From: Gemmatimonadaceae bacterium
Lineage (GTDB): Bacteria > Gemmatimonadota > Gemmatimonadetes > Gemmatimonadales > Gemmatimonadaceae
Direction of reading: 5' to 3'
Assembly (NCBI GenBank): GCA_036003045.1
Contig: DASYSS010000085.1
Coordinates: 1 to 64,000, forward strand
DNA: 64,000 nucleotides
In this document: piece after piece, positions 1 through 64,000 of the stretch
Layout: each line of letters begins with the position of its first letter
How positions within the stretch are numbered: the first letter of the stretch is position 1
Made by a program: the position numbers and the translations under genes
The notes under the pieces: generated by a model
Told to the model about the DNA's origin: nothing
The model's database searches: none
What the model saw: the letters and a program-made list of their open reading frames with translations, nothing else

Positions 1-362
1 AATGCGAGAGGTGGCGTCAGCGGGGACCTGCAGCCGGTGCCGTCGATCAGCGGCAGGTTCAACGTGCGTCCGGCCGCCGTCGAAAGCTGCGCGGGCCAGG
101 AGGCCAGCTGGTTCGCCGCAATGAGACCGTCGCCCTGGACGCCGGCGCTGACACTCGTACCGATGGCGAAGTACCTCTGAAAGACGCCGCGCCCTTCGGA
201 CAGGTTCTCGTCGACCCTGGTCGGACCGATGATCGGGTCGGACGTACAGGCCGTGGTCGCCGCCACGACGACGGAGATGAAGGCGAGGATCGAGCGACTG
301 AAGTGGTGCCTGACATGGGTGGGCTGCGAGCGAGAGTGGGTGGGTAGGGGTGGGATGTCCAA
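1..362 (-). CDS. SGNH/GDSL-hydrolase-like lipoprotein, N-terminal part only
   Basis: This is the first 120 codons of a gene that runs off the left edge. A hydrophobic stretch (ILAFISVVVAATTAC) ends in a lipobox cysteine, so an outer-membrane or periplasmic lipoprotein is expected. About 30 residues later comes FAIGTSVSAGVQGDG, which matches the block-I G-x-S-x-(S/T)-A-G-x-Q-S/G-D-G pattern of secreted SGNH hydrolases. These act as esterases or lipases, with this serine as nucleophile. The following region (PAQLSTAAGRTLNLPLIDG) fits the same family. No ATG or GTG precedes the signal peptide in frame; the nearest start is TTG at 362, preceded by a G-rich stretch, so the start is uncertain. The substrate cannot be told from this fragment. 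Confidence 0.6.
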   Translation of the reverse strand, partial: MDIPPLPTHSRSQPTHVRHHFSRSILAFISVVVAATTACTSDPIIGPTRVDENLSEGRGVFQRYFAIGTSVSAGVQGDGLIAANQLASWPAQLSTAAGRTLNLPLIDGTGCRSPLTPPLA

Positions 363-399
363 CGCCCCCGACTCTACGCTTGCCTCGCGGAACGGACGA

Positions 400-453
400 T
401 ACGTCGCGTGACGTAGCGCGCCGGTGTTTCACACTTACGAATGACGTAAGTGT
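400..453. promoter_or_regulatory. Two palindromes sharing the heptamer TGACGTA
   Basis: TACGTC-GCGT-GACGTA (400-415) and ACACTTAC-N7-GTAAGTGT (431-453) are perfect inverted repeats. Both contain TGACGTA in the same orientation (409-415 and 442-448), with starts 33 bp apart, close to three helical turns. They lie upstream of the SGNH lipoprotein and downstream of the potassium symporter gene. No T-run follows the second palindrome, so an operator fits better than a terminator, but this is inference. Confidence 0.4.
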
Positions 454-507
454 TCGTAGAAATCAGTTGTCAGATGAGGATCGCTTGTGCTCGGGCCGCG
501 AGTATGG

Positions 508-2472
508 CTAGCGCGCGCCGGAGACCCGTGCCACGGGCGCCGGAGTGCCCTCGACCGACTCCTCGTCGGCGACGTCGAGCCGCTCGTCGTGGCTGATCCG
601 ATCGCGGAGCCGCACGGCCCGGCCGATCAGATACGGCACGGCCGTGACCACCACGTTGGGCCGGAAGAGAAACGCCGTCCGGATGAAGAGCGCGGTCTTG
701 TTGTGCAGCAGGTGACCGAGCCAGCTGCGCGGGACGATCTCCGGAACGACGAGCGTCACCAGGTCGCCCTCTCCCCGCTCGATCAGTCCATTCACGTAGT
801 CGACGAGCGGGCGCAGCACGGATCGATAGGGCGACGCGAGGACCACGAGCTGGACCCCGATGTCCCATTCATCCCACCGCCGCCGCAATTCGGCCGACGT
901 GTCGGGATCCACTTCGACGTAGATCGCGCGAACGTCCTCCGAGATCGTCGTCGCGTAGACCAGCGCTCCGGCCGCCGGCTTCGTGATGCCGTTCACCGGG
1001 ACGAGCACGGTGTGGTGCAGAAACATCAACGGCGCCTGTCCGTTGTAGGCGACCTCGCGGGCGAAGTGCTCGTAGTGACGATGGATCCGCACCAGCACGT
1101 AGATGATCAGCGGAATGATCAGCACCACGATCCACGCGCCTTCCGTGAACTTCGTCGCCACCTGGATGAGCGACACCACCGCGGTGGCAACGGCGCCGAG
1201 TCCGTTGAGCGCGGCGCGCCACTTCCACCCGGGCGCGCGGCTCCGCACCCAGTGCATCACCATCCCCGCCTGCGAAAGCGTGAAGCACACGAACACACCG
1301 ATGGCGTAGAGCGGAATCAACGCGCTCGTCTGACCGCGAAATGCCCAGATCAGCGCGGCCGCGACCGCGGCGAGGGCGATGATGCCGTTCGAGAACGCCA
1401 GACGATCCCCTCGCGCGGCGAACTGACGCGGCATGTACCGGTCTCGCGCGAGAATGCTCGACAGCCGCGGGAAATCGGCGAACGCCGTGTTGGCCGCCAG
1501 CACGAGGATCGCGAACGTTGCGTATTGGAACGCGTAGTAGACGATACCGGCGCCGAACACGTGGCGAGCGATCTGCGACAGCACCGTCTCGCTTGCCGAC
1601 GGCATCACCGCGAAATGATGCGCCAAGCCGCTCACGCCGAGGAACGACACGGCGAGGATCGCGGCCATCCATCCCAGTGTGGTCGCCGCGTTCTTCGCGC
1701 TCGGCTGCTTGAACGCGCCGACGCCATTCGAGATCGCTTCGGTCCCCGTCATCGCCGAACATCCTTCGGCGAACCCGCGAAGCACGAGAAAGGCCAGCGC
1801 GAATCCGACCGGACCCGGCACCGACGGTGGCCGAGCCGGCGCACCGCCGGCTGCGTCTCCGACAAACGCCGCGATGATGCCTTGGACGATCAGCCCCAAC
1901 ATCATCACGACGAAGACGTACGTCGGAATACTGAACGCGATGCCCGACTCGCGCACGCCGCGAAGATTCACGAGCATCAACAGCAGCACCGCGCCCACGC
2001 CCAGCGCGACGGTGTGGGGCAACAGGCGCGGATACGCCGACGTGATGGCCGCGACGCCGCCAGATATGGATACCGACACCGTGAGGATGTAGTCGGTGAG
2101 CAGCGCGGCGGCGGCGATCAGGCCGGGCATCGTCCCGAGATTGTCCTTGGCGACGGTGTAGGACCCGCCGCCTCCCGGATACGCAAAGATCGTTTGCCGG
2201 TACGAAAGGGCGACGAGCACGAGCAGCCCGACGATCACCGCCGAAATCGGCACGACGTAAGAGAGCGCCGCGCCGCCAAGGACGGCGAGGACGATGAGCG
2301 ATTGTTCCGTCGCGTAGGCGACGGAAGAGATGGCGTCGGAAGAGAGGACGGCGAGCGCCGTGCGCTTATTCAGCCGCTCGTGCTCGAGGCGGTCCGAAGC
2401 GAGGGGTCTGCCAAATAGAACTCGCTTGAGACGACCAAACGGCGTCGGGACGGAATGGACGGGTGATACCAC
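508..2472 (-). CDS. kimA: KimA-type potassium:proton symporter (APC superfamily)
   Basis: A 654-residue inner-membrane transporter with about 12 membrane segments and a cytoplasmic C-terminal domain of roughly 200 residues. It resembles Bacillus KimA (formerly YdaO) throughout as I recall that sequence: LSSDAISSVAYATEQ near residue 45, SYRQTIFAYPGGGGSY near 90, a CSAMTGTEAISN motif near 235, LAANTAFADFPRL near 315, and SPYRSVLRPL in the cytoplasmic tail. KimA is a high-affinity potassium-proton symporter whose cytoplasmic domain binds c-di-AMP in Firmicutes. The start is GTG at 2472. It lies 59 bp after a KdpD-like kinase and its KdpE-like regulator, so it is probably their target and the last gene of that operon. 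Generic annotation would call it an amino-acid permease; I think potassium transport is more likely. Confidence 0.8.
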   Translation of the reverse strand: MVSPVHSVPTPFGRLKRVLFGRPLASDRLEHERLNKRTALAVLSSDAISSVAYATEQSLIVLAVLGGAALSYVVPISAVIVGLLVLVALSYRQTIFAYPGGGGSYTVAKDNLGTMPGLIAAAALLTDYILTVSVSISGGVAAITSAYPRLLPHTVALGVGAVLLLMLVNLRGVRESGIAFSIPTYVFVVMMLGLIVQGIIAAFVGDAAGGAPARPPSVPGPVGFALAFLVLRGFAEGCSAMTGTEAISNGVGAFKQPSAKNAATTLGWMAAILAVSFLGVSGLAHHFAVMPSASETVLSQIARHVFGAGIVYYAFQYATFAILVLAANTAFADFPRLSSILARDRYMPRQFAARGDRLAFSNGIIALAAVAAALIWAFRGQTSALIPLYAIGVFVCFTLSQAGMVMHWVRSRAPGWKWRAALNGLGAVATAVVSLIQVATKFTEGAWIVVLIIPLIIYVLVRIHRHYEHFAREVAYNGQAPLMFLHHTVLVPVNGITKPAAGALVYATTISEDVRAIYVEVDPDTSAELRRRWDEWDIGVQLVVLASPYRSVLRPLVDYVNGLIERGEGDLVTLVVPEIVPRSWLGHLLHNKTALFIRTAFLFRPNVVVTAVPYLIGRAVRLRDRISHDERLDVADEESVEGTPAPVARVSGAR

Positions 2473-2498
2473 AGCACCGTGATCTTACGACCTCACGC

Positions 2499-2520
2499 GT
2501 AAAGACCGCGTGAAGACCGC
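2499..2520. promoter_or_regulatory. Tandem 11-bp direct repeat before kimA
   Basis: GTAAAGACCGC (2499-2509) is followed immediately by GTGAAGACCGC (2510-2520), ending 12 bp before the kinase stop codon and starting 27 bp upstream of the kimA start. OmpR/PhoB-family regulators bind tandem 11-bp direct repeats in head-to-tail dimers, and the regulator encoded in this operon belongs to that family. A role as its binding site is inference from the geometry. Confidence 0.4.
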
Positions 2521-2531
2521 CCCGCTTTCCA

Positions 2532-4160
2532 TTAAGATTTCGAGAATCCCCCCTCGCCGTCGCCGTCGAAGGCCGAGCTTGGGATCGCGGGCACGCGGAA
2601 GCGGAAAATGCTGCCGCCCCCCGGGCGCTCCTCCAGATCCAGTCCACCGCCTTGGGCCGCCGCAATGCCGCGCGAGATCGACAAACCGAGCCCGGCGCCG
2701 CCGACGTCCGGCGCGCCCGACTGCGGACCCGGTCGTCGATAGAACGCCTCGAATATCCGCTCGCGCTCGGCGCGCGGAACACCAGGCCCGCGATCGGCCA
2801 CCGCGAAGACGAGCCATCGACCGTCCAGCGTCGCCGTCAGATCGATCGGCGTCCCCGGAGGCGAATACTTGGCGGCGTTGTCGATCAGGTTCACGATCGC
2901 GCGCAGCGTCTCCGAAAAGTCGAAGGAGCCGAAAAGCAGCGCTTCGCTGGAGTCGGTCGTGACGCGCAGCTCGCGTCCCGCCAACCGACCGGACACCTGC
3001 TGCGCGGCGGCGCCGAGCAGGTCCTCGGCTTCGTTCGGCTGGACGTTCGGCGCGGCGACACCGGTCGTGATTCGCGACAGGTCGAGCATCTGAGCCACGA
3101 AACGGTTCAGGCGGTCGGCTTCTTCTTCGATGACGTCCGCGCGGTCGTCGCCGCCCGCCGCGATCTCGTGCGCCAGCCCCTTGATCGTCGTGAGCGGCGT
3201 GCGGAGATCGTGCGACACCGACGCCAGCACGGCGTCCTTCGCGCGATGAGCTTCCTGCAGCGTTTGCGCACGTTCCGCATCGGCGACGAGGCGCACTCGC
3301 TCGAGGCCAAGCGCGGCGTAATACGACAACGCGTCGAGGACGCGGATCTGCGCGGCGCTCGCCGACAGCCCTTCATTCCTCGCGACGCGAAGCACGCCGA
3401 CGGTTCGGCCGCGCGCCTGCAGCGGTCGAATGAACGCGCGCACCGCCGGGTGCGCGCCGTCACCTTGGACGATGAGCTCCGCGGAGGCATCCGCGGTCGA
3501 GCTGCCGTCCACGAACTCGGCGGCTGGGCGTCCCTCGCGCACGGCCGACTCGACCAGCTTTTCGTCGATCGGTTGTCGCTTGGCCGGCTCGCTCGACTCG
3601 GCGGCCAGCCGCACCCCGCGCGACTCGGCGTCCGCCGCGTACACACCGCATCGATCGAGCGAGAGCGACGTGCGAATCACCGACGCGATTGCGACGAGCG
3701 CGTCCTCGGCGCGAGCGGTGCTCAGCGTCTCCGCACCGAGCGACGCGAGCCGGTCGATCTCGACGGCGCGTTGTCGCGCCGCCGCGGCTTCCGCCTGCGC
3801 GCGGTAAAGCAGTTGCGCCGACAACACGGCGGTCGCGAGGAACGCGAGCAGAACGAACCAGTTGAGCGGATCCTGGATCGTGAACGTTCCGAACGGCGGC
3901 AGGAAAAAGTAGTCGAAGCTGAGGAACGCGACGGCCGCGAGCGCCAGGCCCAGCGGTCGCCCGCGCCGGGCACTGCCCCCCTGGACCACGAGCAGGTACC
4001 CGAGCGTGATGTACGTGGCGTTGAGATGCGGACGCACGGAGATGAGAAATGCCGTGACGACCACGAGGAGCGCGAACCACGCGACCCATTCGACCCAGGG
4101 TCTGGGCGTGGCGCGGCCGTCGCGCGCGTCTTCGGCGGCGTCGCGCGTACGCGAGTTCAC
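2532..4160 (-). CDS. KdpD-like sensor histidine kinase lacking the KdpD N-terminal domain
   Basis: A 542-residue membrane kinase. Residues about 20-120 hold four hydrophobic segments with FDYFFLPPFGTFTIQDP, the signature of the DUF4118 membrane domain of KdpD. A GAF-like region follows (about 150-290), then HisKA with the phosphoacceptor in SVSHDLRTPLTTIKG, an N-box (NLIDNAAKYSP), G1 (DRGPGVP), an F-box and G2 (GGAGLGLSISRG). Canonical KdpD is about 900 residues and begins with a KdpD sensor domain plus a universal-stress-protein domain; both are absent here. The GTG start at 4160 overlaps the stop of the upstream response regulator (GTGA), so the two are translationally coupled. It probably phosphorylates that regulator to control potassium uptake through the downstream symporter. 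Confidence 0.85.
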   Translation of the reverse strand: MNSRTRDAAEDARDGRATPRPWVEWVAWFALLVVVTAFLISVRPHLNATYITLGYLLVVQGGSARRGRPLGLALAAVAFLSFDYFFLPPFGTFTIQDPLNWFVLLAFLATAVLSAQLLYRAQAEAAAARQRAVEIDRLASLGAETLSTARAEDALVAIASVIRTSLSLDRCGVYAADAESRGVRLAAESSEPAKRQPIDEKLVESAVREGRPAAEFVDGSSTADASAELIVQGDGAHPAVRAFIRPLQARGRTVGVLRVARNEGLSASAAQIRVLDALSYYAALGLERVRLVADAERAQTLQEAHRAKDAVLASVSHDLRTPLTTIKGLAHEIAAGGDDRADVIEEEADRLNRFVAQMLDLSRITTGVAAPNVQPNEAEDLLGAAAQQVSGRLAGRELRVTTDSSEALLFGSFDFSETLRAIVNLIDNAAKYSPPGTPIDLTATLDGRWLVFAVADRGPGVPRAERERIFEAFYRRPGPQSGAPDVGGAGLGLSISRGIAAAQGGGLDLEERPGGGSIFRFRVPAIPSSAFDGDGEGGFSKS

Positions 4161-4852
4161 GGCTCGGTTTCGAACCGGTACCCGACACCGGGTTCCGTGA
4201 CGATCAGCTTCGGGCGCACGGGATCCGTCTCGAGCTTGCGTCGAAGGCTGCGCACGTGCACGCGCAGATACTGTTGCATGTCGCCCGACGAATTCCCCCA
4301 CACCGCGCGGAACAACTGTTGGTGCGTGAGTGTTCGGCCCGCGTGCTTGAGTAACGTGCGCAACAACTCCCACTCGATCTTGGTGAGATGGACGGGTGCG
4401 TCCGCTTTCTTGACCGACGGCTTCACGGGATCGATCACGAGGTCGCCGATCGTGATCACCTGCCCGGCGCCGGCGGCCGGCGCGAGACGCGAGCGACGCA
4501 GTTGCGCGCGAACACGTGCCTGGAGCTCGCCGGGGCTGAACGGCTTGGTCACGTAGTCGTCGGCACCCGCGTCGAGCAGCGTCACTTTCTCTTGGTCCGA
4601 ATGCCGCGCTGAGAGGACGATGATCGGCGCTTGCGACCATGAGCGGATCTCTCGGCAGACTTCGACGCCGCCGGCGTCCGGCAGTCCGAGATCGAGGACG
4701 ATGAGCGCGGGACGCTCCGCCGCCGCGAGGTCGATCGCGTCGCGCGCGTTCGACGCCTCGATCACTCGCGTGTTGTCCGACGCGAGTGCATTGCGCACGA
4801 CCCGACGAATCTGCGGTTCGTCATCGACCACGAGCACGACGTCGTTAGCCAT
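4157..4852 (-). CDS. KdpE-like OmpR-family response regulator
   Basis: A 231-residue two-domain regulator. The receiver domain (about 3-118) has the acidic pocket VVDDEP, the phosphoacceptor aspartate in VLDLGLPDAGG, a switch serine in VLSARHS and the lysine in TKPFSPGEL. The C-terminal winged helix (about 130-230) ends with the recognition region VHVRSLRRKLE and VGYRFE, as in KdpE. The ATG at 4852 was chosen because it begins directly before the receiver fold (MANDVVLVVDDEP); an in-frame start 36 bp upstream would add an unrelated tail. It is the first gene of the three-gene unit with the kinase and KimA-type symporter. Confidence 0.9.
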   Translation of the reverse strand: MANDVVLVVDDEPQIRRVVRNALASDNTRVIEASNARDAIDLAAAERPALIVLDLGLPDAGGVEVCREIRSWSQAPIIVLSARHSDQEKVTLLDAGADDYVTKPFSPGELQARVRAQLRRSRLAPAAGAGQVITIGDLVIDPVKPSVKKADAPVHLTKIEWELLRTLLKHAGRTLTHQQLFRAVWGNSSGDMQQYLRVHVRSLRRKLETDPVRPKLIVTEPGVGYRFETEP

Positions 4853-4894
4853 GCCTTGAAGTCTGCCGACGTCGCAAACGCGCTGCAACGATTG

Positions 4895-5022
4895 GGTGGA
4901 CGGGTCGACGGGTGGACAGGTGGACGGGACCGCTGAGGACCCAATCCCAAATGACTGACGTCAGGCGCTGAAGTAAGACGGACGATCTTCTCGCGGCCCA
5001 CCTGTCCACCTGTCCACCTGTC
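4895..5022. repeat. Inverted pair of 8-bp tandem repeat arrays (locus A)
   Basis: Left arm: four 8-bp units (GGTGGACG, GGTCGACG, GGTGGACA, GGTGGACG) at 4895-4926. Right arm: CCTGTCCA, CCTGTCCA and a partial CCTGTCA at 5001-5023, the reverse complement of the TGGACAGG phase of the left arm. The two arms are about 75 bp apart and could pair into a long hairpin. The locus sits in the non-coding stretch 4853-5133 between the divergent response regulator and small secreted protein genes. Three other loci in the window share this architecture with different unit sequences. Confidence 0.75.
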
Positions 5023-5133
5023 ACCGTTAACGGCAACGCCCCCTCGATCGTCCCACCAACCGGGGGCGCGGGTGCGATCGATCGGCCCGTGACATGGCGC
5101 ACAACCCACTCGCTCCACCGATGGAGGAAGCGT

Positions 5134-5358
5134 ATGAAGATGCTTTTGTTGGCGGCCGGGCTCACCGGCACGATGGCGTTCACGCCGGCGACGATCGAAC
5201 CCCACCCGCACATTCGCAGCGCCGTCGTCGAACTCGAGGCAGCTAAGCAAGAGCTCAAGACCGCGGCCCACGACTTCGGCGGCCACCGCGTCCAAGCGAT
5301 CAAGGCGATCGACGCGGCGGTTCGTCAGCTCAAGCTCGCCCAGCAGTTCGACAAATAA
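5134..5358 (+). CDS. Small secreted protein with HPH and HDFGGHR motifs
   Basis: A 74-residue protein. The ATG at 5134 follows a GGAGG by a suitable distance, and a signal peptide (MLLALAAG-like, ending near AFTPA) is followed by HPHIRSAVVELEAAKQEL, then HDFGGHRVQAIKAIDAAVRQL. The pattern of two amphipathic helices with conserved histidines (HPHI, HDFGGHR) matches a family of small periplasmic proteins I have met in acidobacterial and planctomycete genomes but to which I can attach no function. Metal binding by the histidines is possible and unproven. It is transcribed divergently from the response regulator and ends in a strong hairpin shared with the convergent peptidase T gene. Confidence 0.7.
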   Translation: MKMLLLAAGLTGTMAFTPATIEPHPHIRSAVVELEAAKQELKTAAHDFGGHRVQAIKAIDAAVRQLKLAQQFDK

Positions 5359-5368
5359 ATCTCCTCGA

Positions 5369-5408
5369 CGGAACCGGCGGCGGGCGTCGCGGCCCGCCGC
5401 CGGTTCCG
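5369..5408. terminator. Strong hairpin between convergent genes
   Basis: A perfect 16-bp stem (5369-5384 with 5393-5408) and an 8-nt loop lie between the small secreted protein gene and the pepT stop. There is no long T-run on either side, so it may be a bidirectional stability hairpin or a factor-assisted terminator. Confidence 0.6.
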
Positions 5409-5413
5409 CGTCT

Positions 5414-6688
5414 CTACGCCTTGCCGTCCGCGACGAACAGTTGGACGAGGTGGACCAGAGTCTCCGTGGTCTTCTCGAGCCCGCGCCGCGAATTGAATTC
5501 CAACTTGCTGTGAAAGTTGAAGCCGCCGGTGAAGATGTTGGGGCACGGCAGACCGCGAAACGTGAGCTTCGATCCGTCTGTGCCGCCGCGAATCGGCTTC
5601 GTGAACGGTGAGAGACCTGCGCGACGCGCCGCCTCGAGCGCGTTGGCCGTCAGCTCCGGGCGGTTCTTCAGCACCTCTTTCATGTTCTTGTAGTTCTCCT
5701 TCACGTCGACCGAGGCGCTGACGCCGGAACAGTGGCGCTCCGTCTCCATGGCGATCTCACGGAGCACGCGCTCCTTCTCCTCGAGGCCCGCGAGCTCGAA
5801 ATCGCGCAGCAAAACCTTGATGCTCGACTGCTCGACGTCGGCAACGCCCGCGTACGGGTGCACGAAGCCGGCACGGTCCTCGGTCGTCTCGGGCAGCATG
5901 TCCTTCGGCATGCGGCCCACGAAATCGCCGAGCGCGTAGATCGAGTTCACCATCACGCCCTTGGCGGTGCCGGGATGTGTATTCTTTCCCCGGAACGTGA
6001 CCGTCGCCAGCCGCGCGCTCCACGTTTCGTCGCTGATCTCCCCGAGCTCGCCGCCGTCGACCGTGTAGCCGATCTCCGCGCCGAAGTACTCGACGTCGAA
6101 CTTGTCGATGCCGCTGCCGATCTCCTCGTCGGCGGTGAACCCGACCTTGATGGTCCCGTGCGGAATCTGCGGATTTCGCAGGAGCGTGTCGGCGAGCGTC
6201 ATGATCGCGGCGACGCCGGCCTTGTCGTCTGAACCAAGCAGCGTCGTGCCGTCGGTGGTGATGATGTCGTCGCCAATCATGTCGGCGAGCGCCGGGTTCT
6301 GCGCCACGGTCAGCACCTGCGACGTGTCACCCGGCAGCGTGATGTCGCCACCCCGATAATTCGCGTGAATCGTCGGCCTGACGCCCGTTCCGCTCACGGC
6401 CGGCGACGTGTCGACGTGGGCGAGCAGGCCGAGCACCGGCGTCGATTTCGCCCGGGCTTCGGGGACGGACGCCGGAATCGTCGCGTAGACCATGCAGTGG
6501 TCGCTCACCGACACGTCGCTCGCCCCGAGCGACGTGAGCTCTTCGACGAGGAGCTTGGCCAGCGTCCATTGGCTGGGCGTGCTGGGCGTGGTGGACGCGT
6601 CTTCGCGCGATTGCGTGTCGACGCGGACATAACGAAGGAATCGGTCGACGACGGATTCTTTGGGCGGCGCGAGAGGATGTTCGCTCAT
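5414..6688 (-). CDS. pepT: Peptidase T (tripeptide aminopeptidase)
   Basis: A 424-residue cytosolic M20B metallopeptidase that removes the N-terminal residue of tripeptides. The dinuclear zinc site is visible: LLAHVDTSPAV (histidine and catalytic aspartate), LLGSDDKAGVAAIM (bridging aspartate), TADEEIGSG (catalytic and ligand glutamates), YTVDGGELGE, and the C-terminal PIRGGTDGSKLTFRGLPCPN with a final ligand in GGFNFHSK. Length matches the family. The ATG at 6688 is preferred over a TTG nine bases upstream. It is divergent from the nitroreductase gene with 58 bp between starts, and is one of several peptidases in the window. Confidence 0.95.
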   Translation of the reverse strand: MSEHPLAPPKESVVDRFLRYVRVDTQSREDASTTPSTPSQWTLAKLLVEELTSLGASDVSVSDHCMVYATIPASVPEARAKSTPVLGLLAHVDTSPAVSGTGVRPTIHANYRGGDITLPGDTSQVLTVAQNPALADMIGDDIITTDGTTLLGSDDKAGVAAIMTLADTLLRNPQIPHGTIKVGFTADEEIGSGIDKFDVEYFGAEIGYTVDGGELGEISDETWSARLATVTFRGKNTHPGTAKGVMVNSIYALGDFVGRMPKDMLPETTEDRAGFVHPYAGVADVEQSSIKVLLRDFELAGLEEKERVLREIAMETERHCSGVSASVDVKENYKNMKEVLKNRPELTANALEAARRAGLSPFTKPIRGGTDGSKLTFRGLPCPNIFTGGFNFHSKLEFNSRRGLEKTTETLVHLVQLFVADGKA

Positions 6689-6746
6689 GGTGCTCAAGAG
6701 CTACGCGGAGCGTTCGGCGGAATCAACCCTCGTTACCTTGCGAGCC

Positions 6747-7307
6747 ATGGACGTCATCGAAGCCATCCGAGCCCGGCGCTCGATCAAACGGTTCAGACCA
6801 TCGCCGGTGACCCGCGAGCAGATCGAAACGCTGCTCGACGTCGCAACACTCGCCCCGAACCACCGGCTCACGCAGCCCTGGCGCTTCTACGTCCTCGGCC
6901 CGGCCGCGAGGCACGCGTACGGCATGGCGCTCGGCGAGCGAAAAGCTCGCAAGCAGCCGGATCCCGAGAGCGGCCGCGCAGTCAAAGAAGCGGTGGCGCG
7001 CGAACACTTCGAGCTCCCCGCGATGATCGCCGTCGCCGTCGTGCAGAGCGACGACCCCGAGGTTGCGAAGGAGGACTACGCCGCTGCGATGATGGCCGTG
7101 CTGAACCTCTCACTCGGCGCGATCGACCTGGGGCTCGGCACACACATCAAAACGGGCGGCGTGATGGACGACGCCGCCGCCCGCTCCGCCGCCGGGGTGC
7201 ACGACAGCGAGAAGATCGTCGCGATCGTGAACGTCGGCACGCCAGCAGAGGTGCCGCCCGGGAAGCGTAGGACTCCGGCCGGAGAACTCACCACTTGGCG
7301 AGACTGA
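6747..7307 (+). CDS. Nitroreductase-family flavoprotein
   Basis: A 186-residue FMN-dependent NAD(P)H oxidoreductase, similar in size to the short YdjA-like nitroreductases. The FMN phosphate-binding motif is RARRSIKRF near residue 8, followed by LATLAPNHRLTQPWRFYV. GLGTHIKTGG near 130 is the second cofactor loop. The start at 6747 (MDVIEAIRARRS) is the family start; upstream in-frame codons encode unrelated sequence. The native substrate is unknown. Its stop lies immediately beside the left repeat array of locus B. Confidence 0.85.
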   Translation: MDVIEAIRARRSIKRFRPSPVTREQIETLLDVATLAPNHRLTQPWRFYVLGPAARHAYGMALGERKARKQPDPESGRAVKEAVAREHFELPAMIAVAVVQSDDPEVAKEDYAAAMMAVLNLSLGAIDLGLGTHIKTGGVMDDAAARSAAGVHDSEKIVAIVNVGTPAEVPPGKRRTPAGELTTWRD

Positions 7308-7311
7308 AGGG

Positions 7312-7358
7312 GTAGGCCGGTAGGCCGGTAGGCCGAAAACCAGTAGGCCGGTAGGCCG
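7312..7358. repeat. Left array of locus B: five GTAGGCCG units
   Basis: Three perfect GTAGGCCG units (7312-7335), a 7-bp spacer (7336-7342) and two more (7343-7358). The array starts 4 bp after the nitroreductase stop and ends 9 bp before the stop of the four-helix-bundle gene. Its unit is the exact reverse complement of the unit at 7818-7857 on the other side of that gene. Confidence 0.9.
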
Positions 7359-7367
7359 CACAACTTC

Positions 7368-7730
7368 CTAGTTGAGCCGAGACCGCAAACTCGAGATCAG
7401 ACGCGACAGCATTTTCTTAGAGTCTGTCGCTTTGGCGTGCAGGGCGGTCAACTCATTCGGATCGCCGAAGCTAAGTTGCTGCGCCAGCTCGATCTGAAAC
7501 TGGAGTTCAGCGGCTGAACCAATCGCCTGGTGCAAAAAGACGAGAAACGCTCGGTTGGTGACTCGATAGCAGCCCTCGACGACATTCGACCCGATGGAGA
7601 CAGAGGCGCGGCGCATCTGAGCGGTCAATCCGAACCGCTCTGAAGTCGGGAATCGCGCGGTGACGCGGTACGTCGCAATCACGAGTTCGCGCGCCTCGGC
7701 CGTAACTCGGAGATCGTCAGGATTTCGCAT
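7368..7730 (-). CDS. Four-helix-bundle protein (S23 / 23S rRNA intervening-sequence protein family)
   Basis: A 120-residue protein made almost wholly of amphipathic helices. Diagnostic features are the LRVTAEARELVIATYRVT start, FPTSERFGLTAQMRRASVSI near residue 30, then SNVVEGCYR, the conserved turn of this family, and a last helix ending SLRSRLN. Members occur inside 23S rRNA intervening sequences, as Avd in diversity-generating retroelements, and as orphan chromosomal genes of unknown role. Here there is no reverse transcriptase and no rRNA. The gene is visibly poorer in G+C than its neighbours (66 of 120 bases in 7381-7500) and is enclosed by inverted 8-bp repeat arrays, both signs of transfer. 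The ATG at 7730 is chosen over a TTG two codons upstream. Confidence 0.85.
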   Translation of the reverse strand: MRNPDDLRVTAEARELVIATYRVTARFPTSERFGLTAQMRRASVSIGSNVVEGCYRVTNRAFLVFLHQAIGSAAELQFQIELAQQLSFGDPNELTALHAKATDSKKMLSRLISSLRSRLN

Positions 7731-7817
7731 GGCCAATACTGACTTCGGGGGCCCCGAAACCGCGGATCATTCCATTGCGACTGTACCATTCGAACGCAGC
7801 ACGCCGTTAATGTTCCC

Positions 7818-7882
7818 CGGCCTACCGGCCTACCGGCCTACCGGCCTACCGTCCTACCGGCCCCCCGGCCCTACCACCCTAC
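7818..7882. repeat. Right array of locus B: CGGCCTAC units, degenerate at the right end
   Basis: Four perfect CGGCCTAC units (7818-7849), one variant CGTCCTAC (7850-7857), then degenerate units CGGCCCCC, CGGCCCTAC, CACCCTAC and CGCCCTAT. The unit is the exact reverse complement of the left array. The degenerate end enters the last codons of the VanX-like gene and supplies its TAG stop at 7879-7881. Confidence 0.9.
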
Positions 7883-8970
7883 CGCCCTATCCGATCAAAC
7901 GGCTCATTCCCAATCGCATAGTCCTTCCAGCCGTTGAAATCGAAGTGCCACCACTCCGTGGGATTCACGGTGAACCCCTGTTCTTCCATCGCTCGGCGAA
8001 GCAGGGTGCGATGCCAGCGTTCGAGTGACGTTCCGCCGGGATAGTCGGCGTACGCGCGATCGGTGCTCTCGTCGTAGGTGCTCGGCATGTCGACGGAGCG
8101 GCCGGTCGACAAGCGATAGAGTGTGAGGTCCACGGCCGATCCGCGATTGTGCTTCGAGCCTTCGGTGGGATTGGCGACGAGCCAGCGCTTTTCGGCGGGC
8201 GTCGCGTCCCAGAACATCTTGGTCACGTACCATGGGCGATACGCATCGTGGATCAGCAAACCGTAGCCGAGCGGTTCGAGCGAGCGATGGGCGCGGGCGA
8301 CCGCCTCGGCGGCGGGGCGCTGCATGAACGCGCGCGGTTGGTCGTAAAAGCGGGTGCCGAGGAAATTGTTCGTCGTCGCATAGCGGATCTCGAGCTTGAT
8401 GCCCGGTTCCAGCGTCGTGAGCTCGATGAGATCCGACTTCTTGAAGTTGCCTGATTCACGCGGCGGCGACGCGGCCAACGCTTCGACGCGGAGTTGCTCG
8501 ACGGGCCGCACGGGCGTGACGCGGAGCTGGTTCGTGCCCTCGGCCGGCTCGATGTCACGACGAGGAAATCCTTCGCCGCCGGCGACGAGCACGCGAGCGC
8601 GATCGCCGCGGCCAACAACGAACGAAATCGTCGAAACGCGACGACCGAGCACGCGCTCCGCGTTCCCCGACGCGACCGTGAACTCGGTCGCGCCGCGTTC
8701 GACGAGGCGCAGCGCGTGATGGTTCGTGTCCGCGATCCACAACTCGCCGGCGTCCTCGAGCACGAGCCGCATGCCCGCCGGCGCGTCGTACTCTCCGATC
8801 AACCCGCGCCAGCGCGCCGGCGCGGCAGGAGGCGCGGGCGGCATCTCGAGCGCGCGTCGAGCCGCGGCGCGTGGATTGACCGGGCCGCGCACCGCGGGCG
8901 TGCACGCGACGAGCGATGCGGCCGCGGCGGCCAATGCGTACACGCGAGGCGAATGCACCGAACGCGACAT
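7879..8970 (-). CDS. VanX-like D-Ala-D-Ala dipeptidase lipoprotein with extra N-terminal domain
   Basis: A 363-residue protein. A signal peptide with lipobox LVAC (residues about 8-25) makes it an exported lipoprotein. Residues about 45-160 form a beta-rich domain beginning RWRGLIGEYDAPAG that I cannot name. Residues about 175-360 are a zinc D-alanyl-D-alanine dipeptidase of the M15D/VanX family: SKHNRGSAVDLTL carries the SxHxxGxAxD ligands, and EWWHFDF carries the catalytic glutamate and last histidine. In species without vancomycin resistance such enzymes recycle cell-wall dipeptide or use it as food; no van regulators or ligases are nearby. The ATG at 8970 places the signal peptide at the N-terminus. 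Its stop codon lies within the degenerate end of a repeat array. Confidence 0.85.
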   Translation of the reverse strand: MSRSVHSPRVYALAAAAASLVACTPAVRGPVNPRAAARRALEMPPAPPAAPARWRGLIGEYDAPAGMRLVLEDAGELWIADTNHHALRLVERGATEFTVASGNAERVLGRRVSTISFVVGRGDRARVLVAGGEGFPRRDIEPAEGTNQLRVTPVRPVEQLRVEALAASPPRESGNFKKSDLIELTTLEPGIKLEIRYATTNNFLGTRFYDQPRAFMQRPAAEAVARAHRSLEPLGYGLLIHDAYRPWYVTKMFWDATPAEKRWLVANPTEGSKHNRGSAVDLTLYRLSTGRSVDMPSTYDESTDRAYADYPGGTSLERWHRTLLRRAMEEQGFTVNPTEWWHFDFNGWKDYAIGNEPFDRIGR

Positions 8971-9060
8971 CGTGAGAATTCTCCGACGTGAGAGTCGATT
9001 CCCGGACGCGTTCAAGCTACGGATTGATCCGCTGAGTGGGTAGCGGAACGCCCATGTCCT

Positions 9061-9987
9061 TTAGCGGCGCGTCGACCTGTCGATCTCGAGGCGCAGCAGC
9101 TCGGGACGATGATAGTGTCCGCTCACGTCGAGCGTCATTCGCTCTTCACGCACTCGACCAAGGTCGATGTCGCTCACGATCAACCCGGGGCGATCGAAGC
9201 ATGGCTCGACCAGGTATCGGCCGTCGGGGCCGATGACCGCGCTGCCGCCGCGGAGCACCCAATCGTCGGGCGATCGAACCTTGGACGCGTGGGGCTCGAG
9301 CTCGGGCGGCAGCGCCGACGCTCGCATCAGCGAGGCCGCGGCGAGCACGAAACAGCGCCCCTCGAACGCGTAGTGGCGACTCGCGACTTGCAGCATCTCG
9401 TGCGCAGTCGGCCAGAGCGCGACGTGAATGTCTTCGCCGGAATCGTGCATCGCCTGCCGCGCGAGCGGCATCCAGTGCTCCCAGCAAACCAGTGCGCCGA
9501 CGCGTCCAACCTTTGTTTCAACTGAAGTGAGACCGGCCGCGTCGCCGAGTCCCCACACCATTCGCTCGGTGTACGTCGGCACGAGCTTGCGGTGGTGATT
9601 CACGAGCCGGCCGTCGGCGTCGAACGTCAGCACGGTGTTGTAGAGCGTGCCGTGGGCCGGCCCGGAGTCGATTCGCTCGGTGACACCGACGACGAGAACG
9701 ACGGCGGCCTCCTTCGCCGCGGCGCCGAGCGCGTCGGTGACCGGTCCGGGGACCACGACGCTCTCCTCGGCCATCCGGCGGAACACGCGCTTGACCGGCT
9801 CGTGATCCCAGAGCGCGACATCGCGGCAGACGTCGAGCCACACGGGGTAGCCCGGCAGCCAGGTCTCGGGAAATACGACGAGCGAGGCCTCCGCGTCGCT
9901 GGCTTCGCGAATCAGGCGACGCGTCGCGTTCAGACCGGCGTCGAGCGACGGTTGCACCTCGGCCTGCGCGATGGCGACTCTAGTCAT
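9061..9987 (-). CDS. Nitrilase-family carbon-nitrogen hydrolase
   Basis: A 308-residue cytosolic enzyme with the Glu-Lys-Cys triad in place: FPETWLPGYP near residue 40, HHRKLVPTYTER near 130 and ALVCWEHWMPLARQAM near 165. The CWEHWMPL context and the length are those of true nitrilases, which convert nitriles to acids and ammonia, rather than amidases or omega-amidases. The start is ATG (MTRVAIAQAEVQPS), the normal family start. The next gene upstream on the same strand is a VOC protein about 155 bp away, separated by a hairpin-forming repeat, so it is probably its own transcription unit. Confidence 0.85.
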   Translation of the reverse strand: MTRVAIAQAEVQPSLDAGLNATRRLIREASDAEASLVVFPETWLPGYPVWLDVCRDVALWDHEPVKRVFRRMAEESVVVPGPVTDALGAAAKEAAVVLVVGVTERIDSGPAHGTLYNTVLTFDADGRLVNHHRKLVPTYTERMVWGLGDAAGLTSVETKVGRVGALVCWEHWMPLARQAMHDSGEDIHVALWPTAHEMLQVASRHYAFEGRCFVLAAASLMRASALPPELEPHASKVRSPDDWVLRGGSAVIGPDGRYLVEPCFDRPGLIVSDIDLGRVREERMTLDVSGHYHRPELLRLEIDRSTRR

Positions 9988-10034
9988 GCCGCGAAGTTAC
10001 GCGCAACGCCAACGCGGCAACACTTCCCGCGCGC

Positions 10035-10135
10035 GACCGGGTCGCCGGGGACCGGGATACCGGAACGGCGTGACGCGTCGACTGCGTTCCGCAGTTCCGG
10101 TATCCCGATGCCCGGTTGCCCGGTATCCCGATTTC
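10035..10135. repeat. Inverted pair of 8-bp-period arrays (locus C)
   Basis: Left arm: GACCGGGT, CGCCGGGG, ACCGGGAT, ACCGGAAC (10035-10066). Right arm: CCGGTATC repeated with CCGATGC and CCGGTTGC variants (10097-10135). GGGATACCGGAAC on the left pairs with GTTCCGGTATCCC on the right to give a 13-bp stem, and the outer units can extend it. The locus lies between the VOC stop and the nitrilase start, where it could also work as a terminator. Confidence 0.7.
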
Positions 10136-10143
10136 AGTCTCGC

Positions 10144-10941
10144 CTAGCGTCCGGGCTTCGAGTGCACGGCGAAGACGGCGCCCTGCGGATCGGTCAGCAC
10201 GGCGATGCGATCGCCGCCAGGAACTTCCATCGGTCCGGAAAGCAGCGTCGCACCCGCCTCTTTCGCGCGCTCGGCGGCGGCGTCTGCGCTGTCGGCGACC
10301 GACACATAGTGCAACCAGTACGGCTGCGCCGGCGTATCGCCCGCCTTGTTCATCACGCCGCCATAGGTGAATCGGTCGCGGCCGAACATCTGGTACACGC
10401 CCGCTTCGCCCATGTCGAAGTTTCCCTTCACTTCCCAGCCGAAGAGGTTCTTGTAGAAATCCAGCGCGGCATCGGCGTTCGTCGTTACGAGCTCGTGCCA
10501 GGAGAACTCGCGCGGTTGCGGATCGTTCTCGTCGCCGACGGGCGTCGCGCTGGTGATGACGGCGAACGCCACGCCCTGCGGGTCGCGCAGGATGCCGAAG
10601 CGCCCGACGTTCTCCACCGTGTTCGCCGGCACGATGATCGACGCGCCCAGCGCCTGCGCCTTGGCGATCGTGTCGTCGACGTTCGGCACTTCGATGTACG
10701 CGAGCCAGTTCGGCGGCGCGCCCATGTCGGCGGCTTCCTTCGTCAGCTCCATCAGTCCGCCGATCGGCCGCTCATCGGCCATGAACAGCGAGTAGTCGAC
10801 AGTGGTGGCGTCGAACTTCGTCGTGGTCCAGCCCACGACTTTTCCGTAGAAATCCTTTGCCGCGTCCGTATTCGGCGTCATGAGCTCGTGCCAGACGTAG
10901 CGGCCGCGCGTGGTGCTGGTGGTCGAAGTGTCGTCAGCCAT
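10144..10941 (-). CDS. Two-domain VOC (glyoxalase/bleomycin-resistance fold) protein
   Basis: A 265-residue cytosolic protein with two tandem VOC modules. Each starts with a metal-ligand histidine context: YVWHELMTPNTDAAKDFY near residue 15 and FSWHELVTTNADAALDFY near 145. Each ends with an ILRDPQGVAFAV / VLTDPQGAVFAV strand. The paired-module form is common among proteins annotated as hydroxylases or lactoylglutathione lyases on weak grounds, and the reaction cannot be assigned here. The ATG at 10941 has a strong upstream GGGGGAGG, so it is preferred over in-frame starts further out. Confidence 0.85.
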   Translation of the reverse strand: MADDTSTTSTTRGRYVWHELMTPNTDAAKDFYGKVVGWTTTKFDATTVDYSLFMADERPIGGLMELTKEAADMGAPPNWLAYIEVPNVDDTIAKAQALGASIIVPANTVENVGRFGILRDPQGVAFAVITSATPVGDENDPQPREFSWHELVTTNADAALDFYKNLFGWEVKGNFDMGEAGVYQMFGRDRFTYGGVMNKAGDTPAQPYWLHYVSVADSADAAAERAKEAGATLLSGPMEVPGGDRIAVLTDPQGAVFAVHSKPGR

Positions 10942-11212
10942 TGGAGCCTCCCCCATCGAACATGAATCGGTGAGCATACGGGTGGGCGATGAACCTGCGC
11001 CGGTTCACGGCCGGCATCAATCCTACCTTGCAAAACGATTTCAAATCGAGGTCGACCCGCTACAGGGGCGGCCGGCCGGGCGTTGCTAGCAGGCTCGGCC
11101 GCAACAATGGACCCTGGCGTGAATCCGCGAGTACGAGCACAAAGACAATCGAGGGCTGGTCGCCCACATGTCTCGGCGCCGCTCCTTGATCATTTCACAG
11201 GATGGAGTTGTC

Positions 11213-11719
11213 ATGAGAAACTTTTCAATTCTCGCGGCGCTGGCGGTCTCACTGGCCGGTGCCCAGGCGGTTCACGCGCAGGCTCCTCGCGACTCGACGG
11301 CACACCGTTGGGGTGGTCGTGGAGGGCGCGGTGGTCCCGGCGGGCCCGGGATGATGGAGCACGCGCTGCTCAAGAACATCACGCTGACCGACGCCCAGAA
11401 GGCGAAGCTCGCCGAGGTCCAAAAGACCGAACGGGCATCGATGGCGACCGACAGCGGCGCGAGGCGCGCCGATTTCGACGCCATGCGCAAGGCGCGTCAG
11501 TCGGGTGACACGGCGACGGCCCGTCGCTTGATGGCGGAGCAGCGGACGAAGATGGAGCAGCAGTTCACGGCGCACAGCACCGCGGTCCGCGCGATCCTCA
11601 CGCCGGATCAACAGAAGCAGTTCGACGCCAATGTCGCCGAGATGAAATCGCACCGCCGCGAGTTCGGCGCGGGGCGCGAGCACGGCCAGAAGCACACCAA
11701 GCCGGCGCCCGCTTCCTGA
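11213..11719 (+). CDS. Periplasmic Spy/CpxP-like (LTXXQ) protein
   Basis: A 168-residue exported protein. The signal peptide (RNFSILAALAVSLAGAQAVHAQ) is followed by a Gly/Arg-rich linker, then an all-helical domain with two LTXXQ-type motifs (ITLTDAQKAKLAEVQ near residue 62 and AILTPDQQKQFDANV near 125), the signature of Spy/CpxP. Such proteins are ATP-independent periplasmic chaperones or stress and metal sensors. The ATG at 11213 follows GGATGGAG. It converges on the sigma-factor/TonB operon at 11742-17161, which encodes further LTXXQ-like domains, so the two may belong to one envelope response. Confidence 0.8.
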   Translation: MRNFSILAALAVSLAGAQAVHAQAPRDSTAHRWGGRGGRGGPGGPGMMEHALLKNITLTDAQKAKLAEVQKTERASMATDSGARRADFDAMRKARQSGDTATARRLMAEQRTKMEQQFTAHSTAVRAILTPDQQKQFDANVAEMKSHRREFGAGREHGQKHTKPAPAS

Positions 11720-11741
11720 GCGCTGTTACCGCCGCGCTTCG

Positions 11742-12125
11742 TTAGCGCGACGTGCGGGGTACGCCGTCCGGTTTTTTCTCAGCCGGACGGCCAACCTGCA
11801 GCAGTCCGTGCATGTCGCCGTCGTCCAGGTGCACCAGGAAGACATCGTCCTTCGGTTTCTGGATGCCGAAGTCGAACGTCAGATCCGCGACTTCGCTCGG
11901 CAGATAGACGTGCAACCGTCCGTCGGTGACGGACACCGAATCGGATGTCACGACGCGCCGCAACTGTCGCATCGTGATGCTCGCGCGATAACCGCTGTCG
12001 CGGCGCGCGATGACGAGGGTGGCCGTCATGACCTCGGCTCGCGGCTGGAACGTGAGCGTGTACGTCCCAACCGGATTCTCTCCCTGCAACGCGCAACAGA
12101 ACGCGATCGCCAAGAACGTGTGCAC
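11742..12125 (-). CDS. Small secreted protein, beta-rich, last gene of the sigma/TonB operon
   Basis: A 127-residue protein with a short signal peptide (TFLAIAFCCALQG) followed by alternating strands (GTYTLTFQPRAEVMTATLVI, RRVVTSDSVSVTDGRLHVYL). The GTG at 12125 is chosen because GGAGG lies six bases before it; an overlapping TTG at 12131 is possible. The first codons overlap the stop of the upstream TonB receptor, so translation is probably coupled. No family is recognised. Its place in the operon suggests a periplasmic or surface accessory to the receptor. Confidence 0.65.
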   Translation of the reverse strand: MHTFLAIAFCCALQGENPVGTYTLTFQPRAEVMTATLVIARRDSGYRASITMRQLRRVVTSDSVSVTDGRLHVYLPSEVADLTFDFGIQKPKDDVFLVHLDDGDMHGLLQVGRPAEKKPDGVPRTSR

Positions 12126-12127
12126 GG

Positions 12128-15100
12128 TCAACCTCCGCGCGGCGTCAATCTGATGTGCACGCGGTCGCGTGCTCGAAAAAGCAGGCCGGCGTAACCGCTG
12201 AGCATCGCCGTCTGCGTGGTGGTGAGAATCTCCGGCAGCGAGCGTTGGATCTCGGTCCGACTGATTTCCCAGAGATCATCGGTCGTCTCATCGACGCGGC
12301 GCGATGCGGCTGACGCGTCGTAGCGCTCGGGCAATCCCGCGAGATACACGCCCAGGTCGGCCCACGCTGCGTCAACGCGCATTCGATAGCGAGAATCAAC
12401 CGCCCGCAGCTGATTCACTTCGTCCGTCGACAGGATCAGCGAATCGGATTGCTGCAGCAGCTCGGCGAACGGGTCGGGAATCGTCGTCGCAAATCGCCGT
12501 GCGAGCTCGGTCCCGGACAGCTTGGTCCCGGGTCGTCCGTCGCGGCCGAGGCTCAGCCAGCGGTCGAGCAACTGGTCCGACAACGCGGGCGCGATGTCGA
12601 TGCCGACGTCCAGCGTCACCCGAAACGGAGCGCGGAGCGTCGTACTGGTCGCGCGCGTGTTTCCGAACCGCTCGTTGACGGCGTAGATGAAGCGATTCTG
12701 CGTCGCGTCGAACCCGCGCACCGTGTACAGCGTCTGGTCCGGCACCGCCGGGCCTCCCCACCCGCGCAGGTTTGACCCGTGGAGCAGTTGATCGAGTCCC
12801 GCCAACGGATTCGCGAAATTGAGCACGACGTCGAGCCGATGATTGCGCAGATACTCGGCGCCGAGATGCACGCCGGCGTTCATCTGCGCCGTCCACGGGC
12901 CTTCGCAGCTATTGCGACCGGCGGCCCGGCCGATCTGCGACGCCAGGCAATTCGCCACACCCGGCGAAGACGATGCGATCAGCGAACGCAACGCCGGAGA
13001 GTCGATGATGAACGAGCGATCATTGGCGAGCCCGTCGCCATTCACGTCGCCGGAGACCAACGGCGTGAACGGCAGTCCGGATTGCGCCCGCCCCGAGAGA
13101 AAGATGTTCGCGCGTTGATCGCCGAAGGGCCTGAAGACCGCCTGCACGACGAGCAGATGTCGCGCGTCGAGGTCGCCGCGCGACCACTCTTTCGTGAACG
13201 GATCCCCAAACGCCGCGCCGTCGAACCCTCGCTGGCTCGTCCGAGCGTTGGTGAGCGTGTATGACGCGACGACGTCGCCGAAGAACCGCCGCACGTTGTC
13301 GGGAATGAACGGCCGGAACGTCATGACCGCTTGCTTGGTGACGCCGTGCAGGTCCGACACGACGCTGACGACACGCCCGAACGAGCTGTCCAGGCGCGCG
13401 GCGGTCGGGGACAGCGCACCCGTCGTGCCGACGATGCTGGACGGCGGAACGAAAACCGCGCGCCCCTCGTCGCTCACCGTGAAACGCGATTGCCGGAGAA
13501 AGTTGTCGTCGATCGTTCCGGGTTGATTCCTGTTGAGCGACAACACGCCGTCGATGCTGAACACGTTCTTCGCCACACTCGACGCAAACCCCAGGTTCGA
13601 GCGCCAACTTCGCGCCGGCCGGTAATTCGGGTCCACGACCTGCACGCTGGGCGCCGCATCGACGAGCGGGCCGCCGCCGCCAACGCACGTCGTGGGAATC
13701 GACGCGGGATCGGCCGCGTACCCGCGCCAATCCGGCGTCGGAACGGCCGACCCAACGCACGAGAGCCGAAGCGTCGACCCCGCGAGACCCGTGGATACGG
13801 ACGGCACGGCCAGCAGCGATGCGTCGACTGCGTTTCGAAACTGCCCGGTCCCGCCGCGAATCGTCGTGCTCGGCGTCGCTTGCCAGGTGAGACCGAGTCG
13901 GGGGCTTAAGTCGATGGAGTTCGGCGCGTTGTCGGTGCGCAGAGCGAAGCGGCTGAGGACGGCCGGGTTGAATAGCGGTGTTTCCGTGAACCGATTCGCA
14001 TCGACGCGCAACCCGTAGATCAATTGAACCGTCGACGCGGCGCGCCACAGATCACCCGCCGAGACGAACGCGTTCCACTCGCCGCCGCGCCTCGTCGGCG
14101 ACGTGAGCGCGCGCGTGAACGACGCCGGACGATTCGCCGACAGATCGTTCAGCGAGGCGTAGCTGAACGTTCCCAGTTGATTCGCGAACACATCCTGCGC
14201 GCTTTCGTCGAACCGCGCATCCGCCGCGAACTTGATCCGATGCGTCGCGTGCGCCTCCGGCGCGAGCTGAAGCTGCCCAAGCGTCTCCCACCGAAAGAGT
14301 CGCGAGCGGGTGAGGATCCCGCTGTTCCCGCCGAACTGCAACGTCGAGGCGGTCGATGCCGTGTCGCTTCCTTGTCCGGGTTCGACCAGCGGCGAGACGA
14401 CGACGGCACGTCCGTCGGGAACCGACAGATAAGGATCGGCCGAGTTCCGCACGACGGTAACGCCACTCTTCAGATCGATGAGCGAGGACTGACTTGGTGT
14501 GCTCGTATAGGAGGCCGTGAGCGACGCGATGGCGTTCGAGCTCGACCCGCCGTGGCCGGGCGTAGCGACGGGGCCGAATCCCTGCGCGCCGACGCTCGAA
14601 AGCTTCGCGTACGCTTGCAGCCCGTACGTCGTCGGATTGTACGCTCGCTGCGTCCAATCGTACGGCGCATGATCGATGCGTGCGATGAACGAGACGTTCT
14701 GATCGACCGCGCCCCCCGGGGTCCCGGCACGATTCGTCGGAATCCCGAGCGTGCCGAGCGCTCGGATCGCCGCCGCGGCCGAGTCGGGCGCGATTCCCGC
14801 ATGCTCGAGCAGGTCGTCGTCCGCCGACAAGAGCGAGGCCACGTCAGCCGACTTCCGTCCGCCCTGCAATCCGTAGTTGTACGCCCACCCGTCGCGGAGG
14901 AGCTGACCGCTTCCGCCCACACTCGCGTTCATGTTCGTGTACCGCTGGCCCGACTGCGCCGAAACCCGATCGGTGTATTGGAGCGACGGCGCGTCGAGCG
15001 TCACGTGCGCGCTCCGCTGCGTGAACTGTCCGCCGACGACCAGATCGACCGCCGTCTGCGCGCCGCTGAACCAGCCGTTGGACGGATCGTACGTGGATGC

Positions 15101-15742
15101 GAGCACGCGAAGGCGCGTCGCCGCATCTCGCGGAACGTCGCTCCCCGCGAACGCCAGCCCGTTCATCGTCACGCTGTTTTGGCCGGGAGGAAGTCCGAAG
15201 ACCGAGATCCCTCCTTGCGCGAGCGCCACGCCAGGCATCATCGCGGCGATCGCGGTGAGATCACCCGCTTGGTCCGGCGCGAGACGCCGCGCCGTATTCT
15301 GCACGAACGTCGTCGCTTCCGTTCCTCCGGCGCCGTAACTGGCCGGATCGCGATCGGGAACGACCCGGCGCGCCTGCGTCACCACCGGATTCAATCGCAC
15401 GGCATGCGCGAGACGCACGTTGGCGACGAGCACCGAATCGGCAGCGGTCGTTCGTGTCACGTGCACGGTGACCGGCTGAAACCCGTTCGCGCTCACCGCG
15501 ACCGCGTAGTCACCGGCGCCGTCCGCCCACTCGATGACAAAAGTCCCGCCGGTGTCGGTGACGGTCGTTTTCGCGACGCGATCCGCCGTTCTCGTCACAA
15601 CGACGCTCGCCGCGCGCACCGCGCGGGCGCTGTCGTCGGTCACGCGGCCGCGCACCACTTCGTGGCGCGACTGCGCGCCCGCAATCGCGGATGAGAATGT
15701 CAGCCACATCGGCGCCGCGCGCCACACCCACTTCATTCGCAT
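12128..15742 (-). CDS. Oar-like TonB-dependent receptor with C-terminal Spy-like tail
   Basis: A 1204-residue outer-membrane protein. After the signal peptide (residues 1-24) comes a carboxypeptidase-regulatory-like domain (about 30-110, GRVTDDSARAVRAASVVV), a plug (about 155-260, GVALAQGGISVFGLPPGQNS) and a long beta-barrel to about 1050. Oar-family marks are the calcium-loop-like GDVNGDGLANDRSF and a conserved cysteine pair in NCLASQIGRAAGRNSCEGPW. A helical tail of about 154 residues follows the last strand; it contains DPFAELLQQSDSLILSTDEVNQL, LAGLPERYD and ILTTTQTAML, resembling two LTXXQ units. The paralogue at 37078-40821 carries the same tail. The ligand is unknown. The operon also encodes a sigma factor, an anti-sigma factor and a Spy-like protein. 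Confidence 0.85.
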   Translation of the reverse strand: MRMKWVWRAAPMWLTFSSAIAGAQSRHEVVRGRVTDDSARAVRAASVVVTRTADRVAKTTVTDTGGTFVIEWADGAGDYAVAVSANGFQPVTVHVTRTTAADSVLVANVRLAHAVRLNPVVTQARRVVPDRDPASYGAGGTEATTFVQNTARRLAPDQAGDLTAIAAMMPGVALAQGGISVFGLPPGQNSVTMNGLAFAGSDVPRDAATRLRVLASTYDPSNGWFSGAQTAVDLVVGGQFTQRSAHVTLDAPSLQYTDRVSAQSGQRYTNMNASVGGSGQLLRDGWAYNYGLQGGRKSADVASLLSADDDLLEHAGIAPDSAAAAIRALGTLGIPTNRAGTPGGAVDQNVSFIARIDHAPYDWTQRAYNPTTYGLQAYAKLSSVGAQGFGPVATPGHGGSSSNAIASLTASYTSTPSQSSLIDLKSGVTVVRNSADPYLSVPDGRAVVVSPLVEPGQGSDTASTASTLQFGGNSGILTRSRLFRWETLGQLQLAPEAHATHRIKFAADARFDESAQDVFANQLGTFSYASLNDLSANRPASFTRALTSPTRRGGEWNAFVSAGDLWRAASTVQLIYGLRVDANRFTETPLFNPAVLSRFALRTDNAPNSIDLSPRLGLTWQATPSTTIRGGTGQFRNAVDASLLAVPSVSTGLAGSTLRLSCVGSAVPTPDWRGYAADPASIPTTCVGGGGPLVDAAPSVQVVDPNYRPARSWRSNLGFASSVAKNVFSIDGVLSLNRNQPGTIDDNFLRQSRFTVSDEGRAVFVPPSSIVGTTGALSPTAARLDSSFGRVVSVVSDLHGVTKQAVMTFRPFIPDNVRRFFGDVVASYTLTNARTSQRGFDGAAFGDPFTKEWSRGDLDARHLLVVQAVFRPFGDQRANIFLSGRAQSGLPFTPLVSGDVNGDGLANDRSFIIDSPALRSLIASSSPGVANCLASQIGRAAGRNSCEGPWTAQMNAGVHLGAEYLRNHRLDVVLNFANPLAGLDQLLHGSNLRGWGGPAVPDQTLYTVRGFDATQNRFIYAVNERFGNTRATSTTLRAPFRVTLDVGIDIAPALSDQLLDRWLSLGRDGRPGTKLSGTELARRFATTIPDPFAELLQQSDSLILSTDEVNQLRAVDSRYRMRVDAAWADLGVYLAGLPERYDASAASRRVDETTDDLWEISRTEIQRSLPEILTTTQTAMLSGYAGLLFRARDRVHIRLTPRGG

Positions 15743-15773
15743 TGTCCTGAGCGAGTCAGCTCAAGACACGCCG

Positions 15774-16244
15774 TCACCTCGGCGCGTTAGTGGCGTCGGC
15801 AACCTCGGCGCAACGATTCGCCCGCACGATGGCGAAACGCTTGCTCACCACCGCCGTGTCGTAGTGCTGGTCCTGCGTCAACTTCAGATATTTGTCGCGC
15901 TGGTCCGGTGTGAGCGCACACAACATCTCGGCGAACATGCCGTTCTCCATATCGGAAACGTGGCGCCGAACCTCCTCGAACTCATTCGTCGCGCGGGGAC
16001 GCCACCGGCGCGCGATGGCGTGAAGCCGCTCGCGCTCGTCGTTGGTCAGCCCGAGCGTCTCTAGTGGTATCGGAATGCGTTCGGCCTCGACCTCCCCAAC
16101 CCCTCGCTCTCCTCGGAATGGGGATCGACGAGCCTCCACTCCTCGCGGTTCGATCCGCGGCCAGAGCGCGGCGCCGGCGATCGCTCCGGCGACGAACGTC
16201 GCGGTCAATAGCGCGGCGGCTCGAGCTCGATTGTCAGCGGCCAT
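15774..16244 (-). CDS. Membrane-anchored Spy-like periplasmic protein
   Basis: A 156-residue protein with one N-terminal membrane segment (ALLTATFVAGAIAGAALWP) and no obvious signal-peptidase site, so probably anchored with its helical domain in the periplasm. Two LTXXQ-type motifs are visible (LGLTNDERERLHAI near 62 and CALTPDQRDKYLKL near 108). Relatives include the periplasmic heavy-metal sensor CnrX and ZraP, which partner with anti-sigma factors. The ATG at 16244 overlaps the anti-sigma gene by 11 bp. A sensing role upstream of the sigma/anti-sigma pair is plausible from position and family, not shown. Confidence 0.75.
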   Translation of the reverse strand: MAADNRARAAALLTATFVAGAIAGAALWPRIEPRGVEARRSPFRGERGVGEVEAERIPIPLETLGLTNDERERLHAIARRWRPRATNEFEEVRRHVSDMENGMFAEMLCALTPDQRDKYLKLTQDQHYDTAVVSKRFAIVRANRCAEVADATNAPR

Positions 16245-16581
16245 GATTCGCCCCCGCCTCGACTCCAAGCGCTTCGGCGAGATCGGTCACGCCGGGCGGC
16301 TGTGACGACCGCGCGATAGCGACCAGACCGGGCGGTACGCCCAGTATCTCGGCCGTCGTCACGCCGGCAGGCTGTGGATTGCGACGAAGTAGCGGAATCG
16401 CGCTCATCGCGGCGATCACCGCCGCTGCGGCGAGCGCCGGCCGCGTCCAACTCGACAGATAGTCGGTCACCGCCGGCGCTTGGCCGACTCGAGCCTCGCG
16501 AACGATCGCCGAGACGCGATGGGCGAACGACGCGTCCCGCGTCGGGTCGAGCGATGCGAGGTCGACCGGTTCTTCATTCAT
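16234..16581 (-). CDS. Probable anti-sigma factor, single-pass membrane protein
   Basis: A 115-residue protein: about 45 cytoplasmic residues (DPTRDASFAHRVSAIVREA), one hydrophobic segment (PALAAAAVIAAMSAIPLL) and a short periplasmic tail. It overlaps the upstream ECF sigma gene by 8 bp and the downstream Spy-like gene by 11 bp, the usual arrangement for a sigma/anti-sigma pair. There is no clear zinc-finger anti-sigma motif, so the assignment rests on topology and context. Of two nearby ATGs, 16581 has a properly spaced AAGGAG. Confidence 0.65.
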   Translation of the reverse strand: MNEEPVDLASLDPTRDASFAHRVSAIVREARVGQAPAVTDYLSSWTRPALAAAAVIAAMSAIPLLRRNPQPAGVTTAEILGVPPGLVAIARSSQPPGVTDLAEALGVEAGANHGR

Positions 16582-17161
16582 GTTCATGCTCCTTCGAAGT
16601 ATTCTGTCCAAGCGCCTCGCGCAACCGCCGGCGAGCGTTGAACAGATGTTGCCGAGACATTCCTTCGGACGTGCCGATCGCCGCGGCGATGTCGGCGTGC
16701 GTCCAACCATCCAGATCGTGCAGGAGAACGACCTCGCGCTGCGTCGCCGAGAGCACGGTCAGCGCGGCCTCCAATCGACCACGCAGGTCCGCCACCTCCG
16801 CATCTCTCGCCGGATCCTCTCGCGCTGCCACGGTTTGCGGCTCGAGCGGCGTGGCCCGCCGCAGGATCCCTCGGCTGACCATGTTGCGCGCTCGGTTGCG
16901 AACGATCGCGCCGAGCCAGAACGCGAACCGTTCGCGATCGCGGCACTCGGCCAAGCGCTCCGCGGCCCGCAGAAACGCGTCGTGGCACGCGTCCTCCGCG
17001 TCGGCGCGGCTTCCGGTCTGCGCGAGCGCGATCGAGAACGCCGTCCGATAGTGTCTTCGGACGAGCGCGTCGAGCGCGGTCGCGTCGCCGCCAAGCGCGC
17101 GCGAGATCAGCTCAGTATCGGACGGCGTGCCGGTGGCCACCACGACGAGACACGCGGGCAC
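16574..17161 (-). CDS. ECF RNA polymerase sigma factor
   Basis: A protein of up to 195 residues. Sigma-70 region 2 is at about 25-95 (LVRRHYRTAFSIALAQTGSR, DAEDACHDAFLRAAERL, FWLGAIVRNRARNMV). Region 4 is at about 135-185 (LSATQREVVLLHDLDGWTHA, then an HTH with SEGMSRQHLFNARRRLREAL). The first start is GTG at 17161; two GTG codons 18-21 bp inside are equally possible. It is the first gene of a five-gene minus-strand operon (anti-sigma, Spy-like, TonB receptor, small secreted protein) that it probably also transcribes, as with CnrH/FecI-type systems. Confidence 0.9.
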   Translation of the reverse strand: MPACLVVVATGTPSDTELISRALGGDATALDALVRRHYRTAFSIALAQTGSRADAEDACHDAFLRAAERLAECRDRERFAFWLGAIVRNRARNMVSRGILRRATPLEPQTVAAREDPARDAEVADLRGRLEAALTVLSATQREVVLLHDLDGWTHADIAAAIGTSEGMSRQHLFNARRRLREALGQNTSKEHEHE

Positions 17162-17313
17162 GCTCGTGCGTTAGTCCGGCCCGGAACCGAGTCGAACCCC
17201 TGAGGCCGCCTCTCGCGATCAGGACGCTGTCGTCCCGTTCGCTTGCCCCAACCTGCCCGGCGAGAATTCGAGACCCAACTCGTCGCACCACACGCGAACA
17301 GCGGAGACGATCC

Positions 17314-17625
17314 ATGTACCTCGTGCGCGAAATTTTCTACTGCAAGCCCGGCAAGGTGAAGCCGATGGTCGAGAAGCTTCTGGCGATGAACGCCATCAGC
17401 AAGCGGGCGGGCATGCCGAACATGCGGATCATGACCGACGTCTCCGCCGAGCAGTACTGGACGGTCGTCGGTGAAATGGAGGTCGCGAGCCTCGAGGCAT
17501 TCGAGAAGATGATGTTGTCGCCTCCTTCCTCGGACGCCGACCAGAAGGAATTCGAGAAGATCATGGCCGGCTACCACGACCTCATCGACTCCGGACGCCG
17601 AGAGATCTACAAGCTCGAGGGATAG
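17314..17625 (+). CDS. Small dimeric alpha-beta-barrel (NIPSNAP/ABM-like) protein
   Basis: A 103-residue protein with the strand-helix-strand pattern of the ferredoxin-like dimeric barrel: MYLVREIFYCKPGKVKPMVE, a helix to residue 30, NMRIMTDVSAEQYWTVVGE and a C-terminal REIYKLEG strand. These small proteins include monooxygenases and stress proteins, and no reaction can be assigned here. The ATG at 17314 follows GGAGA. It is divergent from the ECF sigma gene, with about 150 bp between them that shows nothing notable. Confidence 0.75.
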   Translation: MYLVREIFYCKPGKVKPMVEKLLAMNAISKRAGMPNMRIMTDVSAEQYWTVVGEMEVASLEAFEKMMLSPPSSDADQKEFEKIMAGYHDLIDSGRREIYKLEG

Positions 17626-17630
17626 CGACG

Positions 17631-17662
17631 AAAAAAAACGCCCGCCGCGTAAACGGCGGGCG
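17631..17662 (-). terminator. Rho-independent terminator for the DUF3761 gene
   Basis: Read on the minus strand, a 9-bp G+C stem with a 6-nt loop (17639-17662) is followed by eight T residues (17638-17631). It lies 17 bp past the stop of the DUF3761 gene, and its stem also closes the convergent small-protein gene. Confidence 0.85.
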
Positions 17663-17678
17663 GTGTCGATTCGACGGC

Positions 17679-18056
17679 CTACTTCGGCTTTGCGATGCCA
17701 CCGTGACTGGAGCAGGCGCCCTGACCACCTTTGCTCATGGTGCCGTCGGTGCACTTCACCGTCGCGGTCTTGGCGGCCGGCTTGCCAGCGGTCTTCGGCT
17801 TGCTCGTATCGGCGGCCTTCGCCGGCTTCGTTTCCGCAGTCTTCGGCTTTCCGGCCGGAGTCGCGGCCTTGGTCTCTCCCTTCGAGGCGGCGGCTTTCTT
17901 GACGCCGCCGTGGCTCGAGCACGCACCACGACCCGTAGCGGTCGAAGTGGTTCCGTCGTTGCAGGTCACCGTCGCTTGTTTGGCCTGCGCGCCGGCGACG
18001 GACGCGAGACACGCGAGCGCGGCGACCGAGAGAAATGCCGAAAGGCGCGAACGCAT
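17679..18056 (-). CDS. Secreted protein with two DUF3761 motifs
   Basis: A 125-residue exported protein: signal peptide (RLSAFLSVAALACLASVAGAQ), then two copies of the short DUF3761 unit, TCNDGTTSTATGRGACSSHG near residue 30 and KCTDGTMSKGGQGACSSHGG near 102. They are joined by a Lys/Ala/Pro/Thr-rich linker of about 50 residues. Each unit keeps two cysteines and a histidine, which could form a disulfide or bind metal. The family's function is unknown. The ATG at 18056 starts the signal peptide. A strong terminator follows. Confidence 0.8.
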   Translation of the reverse strand: MRSRLSAFLSVAALACLASVAGAQAKQATVTCNDGTTSTATGRGACSSHGGVKKAAASKGETKAATPAGKPKTAETKPAKAADTSKPKTAGKPAAKTATVKCTDGTMSKGGQGACSSHGGIAKPK

Positions 18057-18130
18057 AGTGCTCTCCGGGTTGAGGGGGATCCGACGATCCGCCTTGTTCG
18101 ACCCGGCGCGCGCCGTGCGCGTCACACCAG

Positions 18131-20869
18131 CTACGTAACGGCTTTGTGTTGCCCGGCCAACGTCTCTTGCGTTGAATCGCCGGTGCGGCCGCGGGGCTCG
18201 TAGGTCCCATCGGCACGAAGATCCCACCCCGTGGGGTCGCCGAGGTAGAGCGCGAGGATGTCGTCGAGGCGGCGACGCTGCTCGGCGTCGTCGATCGGGA
18301 CCAGAACCTCGACGCGTCGCCGAAGATTGCGCGGGCGAAGGTCGGCCGACCCGATGAAGTAGCGCGGCGACCCGCCGTTCGCGAAGCGATAAATGCGCGA
18401 ATGCTCCAGAAAGCGGCCGACGATCGACGTCACGCGCACCCGTTCGCTGCGGCCTTGAATCCCCGGACGGATCGTGCAGATGCCGCGAACGACGAGGTCG
18501 ATTTCGACGCCGTCGTTCGACGCGCGGTAGAGTGCGCGGACGACGTCGGGGTCGGAAAGTCCGTTGAGCTTCGCCGTGATCCGGGCCGGACGACCCGCGC
18601 GCGCGTGTGCCGCTTCGCGGTCGATCTGCTCGACGATCGCCGGCAACAGATGCTGTGGCGCGACGAGCAGCTCCTGCTTCGGTCTGCGAGGCGGCGCGGA
18701 GACGCCCGTCAGCTCGTTGAAGAAATCCGCGACGTCGTCGGCGATCCGCTCGTTCGTCGTAAACAGACTCAGGTCGGTGTACTGCTCACCCGAGCGCGTG
18801 TTGTAGTTCCCGGTTCCGATGTGCACGTACCGTCGGAGCGCGCCGCGCTCGCGCCGCACGACGAGGGCGACCTTCGCGTGGTTCTTGAACCCGACGATGC
18901 CGCGCACGACGTGGCCGCCGGCCGCCTCGAGCGCTCGCGCCCAAGCCACGTTCACCTCCTCGTCGAACCGCGCCTTGACCTCGACGAACACCGTGACGGA
19001 CTTTCCCGCCTTCGCCGCCGACAGCAGCGCGTCGGCGATCGCCGACGGATTGCCGACGCGGTACAGGGTGATCTTGATCGCCGCCACGTCGGGGTCGGCC
19101 GCTGCTTCGCGCACGAATCGCACGACGGTCTCGCCGAACGAATCGAACGGATGGTGCGCGAGCACGTCCCCGGCACCGAGCGTCGCGAACGCGCGCGCGT
19201 CGCCGAAGGGACGGCCGGCCGTGAAGGGCGGGTACGACTTCCTGGCGCGCGGCGAGAGCTCGATTTGCGCGAGTCCGCGCAGATCCAACACCCCGTCGAT
19301 CTCGTCCACGTCCGGAAGCGGCGCGGCGCCCACGGCCGCCTGCTCGCGCCGCACGTTTTCCAACAACAACGCGCGGACGATCGCCGGCATTCCGCGCTCG
19401 ACCTCGACCCGGACGGCGATGCCCTGCCCGCGCGACGTCGTCGCGCGCTCGACCTCCTCGAGCAGGTCGTCCGCGTGTTCTTCGTCGAGCTCGATCTCGG
19501 CGCTCCGCGTCACGCGAAACGCGTACGCGTGTTCGACGGTCGCGTCGGGGTACAACGCATTGAGGTTGCCGCGAATGACCTCCTCGACGGGCACGATCGT
19601 GCGTTCGTCCGGAGTGGCGCCGACCGTGAGAAATCTCGGGAGCGACGTCGGGAGCTCGAGCTCGGCGAACCGCGGAGGTCCGCCCGGGCGCTGGCGGAGA
19701 ATGAGCGCCATCGAAAGCGTCAGATGCCCGAGGCGTGGGAGAGGATGACCCGGGCTCAGGGTCATCGCGAACGGCGTGAGAAGCGGTTGGATGTCGTCGC
19801 GGAAACGATCGGCGAGTACCGCCCGATCGGGCTCCGACAGCGTTTCCCACGTGGCAACGCGCACTCCAGCCGACTCCAGCGCCTGGCGGCACTCATCGAA
19901 GCATTGGGCTTGCCGCGCCGAAATCGACGCGACGGCTTCCGAGACCGCCGCGAGCTCCTCCCCCGGAGACAGGCCGTCGTCCGTGCGCTCCGTGGGTTCC
20001 CCGCGCGTGGCGGCGAGCAAACCTGCCATGCGCACCATGAAGAACTCGTCGACGTTCGCCGCGACGATCGCGAGGAAACGAAGCCGTTCGCGCAACGGCG
20101 TCGCCTCGCTCGCGACGAGCGAGAGCACGCGATGCTGAAACGCCAGGAGACTCAGCTCGGCGTTGAAGAACTCCGGTCCTTCTCCGCCGGACATGGGAAT
20201 CGGCGCGCGAAGATAGCGGTCGGAGTACGCCGTGCCGCGCGGCACGTCCTCGAGGCGTGCCCACTTGATCGCCAGTTCGGCGCGTTCGTGCGTCGGGACC
20301 GCGGAGCGGCGAACGCCGTGCTCTTCTTCCAGCGCGCGCTCGAGCTGGAGCAGGTCTGCCGCGTCGCCCCGCAGCCGGTGAGCGCACATCTGGAAGAATC
20401 GCGCGGACGTGCCGTTGCGGCGGACCGTAACGCGATCCAGGTGAACGCTCAGCCGCGGCCGGCGCAGCCAGTCGAGCGACGCGCGGCGCGTGAGCCGGTC
20501 GACTTCCAGGTCGACACGCACTTGCAACAAGGCCGGGTCGACGATGCCGCGAATCCGTTTGGAAACGGCCGTCTCGGCGGCCATCGCTGCCGTGACGTCG
20601 CCGGCCACGACCCTGGCGTCGACACGGGTTTCGCCCCCGTTGGCCTCGCCGCCGGCGATTCTCAGCGTGAGCGCCGCACCGCCCTTCGCGTCCAACCGCA
20701 GCCGGCAGGTGACGCCACGGCGGCGCAGCGAATCGTCGACGGTGTCCAGGTACAGGTCGCGGTGAAGCGACCGGCGCGCGTCACCGGCCGCGATCCCCGG
20801 CGGCAGAGGCCCGGACGCGAGCGCGCCGAGCTGGTCTGCCGAGAGCAGCTCGCAACGGAATTCGGTCAT
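18131..20869 (-). CDS. ppk1: Polyphosphate kinase 1 fused to an N-terminal CYTH-like domain
   Basis: A 912-residue protein, about 200 longer than ordinary PPK1. Residues about 1-215 look like a CYTH/triphosphate-tunnel domain (RDLYLDTVDDSLRRRGVTCR, LRLDAKGGAALTLRIAGGE, RLSVHLDRVTVRRNG). PPK1 begins near 230 (PEFFNAELSLLAFQHRVLSL), with VDEFFMVRM, the autophosphorylated histidine context GFKNHAKVALVVRR, GTGNYNTRSGEQYTDLSLF, and the second histidine in FLEHSRIYRFANGG. PPK1 makes polyphosphate from ATP, reversibly. CYTH domains bind or hydrolyse triphosphates, and the related VTC domain polymerises polyphosphate. It is the last gene of an operon with an uncharacterised secreted protein and a DUF4956 membrane protein. 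Confidence 0.9.
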   Translation of the reverse strand: MTEFRCELLSADQLGALASGPLPPGIAAGDARRSLHRDLYLDTVDDSLRRRGVTCRLRLDAKGGAALTLRIAGGEANGGETRVDARVVAGDVTAAMAAETAVSKRIRGIVDPALLQVRVDLEVDRLTRRASLDWLRRPRLSVHLDRVTVRRNGTSARFFQMCAHRLRGDAADLLQLERALEEEHGVRRSAVPTHERAELAIKWARLEDVPRGTAYSDRYLRAPIPMSGGEGPEFFNAELSLLAFQHRVLSLVASEATPLRERLRFLAIVAANVDEFFMVRMAGLLAATRGEPTERTDDGLSPGEELAAVSEAVASISARQAQCFDECRQALESAGVRVATWETLSEPDRAVLADRFRDDIQPLLTPFAMTLSPGHPLPRLGHLTLSMALILRQRPGGPPRFAELELPTSLPRFLTVGATPDERTIVPVEEVIRGNLNALYPDATVEHAYAFRVTRSAEIELDEEHADDLLEEVERATTSRGQGIAVRVEVERGMPAIVRALLLENVRREQAAVGAAPLPDVDEIDGVLDLRGLAQIELSPRARKSYPPFTAGRPFGDARAFATLGAGDVLAHHPFDSFGETVVRFVREAAADPDVAAIKITLYRVGNPSAIADALLSAAKAGKSVTVFVEVKARFDEEVNVAWARALEAAGGHVVRGIVGFKNHAKVALVVRRERGALRRYVHIGTGNYNTRSGEQYTDLSLFTTNERIADDVADFFNELTGVSAPPRRPKQELLVAPQHLLPAIVEQIDREAAHARAGRPARITAKLNGLSDPDVVRALYRASNDGVEIDLVVRGICTIRPGIQGRSERVRVTSIVGRFLEHSRIYRFANGGSPRYFIGSADLRPRNLRRRVEVLVPIDDAEQRRRLDDILALYLGDPTGWDLRADGTYEPRGRTGDSTQETLAGQHKAVT

Positions 20870-20927
20870 GCCGTCATCGCCGCGCCGGCTCCCCCCGTGG
20901 GCGCGCCGCTTCGAGTCGGCGAGATGC

Positions 20928-22061
20928 TCAACGTTTTCCGACGCAGGCCTCGATGATGTCCGATTTCGCGTTCTTCGGGTTGTCGATCGTCTTGTAGAAA
21001 TCGTCGAAGTACTTGAGCGACTCGCTCACCATGTCCGCCGGAAGCAGCGAGCCGACCTTGTCGTGGTACAGCGCGTAAATCGCGTCCTTCTTCGCGTCGA
21101 AGACCGCGAACGCTTTCGAATATTCTTCGTTGGGCACGCAGTATCCGCGGTAAAGCCGGTCGCGAACCACTCTGACTTTTAGCCGCGGATCAACGGTGGC
21201 GTACCGAGCGTTCACCAAACCAGCGAAGTCGAAGTCTCTGGCGATCGGGAACGGATCTGTGCCGTCGTTGCGGGCGAACAGCTCCACGTTGTGAAGCCCG
21301 GAAATCGACCAGTCGGTGTTGCCGACGAGATACTGGAACAGGGACATCAGCACCATCTTCCCCGCCTGCGTGTCGCCCGGCCCAGCGCCCTTGATGTCCA
21401 AGATCTTACCGCCGAGGCGCGCCGACAGACGGCCCGGATCTTCTTGAATGAACGCGTATCGCGTCGTCAACGGCTTGCCGCTCGCGCTGTCGACATACGT
21501 CACCTTGAGCGCGCGCACGGCGTGGCTGTCGTGCGTGACCGTCCAATAGATCCGGTAGGCCTGCAGCTCCTGAAGGACGTATCGCTCGTACGTGTCGTCG
21601 TCGCGGCAGAAGTTGGTGAGCTTCGGCTTGTTCAGGCCCGAGAAGATCGTCTTCTTCGTGTTGTCCTTCGAGAAGTCGAGCCGGATCGGCGGGAAGTCGC
21701 AGTGGTTCAGCCGCCAAATACCGTGCGTCTTGAGCTTGAGCGGCAGCACCTCCGGCGCCGACGCGCCGGGCGGCGTGTAGGTGATCGTTGCGTCGCGCCA
21801 CGGCGCGGTGTCGTCCTTGTCGCCCCGGATACGCTTGACGTTCAGCGTGAGCGTGATCGGGAGCGGCTCCTCGCTCTCGAAAAACTTGGCGAGCGGCGCC
21901 GTGTCGTCGGGCGCGCGATCCGGTTTGTCGGCTTTGACCTTTTTCACCGATCCCTGCTGCTTCTGCGCGACGGCGGGTTGCACCGCGCAAACCGCGGCGC
22001 CCAAGCCCAACAACGTGGACACCATCCACAGCCGCCATTGACTGAGTCGATGCTCGATCAC
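20928..22061 (-). CDS. Secreted protein of an uncharacterised family, middle gene of the polyphosphate operon
   Basis: A 377-residue exported protein; the GTG at 22061 is preceded by GAGGGAG. A signal peptide (MVSTLLGLGAAVCAVQPAVA) is followed by a basic linker, then the family's conserved pieces: LKLKTHGIWRLNHCDFPPIR near residue 115, TYERYVLQELQAYRIYW near 170, and IARDFDFAGLVNARYATVDP near 280 with RDRLYRGYC nearby. I know this pattern from many secreted bacterial proteins without function; a remote link to CotH-like kinases is possible but not visible as catalytic motifs. It lies 40 bp after the DUF4956 gene and 58 bp before PPK1, so the three are probably cotranscribed. Confidence 0.7.
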   Translation of the reverse strand: MIEHRLSQWRLWMVSTLLGLGAAVCAVQPAVAQKQQGSVKKVKADKPDRAPDDTAPLAKFFESEEPLPITLTLNVKRIRGDKDDTAPWRDATITYTPPGASAPEVLPLKLKTHGIWRLNHCDFPPIRLDFSKDNTKKTIFSGLNKPKLTNFCRDDDTYERYVLQELQAYRIYWTVTHDSHAVRALKVTYVDSASGKPLTTRYAFIQEDPGRLSARLGGKILDIKGAGPGDTQAGKMVLMSLFQYLVGNTDWSISGLHNVELFARNDGTDPFPIARDFDFAGLVNARYATVDPRLKVRVVRDRLYRGYCVPNEEYSKAFAVFDAKKDAIYALYHDKVGSLLPADMVSESLKYFDDFYKTIDNPKNAKSDIIEACVGKR

Positions 22062-22101
22062 GATTTCTCCCTCGCGGATGAGGTAGCGAGACAACGGATG
22101 C

Positions 22102-23136
22102 CTACAGCAGCTCGGCTTCGACCATGTGCTTGCCGCCGGCAAGCCGCAACAATGCGAGCAGCTCTTCCGGGCCGCTCTTCTTCTTAGGAAGTACCACGTA
22201 ATCGAGCACCGTTACCCCGTCACCCGATTCGGAGACGGCGGCCAAATCCCACTTCTTCGCCGCTTCGTCGAGCCGCGCCTCCATGACAGGCTGCACAATC
22301 ATCGCGTCGGTGATCCTCACCCGGAGGCGGCACTCCACCTTGTCGCCGCCCCGCTCCTCGCCCTCGGGACTGTGCTCCCGGGCCCGGCGCCATGCGCGCT
22401 GCGCGATGCCCTCGAGCTGCTCCGACGTCATTTCGCTGAGCACCTCGTCTTCGATGCGCGCCACGAAGGTGCCCGTCCGCGCTAGCTCCCTGGCGCGTTG
22501 AAGACGTCGCTCGGCGAGCTTGCCGTCGAGGGCCACCGGCGTGCGGCCGAAATCCGCCGTCCAGAGTAGGAAGATGACGGCGTTGAAGACGATCGAGATC
22601 ACGGCGGCCACCGGCAGATCCACGGCGGCCGCGATGCCGATGCCCATCATGAGAAAGATGTACGCGGCGTCCTTGCTGTCATCGAGCGTGTTTCGGAAGC
22701 GGACCGCCGCCGCGATGCCGCCCAAGCTGAATGCCAGCGCCAGGCTGTACTTCACCAGCACGACGATACCGGAAACGACCACAGGGAGCACGATCATCAG
22801 CTGCACGACCGACTGCTGATATCCGCGCCGGGAACGCGTCAGCGTGTAGACCCACGCGACCGGCAGGGAGAGCAGGGCCGCGGCAATCATGGCCATCGCG
22901 ACCGTCGCCGCGAGCGTGCCCTGTCCGACCTCCGGCACGACGGCGTTCTTGCCCGTCCGCACGACGTCACCCGTTCCATAGAGAGCGGCGATGGAGGAGT
23001 CGCTGATGATGTGCGTGCGCGGCAGATACTGCCACACCAATGCGCCGACGATCGTCAGCGCGATGTAGTACAGGACGACCTGAACTATGACTCTATTCGC
23101 CGACGCTGCGGCGGGCGCGATCGACCGAGTGGCCAT
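22102..23136 (-). CDS. DUF4956 membrane protein
   Basis: A 344-residue inner-membrane protein with four to five hydrophobic segments in residues 18-200, then a soluble C-terminal domain of about 140 residues. The DUF4956 signature is VRFRNTLDDSKDAAYIFLMM near 145, with MGIGIAAAVDLPVAAV after it and NAVIFLLWTADFG at the end of the membrane part. The family has no proven activity, but in many bacteria it neighbours VTC-type polyphosphate polymerase and CotH genes. Here it opens an operon ending in CYTH-fused PPK1, which fits a role linked to polyphosphate. Confidence 0.85.
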   Translation of the reverse strand: MATRSIAPAAASANRVIVQVVLYYIALTIVGALVWQYLPRTHIISDSSIAALYGTGDVVRTGKNAVVPEVGQGTLAATVAMAMIAAALLSLPVAWVYTLTRSRRGYQQSVVQLMIVLPVVVSGIVVLVKYSLALAFSLGGIAAAVRFRNTLDDSKDAAYIFLMMGIGIAAAVDLPVAAVISIVFNAVIFLLWTADFGRTPVALDGKLAERRLQRARELARTGTFVARIEDEVLSEMTSEQLEGIAQRAWRRAREHSPEGEERGGDKVECRLRVRITDAMIVQPVMEARLDEAAKKWDLAAVSESGDGVTVLDYVVLPKKKSGPEELLALLRLAGGKHMVEAELL

Positions 23137-23214
23137 GCGCGAACGTCCGAGTTCGAGGGGAGGGCGAGCGCCACAAAATTCGCCACAGGGACGGCCGTTC
23201 GCTAGCTCATTCGA

Positions 23215-23778
23215 CTATCCTGACGGCGGCCGGCCCTTCCCCTGCCCCCGATTCTGCCCCGCCGCGTCCTGGATTTGCTGCTCGGCCTTTGCCTCGAACC
23301 CGTGCGCCGAGTCGAGCTGGCGCGACGACAGGAGCGCATACGCCCGGTCGCGCCCTGACTCATTGTTTTCCCGGACCGCGGCGATCGTCTCGCGGACGAG
23401 GGAATTCGCCTCCGCCACGGAATCGCGCCGCTCGGGGCTCCCGCTGCTGAACAGGGGACCCTTCTTGAACAGCCGCTGAACCGAGTCGAGCTTGCGCATG
23501 AGAGGCGCGTTCGTCGAATCGAGGGTGCGCTTGATCGCGATCACGTTCATGAACTGCGAGTCGCTCAGCGCGAGATCCTGTCGATGCTGGACGAGTAGAT
23601 TGACCGCGTTCACGACCTGGGGCACATCCACGCCGGGGGCGCGCGGAAGCGACGCGCCTCGGCCGAACCCGCTGCTGCGCCCGCCGCCTCGCCCGCCCTG
23701 CGCGGAGGCTGCCGCGGGCACGAGAACGCCGAAGAGCGCGACTGACGCGAGCAGGCCGAACGCTCTCTGACTCACCAT
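23215..23778 (-). CDS. Exported helical protein, Spy-like
   Basis: A 187-residue protein with a signal peptide (AFGLLASVALFGVLVPAAASAQ), a Gly/Arg-rich linker (GGRGGGRSSGFGRGAS) and then only helices. LALSDSQFMNVIAIKRTLDS near residue 70 resembles the first LTXXQ motif of Spy/CpxP. A second helical hairpin (RDRAYALLSSRQLDSAHGF) lies near 150. It is probably a periplasmic chaperone or stress protein like the one at 11213-11719. The gene is 78 bp upstream of the DUF4956 operon on the same strand and could read into it. Confidence 0.65.
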   Translation of the reverse strand: MVSQRAFGLLASVALFGVLVPAAASAQGGRGGGRSSGFGRGASLPRAPGVDVPQVVNAVNLLVQHRQDLALSDSQFMNVIAIKRTLDSTNAPLMRKLDSVQRLFKKGPLFSSGSPERRDSVAEANSLVRETIAAVRENNESGRDRAYALLSSRQLDSAHGFEAKAEQQIQDAAGQNRGQGKGRPPSG

Positions 23779-23804
23779 CCGAGACCTCGAGACTCCACTA
23801 GGTG

Positions 23805-23839
23805 AAAAAAACACCCGTGCCACGTTGATGACACGGGTG
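23805..23839 (-). terminator. Rho-independent terminator for the cupredoxin gene
   Basis: On the minus strand CACCCGTG pairs with CACGGGTG across a loop of about 11 nt, followed by seven T residues (23811-23805). It lies about 40 bp past the stop of the cupredoxin lipoprotein and just before the start of the Spy-like protein gene. Confidence 0.8.
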
Positions 23840-23879
23840 ATCGGGCCCTCCCCCCCCGCCCTGCGGAGCGACGGGGCCG

Positions 23880-24224
23880 CTACTGCACCAACACCGAACC
23901 GGTCATCCCTGCGTGTAACGTGCAGTGATACGAGAATGTTCCCGCCGTATTGAACTGGCGGCTGTACGTTGCGCCGGCGGTCTTGTCGCCGGACGACGCG
24001 TCGGAAAACGTCACATTGTGGTCGGTCGCGCTCACACTCCAGGTCCAAGTAACGGTCGTTCCGGCCGGAACGACGATGTTTGGCGCGTTGAAGAAGTCGT
24101 TGCCGACCGAGACCTGATTGGTTGCAACCGGGGGCCCGCTACCTCCGGGGCCGGTCGAATCGCTGCCGCACGCCGACGCCGCCGCCATCGCGACCGCCGC
24201 GAGAAAAATCCATCCCTTACGCAT
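23880..24224 (-). CDS. Plastocyanin-like cupredoxin lipoprotein
   Basis: A 114-residue lipoprotein with the lipobox in AAASACGSDS. One cupredoxin domain follows, starting NQVSVGNDFFNAPNIVVPAG. The type-1 copper ligands are visible: His in ATDHNVTF, then Cys, His and Met in FSYHCTLHAGMTG. It probably shuttles electrons in the periplasm at the outer face of a membrane. The ATG at 24224 follows GAGAGGG and starts the signal peptide. It has its own terminator and stands alone between the Spy-like gene and the fatty-acid synthase. Confidence 0.9.
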   Translation of the reverse strand: MRKGWIFLAAVAMAAASACGSDSTGPGGSGPPVATNQVSVGNDFFNAPNIVVPAGTTVTWTWSVSATDHNVTFSDASSGDKTAGATYSRQFNTAGTFSYHCTLHAGMTGSVLVQ

Positions 24225-24332
24225 TTCCCTCTCCGATGATGGAAGACCGAGACTTCTTCGATTATCCACGCATCGGACGAACGGTTCCGGACGCGGTCCA
24301 CCCCGCGACCGGTTGTTCGCGGCAACGACGTT

Positions 24333-25667
24333 TCAGATAAAGAGATCTTCGCGCGTCGGCGGAAGGTTCGTGTGTCCTTCGCGGGGCTTGGACAGCAGCG
24401 TCTGAAGGACGTTCAGGTCTCCCGTCCCGAACCCCCGAGCCGACGCGGTCATATAGAGGCGCCACACGCGGAACGCCGTTTCGCCCACGATCGCGACAGC
24501 CCGGTCGCGGTTCCGCTCGAGACGACTGATCCATTCCTCCAGGGTCCGCGCGTAGTGCTCGCGGAGGCTTTCCACGTCGCGCGTCTCGAACCCCACGGCT
24601 TCCGCCGCATGAATGATCTCGTAGAACGGGCCAAGCTTGCCGTCGGGAAAGACGTATTGGTCGATGAACGCGTCCGCCTTCCATAGGCGCCGCGCCAACG
24701 ATTCGCGCCATCCCCGCGGCCGACCGGCCTGCACGCTGACGATCCCGTGATTCAAAAAGAGCCCGCCCGGCGCGAGCGCGGCGTACGCGGACGCGAAGTA
24801 CTGCGGCAAGTGGTCGACCCCGACGTGTTCGACCATGCCCACGCTCGCCAACTTGTCGAACGGCCCGAGCGTGGCGACGTCACGGTAGTCGCGCAGCTCG
24901 ATGCGGCAGCACTTCGAGAGTCCCGCGTCGGCGATCCGTTTCGTCGCCAGCTCCGCCTGCCGCTTGCTCAACGTGACGCCGACGGCGTTCACGCCATAGT
25001 GCGTGGCAGCGTGAATGACGAGCGCCCCCCATCCGCATCCAATGTCGAGGAATCGATCGTCCGGCTCGAGGCGCAGCTTGCGGCACACGAGATCGAGCTT
25101 CGCCTCCTGCGCGCGGTCGAGCGTGTCGTCGGCGCGGTGGAAGTACGCGCACGAATACACCATCCGCTTGTCGAGCCAGAGCTGGTAAAAGTCGTTGCCG
25201 ACGTCGTAGTGGTAGCTGATCGCGGCGCGATCTCGCCTGCGCTCATGTTTTTCGCCGGACTGGGTGCCGAGCGCGTCGGCGCTGTGTTCGCGAACAGCCT
25301 CGGCGTCGCCATTCGGACTGGGGAGCGACAGGAGATCCTTCGTCAGTGAGATCAGCGCGCGTACCGACGATAGCCGCGACTTGATCGCATCGCCGAGCGC
25401 GACGGCCGCGGAGAGCTCTCCCTCGACGTCGACGACGCCCGATAAGTACGCTTCGACGATCGCGAGCTCGCTCGGCGGAAGCAGCATTTGTCGCAGCGCC
25501 GAGGGCGTCTTGAGGACGAGCGTGAACGGAGCGTCCCCGTCACCGGCCGTCTCGACGGTGCCGTCCCAATAGCGCACGTCGAAGCCGCGCTCCGTCGGCG
25601 TTCCGAACAGCGTGTCGACCGCGTGCTGACTGCGATGAAGTGCAGAGACTATGTCGTGCCGTTCCAC
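24333..25667 (-). CDS. cfa: Cyclopropane-fatty-acyl-phospholipid synthase
   Basis: A 444-residue SAM-dependent methyltransferase that adds a methylene bridge to unsaturated acyl chains in membrane phospholipids. Residues about 30-130 are the N-terminal lipid-binding domain. YHYDVGNDFYQLWLD near 150 and YSCAYF are diagnostic of the family. The SAM site is RFLDIGCGWGALVIHAA near 205, and GMVEHVG near 277 is the conserved active-site loop. The start is ATG at 25667. It is single, with no neighbours of lipid metabolism. Confidence 0.9.
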   Translation of the reverse strand: MERHDIVSALHRSQHAVDTLFGTPTERGFDVRYWDGTVETAGDGDAPFTLVLKTPSALRQMLLPPSELAIVEAYLSGVVDVEGELSAAVALGDAIKSRLSSVRALISLTKDLLSLPSPNGDAEAVREHSADALGTQSGEKHERRRDRAAISYHYDVGNDFYQLWLDKRMVYSCAYFHRADDTLDRAQEAKLDLVCRKLRLEPDDRFLDIGCGWGALVIHAATHYGVNAVGVTLSKRQAELATKRIADAGLSKCCRIELRDYRDVATLGPFDKLASVGMVEHVGVDHLPQYFASAYAALAPGGLFLNHGIVSVQAGRPRGWRESLARRLWKADAFIDQYVFPDGKLGPFYEIIHAAEAVGFETRDVESLREHYARTLEEWISRLERNRDRAVAIVGETAFRVWRLYMTASARGFGTGDLNVLQTLLSKPREGHTNLPPTREDLFI

Positions 25668-25743
25668 GTTGCTATCGCCTGGGCGATCGCATGGGTTTCG
25701 ATTTAGCGTCTCCAGGCGATCGTGGCAAACGCGGCCGGAGCGT

Positions 25744-26129
25744 TCACCCTTCGCGGAGCGCCTCGAGCGGATCGGCCTTCGTCGCGCGGCGCGCGGGAGT
25801 GAAGCAAGCGAGCATGGCCGTGGCGATCATCGCCACCACGGCCGACCCGTAAGTCACCCCATCCAGCGCCGTCACGCCGAACAGCCGACTAGGCGCAAAC
25901 GCAAGGACAACGCCCGCTGTAACGCCCGAGCCCGCTGCGACAAGCACGGAGCGGTATCCCGGTCCTGGTCCCTCGCTGCCCCGCGCATCGGACGATCGCG
26001 TGCCGGCGCCAACGCGCACAGAATCATTGCTCCTGGAATAGCCACGAGCGCAAACGCGAGCGCGCGCCAATCGACTCGCATTTCATCCGCGCGGGGAATC
26101 GAATCCGCACTCAGACCTCGCCCAAACAA
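25744..26129 (-). pseudogene. Remnant of an ADOP-type ABC transporter permease (MacB/FtsX-like)
   Basis: Two pieces of one protein survive in different frames. The upstream piece (about 25980-26129) reads SIPRADEMRVDWRALAFAL plus AIPGAMILCALAPA, the mid-protein segment of ADOP permeases. The downstream piece (25744 to about 25960) reads SRLFGVTALDGVTYGSAVVA and then LACFTPARRATKADPLEALR, the C-terminal end of the same family. About 150 residues normally between them are missing and no start is present. I read this as a decayed gene with a frameshift and internal deletion. Confidence 0.75.
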
Positions 26130-26232
26130 ACCCGCCAGACGCTTCGGCTGGCTGGCGCCAGACGGTCCCCTTCCCCACTGGCAGCCTTGCCGTCACAATT
26201 GATCGAACTCCTCGCGCCCTTCAGGAGGCCCG

Positions 26233-28305
26233 ATGCGCGTGCTCCGCTCTCTGGCCGCGTTCACGATTGCCGTGACCCCGGTCGCCACCATTCCGTTCGC
26301 GCTCGGCGCTCAGCTGGCCGCGCCGCAGCACTCCAACCGCGTTTCCCTCGAGCAGTACCTCGATTGGGAGGAAGTGCAGGCGCCCCAACTCTCGCCCGAC
26401 GGGGCCCAGATCCTGTTCGGACGTCGCTGGGTCGACAAGATGAACGACAAATGGGAATCGTCCATCTGGCTCATGAACGCCGACGGCACCCATCAGCGCG
26501 CGCTCGTTCAAGGCTCCGACGTTCACTGGTCGCCCGACGGAAAGCGCGTCGCGTACGTCGCGAAGGGTGAGCCGAGCGGACAGCAGATCTTCGTTCGCTG
26601 GATGGACGCCGAGGGCGCGGTCACCCAGATCTCGCACCTCACCGAGAGCCCGTCGAGCCTCGAGTGGTCGCCCGACGGCAAGTCGATCGCGTTCACCATG
26701 AACGTGCCGGTGAAAGAAACGTGGCGCATCCCGATGCCCGCGGCGCCGAAAGGCGCGAAGTGGGTGGAATCGCCGAAGATCGTGACGCGGCTCAACTATC
26801 GGTCGGACCGCGTCGGCTACACCGACGACGCGTACCGCCACATCTTCCTGATCCCGGCCGACGGCGGCACGCCGCGCCAAATCACGAACGGTGACTGGAA
26901 CCACTCGGCACCCGCGTTCTCGGCCGACGGAAAATGGATCGCGTTCTCCGGTCTGCGCGAAGCGAACGCCGAGAACTTCTTCCGCAAATCGCAGATCTAC
27001 GCCGCGAACATCGAGACCGGCGAGATCAAGCAGATCACGCGCCGCAACGGCACGAACGGCAACCCGGTGTACTCGCCCGACGGCAAGCAAATCGCCTTCA
27101 TGTCGGCCGATTCCGTGGATCACTCGGCGTGGGCCGAGTCGAGGCTCTTCGTCATGAACGCCGATGGATCGAGTGCACACCTGGTTTCGGGAAATCTCGA
27201 CCGGCCGATCTCCGCTGTGTCGTGGGCGCCCGACGGGTCGGGGATCTACTTCAACGTCGAGAACGAAGGATCCAAGAACCTCTACTTCGCGACGTCGGCG
27301 GGGCAGTTCCACCCGGTGACGACGGGCAGGCAGGTATTGACCGTGAGCGCCGTCGGCAAGACGGGTGTGGCGGTCGGCATCCGGTCGACGCCGGTCAAGC
27401 CGAACGACGTCGTGTCGTTCACCGTGCCGAAGACCGGTACCGTTTCCAGCTTCACGCAGCTCACCGCGGTCAACGACGACGTGCTCGCCGGCAAGGAGCT
27501 CGCGCAGACCGAGGAGATCTGGTACACGTCGAAGGACGGCCTGAAGATCCAAGGTTGGATCGTGAAGCCGCCCGGCTTCGACGCGAGCAAGAAATACCCG
27601 CTCATTCTGGACATCCACGGCGGGCCGCAGTCGATGTACAACGTCGCCTTCAGCTTCGCGCGTCAGGACCACGCCGCGAACGGGTACGTCGTCCTCTACA
27701 CGAATCCGCGCGGCAGCACGGGGTATGGCGAGAAGTTCACCAACGAGATCAAGAACGCGTATCCCGGGAAGGACTTCGACGACCTGATGGCGGGCGTCGA
27801 CACGGTCGTCGGCCGCGGCTACATCGACACGAAGAACATGTTCGTGTACGGCTGTTCGGGCGGCGGCGTGTTGACCGCGTGGACGGTCGGACACACGAAC
27901 CGTTTCGCGGCGGCCGCGTCACTCTGTCCGGTCATCGACTGGATCAGCTTCGTGGGAGAAACCGACGGCGCGAGCTGGTACCAGAACTTCGAGAAGCCCT
28001 TCTGGGAAGATCCGAGCGAATACCTCAAGCGCTCGCCGATCATGTACACGGGCAACGTGAAGACTCCGACGCTGCTGATGACGGGCGTGCTCGATCTCCG
28101 CACGCCGATCCCGCAGATCGAGGAGTTCTATCGCGCGCTCAAGATGCACGGCACGCCGACGATGATGATCCGGATGAACAACGAGTATCACGGCACGTCG
28201 AGTACGCCGTCGAACTTCCTGCGGACGCAATTGTACGTGCGCGGGTGGTTCGAGAAGTACGGGACGATGCACAACGGGGCGGTCACCACGACCCAGGATC
28301 GCTGA
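26233..28305 (+). CDS. Secreted S9-family peptidase (acylaminoacyl / dipeptidyl peptidase type)
   Basis: A 690-residue exported serine peptidase. After the signal peptide (to about residue 26) a beta-propeller of WD40-like repeats covers about 40-420 (PQLSPDGAQILFGRR, VHWSPDGKRVAYV, LEWSPDGKSIAFT). The alpha/beta-hydrolase domain follows: LDIHGGPQSMYN (oxyanion loop), the nucleophile in YGCSGGGVLTAW, the aspartate in GVLDLRTPIPQ and the histidine in NEYHGTSS. The usual nucleophile context GGSYGG is altered here to GCSGGG. The start at 26233 follows GGAGG. A strong terminator follows. It probably trims peptides in the periplasm or outside the cell. Confidence 0.9.
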   Translation: MRVLRSLAAFTIAVTPVATIPFALGAQLAAPQHSNRVSLEQYLDWEEVQAPQLSPDGAQILFGRRWVDKMNDKWESSIWLMNADGTHQRALVQGSDVHWSPDGKRVAYVAKGEPSGQQIFVRWMDAEGAVTQISHLTESPSSLEWSPDGKSIAFTMNVPVKETWRIPMPAAPKGAKWVESPKIVTRLNYRSDRVGYTDDAYRHIFLIPADGGTPRQITNGDWNHSAPAFSADGKWIAFSGLREANAENFFRKSQIYAANIETGEIKQITRRNGTNGNPVYSPDGKQIAFMSADSVDHSAWAESRLFVMNADGSSAHLVSGNLDRPISAVSWAPDGSGIYFNVENEGSKNLYFATSAGQFHPVTTGRQVLTVSAVGKTGVAVGIRSTPVKPNDVVSFTVPKTGTVSSFTQLTAVNDDVLAGKELAQTEEIWYTSKDGLKIQGWIVKPPGFDASKKYPLILDIHGGPQSMYNVAFSFARQDHAANGYVVLYTNPRGSTGYGEKFTNEIKNAYPGKDFDDLMAGVDTVVGRGYIDTKNMFVYGCSGGGVLTAWTVGHTNRFAAAASLCPVIDWISFVGETDGASWYQNFEKPFWEDPSEYLKRSPIMYTGNVKTPTLLMTGVLDLRTPIPQIEEFYRALKMHGTPTMMIRMNNEYHGTSSTPSNFLRTQLYVRGWFEKYGTMHNGAVTTTQDR

Positions 28306-28325
28306 CCTCGAACTTCCGGCCTCAC

Positions 28326-28363
28326 AACGGGCGGCGTCTTTCCGACGCCGCCCGTTTCTTTTC
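28326..28363 (+). terminator. Rho-independent terminator after the S9 peptidase
   Basis: AACGGGCGGCGTC (28326-28338) pairs perfectly with GACGCCGCCCGTT (28344-28356) over a 5-nt loop, followed by a T-rich run, 20 bp past the stop codon. Confidence 0.95.
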
Positions 28364-28390
28364 TGGGCGGAGACGCGACGCGATCGCGGG

Positions 28391-28834
28391 TCACTCCATA
28401 CTCCTAGTTCGCACCGCGATCGCGCCGGCGGGGCACCGGCACTGTGGACCGAATCGCGCCCACGCTTCGGACAGGGACAGCAATCGCACCTCGGTCACCG
28501 TTTCGGACGCGATCAATTGCAGCTTCGCGAGGTCGCCCGACGGAACGTCGTTGACGTACACGACCGCTCGGTCGCCGTCGCCGGTGAGGCGCGTCGACGG
28601 ATTGACGCGGAGCCAGTCGGGGCGAAGGTGGCTCAGCGCTTCGGCCAACGACCGGCCCTCGTACGGCGCCATGTCGCGGCGTTCGAGTGTGCGGGCGGAG
28701 GCGGCTCGTGGGGCGACGAAGACGGTCTCGGTCGCTTCCGACGCTCGCGCGGCGGTCTGCACGTACGCTCCGCAAGAGGTGGCGAGGCCGAGTGCCAGCA
28801 ACATCGTCGGGCGAGGCAAGGAGTGGGGCTTCAC
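28391..28834 (-). CDS. Small lipoprotein with a TonB-plug-like domain
   Basis: A 147-residue protein with a lipobox in LGLATSCGAY. The second half has the layout of a plug domain: SLAEALSHLRPDWLRVNP, VYVNDVPSGDLAKLQLIASE, TVTEVRLLSLSEAWARFG and GAIAVRTR. Isolated plug-like lipoproteins of this kind are frequent in Gemmatimonadota and have no known role; without a barrel it cannot be a receptor itself. The GTG at 28834 is my choice; an ATG ten codons later would also give a signal peptide. Confidence 0.65.
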   Translation of the reverse strand: MKPHSLPRPTMLLALGLATSCGAYVQTAARASEATETVFVAPRAASARTLERRDMAPYEGRSLAEALSHLRPDWLRVNPSTRLTGDGDRAVVYVNDVPSGDLAKLQLIASETVTEVRLLSLSEAWARFGPQCRCPAGAIAVRTRSME

Positions 28835-29181
28835 GGCGCGGCCCTCGAGTGGGGATCGGCAGAGATGGTTGATAGTCGTCCGCTCATTCAAGAACGCGTA
28901 CCGACTCGCGTGCCGCGGAAGGCGGTATTGATCTCGGTCTCGTTCTCTCGGGGCCACTCTACCGGCGCCGCTTGCCGGCGTGCATACGCTTTGTTACGCA
29001 GGGGCGTGCGCCCGCGCGGCGTATTCTCCGCCAATGGTCGCGTAGACGTGACGATGGGCGCCCCGGCTGGTCCGAGTGGACCGGCTGAGCATCACGCGGC
29101 GAGAGTGACTAGTCGCCCCGCGGGAGTGACCGATCGCGGGACACGGGCGCCTATCGCGACGAACGTCGACCGTGGTCGGCG
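28835..29181. other. Non-coding stretch of 347 bp
   Basis: No open frame here shows a recognisable protein, and I see no repeat array, RNA structure or clear terminator. It must contain the promoter of the plug-like lipoprotein (reading left) and the 3-prime end of the iron-permease-domain gene. Confidence 0.5.
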
Positions 29182-29637
29182 CTATTCAACAGCGCGGCGC
29201 ACGTCGTCCAGTCGTTTATCGCCAGCGCGGCGCCGGGCCAATCGGTGCGCCTCGGCACGCCGGCGCAAGTCCTCGAACTGACGCTGTAGGCCCAGCAGCT
29301 CGTCGTCGCTCATCCCTTCCATGTTCACCAGCTCGTTGCGTGCCGGCCGGATCGCGCGAATCAGCTCGTCCAGCTTGAGCTGCGTGACCTGCGAATCGCG
29401 ATTTTGCGTATTCTGAATCACGAACACCATCAAGAAGGTGATGATGGTGGTGCCCGTGTTGATGATCAGCTGCCACGTGTTCGAGTAGTGGAAAACCGGG
29501 CCCGTGATCGCCCACCCGACGACGACGATGAGCGCCACAGCGAATGCCCACGGCGCGCCCACGGAGCGCGCGACGCGCTGTGAAAAACGGCGGAACCAGT
29601 CGAATCCCGCCGACCCAGGGGTGGATGGGACGGTCAT
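29182..29637 (-). CDS. Low-affinity iron permease family membrane protein
   Basis: A 151-residue membrane protein. Residues about 8-35 (GFDWFRRFSQRVARSVGAPW) and two membrane segments (FAVALIVVVGWAITGPVF, then IINTGTTIITFLMVFVI) with NTQNRDSQVTQLKLDELIRA define the PF04120 family, named for yeast Fet4 but also found as short bacterial proteins of unproven role. The charged C-terminal helix is cytoplasmic. The ATG at 29637 starts before the conserved FDWF region. Iron transport by the short form is doubtful. Confidence 0.85.
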   Translation of the reverse strand: MTVPSTPGSAGFDWFRRFSQRVARSVGAPWAFAVALIVVVGWAITGPVFHYSNTWQLIINTGTTIITFLMVFVIQNTQNRDSQVTQLKLDELIRAIRPARNELVNMEGMSDDELLGLQRQFEDLRRRAEAHRLARRRAGDKRLDDVRRAVE

Positions 29638-29683
29638 GACTGATTCGCCGTGCAAGGATCGTTCGTACCGACGCGTTCCAGCG

Positions 29684-30193
29684 TCAAGATTCTGGCGGCC
29701 TCGACTCTACGCTCACGACGTGGGGGACGTGTCCCGTGCGCTCGAGGAAGCGTTCGACGTCGGCGCGACCCATCACGACCGTCTGGCTGTTGACCAGCGG
29801 GTGGCATCTCCACCGCGGGGCGTTCCAGACGTCGCGATCGATGAACAGCTCCACGCCGTGGGCCTCGTCGTTCACGAGACCAAAGACCGTCACTGAACCG
29901 GGCTCAACCCCAAGGTGGCGCATCAGGCGGTCGGGCGACCCGAAGCTCAGGTGGTCCGCATCGGCGGTCTGGGCAAATCGTTTGACGTCCACCGCCTTCG
30001 CGCATGTCGTGACGAGAAGAAAATGGCGCCGGCCGCGCTTGTCGCGCAGGAACAGATTCTTCGTTTGGACGGCGTCGCTCGCCTGAATCGCCGCCTCGGC
30101 TTCGTCGCAGGTGTGGACGGGCGCGTGATGATGACGCTCGTACTCCAATCCGAGCTCGTCGAAAATCGCGCACACCGCGTCGGGCGTTCGCAT
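29684..30193 (-). CDS. Prolyl-tRNA editing protein (YbaK/ProX superfamily)
   Basis: A 169-residue cytosolic protein of the YbaK/EbsC fold. Family marks are APVHTCDEAEAA near residue 24, KNLFLRDKRGRRHFLLV near 45 (catalytic lysine region), LSFGSPDRLMRHLGVEPGSV near 82 and the C-terminal HPLVNSQTVVM. Members hydrolyse Ala-tRNA(Pro) or other mischarged tRNAs in trans; the FGSPDRLMRHLG form is that of ProX. Its ATG overlaps the stop of the upstream MFS gene (TGATG), so the two are coupled, an unusual pairing for an editing enzyme. Confidence 0.9.
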   Translation of the reverse strand: MRTPDAVCAIFDELGLEYERHHHAPVHTCDEAEAAIQASDAVQTKNLFLRDKRGRRHFLLVTTCAKAVDVKRFAQTADADHLSFGSPDRLMRHLGVEPGSVTVFGLVNDEAHGVELFIDRDVWNAPRWRCHPLVNSQTVVMGRADVERFLERTGHVPHVVSVESRPPES

Positions 30194-31437
30194 CAAACCG
30201 CCGGGGCCGCCGATGGAGCCGGCGAGCGAGAGAGCCCGAGTGCGACGGCGAAAGACGTCAACGACAGAACCGCGACGAAACCGGCGACGCCGGGCCAGCG
30301 CCAACGATCCCAGAACACTCCGCCGGTCGACCCGACGACGCTGGAGCCGAGGTAGTAGAAGAACAGATAGAGCGCGGCGGCCTGCGCCTTGGCATGCGTC
30401 GCGCGCAGTCCCACCCAACTGCTCGCCACCGAGTGTCCGCCGAAGAAGCCGAATGTGATGATCGCGATGCCCGCGATCACGAGCGCCAGCGGACGTGTCA
30501 TGGTGAGCGCGATTCCGGCGAACATCACGGCGGCCATCGACGCCAGCATCCTGCGCCGCCCCCCGCCCACGCGGTCGGCGATGGATCCGATCCACGCCGA
30601 CGCGACGATGCCGACCAAGTAGACGACGAAGATGAATCCCACGGCGGCGTGGCTCAGTGAATACGGTTCGGCCAACAGATGATACGAGACGTAGTTGTAC
30701 GTCGCGACGAACGCTCCGCCGAGCAAGAAACCCTGCGCATAGAGCGGCACGAGACGAGAGTCGCGCAGCTGCTCCCAGAACGTGAGCGCCAACGGGGCGA
30801 TTCGCAGCGGATGCGCGTTGAAGTGACGCGATGGCGGAAGCATTCGCCAGGCGACGATCGCCGCCACGAGGCCGAGCAACCCCATCACGGCCATAGCCCA
30901 GCGCCACGATGACAGGTCGGCGATGAGAGCGGTCAGGAGCCGTCCGCTCATTCCTCCGAGACCGTTTCCCCCGATCACGAGGCCCATCGCCAGACCGATC
31001 GAGCTGGGATGGACCTCCTCGCTCAGATAGGCCATCGAGATCGCGGGCAGCCCGGCGAATGAAACGCCGGCCAGCGTGCGCAGCGCGAGGAGAACGCTCC
31101 ACCGCGGTGCGAGCGCGCACGCGATCGTGAGGAGCGCAGCCGCGAGCAGCGACGCGAGCATCAGCGGCACGCGTCCGCGGGCCTCCGAGAACGTGCCGGC
31201 GACGATCAGCGCCGGCGCGAGGAACCCCGTTGCAAGCGACAGCGGCAAGCTGCTCGCCGCGGCGCTGACTTGAAAATCACGCGCGAACACCGGCATGAGC
31301 GGCTGCACGCAATACAGCAGCGCGAAGGTCGCGAAACCGGCGGAGAAAAGGCCGAGGGTCGTCTGCCGAAATTCCGGCTGGTGGTGCCGGATCAGATCGG
31401 GCGCGTGCGGCGCCGAGGTGGGAGTAGCGGAGAGCAC
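30193..31437 (-). CDS. MFS transporter, YnfM/AraJ-like exporter
   Basis: A 414-residue inner-membrane protein with 12 hydrophobic segments. The N-terminal half has FALLYCVQPLMPVFARDFQV, typical of the YnfM subgroup of drug and sugar efflux proteins, and the loop-2-like GTFSEARGRVPLML. The second half repeats the loop as GSIADRVGGGRRRML. The GTG at 31437 is the only good start. It is translationally coupled to the ProX-like gene. The substrate is unknown. It is preceded by the inverted repeat of locus D. Confidence 0.85.
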   Translation of the reverse strand: MLSATPTSAPHAPDLIRHHQPEFRQTTLGLFSAGFATFALLYCVQPLMPVFARDFQVSAAASSLPLSLATGFLAPALIVAGTFSEARGRVPLMLASLLAAALLTIACALAPRWSVLLALRTLAGVSFAGLPAISMAYLSEEVHPSSIGLAMGLVIGGNGLGGMSGRLLTALIADLSSWRWAMAVMGLLGLVAAIVAWRMLPPSRHFNAHPLRIAPLALTFWEQLRDSRLVPLYAQGFLLGGAFVATYNYVSYHLLAEPYSLSHAAVGFIFVVYLVGIVASAWIGSIADRVGGGRRRMLASMAAVMFAGIALTMTRPLALVIAGIAIITFGFFGGHSVASSWVGLRATHAKAQAAALYLFFYYLGSSVVGSTGGVFWDRWRWPGVAGFVAVLSLTSFAVALGLSRSPAPSAAPAV

Positions 31438-31459
31438 GACGGGAAACTAAGCCGCCGTG

Positions 31460-31520
31460 CTCAGGGACACGGGTCTCAGGTCTCTACCGATTCGTTGAGA
31501 CCCGAGACCAGTGTCCCGAG
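31460..31520. repeat. Inverted repeat with 8-bp period (locus D)
   Basis: Left arm 31460-31484 (three degenerate units ending GGGTCTC, AGGTCTC) and right arm 31497-31520 (GAGACCCG, AGACCAGT, GTCCCGAG) form an imperfect stem of about 24 bp around a 12-nt loop. It starts 2 bp after the stop of the polyamine-synthase-like gene and precedes the MFS gene. It may stop or protect the transcript, and its structure resembles loci A, B and C. Confidence 0.7.
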
Positions 31521-31522
31521 CT

Positions 31523-34033
31523 CTACTCCGCTCCGCCCGTCGCCAGCCGGATCTGCGCGAGTCGCTCCGGCGACGCCGCGAACAGACCGTCAGGGTAGCG
31601 CCGGTATTGCACCATCTGGCTGTAGATCGTCGCCTGGTCGTACCGGTTCAGACCGAGACCGGCGAGGAACTGCAACCGCAGATTCCGGTCGTGGTTGATC
31701 TGCGCGTCCGCGAGCCAGGGCCGCAGCATCGGTTCGTTGCCCGCGAACGTCGAGAAGAGCTCCGTCGCGGAATTGATTCCGATCTCGTGCAGCGACTGCG
31801 CGACCTGCGCGTACTGCGGGCTCTGGAGACGCTGCTCGATGTCGTCGACGTTGATGTGCATCGTCCCCATCTGGCCGACGAGCACCAGGTCGTAGCCGGC
31901 GCCGTTGTTCGTGTTGCCGAACACCACGCCGTTCGGGAACGCCTGGAAGAACGTCGCGACCTCGCTCTTCACCGCTTCCGGGCTGCTCTCGTAGAGCTGC
32001 ACGAAAAGCGTCACGACGCCGCCCGGATTGAGGTGCTCCTTCACGACGTCGAAGAATTCCTTCGTGTAGAGCGTGGCCGCGCCCTTCACCCATGGATCGA
32101 GCGGATCCGACGTGACGGCGTCGAACTTCTGTTTGGTCGTAAGAATGAAATGCCGCGCGTCATCGATCTCGACGTGCACCTTGGGATTCGTGACGACGTT
32201 GTAGTTGTGCGCGCCGAAGTACTTCGACACGACCGCCGGCACGAGCGGCTCGATCTCGGCGATCGTCTCGCTCTGGAGAGCGGGATCGATGCTCACCGCG
32301 CCCGCCGTCACGCCCGCGCCGCAACCGATGACGAGCACGGAATTGGGATGCGGCGGCAAGAGCGTCGTGAGGTGGCCGAGCATTCGCTGCAGACGCATGT
32401 CCTGCGGCTCGCTCGACGCCTGCACCTTGCCGGCATTGTGGTAGTTCAGGACGCCGTTCGACAGCTGCGACACCGCCACCGACGCCGTCATTCCTTCGCC
32501 GACGTAGATGAAGTCGTTGGCGTTCTCGAGACGCGTCGCGAACCATCGGCCGTAGCCGACGAGAAGCGGCGGCACCGGCGGAACGCTCATCATCAGCAGA
32601 ACGGCGACGCCGGCTGTCGCGAGGCCCAACCACGTGCGGCGCGGCGTGGTCGTCAGCTTGGACACGCCTTCCACCGCGACCGGAACGAGCGCGACGACCG
32701 CGCTCACCGCCGCCACCGCAATCAGCAGCCGCTGCGACATCTGAGTGCCGAGCCACGCGATGATCAGCAAACTGCCGAACAGGGCGCCGATGATGCCGCC
32801 AATCGTGTTGGCGGCGTACACGCTGCCGACGAGCCGCGCGGGATCCTTCGCGCCGCGGCCGACCGCCGCCAGCGCCAGCGGGAAGCTCGCTCCCCAAAGC
32901 ACCGCCGCCGGAAAGACGGACCAAAGACAGCGAACCAGGTCGATCTGGAAAGTCGGCGTGGCGTCGACCGCCAACCCCGGGCTGACCGGCCAGTACGGAA
33001 GAATCTTCGTCATCGAGTACGCGGCCCACGCGATCGCGCCGGTGAGCAGCAACTGGCAAACGCCGAGCGCGAGGCGAGGTTGCTTCGCCGTTCGCGCGAT
33101 GGCCGATCCGCCGGTGCTGCCCAAACCAAGGCCGAGCAGGAACGCGGCGAGAATGAGCGAGAACGTGTACGTCGTCGCGCCGAGCAGGAGCGACAGCAGG
33201 CGAGTCCAGACGGCTTCGGCGGCCAGCGCGGTCGCGCCGGAAAGCGCGATCGTGACATATACGGGCCACGCGCCGGCCGGGATGATCGATTCCGATTCCT
33301 TCGCGTCAGCGGTCGCGTTTTCCTCGCCGCGATACATCGTGGCCCGGGCAAGCGCGAGGCTGATTCCGGCGACGATCACGTCGATGGCCACGGCGACGTA
33401 GGTCGCCACCGCCATGTCATGAACGCGCAGGAGATAGAAACCGGCGAGCACGCAACCGAGCACTGCGCCGGCAATGTTGCCACCGTAGAAGAAGCCCAAC
33501 CACGCCACGCCTTCCGGAGTCGTCTCGACCCAGCGCGCGATGGCGGGCAGCGTCGCGCCCATGAGAAGCGTCGGCGGCAGCAGGCAGAGCGCGCAGAACA
33601 GCCCACGAACGAGGAGATCCGCCGTCCCGTGAAGCGCGATTGCGAAGTACAGACCGCCCGCGTACGGCAGCCCCCACAGCACCAATAGCCCGAACCCTGC
33701 GATCGCCAGCTCGAGCATCGCGTAGACGCGCAGCGGGTGTTGGCGGCGCGACACGAAGCGCGAGAGATACAGGCTGCCGATGCACATGCCACCCATGAAC
33801 GTTCCGAGCAAAACGCCGAGCGACACCGCCGACGACCCGATGATGAGGCTCAGGAGCTGAAACCAGACGATCTCGTAAATCAGCGCCGCGCATCCGCTTC
33901 CAATGAAAAGGAGAACGACGAGCGGGAGGAGCCGATTGGTGACGGGAGCCCCGCTCGACGCGATGGGTTCCGCGCCGCGGCTCGGGCCGGTGTACGGCGC
34001 GCGGCGGGACTGTGTTTTGGTGGATGACGACAC
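31523..34033 (-). CDS. Fused membrane/spermidine-synthase-like protein
   Basis: About 836 residues. Residues about 35-560 hold up to 14 membrane segments (LLFIGSGCAALIYEIVWFQL, LLGTFMGGMCIGSLYLSR, YAANTIGGIIGALFGS). The remainder is a class-I methyltransferase fold like spermidine synthase (VLVIGCGAGVTAGAVS, EIEPLVPAVVSKYF, DDARHFILTT, TSDPLDPWVKGAATLYTKEF), then a helical tail. Such fusions are common and uncharacterised. The usual DD(K/G) aminopropyl-acceptor motif is not obvious, so polyamine synthesis is unproven. The GTG at 34033 is preferred; a TTG at 34192 would lie directly at the end of the upstream gene's terminator. Confidence 0.75.
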   Translation of the reverse strand: MSSSTKTQSRRAPYTGPSRGAEPIASSGAPVTNRLLPLVVLLFIGSGCAALIYEIVWFQLLSLIIGSSAVSLGVLLGTFMGGMCIGSLYLSRFVSRRQHPLRVYAMLELAIAGFGLLVLWGLPYAGGLYFAIALHGTADLLVRGLFCALCLLPPTLLMGATLPAIARWVETTPEGVAWLGFFYGGNIAGAVLGCVLAGFYLLRVHDMAVATYVAVAIDVIVAGISLALARATMYRGEENATADAKESESIIPAGAWPVYVTIALSGATALAAEAVWTRLLSLLLGATTYTFSLILAAFLLGLGLGSTGGSAIARTAKQPRLALGVCQLLLTGAIAWAAYSMTKILPYWPVSPGLAVDATPTFQIDLVRCLWSVFPAAVLWGASFPLALAAVGRGAKDPARLVGSVYAANTIGGIIGALFGSLLIIAWLGTQMSQRLLIAVAAVSAVVALVPVAVEGVSKLTTTPRRTWLGLATAGVAVLLMMSVPPVPPLLVGYGRWFATRLENANDFIYVGEGMTASVAVSQLSNGVLNYHNAGKVQASSEPQDMRLQRMLGHLTTLLPPHPNSVLVIGCGAGVTAGAVSIDPALQSETIAEIEPLVPAVVSKYFGAHNYNVVTNPKVHVEIDDARHFILTTKQKFDAVTSDPLDPWVKGAATLYTKEFFDVVKEHLNPGGVVTLFVQLYESSPEAVKSEVATFFQAFPNGVVFGNTNNGAGYDLVLVGQMGTMHINVDDIEQRLQSPQYAQVAQSLHEIGINSATELFSTFAGNEPMLRPWLADAQINHDRNLRLQFLAGLGLNRYDQATIYSQMVQYRRYPDGLFAASPERLAQIRLATGGAE

Positions 34034-34190
34034 GGCAGCGTGTTGCTCGGAAAGGGGGGAAACGACGTTCGGCCCGGCATCGGCCAGAACCGTTACGCGG
34101 GCGACGAACCCTATGTTGGCAGCGCGCGCGGTACGAGTCCAGTTGCCGCGTACCGGCACTGCGCAACCCGTGGGAATCTTTCGGGAACCC

Positions 34191-34236
34191 AAAAATACGC
34201 GCCGAGCGTCGAGGCTGTGAGCCTCGCGCCCGGCGC
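34191..34236 (-). terminator. Rho-independent terminator for the C2H2 protein gene
   Basis: On the minus strand an imperfect stem (outer GCGCCG/CGGCGC, inner CGAGGCT/AGCCTCG, 3-nt loop; 34199-34236) is followed by ATTTTT (34191-34195). A second G+C hairpin at about 34258-34287 lies nearer the stop codon. Confidence 0.75.
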
Positions 34237-34291
34237 GAAAGAGAATCTCACTCGTGGGCCGCCGCCCCCGTGTCGGGGCGGCGCGGCGAGC

Positions 34292-34486
34292 CTAGTTGTT
34301 CAGATCGCTGTCGTCGTCGTTGAAATCCTGGCCATCCTGTCTGCGTCCGTATTCGGACGACGATCCGGACTGCGATGATCCGGCTTGCGCGGTGTGCTGT
34401 TGCCGGGTGTGGCGATCGAGCTGTTCACGCGAGTCGAAATGCGCGCCGCATTGACGGCACTCGAAGTCCTGGTCGTTTTGGGCCAT
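34292..34486 (-). CDS. Small C2H2 zinc-finger protein
   Basis: A 64-residue protein with one classical zinc finger, FECRQCGAHFDSREQLDRH ending in TRQQH: Cys-X2-Cys-X12-His-X4-His. The rest is a polar, disordered tail rich in Ser, Gln, Gly and Asp (SSQSGSSSEYGRRQDGQDF). Eukaryote-like C2H2 fingers of this size occur sporadically in bacteria and differ from the Ros/MucR fold; the role may be nucleic-acid or protein binding. The ATG at 34486 (MAQNDQDFE) starts just before the finger and follows GAGG. It has terminators on both sides and stands alone. Confidence 0.8.
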   Translation of the reverse strand: MAQNDQDFECRQCGAHFDSREQLDRHTRQQHTAQAGSSQSGSSSEYGRRQDGQDFNDDDSDLNN

Positions 34487-34581
34487 TGTGCGTCTCCTCA
34501 CTGTTGGGGCCGGCGAGCAAGCGTCGCTCGACGCGGCGTCGCCGCGCCGCTTTGGCCGGTTTTCGCAGGGGGTGTGCCGCA

Positions 34582-34618
34582 CAAACGAACTCGCCTCGGC
34601 AGTCGGTGCCGAGGCGAG
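34582..34618 (-). terminator. Terminator for the coiled-coil lipoprotein gene
   Basis: CTCGCCTCGGC (34590-34600) pairs with GCCGAGGCGAG (34608-34618) over a 7-nt loop; on the minus strand it is followed by TTCGTTTGT. It lies 22 bp past the lipoprotein stop. Confidence 0.8.
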
Positions 34619-34639
34619 CTCGATTTCGTGGAGCGCGTT

Positions 34640-35536
34640 CTAGCGCTGGACGATGATCAAATACTTCGACGTCGCCCAGAACTTGTCGGCTTCCGCGATT
34701 TGGAGCGGGCCGTGGAACTTCGCGCCGTCGCGCGCGGTCACCTTGGCATCGTCGAGGCTCTGCCGCGAGACGATCTGATACTCGCGGGTGGAGTCCGGCA
34801 GCGCGATTTCGTGCACCGCGCGCGTATCGATCGCCGTGAACTCCGTGGGTTTGAGATCGCGTGCCGGAACCAGCGTGCGGCCGAAGCGGTGCACGAGGAG
34901 ATTCGCGCCGCCCTCGCGCGTGATCACGCCTTTCTGGAGCAGCTCGTCCTCGGTGCCGACCACGTAGTACGCCTTGGCCGACTCGGTGCGGACGATCTCG
35001 AGGTCTTTACCCATCTGGTCGATGCGACCCTGGAGCAGCACGATCGTCTGCGCCTGCTGATCGACGCTCGCCATCAAGTCGGCGATGTGCTTCACGTCGG
35101 CCGCGATCGAATCCTTGAGAGCGCGGTTCTCGTCGGTGAGCTTGCCGTTCGTGGCGAGCAGCTGCTCGTGCTGTTTCTTGAGCTCCGTGACTTCACGCGC
35201 GGTGGCGCGCGCCCGCTCGACGAGCGCGTCGACGCGGCGGAGCATGTCTTTGCGAGCGCGCAGCTGATCTTCGATGCCGCTCTCGGAAGTCTTCTTGGTC
35301 TTGCCCGGGCCGAGACCCTTCACGCGCGAGATCGAGCTGTCGATCCGGCCGATGAAGAGGTTCGCGTCGGCGAGCGTCTGCGACACGGAGTCGCGCTCCG
35401 CCGAGAGCTTGCCGAGGAGCGCGCGCTGCTGCGTCACGAGTGCCGTGGCGCTGTCGGCGCGTTGCCGTTCCTGCGTGCTCGTGCAGGCGGCGAGGGGAAG
35501 AAGGACGAGCGAGGAAACGAGAAGACGGTTGCGCAT
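34640..35536 (-). CDS. Coiled-coil lipoprotein
   Basis: A 298-residue lipoprotein with lipobox LPLAACTST. Residues about 25-190 form a long coiled coil in two parts (DSATALVTQQRALLGKLSAE; EVTELKKQHEQLLATNGKLT). A compact C-terminal domain of about 100 residues follows (AYYVVGTEDELLQKGVITRE; VHEIALPDSTREYQIVSRQS; FWATSKYLIIVQR). The layout resembles secreted proteins I know only as hypothetical, common in Bacteroidota-like genomes. An envelope-structural or tethering role is conceivable. The ATG at 35536 starts the signal peptide. Confidence 0.75.
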   Translation of the reverse strand: MRNRLLVSSLVLLPLAACTSTQERQRADSATALVTQQRALLGKLSAERDSVSQTLADANLFIGRIDSSISRVKGLGPGKTKKTSESGIEDQLRARKDMLRRVDALVERARATAREVTELKKQHEQLLATNGKLTDENRALKDSIAADVKHIADLMASVDQQAQTIVLLQGRIDQMGKDLEIVRTESAKAYYVVGTEDELLQKGVITREGGANLLVHRFGRTLVPARDLKPTEFTAIDTRAVHEIALPDSTREYQIVSRQSLDDAKVTARDGAKFHGPLQIAEADKFWATSKYLIIVQR

Positions 35537-35704
35537 AGGAGTCACGGGGTGAACGGTCGCACGACCATCGTGCGGCCCCATAAAAGGTGTCATATCACGC
35601 TGTTAAACACCTAGGGCGGCCGGCACACACCCTCTGTGACGAGGGGCACGGGCCTTCGCAACACCCCGCTACACCCGGACGGTTTTTCGAGTACTCTAAG
35701 TGAG

Positions 35705-36682
35705 CTAGGTCACTTCCAAGTCTTCTAAGTAGGTCGCCAGCGCGAAATGGCCGGCGAACCGCGCCCAATCCGCGGGCGTCGCCTCGTGTCTGGCGTCCTT
35801 GAGCCTCGGGTTCGCGCCCGCTGCCAACAGCGCGTCGACGACGTCGCGCGCGTTGCGCTTGGCCGCGTAGTGCAGCGCGCGATCGCCGTCGGGTCCGGAT
35901 GGAACGTCGGCGTCCACGCCCCGAGCGATTAGAAAACTCACAGTGGCGAGGTTGGCCAGCGCGGCCGCGGTGTGCAGCGGCGTCTCTCCGATCCCGCTCG
36001 CCGGATTCAACCCGCTGCGTCGCGCGCCCAGAATGTCGGCGCCGGTCTCGGCCATCAGCGTCAAGCCGTCGACGTCGTCGAGCGCCGCGAGCAGCCACGC
36101 GTCGGATTCGCCGCTCACATCCATGAGGAATCTCGCAACAGGCCGCCGCGTGCGCCGCCCATACGCGGCCGACCTCGCCGCGGTGGCGCCGTACTTGTCG
36201 AGCGCGTCGAGCGCGGCGCCCTGCGCGACGAGGAAGCGAGCGACGTCCACCGTAGCCGCGAAGTGGAGCGGCGGCGCCTGGTTCGCGCGCCGCTCGCGGA
36301 CGACCGACGAGTGCTGGTCGACGATCTCGGAAAGACGCGCCAGATCCCCGAGCGCCGCCGCTTCCCAGGCGTCGATCTGCGCGCCGTGCGAGCGAAGCAG
36401 CTCGACCAGCTCGCGGGATTCACGCCCCGCCGCGATCAGCAGCGGCGACCAACCGTCGTACATGTCGCTTGGGTGGTTGGGGTCGGCGCCGGCATCGAGC
36501 AGAAGCGCGGCGACGTCGGCGCGCCCGTTCTCGACGGCGACATGGAGCGCGGTCGGCTCTCCGCCCCAGATCGGGTGCGGCCCGGTGACTCTCGCCAACT
36601 CTGGCGACCGGGTGAGCACGCGCGCCGCACCCTCGCGATCCCCGGTCCGGGAAGCGTCGAACAGGTCGTCGAGCGATCTCAC
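35705..36682 (-). CDS. Ankyrin-repeat protein
   Basis: A 325-residue cytosolic protein with about seven ankyrin repeats, for example EPTALHVAVENGRADVAALL, SPLLIAAGRESRELVELLRS, IGETPLHTAAALANLATVSF and DRALHYAAKRNARDVVDALL. It has no other domain and no signal peptide. Ankyrin proteins bind other proteins, and the partner is unknown here. The GTG at 36682 is preceded by a strong GGGAGGTGG. A 36-codon open frame with its own ribosome-binding site ends 21 bp upstream. Confidence 0.9.
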   Translation of the reverse strand: MRSLDDLFDASRTGDREGAARVLTRSPELARVTGPHPIWGGEPTALHVAVENGRADVAALLLDAGADPNHPSDMYDGWSPLLIAAGRESRELVELLRSHGAQIDAWEAAALGDLARLSEIVDQHSSVVRERRANQAPPLHFAATVDVARFLVAQGAALDALDKYGATAARSAAYGRRTRRPVARFLMDVSGESDAWLLAALDDVDGLTLMAETGADILGARRSGLNPASGIGETPLHTAAALANLATVSFLIARGVDADVPSGPDGDRALHYAAKRNARDVVDALLAAGANPRLKDARHEATPADWARFAGHFALATYLEDLEVT

Positions 36683-36703
36683 GAGCCACCTCCCTCGCCT
36701 CGA

Positions 36704-36814
36704 TTACTTCCCTTCTTCCTCGGCCGCGGCGGCGAGCCGGCGCGTCATCGCGTCGATCTCCGCCGCCAATCGCGAGACATCGGCGTCAACATGACGTCGA
36801 TTTCGTCCAGACAC
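36704..36814 (-). CDS. Possible 36-residue peptide upstream of the ankyrin gene
   Basis: A GTG at 36814 preceded by GAGGG opens a frame of 36 codons ending in TAA at 36704. The peptide is one amphipathic, charged helix (DVSRLAAEIDAMTRRLAAAA, ending EEEGK). It lies 21 bp before the ankyrin gene on the same strand. The start signal, helix pattern and spacing support a real small gene, perhaps a partner or leader of the ankyrin protein, but the size makes chance possible. Confidence 0.4.
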   Translation of the reverse strand: MSGRNRRHVDADVSRLAAEIDAMTRRLAAAAEEEGK

Positions 36815-37077
36815 AATGCGCCCTCAGCCCCGCCGGCACCTCATGGGCGCCAGTCATGGAGCGGCCAAACCTAATGGTAGGCCTCGGCCGGCCGTCACGC
36901 GGCGGTGCCCGCCCCTAGATTCCGCCACGCGAATCGGGCGACGCCACCTGAAGCGGCGGGTAAACCCTGCGGCCGCCCAAGTGAGACTAAGCCCACGAGC
37001 CGGAGAAGGATGCTCTGCCGGCCGGCGCTGGAATTCGCCAGGCTGTTCCCACCTCTTACTTCAGCCCGAGTTTCTAA

Positions 37078-40000
37078 GTGAGTCTCCGACGCAGCATCAT
37101 CGTCGCACTGTCGGTCATGGGTGCGATCGCACTTCATACGGCATCGGCGTTCGCGCAAACCGATGTCATTCGCGGCCGCATCATCGGGCCGGACAGCCTC
37201 CCGGTCGAACGCGCCACGGTCACGGTCACGTCGCTGACCGGCAACGTCACCAGAACCGCGCGGACCGATAAGAACGGCCGGTACACCGTGACATTCCCGG
37301 GTGACGAGGGCGACTACTTCGTGAGCGTCGCCGCGCTCGGCTTCGCGGGACGACGCTTCGAGATCAAGCGGACCGGCGACCAGGAGATCCTGATCGGCGA
37401 CGCCAAGCTCCAGCGCGTAGCGGAGCGGCTCGACGCCGTCGAGGTCAAGGCGGACCGGCAACGCGTGGGGCGCCAGGACGTCCCAGACATCAGCGGCAGC
37501 GAACGCTCGGCGTCGGCCGGGAACGTGCCCGCCGACCAACTCGGCGATCTCGCCGCGCTCGCGGCGTCGCTCCCGGGAGTGCAACTGATCCCCGGCGCCG
37601 ATGGGAATCCCAACGGCTTCTCGGTGCTCGGTCTCACGCCCGACCAGAACGCCACGACGCTGAACGGCATGAACTTCGGCGGCTCGAACCTGCCGCGAGA
37701 CGCGAACGTCTCGACGTCGCTGGTCACATCACCCTACGACGTGTCGCGCGGGAACTTCAGCGGCGGGCTGCTCAACGTGCGCTCGCGCCCGGGGTCGAAC
37801 TACGAGATTCGCACGTCGAGCTTCAACTTCGACGCGCCGCAGATGCAGTGGACCGATCCCGCCGGTCGCCAGCTCGGCCAGCAATACCACAACATCTCGG
37901 CGGGCGGATTGTTCTCGGGTCCGATTCAAACCGACAAATCGTTTTTCTCGGTGGCGTATCAGGCCGGCCGGCGATCTTCGGATCTCCAAAGCCTTTTGAA
38001 CACCGATGCGCTGGGGCTGCGCGCCGTCGGCGTATCGGAAGACTCCGTGCAGAACCTCCTCGACATTCTCGGACAAGCTCACGTTCCGCCCAACATCGGA
38101 GGCATTCCGGGCGCGCGGCTGGGCGACAACGCGCTGCTGTTCGGGACTCTCGACTGGGCGCCGCCGTCGTCGACGACTGGCCAGGCGATCAACATCACCT
38201 TCAACGGATCGTGGAACCGACAGGATCCGTCGGGGCTGTCGAGCACCGAATTGCCGTCGCATGGCGGCGAGCGGATCAACTGGTACGGCGGCGTCCAGGC
38301 GAAGCACTCCGGCTATTACGGGTTCGGCATGCTGAGCGAAACGCAGGTCGGCGTCAACCGGATGCGGTTCTACGGCAATCCCTTCGTGGATCTGCCCAAC
38401 GGGTCCGTGCGGGTCAACTCGACGTTCGCCGACGGCACGTCGGGCGTGCAGAACCTCGCGTTCGGCGGCAACCCGACGATGAACGTCAACATGACCACGA
38501 CGACGGCGCAGGCGATGAACACGCTGTCGTGGTTCAGCGAGAACAACAAGCATCGGCTCAAATTCACGACCGAGCTGCGGCACGACCAATACGAGCAGGA
38601 CCTCAGCACCAACGAGCTCGGAACGTTCAGCTTCAATTCGCTCGGCGATCTCGCCAATGGGTTGCCCGCCTCGTTCACTCGGCAGCTGACGCCGCGGGCG
38701 CGGAGCGACGGACAGTTCGTCGTCGGCACATCGTTGGGCGACTCGTACCGGCCGACGGACGATCTCCAGATTCAGTACGGCCTGCGCCTCGATGGAAACC
38801 GCTTCACGAACACGCCGGAGTTCAACCCGGCCGTCGAGCAGGCGTTCGGTCTCCGGAACGACTACGTGCCGAACAAGATCTACGCGAGCCCCCGCGTTGG
38901 ATTCTCGTGGACCTACGGTACGGGACCGCAGATCGCCGCGTTCCAGAACGCGGTGCGCGGCCCGCGGGCCGTGATTCGCGGCGGCATCGGCCTTTTCCAG
39001 AGCACTCCAAACGCGCAGTCCATCGGCAGCGCGCTCGACAACACCGGGCTTCCCTCCGCGGTGCAACAACTGCTGTGCGTCGGGGTGGCGGCTCCGACGC
39101 CGAATTGGGCCGCCTACTCGGCGAACGTCGGCGCCATTCCGACGCAGTGCGCGGACGGTACGACGGGCAGCGTGTTCGCCAGCAGCGCCCCGAACGTCGC
39201 CGTGTTCGACAAGCAGTACACGGCGCCGCGCGCGCTGCGCTCGAATCTCCAATGGAACGGGTCGATTCTCGACAACATGTTCCTCGCGTCCGTCGACGCG
39301 ACGTACTCGCTGAACCTCGATCAGCCGAGCACGTTCGATCTGAACTTCAACCCGGTGGAGCAGTTCGCGCTCACGAGCGAGGGCGGCCGGCCGGTCTACG
39401 CGCGCACCTCGAGCATCGTTCCGACCACCGGCGGGATCGCTCCGGGCGAATCGCGGTTGAACACCGCGTTCACGCACGTGAGCGAGCTTCGCTCCGACAT
39501 GGAGTCGGACGCCCGACAGTTCACGTTCCAGCTGCGTCCCACGAGCTTCAATTCCAACTATTCGTGGAGCCTGTCGTACGTGTACGCGAACGCCCGCGAG
39601 CGTGTCCGTGGGTTCTCGAACACCGACGGCAATCCGCTCGACGCGTCGTGGGCGCGATCCAGCTTCGACTCGCGCCACCAGATCGTGTACGGCCTGACCT
39701 ACAACGCGTTCGACTTCATCCGCCTGTCGTGGAACGGGTCTTTCCGCTCGGGCACGCCCTACACGCCGCTCGTGGCGGGCGACATCAATGGCGACGGCTA
39801 CTCCAACGACCGCGCGTTCGTCTTCGACCCGTCGAAGACGGCCGATGCGTCGCTCGCGGCGGCCATGCAAAAGCTCTTCGCGACCGGATCACATTCGGCA
39901 CGGGATTGTCTCGAGAGCCAGATGAACACGGTCGCCGCCCGCAATTCGTGTCAGGGTCCGTGGACGTCGAGCGCGTTCCTCACGTTCTCGTTCAACCCGG

Positions 40001-40821
40001 TGAAGGTGCGCATGCCGCAGCGCGCCAACATCTCGTTCCAGATCGCGAATCCGCTCGCCGCGGCGGACGTGATCATGCACGGTGAAGACCATCTTCATGG
40101 TTGGGGCCAGCCCTTCATTCCGACGTCCCAGCTCCTGTTCGTGCGCGGTTTCGACCCGGTCTCGAAGACGTACAAGTACGACGTGAATCCGCGCTTCGGC
40201 GCGACCGCGCTGTCGCAATCGGCGATCCGCGCGCCGGTGACGCTGACCGCGCTGCTCCGCGTCGACGTGGGACCGGCGCGCGAGCGTCAGGATCTCACGC
40301 AGCTGCTGGATCGCGGACGCACGACACAAGGCACGAAGGCTCCGGAGGCGCTTCTCCGCGCGTTCTACGGTTCGGGCGGCGTCATGAATCCGATGGCGCA
40401 GATTCTCCGCCAGGCCGATACGCTCGAGCTGGACGGACCGCAGGCGGACAGCATCGCCGTGCTGAATCGCATGTACACGATCTCGCTCGATTCCATCTGG
40501 ACGCCGGTCGTGAAGTTCCTCGCCGCGCTTCCCGAACGATACGACCAGGACGCGGCGTACGACCGCTACAAGACCGCGCGCGAGGCGTCGGTGGACGCCC
40601 TGATTCGGCTCGCGCCGAAAGTGCGCGGTGTTCTCACGCACGCACAGATGCGGAAGCTCCCGTCGTTCGTCGGGCCGTACCTCGACACGCGCTACCTGGC
40701 CTCGGTCCGCTCCGGCACGACGGGCACCGGGCTCGGAATGATCATGCTGCCGGGCGGCGGAGCAATTCCCGCCGGCGGCGGCGGTGGCATGCAAGTCATC
40801 ATCAAGTCCGGAACTCCGTGA
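37078..40821 (+). CDS. Oar-like TonB-dependent receptor with C-terminal Spy-like tail (second copy)
   Basis: A 1247-residue outer-membrane protein and a paralogue of the one at 12128-15742. It has a signal peptide ending AFAQ, a carboxypeptidase-regulatory-like domain (about 28-115, GRIIGPDSLPVERATVTV), a plug (about 160-265, GFSVLGLTPDQNATTLNGMN) and a barrel to about 1060. The calcium-loop-like GDINGDGYSNDRAF and the cysteine pair in DCLESQMNTVAARNSCQGPW are conserved. The tail (about 1065-1247) has NPMAQILRQADTLELDGPQ, FLAALPERYD and VLTHAQMRKL, aligned with the other copy, and ends in a Gly-rich stretch. The GTG start has only a weak ribosome-binding site. A secreted beta-propeller gene follows 23 bp downstream. 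Confidence 0.85.
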   Translation: MSLRRSIIVALSVMGAIALHTASAFAQTDVIRGRIIGPDSLPVERATVTVTSLTGNVTRTARTDKNGRYTVTFPGDEGDYFVSVAALGFAGRRFEIKRTGDQEILIGDAKLQRVAERLDAVEVKADRQRVGRQDVPDISGSERSASAGNVPADQLGDLAALAASLPGVQLIPGADGNPNGFSVLGLTPDQNATTLNGMNFGGSNLPRDANVSTSLVTSPYDVSRGNFSGGLLNVRSRPGSNYEIRTSSFNFDAPQMQWTDPAGRQLGQQYHNISAGGLFSGPIQTDKSFFSVAYQAGRRSSDLQSLLNTDALGLRAVGVSEDSVQNLLDILGQAHVPPNIGGIPGARLGDNALLFGTLDWAPPSSTTGQAINITFNGSWNRQDPSGLSSTELPSHGGERINWYGGVQAKHSGYYGFGMLSETQVGVNRMRFYGNPFVDLPNGSVRVNSTFADGTSGVQNLAFGGNPTMNVNMTTTTAQAMNTLSWFSENNKHRLKFTTELRHDQYEQDLSTNELGTFSFNSLGDLANGLPASFTRQLTPRARSDGQFVVGTSLGDSYRPTDDLQIQYGLRLDGNRFTNTPEFNPAVEQAFGLRNDYVPNKIYASPRVGFSWTYGTGPQIAAFQNAVRGPRAVIRGGIGLFQSTPNAQSIGSALDNTGLPSAVQQLLCVGVAAPTPNWAAYSANVGAIPTQCADGTTGSVFASSAPNVAVFDKQYTAPRALRSNLQWNGSILDNMFLASVDATYSLNLDQPSTFDLNFNPVEQFALTSEGGRPVYARTSSIVPTTGGIAPGESRLNTAFTHVSELRSDMESDARQFTFQLRPTSFNSNYSWSLSYVYANARERVRGFSNTDGNPLDASWARSSFDSRHQIVYGLTYNAFDFIRLSWNGSFRSGTPYTPLVAGDINGDGYSNDRAFVFDPSKTADASLAAAMQKLFATGSHSARDCLESQMNTVAARNSCQGPWTSSAFLTFSFNPVKVRMPQRANISFQIANPLAAADVIMHGEDHLHGWGQPFIPTSQLLFVRGFDPVSKTYKYDVNPRFGATALSQSAIRAPVTLTALLRVDVGPARERQDLTQLLDRGRTTQGTKAPEALLRAFYGSGGVMNPMAQILRQADTLELDGPQADSIAVLNRMYTISLDSIWTPVVKFLAALPERYDQDAAYDRYKTAREASVDALIRLAPKVRGVLTHAQMRKLPSFVGPYLDTRYLASVRSGTTGTGLGMIMLPGGGAIPAGGGGGMQVIIKSGTP

Positions 40822-40844
40822 CGTCAGTCCATTCCAACATTCTC

Positions 40845-42161
40845 ATGCGCAAACACATCCTCCCACTCATCGCGTTCGTGCCCGCCGTCGCGGCGGCCCA
40901 GACGCCGGCCATCCGCCTCATCAACGCTCCCGACGCGTCGTCGAAACCGGAGTTCGGAGTCGTGGCGGCGGTTCGGCAGCTCGCGGGCGGCCGGCTCCTC
41001 GTCAACGACATTCAGAACCGCCGATTGACGATCCTCGACCCCGGGCTCGCCAACACCTTCGTGCTCGCCGACTCGACCAGCGGACAGCTCAACTCGTACG
41101 GAACGCGGCCGGGTGGACTGATTCGATACGTGGCCGACACGACGCTCTTCGTCGATCCGGCCGGCCTGTCGATGTTCGTGATCGATCCCGCGGGCAAGAT
41201 CGCCCGCGTCGCTTCGGTCCCCCGGTCGCAGGACGCGGGGAGCCTCGGCAACAATCTCATCGGCACGCCGGGTGTCGACGCCGCCGGGCGTCTCGTCTAT
41301 AGAAGCGCTGGTCTTCGCCTCACGCAGCCGGGTGGCAAGGGAGCCGGCGGCGGCCCCGTCATGCCCGACTTCCCCGACTCGTCGGCGATCGTACGTGTCG
41401 ATCTCGCCACACGCAGAGTGGACACGGCGGGCTATTACAAGATTCCTAAGACGAAGATGAACATCGTCCAGAGCGACCACGGCATGACGGCGACGAATGA
41501 GCTCAATCCGATGCCGATCGTCGACGATTGGGCCGTGCTCTCGAACGGCGCGATCGCGATCGTCCGCGGTCAGGACTATCACGTCGACATCCTCAAGGCT
41601 GATGGAACGATCGCCTCGGCCCCGAAGGTCCCGTTCGACTGGCAGCGCTTGAGCGATGAAGACAAGGTCGCCGTCGTCGACTCGACGAAAGCGGCGCAGG
41701 AGAAGGCCCGCGCCGCTCTCGCCGCCAACGGAGGGAACGCGGTCGTCGCCGGAGGCGGAGCGCGAGGCGGCGGCCCGGGCGGACCCGGCGGCATGGTCGT
41801 CATGAGCTTCCAAACCACCGCTGGCGGCGATGGCGGCGGAGTCGCGACGAAGGTGGCCAGCATGGGCGGCGGAATGAATCAGACGGTCGTGAGCGCGAGC
41901 GAGCTTCCCGACTACCGCCCGGCATTCACACAGGGCGCCGCCCGTGCGGACGAAGACGGAAACGTCTGGGTTCGAACCAGCGCGACGCGCGCCGGCGCCA
42001 TCGGCGGCGCGATCTACGACGTGATCAACGGTCAGGGCGCTCTGGCGGACCGTGTGCAACTCCCCGCCGGCCGGACGATCGTCGGCTTCGGCAAGGGCGG
42101 CGTCGTCTACATGATCGCGCGCGACCAGACAGGAACGTGGATCGAACGAACGCACCGCTGA
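40845..42161 (+). CDS. Secreted beta-propeller-like protein paired with the TonB receptor
   Basis: A 438-residue exported protein with a signal peptide ending AVAAAQ, then repeated four-strand blades (FGVVAAVRQLAGGRLLVND, RLTILDPGLANTFVLAD, LFVDPAGLSMFVIDPAGKIA). This suggests a six-bladed NHL/SMP-30-like propeller, broken near 300-350 by a Gly-rich insert. No catalytic residues can be picked out. It starts 23 bp after the receptor stop and is probably cotranscribed with it, so it may present or process the ligand in the periplasm. Confidence 0.7.
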   Translation: MRKHILPLIAFVPAVAAAQTPAIRLINAPDASSKPEFGVVAAVRQLAGGRLLVNDIQNRRLTILDPGLANTFVLADSTSGQLNSYGTRPGGLIRYVADTTLFVDPAGLSMFVIDPAGKIARVASVPRSQDAGSLGNNLIGTPGVDAAGRLVYRSAGLRLTQPGGKGAGGGPVMPDFPDSSAIVRVDLATRRVDTAGYYKIPKTKMNIVQSDHGMTATNELNPMPIVDDWAVLSNGAIAIVRGQDYHVDILKADGTIASAPKVPFDWQRLSDEDKVAVVDSTKAAQEKARAALAANGGNAVVAGGGARGGGPGGPGGMVVMSFQTTAGGDGGGVATKVASMGGGMNQTVVSASELPDYRPAFTQGAARADEDGNVWVRTSATRAGAIGGAIYDVINGQGALADRVQLPAGRTIVGFGKGGVVYMIARDQTGTWIERTHR

Positions 42162-42182
42162 TTTCGCCGTGCGAGCCCGCGG

Positions 42183-43127
42183 TCAGGCGAACAGTCCGAC
42201 CTGACCGCCGGTGTGCCAGAATAGAATGGTCTGATCCGGAGTAAAGCGCTCGTCGCGGATGTACGATATCAACGCGCCGAGCGCTTTTGCCGTGTACGTG
42301 TGGTCGACGAAGAGCGCTTCGGTGCGCGCGGCAAGCGATTGCGCCTCGCGCGAGGAATTGGTCGGGATTCCATAGCCGTCGCCGACCCACGCATCGTCGA
42401 CCTCGATGTCGCCGTCGAACGACTCGAGGCCGCCGATTCCCCGAACGATCGATCGCACCTTGGACCGAATCGCGTCGGCCGAATCGTCCGCGCTCACCGC
42501 GATGACGCGCGTGTGGAGGCCGTGTCGCGCCACGCCGGCGACGAGCCCCGCCTGTGTTCCGCCCGACGACCCGGCGTGCACGATCACGTCGGGCAGCACG
42601 CCTTGCTCGAGCATCTCCTCGATCGCCGCCACGAAGCCGAACGCGCCCACCACGGTCGACGCGCCAAGCGGCACGAAGAAGGGGCGGCGGCCCTCGGCGC
42701 GTAGGCGGCGCATCACGCGCTCGCTCGCGCCGGTTCGTGCATCTCTCGACTCGATGTACTCGATCTCGGCGCCCAGCAACCGATCGAGCAACGCGTTCGC
42801 CGTCGCGTGTGCGGGCGGCAGTCCGTTGAGGATGAGCACGCACTTGAGACCGAGCGACGCCCCGGCAGCCGCCGTCGCGCGCGCGTGATTCGATTGCACA
42901 CCACCGACCGTGACCAGCGTATCCGCTCCGCGCGCGACCGCTTCGGCGAGCACGAACTCCAGCTTGCGCACCTTGTTGCCGCCGAAGCCGAAGGGAATCG
43001 AGTCGTCGCGCTTCACGAGCAACGTCGGCCCGCCGCCGAGGGCGGCGCGAAGGCGAGGCACTTCTTGAACCGGCGTCGGACCAGACAGCAACGTGACGCG
43101 CGGCTGGACGAGACTCGACGTCGTCAC
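42183..43127 (-). CDS. PLP-dependent D-cysteine desulfhydrase / ACC-deaminase family enzyme
   Basis: A 314-residue cytosolic fold-type-II PLP enzyme. The PLP lysine is in FGFGGNKVRKLEF near residue 52, followed by VTVGGVQSNHARATAAAGA, and the phosphate-binding loop is AGSSGGTQAGL near 190. The family includes DcyD, which breaks D-cysteine into pyruvate, H2S and ammonia, and ACC deaminase; the loops seen do not let me choose, though D-amino-acid use is the commoner activity. The GTG at 43127 overlaps the stop of the ParB-like gene (GTGA), so the two are translationally coupled. Confidence 0.85.
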   Translation of the reverse strand: MTTSSLVQPRVTLLSGPTPVQEVPRLRAALGGGPTLLVKRDDSIPFGFGGNKVRKLEFVLAEAVARGADTLVTVGGVQSNHARATAAAGASLGLKCVLILNGLPPAHATANALLDRLLGAEIEYIESRDARTGASERVMRRLRAEGRRPFFVPLGASTVVGAFGFVAAIEEMLEQGVLPDVIVHAGSSGGTQAGLVAGVARHGLHTRVIAVSADDSADAIRSKVRSIVRGIGGLESFDGDIEVDDAWVGDGYGIPTNSSREAQSLAARTEALFVDHTYTAKALGALISYIRDERFTPDQTILFWHTGGQVGLFA

Positions 43128-44086
43128 TCCTCCGTCGACGGAGCGCCGCCGCTCCGCGCGACTTGGTCCGCCTTGATCTTCCCGGCGTCGAATCGGCGCG
43201 CGCTCCCCAACATCTTGTCGATGGTCTCGTCGAAGTCGGCGGTGGGCTTGCGCTGAAAGCGCAGTGGATTGATCCGCGCGACGACGAACGCTTTGAGGTA
43301 CGGACTCTCGAGGCCTTTGGCCTTGAGTCCCGCGACCGCCTGGTTCACCAGCTCGTTGAGCTCGAGCAGCTTCGCCGCGCGCTCTTTCCGAGTCTCCAAC
43401 GCGGTGGACAACTTGGACGACAGAAACTTGTCGCAGCGCTTGAGAATCGGATGGTAGGCGCCGCCCGAGAACCGCCCGTTCTCCATGTAGCAGAAGCCGA
43501 GCGTCACGAACGCCGGCTCCTCGAACTCGGTGGCGAATTCCTTCTCGGGCCGATTGTCGAGCGTCGCCAGTCCTTCGGCGAGACGCGCGACCTCGAGCGC
43601 TTTTTCGCGAAGATTGTGCGCCTTCTCCGTGTTCAGTATGAGAATGCGATGTGCGACCTCGGGCTCCGGCACCACGATCGCGATGATCGACCTCGCACCG
43701 AGCTGCCGCATCGCGCCAAGCCGGTGGTAGCCGTTCGGGGACCAGTATGTGCCGTTCGGTCCTGGTACGGCGATCACCGGATCCAGATAGCGATCGAGCT
43801 GGTCGATGGCTTTGGCGACGCGTTCGACGTGCGTCTCCGAGAGGTCTCTCTGATACGGAGTCGGTTCGACCTTGTCGATCGGCAGCGCGGCGAGGATCTG
43901 CCAGTTGGAGCCGAGCGGATCTCGATACGTCGCCAGCACCGAGCCGCCACCCTCTTCGATCGCCTTGCCGAGTGATTCGACTGCGGCCGGAGGAGAGGCG
44001 GACGCGATCCGGCGCGCTTCCAGTCCACGGGAAGCCGCGGGTGCGGCCGCCGCCTTCTTTTTCGTTCGTTTTTTGGTCGCCGGCAT
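43124..44086 (-). CDS. ParB/Srx-fold domain protein
   Basis: A 320-residue cytosolic protein. A Lys/Ala-rich N-terminal tail (MPATKKRTKKKAAAA) precedes a ParB-like nuclease domain at about 60-165: ALPIDKVEPTPYQRDLSETH, LDPVIAVPGPNG, then SPNGYHRLGAMRQLGARSI, the ParB box-II-like motif. The remaining 150 residues are helical and unfamiliar. No ParA and no parS-like site are nearby, so plasmid or chromosome partitioning is unlikely. ParB-fold proteins also include free-serine kinases such as SbnI, which work beside PLP enzymes, and here a PLP enzyme is translationally coupled. Any kinase role is inference. Confidence 0.75.
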   Translation of the reverse strand: MPATKKRTKKKAAAAPAASRGLEARRIASASPPAAVESLGKAIEEGGGSVLATYRDPLGSNWQILAALPIDKVEPTPYQRDLSETHVERVAKAIDQLDRYLDPVIAVPGPNGTYWSPNGYHRLGAMRQLGARSIIAIVVPEPEVAHRILILNTEKAHNLREKALEVARLAEGLATLDNRPEKEFATEFEEPAFVTLGFCYMENGRFSGGAYHPILKRCDKFLSSKLSTALETRKERAAKLLELNELVNQAVAGLKAKGLESPYLKAFVVARINPLRFQRKPTADFDETIDKMLGSARRFDAGKIKADQVARSGGAPSTEE

Positions 44087-44225
44087 GTCTGGTGAAAGCT
44101 GGTCGGACCCGACCTGCGGCGCCAGACAGTGCCGGCCCGGCTGTGACACACGCCCGAAGCGGTCGTGCCCGCCAAAGCGTATCTTCCTGCCAGACGCCTC
44201 GCCCACTCCCCTCCTTTCTCGCGTC

Positions 44226-46292
44226 ATGCGCATTCGCCCGTTCCTCGCCCTGCTTCTGGCGATTCCTCGGCTGTCCGTCGCCGCGCAGACGCGTGGCATC
44301 ACGCCGCAGGATTACTTCTCGTTCGAGTTGGTCTCGGACCCGCACATCTCGCCCGACGGGGCGCGCGTGGTCTACGTCGTCTCACGCGTGGATCGCGCGC
44401 AAAACCGGCGCATATCGTCGGTGTGGATCGCGCCGACCGACGGAAGCGTGCCGGCGCGTGTGTTGATCGACGAAGCGTGGGCGCCGAGCGGACCGCGATG
44501 GCTTCCCGACGGATCGGGCATCGCCTTTACGTCGGCGCGCGCGTCGACCGACACGAGTGGTGCCCGACGTCCCAATGGGAGCAGGCCGCAGCTGTGGATT
44601 CTGTCGCTCGCGGGCGGAGCGCCGCGCCGGGTGACGAGCATCATGAACGGCGTGTCGAATTGCGTCCCGTCGCCGGCGGGAAATCGGGCCGCGTGTTTGA
44701 GCCGCAGCGGTCCGAGCGACAAGCGGCCGGCGACGGCGTCGAGCGACGTGCGCCATTACTCGCACCTGTCGTACAAGTTCAACGACACCGGCTGGTACGA
44801 CGACAAGCGATCGCACCTCTGGATCGTGGATCTCGCGACGGGCAACGCGCACCAGATCACGGACGGCGACGATTGGAACGACACCGACCCGCAATGGTCG
44901 CCTGACGGGACGCGCATCGCGTTCGTCTCCGACCGAACCGGTCACGAGTACGACGGCGGACGCAACACCGACGTGTGGACGATCGGCCCCGAAGGTGGCG
45001 CGCCGACCAAGATTTCGGCCGCCGAGGGGCCGGACAACTCGCCGCGCTGGTCGCCCGACGGAAAATCGATCGCGTACGTGACGGCCGCGGCGGAGGAGGC
45101 GCCGCCGCAGATTCTGATCGCGCCGGTTGGAGGGAACGGCGGCGTGACGACGGCGCCGTATCCGTCGCTCGACCTGATCCCGACCGATCTCCAGTGGTCC
45201 GGCGACGGACGCGCGCTCTACTTCGACACGGGCGTCAAAGGCGAGTATCAGATCTTCCGCCTCGAGATCGCCGACCATCGCCTCATCCAGGTGACCGCCG
45301 GCTCGCGAGCCGTCCGCAGCCCGAGCATCTCGGCGAACGGACGCATGGTGTACTTGGTGAACGACTTCACGCACATGGATGACGTCTACTCGTCGTCGAT
45401 CGATCAGCTCCATGAAAAGAAGCTGTCGAATCACAACGCGGCGCTCTGGTCGACTCTTTCGCTCGCGTCGGTACAGCGGATGACGTACAAGGGCGCCGAC
45501 GGTTGGCCGGTCGACGGCTTTCTCGTGAAGCCGTTGAACTGGCAACCCGGGCGCACGTATCCGCTCGTGCTGAGCATCCACGGGGGTCCGGCCGGACAAT
45601 ACGGCGTCGACTGGTTCCACGAGTTCCAGGTCTACGCCGCGCACGGGTGGGGCGTGTTCTTCACCAACCCGCGCGGCTCGACGGGCTACGGGCGCGCGTT
45701 CCAGCGCGGTATCGAGAACGAGTGGGGCGGCAAGGACTACATCGACATCATGAACGGGTTGGATGCGGTCATCGCCTCGAACCCCTGGCTGGACACGATG
45801 CGACTCGGCGTCACCGGCGGAAGCTACGGCGGCTACATGACGAACTGGATCGTCGGCCACACGAACCGCTTCAAGGCTGCGGTCACGCTGCGCAGCATCT
45901 CGAACTTCATCAGCGACGACGGCACGCGCGACGGCGCTTACGGCCACGCCGGCGACTTCGGCGGCGACATCTTCCAGAAGTACGATCTCTATTGGGATCG
46001 CTCGCCGCTCAAGTACGTACAGAACGTCTCGACGCCGATCCTGATCCTGCACTCGGACAACGACTATCGCGTGCCGATCGAGCAGGGCGAACAGTGGTTC
46101 CGCGCGCTCAAACACTATGGCAAGACCGCCGAGATCGTCTTCTTCCCGCGCGAAAACCACAACCTCACGCGCACCGGCGAGCCCCGGCATCTCGTCGAGA
46201 GTCTCGATTGGCAGCTCTATTGGTTCGACAAGTATCTGGACGGTAAGGCCGGCTTGGTGGCGCCGGACTGGCGTCCAGCTCCTTCGCCGTAG
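44226..46292 (+). CDS. Secreted S9-family peptidase (dipeptidyl / acylaminoacyl type)
   Basis: A 688-residue exported serine peptidase with a signal peptide ending SVAAQ. Propeller repeats cover about 35-410 (PHISPDGARVVYVV, PQWSPDGTRIAFVSDR, PRWSPDGKSIAYVT). The hydrolase domain has LSIHGGPAGQYG, the nucleophile in VTGGSYGGYMTNWIV, the aspartate in LHSDNDYRVPIEQ and the histidine in PRENHNLTR. The triad context is canonical, unlike the paralogue at 26233-28305. The ATG at 44226 begins the signal peptide. It is divergent from the ParB-like gene, with 139 bp between them. Confidence 0.9.
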   Translation: MRIRPFLALLLAIPRLSVAAQTRGITPQDYFSFELVSDPHISPDGARVVYVVSRVDRAQNRRISSVWIAPTDGSVPARVLIDEAWAPSGPRWLPDGSGIAFTSARASTDTSGARRPNGSRPQLWILSLAGGAPRRVTSIMNGVSNCVPSPAGNRAACLSRSGPSDKRPATASSDVRHYSHLSYKFNDTGWYDDKRSHLWIVDLATGNAHQITDGDDWNDTDPQWSPDGTRIAFVSDRTGHEYDGGRNTDVWTIGPEGGAPTKISAAEGPDNSPRWSPDGKSIAYVTAAAEEAPPQILIAPVGGNGGVTTAPYPSLDLIPTDLQWSGDGRALYFDTGVKGEYQIFRLEIADHRLIQVTAGSRAVRSPSISANGRMVYLVNDFTHMDDVYSSSIDQLHEKKLSNHNAALWSTLSLASVQRMTYKGADGWPVDGFLVKPLNWQPGRTYPLVLSIHGGPAGQYGVDWFHEFQVYAAHGWGVFFTNPRGSTGYGRAFQRGIENEWGGKDYIDIMNGLDAVIASNPWLDTMRLGVTGGSYGGYMTNWIVGHTNRFKAAVTLRSISNFISDDGTRDGAYGHAGDFGGDIFQKYDLYWDRSPLKYVQNVSTPILILHSDNDYRVPIEQGEQWFRALKHYGKTAEIVFFPRENHNLTRTGEPRHLVESLDWQLYWFDKYLDGKAGLVAPDWRPAPSP

Positions 46293-46358
46293 GAACCGCA
46301 CAACTACTCACCGCGGAGACGCCGAGGACAGTCGCAGATGCCGTGCGCCCGCAGAACG

Positions 46359-48698
46359 CTACATCCGGAACAAATACGAATACTTCACGAAGAAGTAGTC
46401 CGATGCCCGATGTATTGGCTCGAAGTCGAAGCGCCGCGTCGCGTCGGGTAGCCCGCTGCCGGCGTTGCCGTAGCCGAGGAAGAACACCGTGCCCGGCCGC
46501 GGCGTGTACGAGAACAAATAGTCTCCGCGCAATGCGCGTGAGCGAGTCGCACGCGCGAGCGATCCGTTCACCAGCAACGGGTAGTTCGTCCGCGTCTCGT
46601 CGCGAAGGTCGTTCATCTCGCTCAAGTCGTACTCGCCGACGACGCGCAAAAAGATCGACCGGGTGAGCTGGTATTCGATCTTGAGCCGGGGAATCGCGTT
46701 GCGCGCGACCAGTGAACCGTCGCTGCGGCGCCAGAAATCCTGGTACGCGTAGGACCCGTCCACGCGAACGCGATCGCTCGGCCGCATGCTCACGGTCAGC
46801 GTCACCAGGTTGATGTTCGCCTGCGCCCACTCGAAGAAGTTCTCGTCCTGCCCGCCCACGTACAGCAGATTCGCGTTGAACGCCGACCACTGCGGCGTGG
46901 CGAGCGTGAAGACGTAGTCTCGATTGAAGATTCGCCCGATTCCCGTGAACGGCAGCGTGTCGCTGGTCGGCGAGAGAATCCGATAGCCGGCGTAGAGCGT
47001 CGAGTCCCAGCCGAACGTTTCCCAATACACGCCCAGGCCGACGTTCCAGCCGCCGCGAAACGCCGCCGTCCCGCTCACGTGAACCTTCTTGTCCTGCGCG
47101 TCGCCGCGCCGCACGAAGTGCGAGTACTCCCACGTGTCGTCGTAATTCACGTCGGCCGTGATCGCCTCGAGCTTCGACCCTCGCTCGGCGAACCACGTGA
47201 ACCGCTCGTCGGCGAGCCCGTGCACGATCCCGGCCCGCGAGATGAAGCCGCTCCCGGCGCGGAAATCGTCGCTGATGCCGTCGATGAAATAGCGGAAGCC
47301 GTACTGCTTTCCGTTGCGCGCGATCGCCGCGGTCCACAGCGGCGCGTTGCGCGCGACGTCGCGCGTCTTGTCGAAGCTCTGTGCGTACTGGAAGATCGCG
47401 TTGTACGCGTCGCCGAACGCGACACGGCCGTCGACGTCAGCCACGCGGTTGTAGTCGCCGCCGAGCACCCGGTCCGTGTACGCCGCGCCAAGCCGCGATT
47501 GGTCGCCGAAGTCGTGCTGCGCGCGCACGATGTCGTAGACGGCGCGATCGTGCCCCGACGCCGAGAGACTCGCGTTGTCGGCCGCCGAGAGAAATCCGAC
47601 GCTCGTGCCGTCAACTTTCCCCGCGAGCTTCACCGCGGCGTCCGGCTCGGCGATGTCGCGGGTGTAGATCAACGTGTGCGGCACGCTGAACGATTCGAGC
47701 CCCTCGATGAAGAACGGCCGCTTCTCCGGAAAAAAGAGCGCGCGCCGCGGATCAATCACGAACTGGCCCGCGTCCGACTCGACCTCGGCGAAATCAGGAT
47801 GCGCCGTGCCCGTCATCGTGAGCGTATTCGTCATACCCCAACGCGCCGTGCCGCCAAGCTGCGGCCTCTCTGCGTGATAATCCCAGCCGCCGGCCGTCGG
47901 CACGCCGTTCACGTGCTGGGTCACGACCGGATTGACGTCGAGCACGACGCCGCGCTCGAGGCCCGTGAGTCCCTCGATCGTTCCCGACTGCGCGAGGAAG
48001 GAGGCGTTCGCGCGCACCGCTGGCGCCCAGCTGTCCTCGTAGCCGGAGTGCTGCACCTCGCGCACGACGTTGAGATCCCACGTCTGCTGCGCCGATGACT
48101 GGTACTTCAAACTCTTGAACGGGATCCGCACCTCGACCTCGTACCCGAACTCGGTCAGGCGCCCCTTCGACTCGAACACGAAGTCCTGGCTGAGGTCCGC
48201 CGACGCACGTCCGGCGAGCGTCGGCGTCCAGCTGCCGCGCGCCCCCAATCCATTCTCGACGAGCATCCCGTCCATTTGCACGCCGAGCGGATTCACGGCG
48301 AACACATAGGCCTGACGCTGATCGTGGAACGTGCCGAGAAGAAGCTGGACGTTGTCGTCGGCCGAAATCTTGTCGCGGTCGGCGAGCGTCGCGTGGACCG
48401 CGCCGTGCGCCTCGAACGCCCGCACGCCGACGTACAACGCATTGCTCGAGTACCAAACCAATATTTGCGTCGAATCGGCGGCGGGCACGCCGTCTTGCGG
48501 CGAAAACTGCGAAAAACCGGTCAGCAGCGCCGCCGATTTCCACGCGGGTTCGTCCAGCATGCCGTCGATCGCGATCGATGCATTCTCCGTCCCGACGCGC
48601 GGAATGCGCACGTGGAGCTGGTTCTCACGCCCGACGTACGTCACGGGAGGCGTCGGCGCGCCGGCGAGCGCGTGACAGAGGGCGATGCACGACAGCAT
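46359..48698 (-). CDS. DUF5916 outer-membrane protein with CBM9-like N-terminal domain
   Basis: A 779-residue exported protein. Residues about 35-215 form a CBM9-like domain (IDGMLDEPAWKSAALLTGFS, SNALYVGVRAFE, GYEVEVRIPFKSL). Residues about 230-779 match DUF5916, a beta-rich region with LGGTARWGMTNTLTMTGTAH, DFAEVESDAGQFVIDPR and FFPEKRPFFIEGLE. It ends in an aromatic strand (YFFVKYSYLFRM), as outer-membrane barrels do. The function is unknown; these proteins are abundant in Gemmatimonadota and Bacteroidota and may be surface enzymes or carbohydrate binders. Confidence 0.85.
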   Translation of the reverse strand: MLSCIALCHALAGAPTPPVTYVGRENQLHVRIPRVGTENASIAIDGMLDEPAWKSAALLTGFSQFSPQDGVPAADSTQILVWYSSNALYVGVRAFEAHGAVHATLADRDKISADDNVQLLLGTFHDQRQAYVFAVNPLGVQMDGMLVENGLGARGSWTPTLAGRASADLSQDFVFESKGRLTEFGYEVEVRIPFKSLKYQSSAQQTWDLNVVREVQHSGYEDSWAPAVRANASFLAQSGTIEGLTGLERGVVLDVNPVVTQHVNGVPTAGGWDYHAERPQLGGTARWGMTNTLTMTGTAHPDFAEVESDAGQFVIDPRRALFFPEKRPFFIEGLESFSVPHTLIYTRDIAEPDAAVKLAGKVDGTSVGFLSAADNASLSASGHDRAVYDIVRAQHDFGDQSRLGAAYTDRVLGGDYNRVADVDGRVAFGDAYNAIFQYAQSFDKTRDVARNAPLWTAAIARNGKQYGFRYFIDGISDDFRAGSGFISRAGIVHGLADERFTWFAERGSKLEAITADVNYDDTWEYSHFVRRGDAQDKKVHVSGTAAFRGGWNVGLGVYWETFGWDSTLYAGYRILSPTSDTLPFTGIGRIFNRDYVFTLATPQWSAFNANLLYVGGQDENFFEWAQANINLVTLTVSMRPSDRVRVDGSYAYQDFWRRSDGSLVARNAIPRLKIEYQLTRSIFLRVVGEYDLSEMNDLRDETRTNYPLLVNGSLARATRSRALRGDYLFSYTPRPGTVFFLGYGNAGSGLPDATRRFDFEPIHRASDYFFVKYSYLFRM

Positions 48699-48783
48699 GC
48701 GATCGAACTTGGTCGATCGATGCCACCTTCGCTAATTCAGGGCGTTCGAATCGTGTAAGGTTTCACCGCTGATTCGCCGCAAC

Positions 48784-50976
48784 CTAGAAACGCGTCGAGC
48801 GATAGACGGCCGTGATGTCCCCGGTCTGCGCCGGAACGACGTCCGGCGGACGTGGCGGAATGGTGAGGATCGTCGGGAGCCCGGCGGTTTGCGACATGAG
48901 GCTCAGGTCGATCTGCGATCCCGGCGGAATCGCGATCGAAAAAACCGCTCCACTATCCGGAACCGCCCAATACACCCACGTCGATGTCTTTCGTCGGAAT
49001 CGCGTCGTGTCGACGACGCGTGCATCGATCGCCAGACGGATGATCGGCGCGCCGGTGGGTCGAACTCGCAACGCGTACGCACCCGGCGGCGCCTTCACGC
49101 GCACGATGACGCGCCGTGCCCCGTCGACGACGGTATCGCGAATGTACGTCGCCGTCGGCGCCGCCAAATCGACGCGCGGATATGTGTTTTCCGAAAAGTG
49201 GGCGCCGGACAACCGGAGCGCCGACACCCAAGCGGGCGGATTGCTCGTCGTTGGCCCGAGCACGCTCTTGGTCCACGCGTCGAGGCCGAACAGCGAGCCC
49301 AGGAGCGCCCGCCCGCTGTCCGCCGGCTCGGCGAGGACCAGCGCGGTCGGAATCGGTTCCGCGGCACTAGGGCTCGTCGTTCCAACGCCGATCGCCGCGG
49401 ACACGATCGCCGCGCCGGCAAACGCGGCCGGAAGGGGCCACGAGCTCCGACGACCGCCCGCGACGCGCATCATGAGCGGCGCAATCAGCCATACGATCAA
49501 CGTGGTGAAAATCGCCAGAACCGACGCGCCCAGGCCGGAAACCCCGAGCATGATCGCGGCAACCGCATAAGCGAATCCGGCGAGAAGTAGCAGCGTCACG
49601 CCGGCCGCGATCCACCACGGCACCCAGCGCCCCGATCGTGCGGCAATCAGAGTGAACAGGAGCGGCCACGTGAACAGATAGCTCGCACCCGGAACGGTGA
49701 AGCTCGTCACCAGCGCGAGGAGCAGCCAGAAAACCAGAACGCCTGCGTGCAAATCGGGTGAGACACGCGTGCCGAGCGCGTAGAGCGCCAGATTCACCGC
49801 AACGACCGCGAGTGCGACGGCGAGCGCAAACGTCCAACTCCACATCGCCGCGCCACGCAGGTGGATCATCGCCGCCAGCCCGCCGCACACCACGAGCGCG
49901 ACGATCATGGACGCCACACCGATGCCCACGCCCTTCAGATGGTGGCGGACGACCAGGACCGTGAGCACGAACGCGACGAGCGCGAGCGGAATCGCCAGAC
50001 CGATCGGATACACGATGAGCCCGAGCAACGGCATGTCGAAGAAGACGGCGTCGCCGGTCTTGGGTCGCGGCAGATCTTCGTTCGCCACCTTCTGCGTCAC
50101 GGCGAGCATCTGCGCGCCAAGATGTTGAACGCTTCCCGAATCGAGGTGCGCGACGTCGTCGTGCAGCGTGTGATACCGCTCGACGCCGTCGGCGAACGCG
50201 AAGTTGAGGGCGGGCACGTTGAGCAAGGACAGCTCGGACAGGTCCGTGTCGTTCGGCAGCGAGCGATACAGCGTCGTGAAAACCGATCCGGCGGAAACGT
50301 CGCCCGCCGCGCGCAGCGCCGAGACGGCGTCCCGGTTTCCGGGGCCGGTCTCGAACATGTACACGCGCCCCTTCGTGCCCCTCGCGTCGAAGTTCAGAAT
50401 GAACGCGACGTCCTTCGCCCACGGATGCTCGCGCACGAACGCCGCCGCGCCGATGAGGCCCGCCTCCTCGCCGTCCGAGAACAGCACGAACACGTCGTGC
50501 GCCAGCGGCGTCCTTCGTGCCTTGAGCGCGCGCACCGTTTCGAGAAGCGCGGCGCATCCGGACGCGTCGTCGCCGGCCGCGGGGCCGGCTTCGACGCCGT
50601 CGTAATGCGCCGCGAGAAGAACGCCCTTCCCGCCCGACGTCGATCCTGGCAGCCACGCGAGAATGTTCTGGACTCGGCCCGCGGCCTGAAAACGGGTGCC
50701 GACGCCGGTCGTGGTTTGCACCTGCGCCTTGACTCCGAGCGCCTCGAGCCGACGGACGATATAGTCGCGTACCCGATCGTGATCCGGCATTCCCATCGCA
50801 TGCGGGCGCGCCGCGATCGCTTCGACGTCGTGCATTGCGCGCTCCGCCGAAAAAACCGTGTCGGAAGCGGTTGCCGGGACGGCGGCGGGCGGCCGCGTCA
50901 TTCGCGCCACCGAGTACGCGCAGAGCGCGATGAGACCGATCAGCGTACCGACGCGAGCGGGAGTTGAAATTTGCAT
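48784..50976 (-). CDS. M28-family zinc aminopeptidase with C-terminal membrane domain
   Basis: A 730-residue protein. One membrane segment at the N-terminus is followed by the M28 peptidase (about 45-315): LLAAHYDGVEAGPAAGDDAS (first ligands and bridging Asp), LFSDGEEAGLIGA (catalytic and ligand Glu), FILNFDARGTKG and YHTLHDDVAHL (last His). Eight or so membrane segments (about 340-590) and a periplasmic C-terminal beta domain follow. The layout is that of bacterial homologues of eukaryotic Fxna/ERMP1 peptidases. It probably removes N-terminal residues from peptides outside the cytoplasm. The ATG at 50976 is divergent from the response-regulator gene, 77 bp away. Confidence 0.85.
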   Translation of the reverse strand: MQISTPARVGTLIGLIALCAYSVARMTRPPAAVPATASDTVFSAERAMHDVEAIAARPHAMGMPDHDRVRDYIVRRLEALGVKAQVQTTTGVGTRFQAAGRVQNILAWLPGSTSGGKGVLLAAHYDGVEAGPAAGDDASGCAALLETVRALKARRTPLAHDVFVLFSDGEEAGLIGAAAFVREHPWAKDVAFILNFDARGTKGRVYMFETGPGNRDAVSALRAAGDVSAGSVFTTLYRSLPNDTDLSELSLLNVPALNFAFADGVERYHTLHDDVAHLDSGSVQHLGAQMLAVTQKVANEDLPRPKTGDAVFFDMPLLGLIVYPIGLAIPLALVAFVLTVLVVRHHLKGVGIGVASMIVALVVCGGLAAMIHLRGAAMWSWTFALAVALAVVAVNLALYALGTRVSPDLHAGVLVFWLLLALVTSFTVPGASYLFTWPLLFTLIAARSGRWVPWWIAAGVTLLLLAGFAYAVAAIMLGVSGLGASVLAIFTTLIVWLIAPLMMRVAGGRRSSWPLPAAFAGAAIVSAAIGVGTTSPSAAEPIPTALVLAEPADSGRALLGSLFGLDAWTKSVLGPTTSNPPAWVSALRLSGAHFSENTYPRVDLAAPTATYIRDTVVDGARRVIVRVKAPPGAYALRVRPTGAPIIRLAIDARVVDTTRFRRKTSTWVYWAVPDSGAVFSIAIPPGSQIDLSLMSQTAGLPTILTIPPRPPDVVPAQTGDITAVYRSTRF

Positions 50977-51053
50977 GGTCGATTGCGGGTCCTTGCGCTT
51001 GTCGGTCAACTTACCATTGTACAGAGCGACTTCCATATCTGGAGCACCCGACG

Positions 51054-51452
51054 ATGTCCGACGCAACACACCACGCGGCCAAAACGGTTCTCGTGGTGGA
51101 CGACCACGAACCGACGCGACAAACCATCGCCCGCATGCTCGAGGCGGGTGGATTCGCCGTTCGCACAGCCAGCAACGGCCCCGAAGCGCTTCAGGTGCTC
51201 GCCGCGCAGCGCGACGAGATCGATCTCGTGCTTTCCGACGTCACCATGCCGGGCATGACCGGCATCGACCTCTCTTACCAGATTCGCGACCAGTACCCTG
51301 ACGTGCCGGTCGCCATCGTGTCGGGCGACGTGAGCGAGTTGGAGCGCAGCATCATCGGCCGCGCCGAAGTTCCTTTCATCAAGAAGCCGTTCCACGCCGA
51401 GTCGCTCTACAGCGCCGTGCGCGAAGCGATGAGGGGCCATACCTCCGGCTGA
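51054..51452 (+). CDS. Single-domain response regulator
   Basis: A 132-residue receiver domain without an output domain. The acidic pair is in VLVVDDHEPTR, the phosphoacceptor aspartate in LVLSDVTMPGMTG, the switch serine in VAIVSGDV and the lysine in PFIKKPFHAESL. The ATG at 51054 follows GGAG. No kinase is near, so it is an orphan that probably takes phosphate from a distant kinase, like CheY-type or Spo0F-type relays. It is divergent from the M28 peptidase gene. Confidence 0.9.
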   Translation: MSDATHHAAKTVLVVDDHEPTRQTIARMLEAGGFAVRTASNGPEALQVLAAQRDEIDLVLSDVTMPGMTGIDLSYQIRDQYPDVPVAIVSGDVSELERSIIGRAEVPFIKKPFHAESLYSAVREAMRGHTSG

Positions 51453-51488
51453 TAGTCGCGGCGTCCCCGACGCCTCAGGTATTCCGTT

Positions 51489-52880
51489 CTATCGCTTCCG
51501 AAAATCGGCCGTCCCGATTCGGACGATCGTACCGACTCGCGCCGCGCCCACGCCCGCGGGCCGCCCGGCACCGGCGGAATCGATGGTTGCCGTCTCGGCC
51601 CAGATCCCGTAGACGCGGCCGTCGTACGCCGTGAGCCAGGTGTAGTCGCCGAGAAACGCGCTGCGTCCCTCGAACGCCGCGTCCGACCACGCGTAGTTGG
51701 TGAACGTGCGACCTCCGTCGGTCGATCGCGCCAACGTGAACGCCGTCTTTCGATCGGCGGGATCGTCGCGTCGATCGTAGAACTGCATGTACACGTCGCC
51801 GTTCATCGGATCGACCGCCAAAAACTGGAAAAACTGATCGCGGCCGCTGTGCAACGAGTCCGTCGTCGCGCGAACCGGGGCGGACCAGGTACGTCCCTTG
51901 TCGTGCGACGCCGCCACGAAAACGTCGATGTCTCCGTTCCGAAAATCGCTCCACGATACGTACAGGTCATTCCCTCGCACGCCGACCTGCGGAAAACCAA
52001 ACACTCGGCCGAGCCCCGGCACCGCACCCGTTCCGCCGAAGTACGGCGGCCCGACTTCCTGCGCGACGCGCGACGGCGTGAACGACTTGCCGCCGTCGCG
52101 CGACGTCGCCATCACGACCTTGAGTCCCCAGTTCCAGACGGCGTAGATCGTCCCGTCGGCGTCGACGACGCCGTGGAAACCCACGACGTCGCCATTGTCG
52201 TCGCGCGGCATGCCCGCTTGCGTCGAGATGCGGATCGGAGCAGACCACGTCTTGCCGTGATCGGTCGACCTCGAGAAGAGCATGATCGATTTGTCGATCT
52301 GCCACTCGATGAATCCGACGTACAAGTTGCCGGCATGTGGACTCTTCGGCGAGTTGTCGGCGAAGATGCGCGGCATGTCCTCGTATTGCATGCCGGGCTC
52401 ATCGCCCTTGTACCACACGCGCACGGGCGATGGCTCGCGCTCCCATGTCGCGCCGCCGTCGGGAGAGCGGCGCACGTAGATGCCGTTTCGCCCCGCCCCG
52501 TGCCTCCAGTACGACGTGGAACCAAGGCGGTCGAAGACGAGGTAGCTCAGATACGCTGCGCCTTGATTGTCGAACGTCACGCTCACGTCTCCCGCCGTTC
52601 GCCAATCGCCGGGCACCGTTCCCTCGGCCGTCTTGAACGTCGCGCCGGAATCGGTCGAGTACACCGCACGCGCCGGACCCTGATACACGCCGACGACCTG
52701 GGCTGGGTTCCTCGGATTCACCGCGATGCCGGGCTCGTTGCCGCGGAGCTCGGGCACCGAGACATCGACGACGCGCGCGCCCGGCGGTCGTGGGAGCGAG
52801 AGCTGGGCTTGCGTGCCACCGGCGGCGAGCCCCGCCAGGAGCGCCCCGCCGATGATCCCGCCCGAAACTCTGGACGTCAA
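51489..52880 (-). CDS. Exported Asp-box (sialidase-fold) beta-propeller protein
   Basis: A protein of about 463 residues with a signal peptide (GIIGGALLAGLAAGGTQAQ). At least six Asp-box motifs S-x-D-x-G-x-(T/S)-(W/F) are visible (STDSGATF, SPDGGATW, STDHGKTW, SRDGGKSF, SHDKGRTW, STDGGRTF), which define the six-bladed sialidase/BNR fold. The catalytic arginine triad of true sialidases cannot be assigned from the sequence, so an enzymatic role is open. The likely start is TTG at 52880, two bases after the stop of the upstream small secreted protein gene, suggesting coupling. Confidence 0.75.
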   Translation of the reverse strand: MTSRVSGGIIGGALLAGLAAGGTQAQLSLPRPPGARVVDVSVPELRGNEPGIAVNPRNPAQVVGVYQGPARAVYSTDSGATFKTAEGTVPGDWRTAGDVSVTFDNQGAAYLSYLVFDRLGSTSYWRHGAGRNGIYVRRSPDGGATWEREPSPVRVWYKGDEPGMQYEDMPRIFADNSPKSPHAGNLYVGFIEWQIDKSIMLFSRSTDHGKTWSAPIRISTQAGMPRDDNGDVVGFHGVVDADGTIYAVWNWGLKVVMATSRDGGKSFTPSRVAQEVGPPYFGGTGAVPGLGRVFGFPQVGVRGNDLYVSWSDFRNGDIDVFVAASHDKGRTWSAPVRATTDSLHSGRDQFFQFLAVDPMNGDVYMQFYDRRDDPADRKTAFTLARSTDGGRTFTNYAWSDAAFEGRSAFLGDYTWLTAYDGRVYGIWAETATIDSAGAGRPAGVGAARVGTIVRIGTADFRKR

Positions 52881-52882
52881 CG

Positions 52883-53371
52883 CTATTGCTTGATGAACGT
52901 CTGCTTCGTGTTCACAGACTGCCCGCCGATCGACGCGTCCCCCGCGATGACCAGCGTCTTCTTGTCGTCGGAGAGCGTGTAACGCTCGGTTCCCGAAAAC
53001 GCGTTGCCGCCGAAATCGGCCGAGGTCTTGATTACGAGAACGTTCTCGCTCCACTCGGCTGTCGAATTGAAGTCGACGCTCTGGCCGTTCGCGCTGATCG
53101 TGTTCTTGGAGGGCGAGCCGTCCAACGCGTAGCTCGTCGCCGTCGACCGGGTCGCTCCCATCGCGGTCACAGTTCGGTCGATCTTTAGCGTCTTCTCATC
53201 CTGCGTGATCTTGAGCGTCGCCGAGGTCGGGATCATCGGCCCTTCGCTCTTGGCCGGGTCCATCGCCCACGTCCCCGAGAAATCGGGATGCGCGCGGGGC
53301 GCAGTCAGGCCGCGTCCCGCTGGAACCACCGCGATCGCGGCGGCGAGCATCCAAGGAGCGAACAGTCGCAT
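52883..53371 (-). CDS. Small secreted beta-rich protein
   Basis: A 162-residue exported protein: signal peptide (FAPWMLAAAIAVVPAGRGLT), then HPDFSGTWAMDPAKSEGP and regular strands (SATLKITQDEKTLKIDRTVT, ALDGSPSKNTISANGQSV, TERYTLSDDKKTLVIAG). The FSGTW...D..KS opening is shared with many secreted proteins of lipocalin-like build and no known role. The ATG at 53371 has GGGGAG before it. It lies 46 bp after the FecR-fusion gene and directly before the Asp-box protein, so the three may form one transcript. Confidence 0.75.
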   Translation of the reverse strand: MRLFAPWMLAAAIAVVPAGRGLTAPRAHPDFSGTWAMDPAKSEGPMIPTSATLKITQDEKTLKIDRTVTAMGATRSTATSYALDGSPSKNTISANGQSVDFNSTAEWSENVLVIKTSADFGGNAFSGTERYTLSDDKKTLVIAGDASIGGQSVNTKQTFIKQ

Positions 53372-53417
53372 CGTGTCTTCTCCCCGCGAAAGTGACGAGT
53401 GTTGCCTACTCGAGGGG

Positions 53418-54743
53418 CTACTTCTTCTTCGCCGCCGGCTTCGCCGCTGTCTTCGCCGCCGTCTTCGCCGCTGACTTCGGCGCGTCGCGGAGAACCTTGT
53501 TCTGCCCCTCGTAGGCGAACTTCACGTTGGCGCTCTGCTCGATCTGCTTGATCGCCAACATCGCCGAATCTAGCGGGGCGTCGATGGATGCCGGACGGTC
53601 GAGGAGCGGCGCGTCGGGCACTTTCACGTCGGAGTTGAAGAAGCGGCCGAGCACGATGATCAGATGGCGCAGCGGCTTTTGGTGGACGACCATCTTTTTG
53701 TCGAGCCAGCTGAACGACTCGGCCTTGTCGTCGTCGTTGAGCGCGTGAATGCCCGACGCGTCGGCCACCATCGCTTGTCCAGCGGCGACGGAGCTCGTCT
53801 GCTTGCCAAGCTTGATCGTGACTGTTCCCTCTTGGACGAGCACGCGGGCGGAGCTGTCCTCCGGGTATGCGGCGATCGCGAACTTCGTCCCCGTCGCGAT
53901 GAAGTGCGTGTGGTTCGCCACGACGCGGAACGGCAGCTGCTGATTCGGCGCGACTTCGAACGCCGCTGAACCCTCGACACGAATCGCGCGCATTTTCGCC
54001 GGGAAGCCGTCGGGGATGAAGATCTTGCTGTCCGGCCCCATCTGCGCGGCCGTGCCGTCGCCCAGCTTCACGCTGCCGGTCTGGCCGGCGCCCGAGGCGA
54101 TCGGCTGGATGGTGGGCGATGCCACGGAGGCCAACACCGCGTCGTCCTCGCCGAGGTTGCTCAGCTTCCGCACGCCCCACAGGGCGATGCCGAGAGCCAG
54201 AACGCCGACGATGACCGGGCCTGTCCACGATCGGCCCTTCGAGAGGTCCTTCATGTGCGACGCGGCGTCGTGCCGGCCCGCCGATGCCGCCGCTTTGTGG
54301 GCGGCGGCCGTATTCCCCTCGCCGCGAATCGTGCGAGTGATTCGCGACCACGCTTCTTCAGCGTCGGCCTGCGCCGTCGCGGGATGCGTCCCCGTCATCG
54401 TCTGTTCGTCGCGCGCTGTGGACCCGCCGAATCGCTGGGCTGATACGCGGCGGCTCAACGCGCGCGCGGCGCCGTGCGTGACCTCGTCCTGCAACACTTT
54501 CTTGAATTGCTGCAGTGAGGTGAGCGTCGCACGCTGCTGCCACACGTTGACGAAGGCCGTCTCCACGACGCGCGGCGCCAGTGCCGGAGCGTCCTGCAGC
54601 TTTTCGCGCGCGGCGGCCATTGCGCCGGCAAACTCGGCGTCGAACGCACGCCGCAGCGCGGTCTCATCGCGCAGGTATGCCCCCACCGAAGGAGGAGTGG
54701 TGACGGACGAGGGCGAATCAGTACGGGCATCTTGCGACGCCAT
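53418..54743 (-). CDS. FecR-type transmembrane regulator with sigma2-like N-terminal domain
   Basis: A 441-residue single-pass membrane protein. Residues about 28-100 align with region 2 of ECF sigma factors: TALRRAFDAEFAGAMAAARE, then ALAPRVVETAFVNVWQQR and VTHGAARALSRR. A linker leads to a membrane segment (about 176-190, VIVGVLALGIALWGV). FecR is at about 225-320 (VKLGDGTAAQMGPDSKIFIP, GSAAFEVAPNQQLPFRVVAN, ATGTKFAIAAYPEDSS). The C-terminal STN-like domain at about 345-425 is followed by a Lys/Ala tail. FecR proteins relay outer-membrane signals to a separate sigma factor. Here no separate sigma gene is adjacent, and a sigma2-like part appears fused in place. Confidence 0.8.
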   Translation of the reverse strand: MASQDARTDSPSSVTTPPSVGAYLRDETALRRAFDAEFAGAMAAAREKLQDAPALAPRVVETAFVNVWQQRATLTSLQQFKKVLQDEVTHGAARALSRRVSAQRFGGSTARDEQTMTGTHPATAQADAEEAWSRITRTIRGEGNTAAAHKAAASAGRHDAASHMKDLSKGRSWTGPVIVGVLALGIALWGVRKLSNLGEDDAVLASVASPTIQPIASGAGQTGSVKLGDGTAAQMGPDSKIFIPDGFPAKMRAIRVEGSAAFEVAPNQQLPFRVVANHTHFIATGTKFAIAAYPEDSSARVLVQEGTVTIKLGKQTSSVAAGQAMVADASGIHALNDDDKAESFSWLDKKMVVHQKPLRHLIIVLGRFFNSDVKVPDAPLLDRPASIDAPLDSAMLAIKQIEQSANVKFAYEGQNKVLRDAPKSAAKTAAKTAAKPAAKKK

Positions 54744-55334
54744 GCTGCCTCCAGGACGGTGATCCGGGGTGAGTTAGTGGAGGCCTAATCATGGCGTCGG
54801 GGCAACGCGGTGCAAGAGGCGGTGAGCGTTCGACTTCAGCGCTCGCACCGAGCAGCGCGCTCACGCTGGCGTGTGTCGTGATCGCCCGTCGCTGTTCGCG
54901 GCGCCGCCACCTGTCACGGCTCCTTTGCTGACGCCGAGAGTCTTTCCAACGCGCCGCGATTGCCATGCTCCGCGGCGAATCCTCGACGACGGCGCTGCAC
55001 GCGTTTTAGTAACTGTCTTTCAGCAGTGACGCCGGTGCAGGCTGGCGCTAGCAACCGGCTCACTGCGGGCTGCATCAGAACGTGGCTTGCGACACCTCCC
55101 ACCGAGTGAGGCCGCCTGGTCCGTGACGACAACCCCTGAGGCGACGCTGCAACAGTTATCACATTCGGGCCAACAGTCTGAAGTCAGGCCAACGCATAAC
55201 CCATTGCAAAATCATCAGATCCAGCATCTGCACGACCGACTCTGCTGTGGCACACGCACTGCGATCTGCGTCACCAAGCGTTCCCATGCGCGATTTCCGC
55301 GATATGTCAGGATGGTCTCGATTGGGAGGTTCCC
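54744..55334. other. Non-coding stretch of 591 bp
   Basis: No frame on either strand here shows a recognisable protein. The right half (about 55100-55334) is visibly richer in A+T and contains TGCAACAGTT (55148-55157) followed by CGGGC, AACA and AGTCA, a pattern repeated before the PEP-CTERM gene. It should hold the promoters of the FecR-fusion gene (reading left) and the STAS gene (reading right). Confidence 0.5.
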
Positions 55335-55640
55335 GTGAAAACGGTACTCGCTACGGATCTCATGCCCAGAACGATTGAGCTGCAACGAGAAATGACCGCC
55401 TTTGGTCCCCGGGCCCTGCGGACGTCGATCATGACGGCGCTCGGCAATGGCGATCGGCACGTCGTGGTGGACTGCTACGGGTGGGAGCGACTCGACCTCG
55501 TGGTGCTCAGCGCCCTTGTTCAGGGAGCCAAGGCCTGCGCCGCGTTCGGCGCTTCGTTCGAGCTCGTGAACCTCAACGGACACGTTCGCGACGACATCGT
55601 CGCACTGCGGCTCGCGCGGCGTCTGGGCCTAATGGCCTGA
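55335..55640 (+). CDS. STAS-domain protein lacking the phosphorylatable serine
   Basis: A 101-residue cytosolic protein with the STAS fold of anti-sigma-factor antagonists: HVVVDCYGWERLDLVVLSAL near residue 42, then GAKACAAFGASFELVNLNGH and a C-terminal helix (DDIVALRLARRLGL). In SpoIIAA/RsbV the loop before the second helix reads D-S-x-G-L with a phosphorylatable serine; here it reads DLVVL, so phosphorylation at that site is unlikely. The ATG is preceded by GGGAGG. It lies 236 bp upstream of a PEP-CTERM gene and shares an upstream sequence pattern with it. Confidence 0.75.
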   Translation: MKTVLATDLMPRTIELQREMTAFGPRALRTSIMTALGNGDRHVVVDCYGWERLDLVVLSALVQGAKACAAFGASFELVNLNGHVRDDIVALRLARRLGLMA

Positions 55641-55653
55641 GCCGTCGCCCGAG

Positions 55654-55812
55654 TGCAACAGTTCATGAAGAGTCCGGGCAACAATTGGAGTCAAACGTTA
55701 CACCGATTCCGAAGTTCGTACCGCCGATTGAATGCGTTGTCAGATAATGCGTTAGCGTGTTTGTAATGGAGCAGATGTTTGTGGTATGGCCCGTGCTATA
55801 GCGGGCCCGTGC
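55654..55812 (+). promoter_or_regulatory. A+T-rich upstream region of the PEP-CTERM gene with repeats
   Basis: The stretch 55681-55800 is only 55 of 120 bases G or C. It begins with TGCAACAGTT (55654-55663), CGGGC and GGAGTCA, a pattern also found upstream of the STAS gene at 55148-55190. Nearer the start is a 9-bp direct repeat GGCCCGTGC (55788-55796 and 55804-55812), 16 bp apart, which also contains the inverted pair GCCCG/CGGGC. These look like regulator-binding sites, but no specific regulator is indicated. Confidence 0.4.
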
Positions 55813-55876
55813 ACAGAGGGCTGGTGGACGCTGGCCGCTCTGGAATTGAACCGAGAGATAGGGGAGGAAGAGGAGG

Positions 55877-56470
55877 ATGGGAATCCGCAATCTCACGCGT
55901 GCCGCCATCGCTGGCGCCGCAGCTGTCGCGTTGATGTCGGGCCCTGTCGAATCCCAGGGCGTCACGTACACAACCTCCTGGACGTTCAATCAGGGTTCGT
56001 GTACCTCGTCTCAATGCCGCTTTGGTGGTTATAACCTCCAATGGTCGAGTCTCGTCCCGCAGGGCGGCGGCGGATTCCTTGGTGGACAGTTCACGATGAC
56101 GTGTTTCTCGTCGTGCCCCTACGGCCAGGTGATCACGGGTTCGACCTTTTTGCTGACGATCACGCAAAACGGGTCCAACACGGGGGGCGGGGCCGGCACC
56201 TACGGCAGCTTCGGCTGGAACTCGAATCCGGGTCCGCTCACGTGGACCGTAACGATCAACGGCGTCAACCAGAACCTCACGGGCGGGGGCGATGGATGCA
56301 CTGAGTCGTGCAACAACGATCCGCCGCCGAGTGGCCCGACGTTCAATGACGTTCTGCCCAACGACGTCACCACGACGCCGGAGCCGGCCACGATCGGCTT
56401 GATGGCCACGGGTCTCATCGGTTTGATCCCGGTCGTCCGCCGTCGTCGCAAGAACCAAGCGACGGCCTGA
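55877..56470 (+). CDS. PEP-CTERM sorted surface protein
   Basis: A 197-residue exported protein. The signal peptide (ending PVESQ) is followed by a Ser/Thr/Gly/Asn-rich body with six cysteines (GSCTSSQCRFGG, TMTCFSSCPYG, GDGCTESCNND), and the C-terminus has the full PEP-CTERM signal: TTPEPATIGLMATGLIGLIP followed by VVRRRRK. Exosortases cut at this signal and pass the protein to the cell surface or biofilm matrix. No exosortase lies in this window. The ATG at 55877 follows GGGGAGG. A strong terminator lies 44 bp past the stop, so this is a single-gene transcript. Confidence 0.9.
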   Translation: MGIRNLTRAAIAGAAAVALMSGPVESQGVTYTTSWTFNQGSCTSSQCRFGGYNLQWSSLVPQGGGGFLGGQFTMTCFSSCPYGQVITGSTFLLTITQNGSNTGGGAGTYGSFGWNSNPGPLTWTVTINGVNQNLTGGGDGCTESCNNDPPPSGPTFNDVLPNDVTTTPEPATIGLMATGLIGLIPVVRRRRKNQATA

Positions 56471-56514
56471 CCGAACTCGCCGACACCATCCTTCCGAACG
56501 GCGTCCACCGTAGC

Positions 56515-56559
56515 ACCGCGGGAGTAGCTGCTCCGCAGCGACTCCCGCGGTCTTTTTTT
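56515..56559 (+). terminator. Rho-independent terminator after the PEP-CTERM gene
   Basis: ACCGCGGGAGT (56515-56525) pairs with ACTCCCGCGGT (56541-56551), with a small inner hairpin in the loop, followed by C and seven T residues. Confidence 0.95.
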
Positions 56560-56622
56560 GCGTTTGACCAGTTTTCCGCGTCGAAACACAGACGTACGAC
56601 TCTTCCCATCAAGGAACCTCGA

Positions 56623-57213
56623 GTGGCCGCTCCCTTCTTTTTTGATTTCATCCAACGGCTCCGTCTTCCGGCCTATGTGATCGTGGCCTATCTCGGCCTC
56701 GGCTCAGCGGTCGAGATCTTGGTCGGGGCGTGGCCGGCGCACTTTCACGACGTGAACTGGCGCCTTTCCGTGCTTCATTCAGCGGCTGGTGCGACAGGCA
56801 CCGAGCTTCTGGCGCTTCTTCTTCTCCTCGTGATCGCGCAGCTGTCGATGTCCGTCGCCGGGCTCTGGACGGGATTCTGCGCGTCGATCCTCGTCGCGCT
56901 CGGGTACCTGATCGGCGCCACGATGTTCGGCCTCGACAGCCTTCAGATCCGCAGCAGCGTTCCCGCCGACCAGCTCCGTCGATTCGACGTCACCGTCGCA
57001 TGGGCGTTGGCGCGGTTCGCGATTGTGGATCTCGTGAGCCTCACGCTCGCCGCGTGCGCACTCGGCGCCGCCCGTTCCCTGCGACGGGAGTCGTCGCGCA
57101 ATACCGCCAACCGTTTGGTCGTCGGAACCTCGGCGCTGACGCCGGCGCGATCCACGGCCTCGATCAACCGACGCGGAGTGACACCTCGCTACGGCGAAAG
57201 CGTCGGTTCGTAG
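56623..57213 (+). CDS. Four-segment membrane protein of unknown function
   Basis: A 196-residue inner-membrane protein with four hydrophobic segments (AYVIVAYLGLGSAVEILVG; TELLALLLLLVIAQLSMSVA; GFCASILVALGYLIGATMFG; FAIVDLVSLTLAACALGAA) and a basic C-terminal tail of about 45 residues. No family is recognised. The GTG at 56623 follows AAGGA at a suitable distance. Its last 25 bp overlap the end of the convergent dppA gene, so the tail region may be under little constraint. Confidence 0.65.
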   Translation: MAAPFFFDFIQRLRLPAYVIVAYLGLGSAVEILVGAWPAHFHDVNWRLSVLHSAAGATGTELLALLLLLVIAQLSMSVAGLWTGFCASILVALGYLIGATMFGLDSLQIRSSVPADQLRRFDVTVAWALARFAIVDLVSLTLAACALGAARSLRRESSRNTANRLVVGTSALTPARSTASINRRGVTPRYGESVGS

Positions 57214-58118
57214 CTCGTCACGAACTCGAGAAACTTCGAAACGTCGACCATGTCGCGGCCGACGTACCGGATGGTGTGTGAGTCGATCCGCTGCACGTTC
57301 GACAGGTAGCCCAACAGCTCGACCGGACGGTAGTTCTTGAACGACACCTCGAGCGTGATCGGGCGAGTCATCGCGTAGGGCTTCATCTCGTCGCGACGCT
57401 TCACCGCCGTCGCGGCGTGCGAGCGAATCAATCCGCGCGCGGCCTCCGGCGTCATCGTGGCCGTCGAGTGGAAGCCGATCGCGCGCTTGACGACGACGCC
57501 CTCGATGGGCCCGAGGCGCGTTTTCGTTTCGCCGACGATCGCGTCGTCGCCCGTGAGCATGACGACAGGGACGCCATATTGCGCGGCGATCGCCGCGTTG
57601 ATCCCTGCCTCCGACATCGACGTCCCGTTGAGCGCGATGCGCGTCAACAGCGCGCTGGACATCGTGTGCGCACGAACCCCGGTCGTGCTCGACGTCGACG
57701 CGTGATATCCGATGAAGATCACGGCCGCGAACGTCGAATCGATCCCTTCCATCATCCCGAGCGGGCGCGGAAACGAGCGTACGACTGTAATCGGGATGTC
57801 CGCCGGGAATCGGTCGATGAGAAGCGACTCGCCGTTGCCGTGCGAGTCGCTCACGACGAATTCGGTGGCGCCGGCGTCGCGCGCGCCCTGCATCGCGGCG
57901 AGCACTTCGCCGGTCATCCATTCGCGGGCGCGTTCGTACTCGAACGACCCGGGCGACAGCTGGTCGGCCGAGGCGACGCCCGCAATTCCCTCCATGTCCG
58001 CCGAGATATAGACCTTGAGGCCACCCGGTTGGCGCTGTGCTTCGGCCGATCCGGCGAGCGTCGCCGATCCGATCGCCAGCGCGACGGCGATCCGCGCGAT
58101 CGAGCGAGGGGCATTCAC
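57189..58118 (-). CDS. dppA: D-aminopeptidase, M55 family, exported
   Basis: A 309-residue zinc peptidase with an unusual added signal peptide (IAVALAIGSATLAGSAEAQ); Bacillus DppA is cytosolic. Zinc-site motifs are YISADMEGIAGV (Asp, Glu), VVSDSHGNGE (Asp, His), AVIFIGYHAST (His) and SMSEAGINAAIAAQYGVPV (Glu). DppA hydrolyses D-Ala-D-Ala and related D-peptides. The GTG at 58118 overlaps the stop of the upstream MHS transporter (GTGA), so peptide cleavage and uptake of a product may be linked. Its 3-prime end overlaps a convergent gene by 25 bp. Confidence 0.9.
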   Translation of the reverse strand: MNAPRSIARIAVALAIGSATLAGSAEAQRQPGGLKVYISADMEGIAGVASADQLSPGSFEYERAREWMTGEVLAAMQGARDAGATEFVVSDSHGNGESLLIDRFPADIPITVVRSFPRPLGMMEGIDSTFAAVIFIGYHASTSSTTGVRAHTMSSALLTRIALNGTSMSEAGINAAIAAQYGVPVVMLTGDDAIVGETKTRLGPIEGVVVKRAIGFHSTATMTPEAARGLIRSHAATAVKRRDEMKPYAMTRPITLEVSFKNYRPVELLGYLSNVQRIDSHTIRYVGRDMVDVSKFLEFVTSYEPTLSP

Positions 58119-59455
58119 GACGAGAGATCAGGAGTCGCGTCGACCTCCTGCCAGATTTGCTCGGTTCGCGTCTCATGCAGCCCGAAGGTGCCGACACCGA
58201 ACGTCAGGAGCGCGACGCCGATCGGGAACCACAGACCGGCGAGCGGATTCCCCGTCGCCGCCACGATGGACGTCGCGATGAGCGGCGTGAATCCGCCGAA
58301 CCAACCATTCGCGAAGTGATACGGCAGCGAGAGCGACGTGTAGCGGATCCTGGCCGGGAAAGTCTCGACGAGGAACGCGGCGATCGGCCCGTAGACCATC
58401 GTCACGTACAACACCTGCAAGAAAACGAGGAACACGAGCATCGGCGTGTTGAGGGGCTGGGCCGCCGCCATCATCGCCTTGTAGATCGGGATGTACGTCA
58501 GACCGGCGACGAGGCAGCCGGCCATGATGATTCGCTTGCGCCCGATGCGATCCGACAGGGATCCGAAGAGCACGAAGAACGGCGTGCCGAGCACGAGCGC
58601 GATCGCAACGATCACGTAGGCCGTGTCGATCGGCACCTTGAGAATCGTCTGGAGGAAGATGAGGGCGTAGAACTGGCCCGTGTACCAGACGACCGCCTGC
58701 CCCGCCGTCGCGCCGAACAGCACCAGGAAGAAGATCTTCCACCGCTCGAGCGTACCGTAGCTGTCCTTGATCGGCGCCGTCGACGTCTTTCCTTCCGCCT
58801 TGAGCTGCGCGAACAGCGGCGACTCCGACATCCGCGCACGGATGTAATACGACACGATGACGAGGATCGACGAGAGGAGGAACGGGATCCGCCAGCCCCA
58901 CGCCTTGAAGTCCGAGTCGCTCATCGAGTGCTTCGTCACCAGAATCACGATCAGCGACACGAAGAATCCGAGCGTCGCCGTCGTCTGGATGAACGAGGTG
59001 TAGAAGCCTCGCTTGTCGTCCGGCGCGTGCTCCGCGACGTAGATCGCGGCCCCGCCATACTCACCGCCCAGCGCGAGACCTTGAAGGAGTCGCAGGCTCA
59101 CCAGCAGCACGGGGGCGAAGATGCCAAGCGTGCGGTAACCCGGGAGCAATCCGATCGCCGCGGTCGACCCGCCCATGATGAGCAGCGTCAGCATGAACGC
59201 ATATTTGCGTCCGACCAGGTCGCCGATTCGGCCGAACACGAGCGCGCCGAACGGACGGACGGCGAAGCCCGCGGCGAAAGTCGCCAGCCACTTCAACAGC
59301 GAGACCGTCGCGTTCGACTCGGGATAGAAGATCGTCGAGAGAATCGCCGCGAGACTGCCGAAGATGTAGAAGTCGTACCACTCGATGACGGTGCCGGCTG
59401 ACGAGGCCGCGATGACACCCCAGATCCCGCGCGTCGATGAGTTGGGTGAGGTCAT
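58115..59455 (-). CDS. MFS transporter, metabolite:H+ symporter (MHS) family
   Basis: A 446-residue inner-membrane transporter with 12 hydrophobic segments. MHS marks are GTVIEWYDFYIFGSLAAIL near residue 22, FAVRPFGALVFGRIGDLVGR near 65, and LRLLQGLALGGEYGGAAIYV near 122, shared with ProP, KgtP and ShiA. The second-half loop is GSLSDRIGRKRIIMAG. The substrate is probably a small organic acid, betaine or amino acid. The gene is translationally coupled to the exported D-aminopeptidase, which suggests uptake of a dipeptide-derived amino acid such as alanine; that link is inference. An ATG at 59455 is preferred over a GTG two codons before. Confidence 0.85.
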   Translation of the reverse strand: MTSPNSSTRGIWGVIAASSAGTVIEWYDFYIFGSLAAILSTIFYPESNATVSLLKWLATFAAGFAVRPFGALVFGRIGDLVGRKYAFMLTLLIMGGSTAAIGLLPGYRTLGIFAPVLLVSLRLLQGLALGGEYGGAAIYVAEHAPDDKRGFYTSFIQTTATLGFFVSLIVILVTKHSMSDSDFKAWGWRIPFLLSSILVIVSYYIRARMSESPLFAQLKAEGKTSTAPIKDSYGTLERWKIFFLVLFGATAGQAVVWYTGQFYALIFLQTILKVPIDTAYVIVAIALVLGTPFFVLFGSLSDRIGRKRIIMAGCLVAGLTYIPIYKAMMAAAQPLNTPMLVFLVFLQVLYVTMVYGPIAAFLVETFPARIRYTSLSLPYHFANGWFGGFTPLIATSIVAATGNPLAGLWFPIGVALLTFGVGTFGLHETRTEQIWQEVDATPDLSS

Positions 59456-59497
59456 GCGCACAATACTGCCGAACTGACCGGCGTTTGACGAGAGCGC

Positions 59498-60439
59498 TCA
59501 GGGATCGAACGGCTTCTCCATCGCCATCGCGAGCCACGCGCGAGCCGTGCGCTCCGTCGGAAGCCACGAGGTCGGGTAGGCCGGCAGCTTGGGCGTCGCG
59601 ACGATCGCCTGGATCGTATTGGCGTGCAGGTCGCCGACGAACCCGGACGATTCGGCCAGCGGCCGGAGCCCTTCGGCGCCGAGGCGCAGCGGGATCACGT
59701 CGTCGAAGAACATGATCGACATGTCGCGTGAACGGCCGACGATGTGCGCGGCGCTCGGCTCCGGCGCGAGTGCCCACAAGGCTCCGCCTCGCCGATTGAG
59801 ATCGAACAGGCCGGTGATCGTGTTGACACGCGACTCGAGATCCTTGCCGCCGATGAACAGAAGCGCTGGAATCGCGCGCGTTGCCCTCGGCGTGAGCGCC
59901 GTGTAGTAGATCCCGCCCTTGTTCACGATGAACGCCAGCACGCGCTCGGGCTTCCACGACGCAAACTCGTAATTGAATTGGCCGCCCGCGGACATCCCCC
60001 AGAACAAGAGCGACTCGCTCGCGAGCTCCGGATGCTTGGATCGCGTCGCGAAATGGCCTAGCGCGTCGAGAAGCGCCTGCCCGCTCCCGTGCGAGACGTT
60101 TACGTAGTCCTCGATGAAATTCTGGTCGTGCGGCTTGTCGGTGAAGCGGCACGCCAGCAGCGCGAGATGCTGCCTCGAAGCGAACGCCTGCCACACCGTG
60201 TCCTCGGCCATCGCACGGCCGTCGCCGTTGGAGCCGGGAACGAGGACCATCGTGCCGCGCAGCGTCACGACGCTTGGAGGCGCCCAGAAACGAAATTCGG
60301 CTTTGTCGAAGTTCGCACCCGGCGGGATCGTATCGTCGAGCGTCGACGCGGCGAAGCCCTGCCCGCGGGCGACGCGGCCGGCGACGGAAAGGGAGACGAG
60401 ACCCAGCGCCACGGCGCTGACGAGGCGAATTCGGATCAT
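59498..60439 (-). CDS. Exported alpha/beta-hydrolase-fold protein
   Basis: A 313-residue protein with a signal peptide ending AGRVARGQ. The fold is visible in GTMVLVPGSNGDGRAMAED near residue 62 (oxyanion strand), the nucleophile elbow in LLFWGMSAGGQFNYEFA near 145, and IPALLFIGGKDLESRVN near 193 (acid region); LHANTIQAIVAT could supply the histidine. The closest general match is the secreted polyhydroxyalkanoate-depolymerase/LpqC-like esterases, but a substrate cannot be named. It is divergent from the MBL-fold gene, with 88 bp between them. Confidence 0.75.
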   Translation of the reverse strand: MIRIRLVSAVALGLVSLSVAGRVARGQGFAASTLDDTIPPGANFDKAEFRFWAPPSVVTLRGTMVLVPGSNGDGRAMAEDTVWQAFASRQHLALLACRFTDKPHDQNFIEDYVNVSHGSGQALLDALGHFATRSKHPELASESLLFWGMSAGGQFNYEFASWKPERVLAFIVNKGGIYYTALTPRATRAIPALLFIGGKDLESRVNTITGLFDLNRRGGALWALAPEPSAAHIVGRSRDMSIMFFDDVIPLRLGAEGLRPLAESSGFVGDLHANTIQAIVATPKLPAYPTSWLPTERTARAWLAMAMEKPFDP

Positions 60440-60527
60440 GGGGATTGTCTACGGGTCGGACGATCTGTAATTGTCTGTCGCGTTTCCGCTACGCGCCAGA
60501 CCGCAACCTACCGGAGGAGATTCGCGC

Positions 60528-61436
60528 ATGCGAAGTCTTGTCGGTTCGGTATTGTTTGCTTCGGTCGCCGGACTCGCTCCGGCGCGCTCATCCGCTCCAC
60601 CGGCGGCTCGGGTCGTCGTTTTGGGCACGGGGACGCCAAACGCGGACCCCGAGCGGTCGGGCCCCGCGGTGGCCATCGTCGTCGGCGATGCCGCGTATCT
60701 CGTCGATGCGGGACCTGGGGTCGTGCGGCGTGCGGCGCAGGCAGCGCGAGACGACTCTATTCCGGCGCTGCAACCGCCGCGGCTGCGCCGCGTGTTCCTC
60801 ACGCATCTTCATTCGGACCATACGGTCGGTCTTCCGGACTTGTTGCTCTCGCCGTGGGTGCTCGGACGCACCGAGCCGATCGAGGTCTTCGGCCCACGCG
60901 GTACGAGGCGAATGGTCGGCCTGCTCGAGCAGGCGTATTCGGAAGACGTGCAGATTCGACTGAATGGCGGCGAGCCGTCCAACAAGACAGGCTACGCCGC
61001 GAACGCGCACGACGTCGGCGCCGGAGTCATCTATCGCGACAGCAACGTGACGATCACGGCGTTCAAGGTCGCGCACGGGAAATGGGATTGGGCTTTCGGC
61101 TATCGCTTCGCCACGCGCGACCGCGTGATCGTCGTATCGGGCGACACGTCGCCGACGGACGCCGTCGTCGACGCGTGCAACGGATGCGACGTTCTCGTCC
61201 ACGAGGTGTACTCCGCCGAGCGCTTTCGCACGCGGACGCCCGACTGGCAGCGCTATCACGCGGCCTATCACACATCCACGGACCAACTGGCGGACATCGC
61301 GACGCGAGCGCGGCCGAAGCTGTTGGTCCTGTATCACCAGCTCTATTGGGGAGACGACGACGCCGGCCTGATTCGTCAGGTCCGCGCCAAGTATCGAGGC
61401 AACGTCGTGTCGGCACAGGACCTCGGAGTGTATTGA
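60528..61436 (+). CDS. Exported metallo-beta-lactamase-fold hydrolase
   Basis: A 302-residue protein with a signal peptide (SLVGSVLFASVAGLAPARSS). The metal site has the motif FLTHLHSDHTVGLPDLLLSP (HxHxDH), the aspartate of VVSGDTSPTDAVVDAC and LVLYHQLYW at the end, which place it in the RNase Z/arylsulfatase-like branch of the MBL fold (compare GTGTPNADPERSGPAVAI at the start) rather than the beta-lactamases. Exported members often cleave phosphoesters, sulfates or lactones. The ATG at 60528 is preceded by GGAGG. Confidence 0.85.
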   Translation: MRSLVGSVLFASVAGLAPARSSAPPAARVVVLGTGTPNADPERSGPAVAIVVGDAAYLVDAGPGVVRRAAQAARDDSIPALQPPRLRRVFLTHLHSDHTVGLPDLLLSPWVLGRTEPIEVFGPRGTRRMVGLLEQAYSEDVQIRLNGGEPSNKTGYAANAHDVGAGVIYRDSNVTITAFKVAHGKWDWAFGYRFATRDRVIVVSGDTSPTDAVVDACNGCDVLVHEVYSAERFRTRTPDWQRYHAAYHTSTDQLADIATRARPKLLVLYHQLYWGDDDAGLIRQVRAKYRGNVVSAQDLGVY

Positions 61437-61530
61437 TTTTCCGGCTCTGAGGGTCGCGCTTGATCCTCGTCCCGGCGGCGGCAGATTACCGCCGATCAGT
61501 TCTCGAGCGACGCAAATTGAGGACGACGCC

Positions 61531-62745
61531 ATGATCACCCGCCGTGAATTCGTGAAGACGACGGCCGCCGTGGGCGGCGCGTTGGGAATGTCGCCACGAC
61601 TCGCGTCCGCGCTGGAGATCTTTCCCCCCGCGGAGGCGAGCGAGCGTCCGCCGATCGGTCGCGCGCCGGCGTCGCTCAACATCCTCATTCTCGGCGGCAC
61701 CGGGTTCACCGGTCCGGAGCAAGTCGAATACGCGATCGCGCGCGGGCATCGCGTGACATTGTTCAACCGGGGCAAGACGCGCCCGGGTCTCTTCAAGGGA
61801 AAGGTCGCCGAAGAGCTCATCGGTGATCTCAACAGCGACACGAGCGCGCTGAAAGACAAGCAGTTCGATGTCGTGATCGACAATCCGACGACGCTTCCAT
61901 TCTGGGTGAAGAACGCCGCGCAATTTCTGAAGGGAAACACCAAGCACTACATCTTCATCTCGACCACGTCCGTCTACCGCGACGAGAGCCAGATCGGGAT
62001 CAACGAGGACAGTCCGACGGTGCCGATGCCCGCCGGCCTCGATCCGTATCAGCCGGACCAGCGCAACCAGGCGCAGCTGGCCGCCTCGGCGAACCCGGCG
62101 AACTACGGCGCGTTCAAGGCCCGCGCCGAAGTGGAAGTGCAGAATCAATATCCGGGCATCAACACGATCATCCGGCCGTGTCTTATCGTCGGACCACTCG
62201 ACCGCACCGATCGCTTCACGTATTGGCCGGCGCGCATCGACAAGGGCGGCGAAGTGCTCGCCCCCGACAAACCCGAGGACCCCTGTCAATTCATCGACTC
62301 GCGCGACCTGGCCGAGTTCATGATACGGATGGCCGAGGCGCGCGAGTTCGGCACGTTCAACGCGATCGGACCGGAAAAACCGATGACGATCGCCGAAATG
62401 CTCTACGGGGTGAAGGCGGTCACCACCGCCGGCGCGCAGTTCACGTGGGTGCCGTGGGAGTTTCTGCGCGCTCAAGGCGTGCGCCCGTGGCGGCACATGA
62501 CCGTGTGGCAGCCGCCGTACGGAGCAACCGCCGGCTACCAGCGTCGGAATGCGTCGAAAGCAATCGCGAAGGGTTTGACCTTTCGGCCACTCGCCGTGAC
62601 GGCGAAGGACACCCTGGACTGGCACAAGACACGTCCCGAGAAGGAGCAACTCGCGACGCTCAACGGGGAAATCAACGGACTGTCGATGACCAGAGAGGCC
62701 GAAGTGCTCGCCGCGTGGAAGGCATCGCGCCAGGGAACCGAGTGA
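61531..62745 (+). CDS. Tat-exported NAD-dependent epimerase/dehydratase-like protein
   Basis: A 404-residue protein. A twin-arginine signal (MITRREFVKTTAAVGGALG) precedes an extended short-chain dehydrogenase fold: LNILILGGTGFTGPEQVEYA (GxxGxxG dinucleotide site) near residue 50, IFISTTSVYRDES near 150, and a YGAFKARAE motif (Tyr-x3-Lys) near 192. Tat export of a cofactor-binding enzyme folded in the cytoplasm is reasonable, and similar Tat-tagged relatives exist, but the substrate is unknown. Its stop overlaps the ATG of the small membrane-anchored protein that follows. Confidence 0.85.
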   Translation: MITRREFVKTTAAVGGALGMSPRLASALEIFPPAEASERPPIGRAPASLNILILGGTGFTGPEQVEYAIARGHRVTLFNRGKTRPGLFKGKVAEELIGDLNSDTSALKDKQFDVVIDNPTTLPFWVKNAAQFLKGNTKHYIFISTTSVYRDESQIGINEDSPTVPMPAGLDPYQPDQRNQAQLAASANPANYGAFKARAEVEVQNQYPGINTIIRPCLIVGPLDRTDRFTYWPARIDKGGEVLAPDKPEDPCQFIDSRDLAEFMIRMAEAREFGTFNAIGPEKPMTIAEMLYGVKAVTTAGAQFTWVPWEFLRAQGVRPWRHMTVWQPPYGATAGYQRRNASKAIAKGLTFRPLAVTAKDTLDWHKTRPEKEQLATLNGEINGLSMTREAEVLAAWKASRQGTE

Positions 62746-63134
62746 TGGCGATTCCAGCATTCATCAGGAACCACAAGCTAGTCACGACGCTGGTTCTGGT
62801 CATCGCCGTGCCCCTCGTGGCGCTCACAATCTACACCTTTGCCGCGCTTCACTACGTGTACGCGAGCGGAGAGCGCGCGGGCTTTCTACAGAAGATCTCG
62901 AAGAAGGGATGGATCTGCAAAACGTGGGAAGGAGAAATCCAGCTGGCGGCCATCCCCGGGTCGATGCCGGAGAAATTTGAATTTACCGTTCGGTCGGATT
63001 CAATCGCCGAAGTGCTGAACAAGTTGAACGGCGAGCGTGTCGTCGTGACGTACGAGCAGCACAAGGGTCTGCCCACGTCCTGTTTCGGCGATACCGAATA
63101 CTTCGTGACTCAGGCGCGCGCGGTCGGCCAGTAG
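62745..63134 (+). CDS. Small membrane-anchored protein coupled to the Tat epimerase
   Basis: A 129-residue protein with an N-terminal membrane anchor (LVTTLVLVIAVPLVALTIYT) and a periplasmic beta domain containing KISKKGWICKTWEGEIQLA and EVLNKLNGERVVVTYEQHKG plus SCFGDTEYFV; two cysteines could form a disulfide. Relatives in Bacteroidota are often mislabelled 6-phosphogluconate dehydrogenase, which nothing in this sequence supports. The ATG at 62745 overlaps the stop of the epimerase-like gene (TGATG), so expression is coupled. Confidence 0.7.
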   Translation: MAIPAFIRNHKLVTTLVLVIAVPLVALTIYTFAALHYVYASGERAGFLQKISKKGWICKTWEGEIQLAAIPGSMPEKFEFTVRSDSIAEVLNKLNGERVVVTYEQHKGLPTSCFGDTEYFVTQARAVGQ

Positions 63135-63176
63135 CCCGACGCCGTCTCGCGGCCGCCCGCCGGTCGATCCGCGCCG

Positions 63177-63416
63177 TCAACGGCGCGATTTCAGAAATCG
63201 TCCGACCCAGATGAGAACGAGGGCGCCGAGGAACGCCAGAAGAATTGATCCGATGAATCCACTCGAGTAGATCCCGATCAGACCAAAAAGGAAACGCCCG
63301 ACGATGCTTCCGGCGATGCCGAGGAGAAGATCCATGAGCAGGCCGTAGCCCGACCCGCGCGTGATCTGTCCGGCGAGGAACCCCGCGATGATGCCTACCA
63401 GGATGGCGACGATCAT
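63177..63416 (-). CDS. GlsB/YeaQ/YmgE-family membrane protein
   Basis: A 79-residue inner-membrane protein of three hydrophobic segments with the family's opening IVAILVGIIAGFLAGQITRG, the Gly-rich second segment (MDLLLGIAGSIVGRFLFGL) and a basic end (RFLKSRR). The family, also called transglycosylase-associated, is induced by general stress in several bacteria, and its molecular role is unknown. It is convergent with the coupled pair at 61531-63134. Confidence 0.9.
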   Translation of the reverse strand: MIVAILVGIIAGFLAGQITRGSGYGLLMDLLLGIAGSIVGRFLFGLIGIYSSGFIGSILLAFLGALVLIWVGRFLKSRR

Positions 63417-63448
63417 GGCGCTAATAGAACGGTTAGAGGTGGAGTCCG

Positions 63449-64000
63449 CTACTCGCCCTTCAACTTCGTGAGCTTCGCGTCGACGTCTTGCGGTACCAGC
63501 AGCGCGTCCGAGATGCCGGCGATTTCCTCGGCCTCCCGCCAGGCCGCTTCCAGCGCGGTCAGCTCGCCCTGCAGCGCGGCGCGCTCGGTCTCTTCGTGGA
63601 GGGCCATCTCCAGTGCGAGCCGCTGCACGGAGTCCAGCGCGAAGAGTCCGGTGTTCCAGTCGTGCTTGCGGCTGCTCTTCACGAACCGCGATTTCTTCAC
63701 GTGTCCCCGAGTCCAGTCGGGAAGATCCGTCAGGCCGGCGCGCGTCACGACGCGCGACATCGATCCGATGCGCTCGATGAAACGCTCGCTGCTACCGGCC
63801 GATTCGATCTTGGAGACCGCTTCGGCCACGGTCTTCTTCGATCCGCCGAATCGATTCGCCGCCGGAATGATGCGCGACGCGACGTGCATCGCCTGCTCGC
63901 CCTCGAACCGGGCCTGGCCGTTCTTGTAGCGGAGCGTCACCGCGATCGGCGACGACTCTCCCGGCTCGATCGACGTCTCGAGCAAATGCCGGCGCCGCAC
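63449..64000 (-). CDS. C-terminal part of an unidentified protein
   Basis: The last 183 codons of a gene that enters from the right edge. The visible part has a beta region (SSPIAVTLRYKNGQARFEGE), a segment with basic stretches (RTRGHVKKSRFVKSSRK-like, near 105-115) and a long charged helix (LALEMALHEETERAALQGEL, ending EAEEIAG). I do not recognise a family. The helix could form a coiled coil. The stop is TAG or TGA at 63449-63451 and the true start lies outside the window. Confidence 0.6.
   Translation of the reverse strand: MRRRHLLETSIEPGESSPIAVTLRYKNGQARFEGEQAMHVASRIIPAANRFGGSKKTVAEAVSKIESAGSSERFIERIGSMSRVVTRAGLTDLPDWTRGHVKKSRFVKSSRKHDWNTGLFALDSVQRLALEMALHEETERAALQGELTALEAAWREAEEIAGISDALLVPQDVDAKLTKLKGE

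Follow-up and report, generated by a model that had tools for sequence, protein, structure and literature searches.

Gene sets that bring together a VTC-type polyphosphate polymerase, a DUF4956 protein and a CotH protein have been reported beside the pel (Pel exopolysaccharide) loci of Gram-positive bacteria (PMC7112168), and a CotH/VTC/DUF4956 set lies beside a glycosyltransferase in NELoc-2 of C. perfringens (PMC2879425). In eukaryotes, VTC couples the synthesis of polyphosphate to its translocation, which runs through a channel whose lining carries basic residues (PMC9911596). The CotH enzymes studied so far take ATP in vitro, and the source of the ATP used by CotH kinases has been posed as an unanswered question (PMC7821199). 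The VTC–DUF4956–CotH set is already known and functionally unsolved; the version described here, in which PPK1 is the polymerase, is new.

The window, by which we mean the whole 64,000-nucleotide stretch that was analysed, comes from a soil-type bacterium of the Gemmatimonadota. Its operon consists of three genes on the minus strand, encoding a DUF4956 membrane protein of 344 aa (22102..23136), a secreted protein of 377 aa with a predicted CotH-like kinase fold, here called SEC (20928..22061), and a CYTH-PPK1 fusion of 912 aa (18131..20869). The gaps are exactly 40 bp between DUF4956 and SEC and 58 bp between SEC and CYTH-PPK1, and the shared strand, the coordinates and the spacing all agree with the first-pass annotation. 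As in the known sets, a DUF4956 gene lies here next to genes for a polyphosphate polymerase and a secreted protein of CotH type, and the SEC family itself occurs in VTC–DUF4956–SEC-family triads at three Bacteroidota loci (L189, L198 and L199; VTC and DUF4956 assigned by Pfam). On the other hand, the window set is without VTC: PF09359 had no match in the window protein or in the whole genome (G000), VTC was found in 2 of 121 Gemmatimonadota genomes, and CYTH-PPK1 stands in VTC's place beside DUF4956 and the CotH-like gene. The two polymerases are of different kinds, PPK1 being PLD-like with a histidine mechanism and VTC a tunnel-domain enzyme, and here a CYTH domain is fused to PPK1. Furthermore, SEC belongs to a distant branch of CotH, with four invariant cysteines, and no Pel genes accompany the window set.

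The PPK1 core (18173..20170, minus strand; residues 234-899 of CYTH-PPK1) matches TIGR03705 with 690.7 bits against a cut-off of 465.85 and contains four PP_kinase Pfam domains, and its catalytic histidines, H664 and H823, align with H435 and H592 of E. coli PPK1 (phmmer, 4e-97). It belongs to a lineage separate from that of the housekeeping PPK1 (G000:C47). Both enzymes have a complete core and both catalytic histidines, whereas the operon PPK1s form their own clade, carry CYTH, CYTH–Nudix-like or DUF4956 modules at the N-terminus and cluster with DUF4956 and SEC genes. Within the Gemmatimonadota, the operon PPK1s occur as CYTH-PPK1, CYTH–Nudix-like–PPK1, plain PPK1 and a DUF4956-PPK1 fusion: CYTH is absent from those of L064, L072 and L131, and DUF4956 sits in its place on PPK1 in L103, L104, L143 and L147. 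The DUF4956-PPK1 single chains come from four genomes and form one clade (support 100/100); two of the four lie directly after SEC and two adjoin a CHAD gene. In the Gemmatimonadota set, a second PPK1 lineage occupies VTC's place.

Could the CYTH domain, as the first-pass annotation proposed, be what substitutes for VTC? That annotation had seen about 215 extra, CYTH-like residues at the N-terminus of PPK1; PP_kinase_N begins at residue 234, which brings the extension to about 230 residues, and its first 205 (20255..20869, minus strand) form the CYTH/TTM domain. The tunnel fold is indeed predicted, and it matches Vtc4 as well: the AlphaFold2 model (pLDDT 90.6) finds ygiF (6.8e-11) and Vtc4 (1.5e-5) by Foldseek, with VIA Z scores of 16.2 to TTM enzymes and 12.3 to yeast Vtc4, the likeness to the VTC polymerase being one of fold only. 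The Pfam CYTH score of the window protein is sub-threshold (20.8 bits, cut-off 23.2), and the same profile picks out 15 of 18 relatives, at best with 7e-9. Where an EXEXK motif would stand, the domain reads M-x-E-x-R, and position R5 carries a basic residue in 87% of the 39 domains compared; in place of ELELE, the window protein has QMCAH, and the family as a whole has E-x-C/S/T-x-R/H. Residue counts over the 39 domains show that the basic residues of the tunnel are retained and that the metal-binding acids are mostly gone; the acidic EXEXK and ELELE metal ligands that mark an active TTM enzyme are for the most part missing from the window domain. CYTH-CHAD proteins such as YgiF, the closest solved fold by Foldseek, share the N-terminal CYTH/TTM fold and the polyphosphate context, but CYTH-PPK1 has PPK1 where they have CHAD and has lost most of these acids. 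The tunnel domain is basic and apparently non-catalytic. We rejected it as the polymerase because most of its metal ligands are lost and because it is dispensable in the operon PPK1s, where it is missing or swapped in some members. Consequently, it is the PPK1 enzyme, and not CYTH, that replaced the VTC polymerase.

SEC begins with a GTG codon preceded by a GGGAG-type RBS, and its signal peptide, MIEHRLSQWRLWMVSTLLGLGAAVCAVQPAVAQ (21963..22061, minus strand), has by hydropathy a core at residues 11-32 and an AxA-type end (AVAQ). The first-pass annotation had called it an uncharacterised secreted protein; secreted holds, whereas a CotH-like kinase fold now makes it the third member of the VTC–DUF4956–CotH type of set. 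Neither the Pfam CotH search of the window protein nor a search of the PDB by sequence alone with the SEC profile gave a match, although Pfam CotH matches 6 of 38 SEC relatives (best 1.5e-6); the likeness came from the fold search. The AlphaFold2 model (pLDDT 90.5) has CotH 5jd9 as its top Foldseek match (2.7e-8), with a VIA Z score of 20.6 and an rmsd of 3.1 over 269 residues, compared with Z 13.1 for the next fold. By hhalign, the catalytic-loop motif GNTDWSISGLHN (21288..21323, minus strand), in which D250, H257 and N258 are invariant in 38 homologues, pairs with the canonical CotH KNVD..GN loop, and the metal-site motif DFD (21228..21236, minus strand), with D276 and D278 invariant in the same 38, pairs with the CotH WDFD, an alignment that at P 0.03 is supportive only. 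On this model, SEC is predicted to have the CotH-kinase fold with the catalytic and metal-site aspartates retained. It resembles the CotH kinases (B. cereus 5jd9/5jda; B. subtilis CotH) in overall fold and in that the catalytic D...N and the DFD motif follow each other in the same order, and differs from them in its ~10% identity, its signal peptide, its invariant cysteines and its place in an operon of polyphosphate genes; its kinase activity is putative.

The DUF4956 protein matches PF16316 with 39.5 bits (cut-off 30.6). A separate, iterated DUF4956 profile was built from single-domain proteins, since PPK1 from the fusions otherwise contaminates it. Hydropathy places the hydrophobic stretches inside residues 12-197, followed by a polar C-terminal region, and a basic motif, AVRFRxxLxDxKD (residues 144-156), is conserved (68 homologues). 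To our knowledge, no function has been assigned to DUF4956. A single chain at L107 that joins DUF4956 to Omp85 was set aside as evidence: there is no signal peptide at the junction, the barrel would face the cytoplasm, and the chain is likely the product of a lost stop or a frameshift in a metagenome contig.

Across the phylum, both the DUF4956-SEC pair and the SEC-PPK1 pair recur. A DUF4956 and/or SEC gene lies within ~5.5 kb of 39 of the 52 CYTH-PPK1 genes, and DUF4956 is that near in 32 of them, where ~0.2 would be expected by chance; this count includes DUF4956 rows added from the loci of G071, G277 (C117) and G168 (C749), with approximate positions for G071 and G168. The polyphosphate-linked set is conserved in relatives, and neither outcome that the first-pass annotation had named as refuting its idea, a missing tunnel fold or a trio not conserved in relatives, came about. 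Even so, members of the genus differ in how much of the trio they carry: in G144 and G255 the DUF4956-SEC pair stands with no PPK1 next to it, and in G177 both are missing. Among 110 SEC homologue loci, 29 have DUF4956 as the only partner and 51 have neither of the two partner genes as a same-strand neighbour; in 18 of these 51 the contig end is too close for a judgement. G043 and G169 carry DUF4956 and SEC, and a PPK1 search of them at 1e-20 gave none. A secreted phosphodiesterase gene is divergent from 19 of 41 DUF4956-SEC pairs. In other members of the phylum, an Omp85-barrel protein (~850 aa) stands instead of SEC beside DUF4956 and CYTH-PPK1; the N-terminal domain of these proteins has no Pfam or PDB match, and they are kinase-like by motif order only (hhalign P 0.07-0.28), which is a lead.

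What might such a set do? The reading that we favour, to which we give an even chance, takes the set for a polyphosphate module coupled to the membrane, with a PPK1-type polymerase standing where the VTC-type one stood; its transport and donor steps are ones that we infer. CYTH-PPK1 would convert ATP into polyphosphate in the cytoplasm, and the basic tunnel domain may hold or guide the chain. By analogy with the yeast VTC complex, DUF4956 would dock the polymerase at the membrane and pass the chain outward, where the secreted CotH-like enzyme could use it as a phosphoryl donor or fix it to envelope substrates. The folds, the catalytic residues, the linkage, the DUF4956-PPK1 fusions, the Bacteroidota triads set against the rarity of VTC in the Gemmatimonadota and the divergent phosphodiesterase gene speak for this reading; the SEC homologues that stand without one or both partners, the outcome of the PPK1 search in G043 and G169, the missing Pfam CotH match of the window SEC and the in vitro use of ATP by CotH enzymes speak against it. 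The eukaryotic complex (Vtc1/3/4) resembles the window set in combining a polyphosphate polymerase with a tunnel domain and a small membrane component, and it serves as a working model for synthesis that is coupled to translocation. In VTC, however, the tunnel is itself the polymerase, a role that belongs here to PPK1; the window set has no SPX domain, and the likeness of DUF4956 to Vtc1 is not one of demonstrated sequence kinship. The exchange of the polymerase while the membrane and kinase-like partners are kept, together with the fusion of DUF4956 to PPK1, argues that polyphosphate is the common element. ATP is normally absent outside the cytoplasm. A bolder proposal, which we regard as tentative and less likely than not, is that polyphosphate made by VTC or PPK1 and exported through DUF4956 replaces ATP as the fuel of an extracytoplasmic CotH-type (or kinase-like Omp85) enzyme.

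Alternatively, exported polyphosphate may be a product and not a fuel, namely a structural or metal-binding polymer of the cell surface, with the CotH-like protein attaching it or phosphorylating envelope proteins from another donor. The Pel genes and the glycosyltransferase beside the known sets fit such an anchored anionic polymer, as does the Omp85-barrel protein that replaces SEC, but no polysaccharide genes were seen adjoining the window operon, and we consider this explanation doubtful. It is less probable still that CYTH-PPK1 makes cytoplasmic granules for storage or regulation, with DUF4956 as a membrane tether and SEC as an unrelated protein of the envelope whose gene is merely under the same phosphate or stress control. 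The CHAD genes (granule-binding proteins) next to the DUF4956-PPK1 fusions, the regulatory look of the CYTH and Nudix-like modules and the presence of a second, housekeeping PPK1 are consistent with storage; against it, SEC-family genes accompany DUF4956 under either polymerase, and the SEC-PPK1 coupling (gaps of -19 to 79 bp at 22 loci) is tighter than co-regulation needs. A stray PPK1 copy that landed by chance or local arrangement beside an unrelated DUF4956-SEC pair, as the PPK1-free pairs of G144 and G255 might suggest, is in essence refuted by the recurrence in several deep lineages, the gene fusions and the linkage counts.

Sets of VTC, DUF4956 and CotH turn up again and again in bacteria that are far apart, and the exchange of polymerases makes the source of phosphoryl groups outside the cytoplasm a matter for simple tests. 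If exported polyphosphate does fuel an extracytoplasmic kinase, the exchange of VTC for PPK1 would mean that the element conserved by the gene set is its product, polyphosphate.

The three genes lie on the minus strand of the window in the order DUF4956 (22102-23136), SEC, a secreted CotH-like protein (20928-22061), and PPK1 (18131-20869), separated by 40 and 58 bp, in agreement with the three same-strand genes of the first-pass annotation. The DUF4956 and PPK1 identities are above threshold in Pfam and NCBIfam. The operon is flanked, on the same strand, by a small DUF3761 protein downstream (17679-18062) and, upstream, by a small protein without a Pfam match (23215-23778) and a cyclopropane-fatty-acid-synthase family protein (24333-25667); no polysaccharide genes were seen adjoining it. 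A housekeeping-type second PPK1 is encoded in the same genome (G000:C47), whose lineage is of Gemmatimonadota type, as near relatives are.

Could the N-terminal CYTH domain of PPK1 stand in for VTC, as first proposed? The predicted tunnel fold was borne out: the region preceding the PPK1 core, which starts at residue 234 (Pfam/NCBIfam), was modelled from an 18-sequence alignment with a pLDDT of 90.6 and a pTM of 0.84, Foldseek ranked YgiF first (6.8e-11) and also matched yeast Vtc4 (1.5e-5), and VIA-align gave Z-scores of 16 to triphosphate-tunnel enzymes and 12.3 to Vtc4. Across 39 CYTH domains, however, conservation of the EXEXK strand is good at its basic residue alone, and the pattern of the ELELE strand is E-x-C/S/T-x-R/H, with QMCAH in the window. 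We infer that the CYTH domain binds or guides polyphosphate in its tunnel and acts neither as a triphosphatase nor as a polymerase. Both histidines that are catalytic in the E. coli enzyme are retained in the PPK1 core, so the PPK1 part is the predicted polymerase of the operon and it, not the CYTH domain, would take the place of VTC.

The window SEC itself has no Pfam match, and Pfam CotH was matched by 6 of 38 SEC homologues (best 1.5e-6). Its model (pLDDT 90.5) matched the B. cereus CotH kinase in Foldseek (2.7e-8) and aligned to CotH with a Z-score of 20.6 over 269 residues (next fold, 13.1). In the motifs GNTDWSxxxxHN and DFD, the D, HN and DFD positions are invariant and line up with the motifs that form the catalytic and metal sites in canonical CotH proteins. 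The model, fold matches and aligned motifs thus identify SEC as a CotH-like protein with a signal peptide, a predicted kinase fold and putative kinase activity.

In the phylum survey (codon-score-based gene calls, largely metagenome assemblies), SEC occurred in 119 of 298 genomes, DUF4956 in 152 and CYTH-type PPK1 in 61; VTC was found in 2 of 121. Among 52 CYTH-PPK1 genes with E < 1e-10, 39 had DUF4956 and/or SEC within ~5.5 kb (36 all same-strand), and 32 had DUF4956 nearby versus ~0.2 expected by chance. The SEC-to-PPK1 gap ranged from -19 to 79 bp (22 loci). The linkage is recurrent, but the composition of the trio varies even within the genus: a neighbouring PPK1 is absent in same-genus genomes G144 and G255, and the DUF4956-SEC pair in G177. 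The arrangements include DUF4956–SEC–CYTH-PPK1 (window, L068, L070, L071, L129), SEC–DUF4956–CYTH–Nudix-like–PPK1 (L084, L087, L088, L090), SEC–CYTH–Nudix-like–PPK1 (L081-L083, L085), DUF4956–SEC–plain PPK1 (L064, L072, L131) and, in L143 and L147, SEC ahead of DUF4956 and PPK1 joined in one chain. About half of the sampled SEC loci had neither partner next door on the same strand, and PPK1 was not detected in two genomes with DUF4956 and SEC (G043, G169).

Most relatives that do not belong to the window's clade have a degenerate Nudix-like domain of ~150 aa that separates CYTH from PPK1 (L077, L081-L091, L110, L113-L120; alignment A4); its PDB matches were weak, to ADP-ribose pyrophosphatase alone (E 0.4).

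A CotH–polyphosphate polymerase–DUF4956 set adjoins Pel genes (Whitfield et al., PMC7112168), and in C. perfringens NELoc-2 CotH is grouped with VTC and a membrane protein of ~225 aa (PMC2879425). VTC–DUF4956–SEC triads with SEC homologues were found in three Bacteroidota loci (L189, L198, L199), where Pfam confirmed both VTC and DUF4956. Housekeeping enzymes grouped in a single clade (100/99) of the PPK1 tree, and all types of operon copy (CYTH, CYTH–Nudix-like, plain and DUF4956-fused) lay apart from it. Given these triads and the separate operon lineage, a second PPK1 occupies the position of the polymerase, and its membrane and CotH-like neighbours are the same. The ancestor may have had VTC, but on the SEC tree, whose root is not known, PPK1 association changed at least nine times. 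One Gemmatimonadota genome has VTC next to DUF4956, and a long frame in the vicinity matches CotH weakly (L108, G090:C2:460000-473000); the ordinary VTC-DUF4956-CotH triad may also occur in this phylum.

Four fusion polypeptides of 911-938 aa (L103:4960-7725 and L104:3929-6721, minus strand, each adjoined by a CHAD gene; L143:4777-7511 and L147:7960-10773, plus strand) form one clade (100/100) within the operon PPK1 lineage and tie DUF4956 strongly to polyphosphate synthesis. An earlier description of CYTH-PPK1 or DUF4956–PPK1 fusions was not found in the open-licence papers searched.

Other genes also recur in the vicinity of DUF4956. Proteins of ~850-920 aa, several with an Omp85 barrel match, lie beside or near it (L105 and L106, on contigs C5 and C7 of the window's own genome, L107, L110, L113, L115-L117); their invariant order D-x-DR...Q..W...DRD..F is reminiscent of kinase catalytic loops, and they may stand in for the CotH-like partner at the outer membrane. 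An apparently secreted type I phosphodiesterase/nucleotide pyrophosphatase is encoded divergently from 19 of 41 DUF4956-SEC pairs (L068-L074, L076, L095, L099, L124, L125, L129, L131, L133-L135, L145, L186), the window's pair having no such gene adjoining it. A beta-propeller-like protein (SdiA-regulated; some weakly phytase-like) recurs as a neighbour of DUF4956 in L097, L098, L106 and L110; in L097, L098 and L110 CYTH-PPK1 is close by.

Synthesis and translocation are coupled in the yeast VTC complex, whose channel has a lining of basic residues (PMC9911596). DUF4956 carries the conserved motif AVRFRxxLxDxKD at its membrane segments, and fusion would place PPK1 beside it on the cytoplasmic side. 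A secreted protein with a kinase fold has no ATP at hand. The ATP source of CotH has been called an unanswered question (PMC7821199). What is directly established here is the components, their folds and their linkage alone. In the reading that we favour, polyphosphate would be synthesised by PPK1 docked at the cytoplasmic side of DUF4956 and moved out of the cytoplasm, where it would serve SEC as a donor or substrate.
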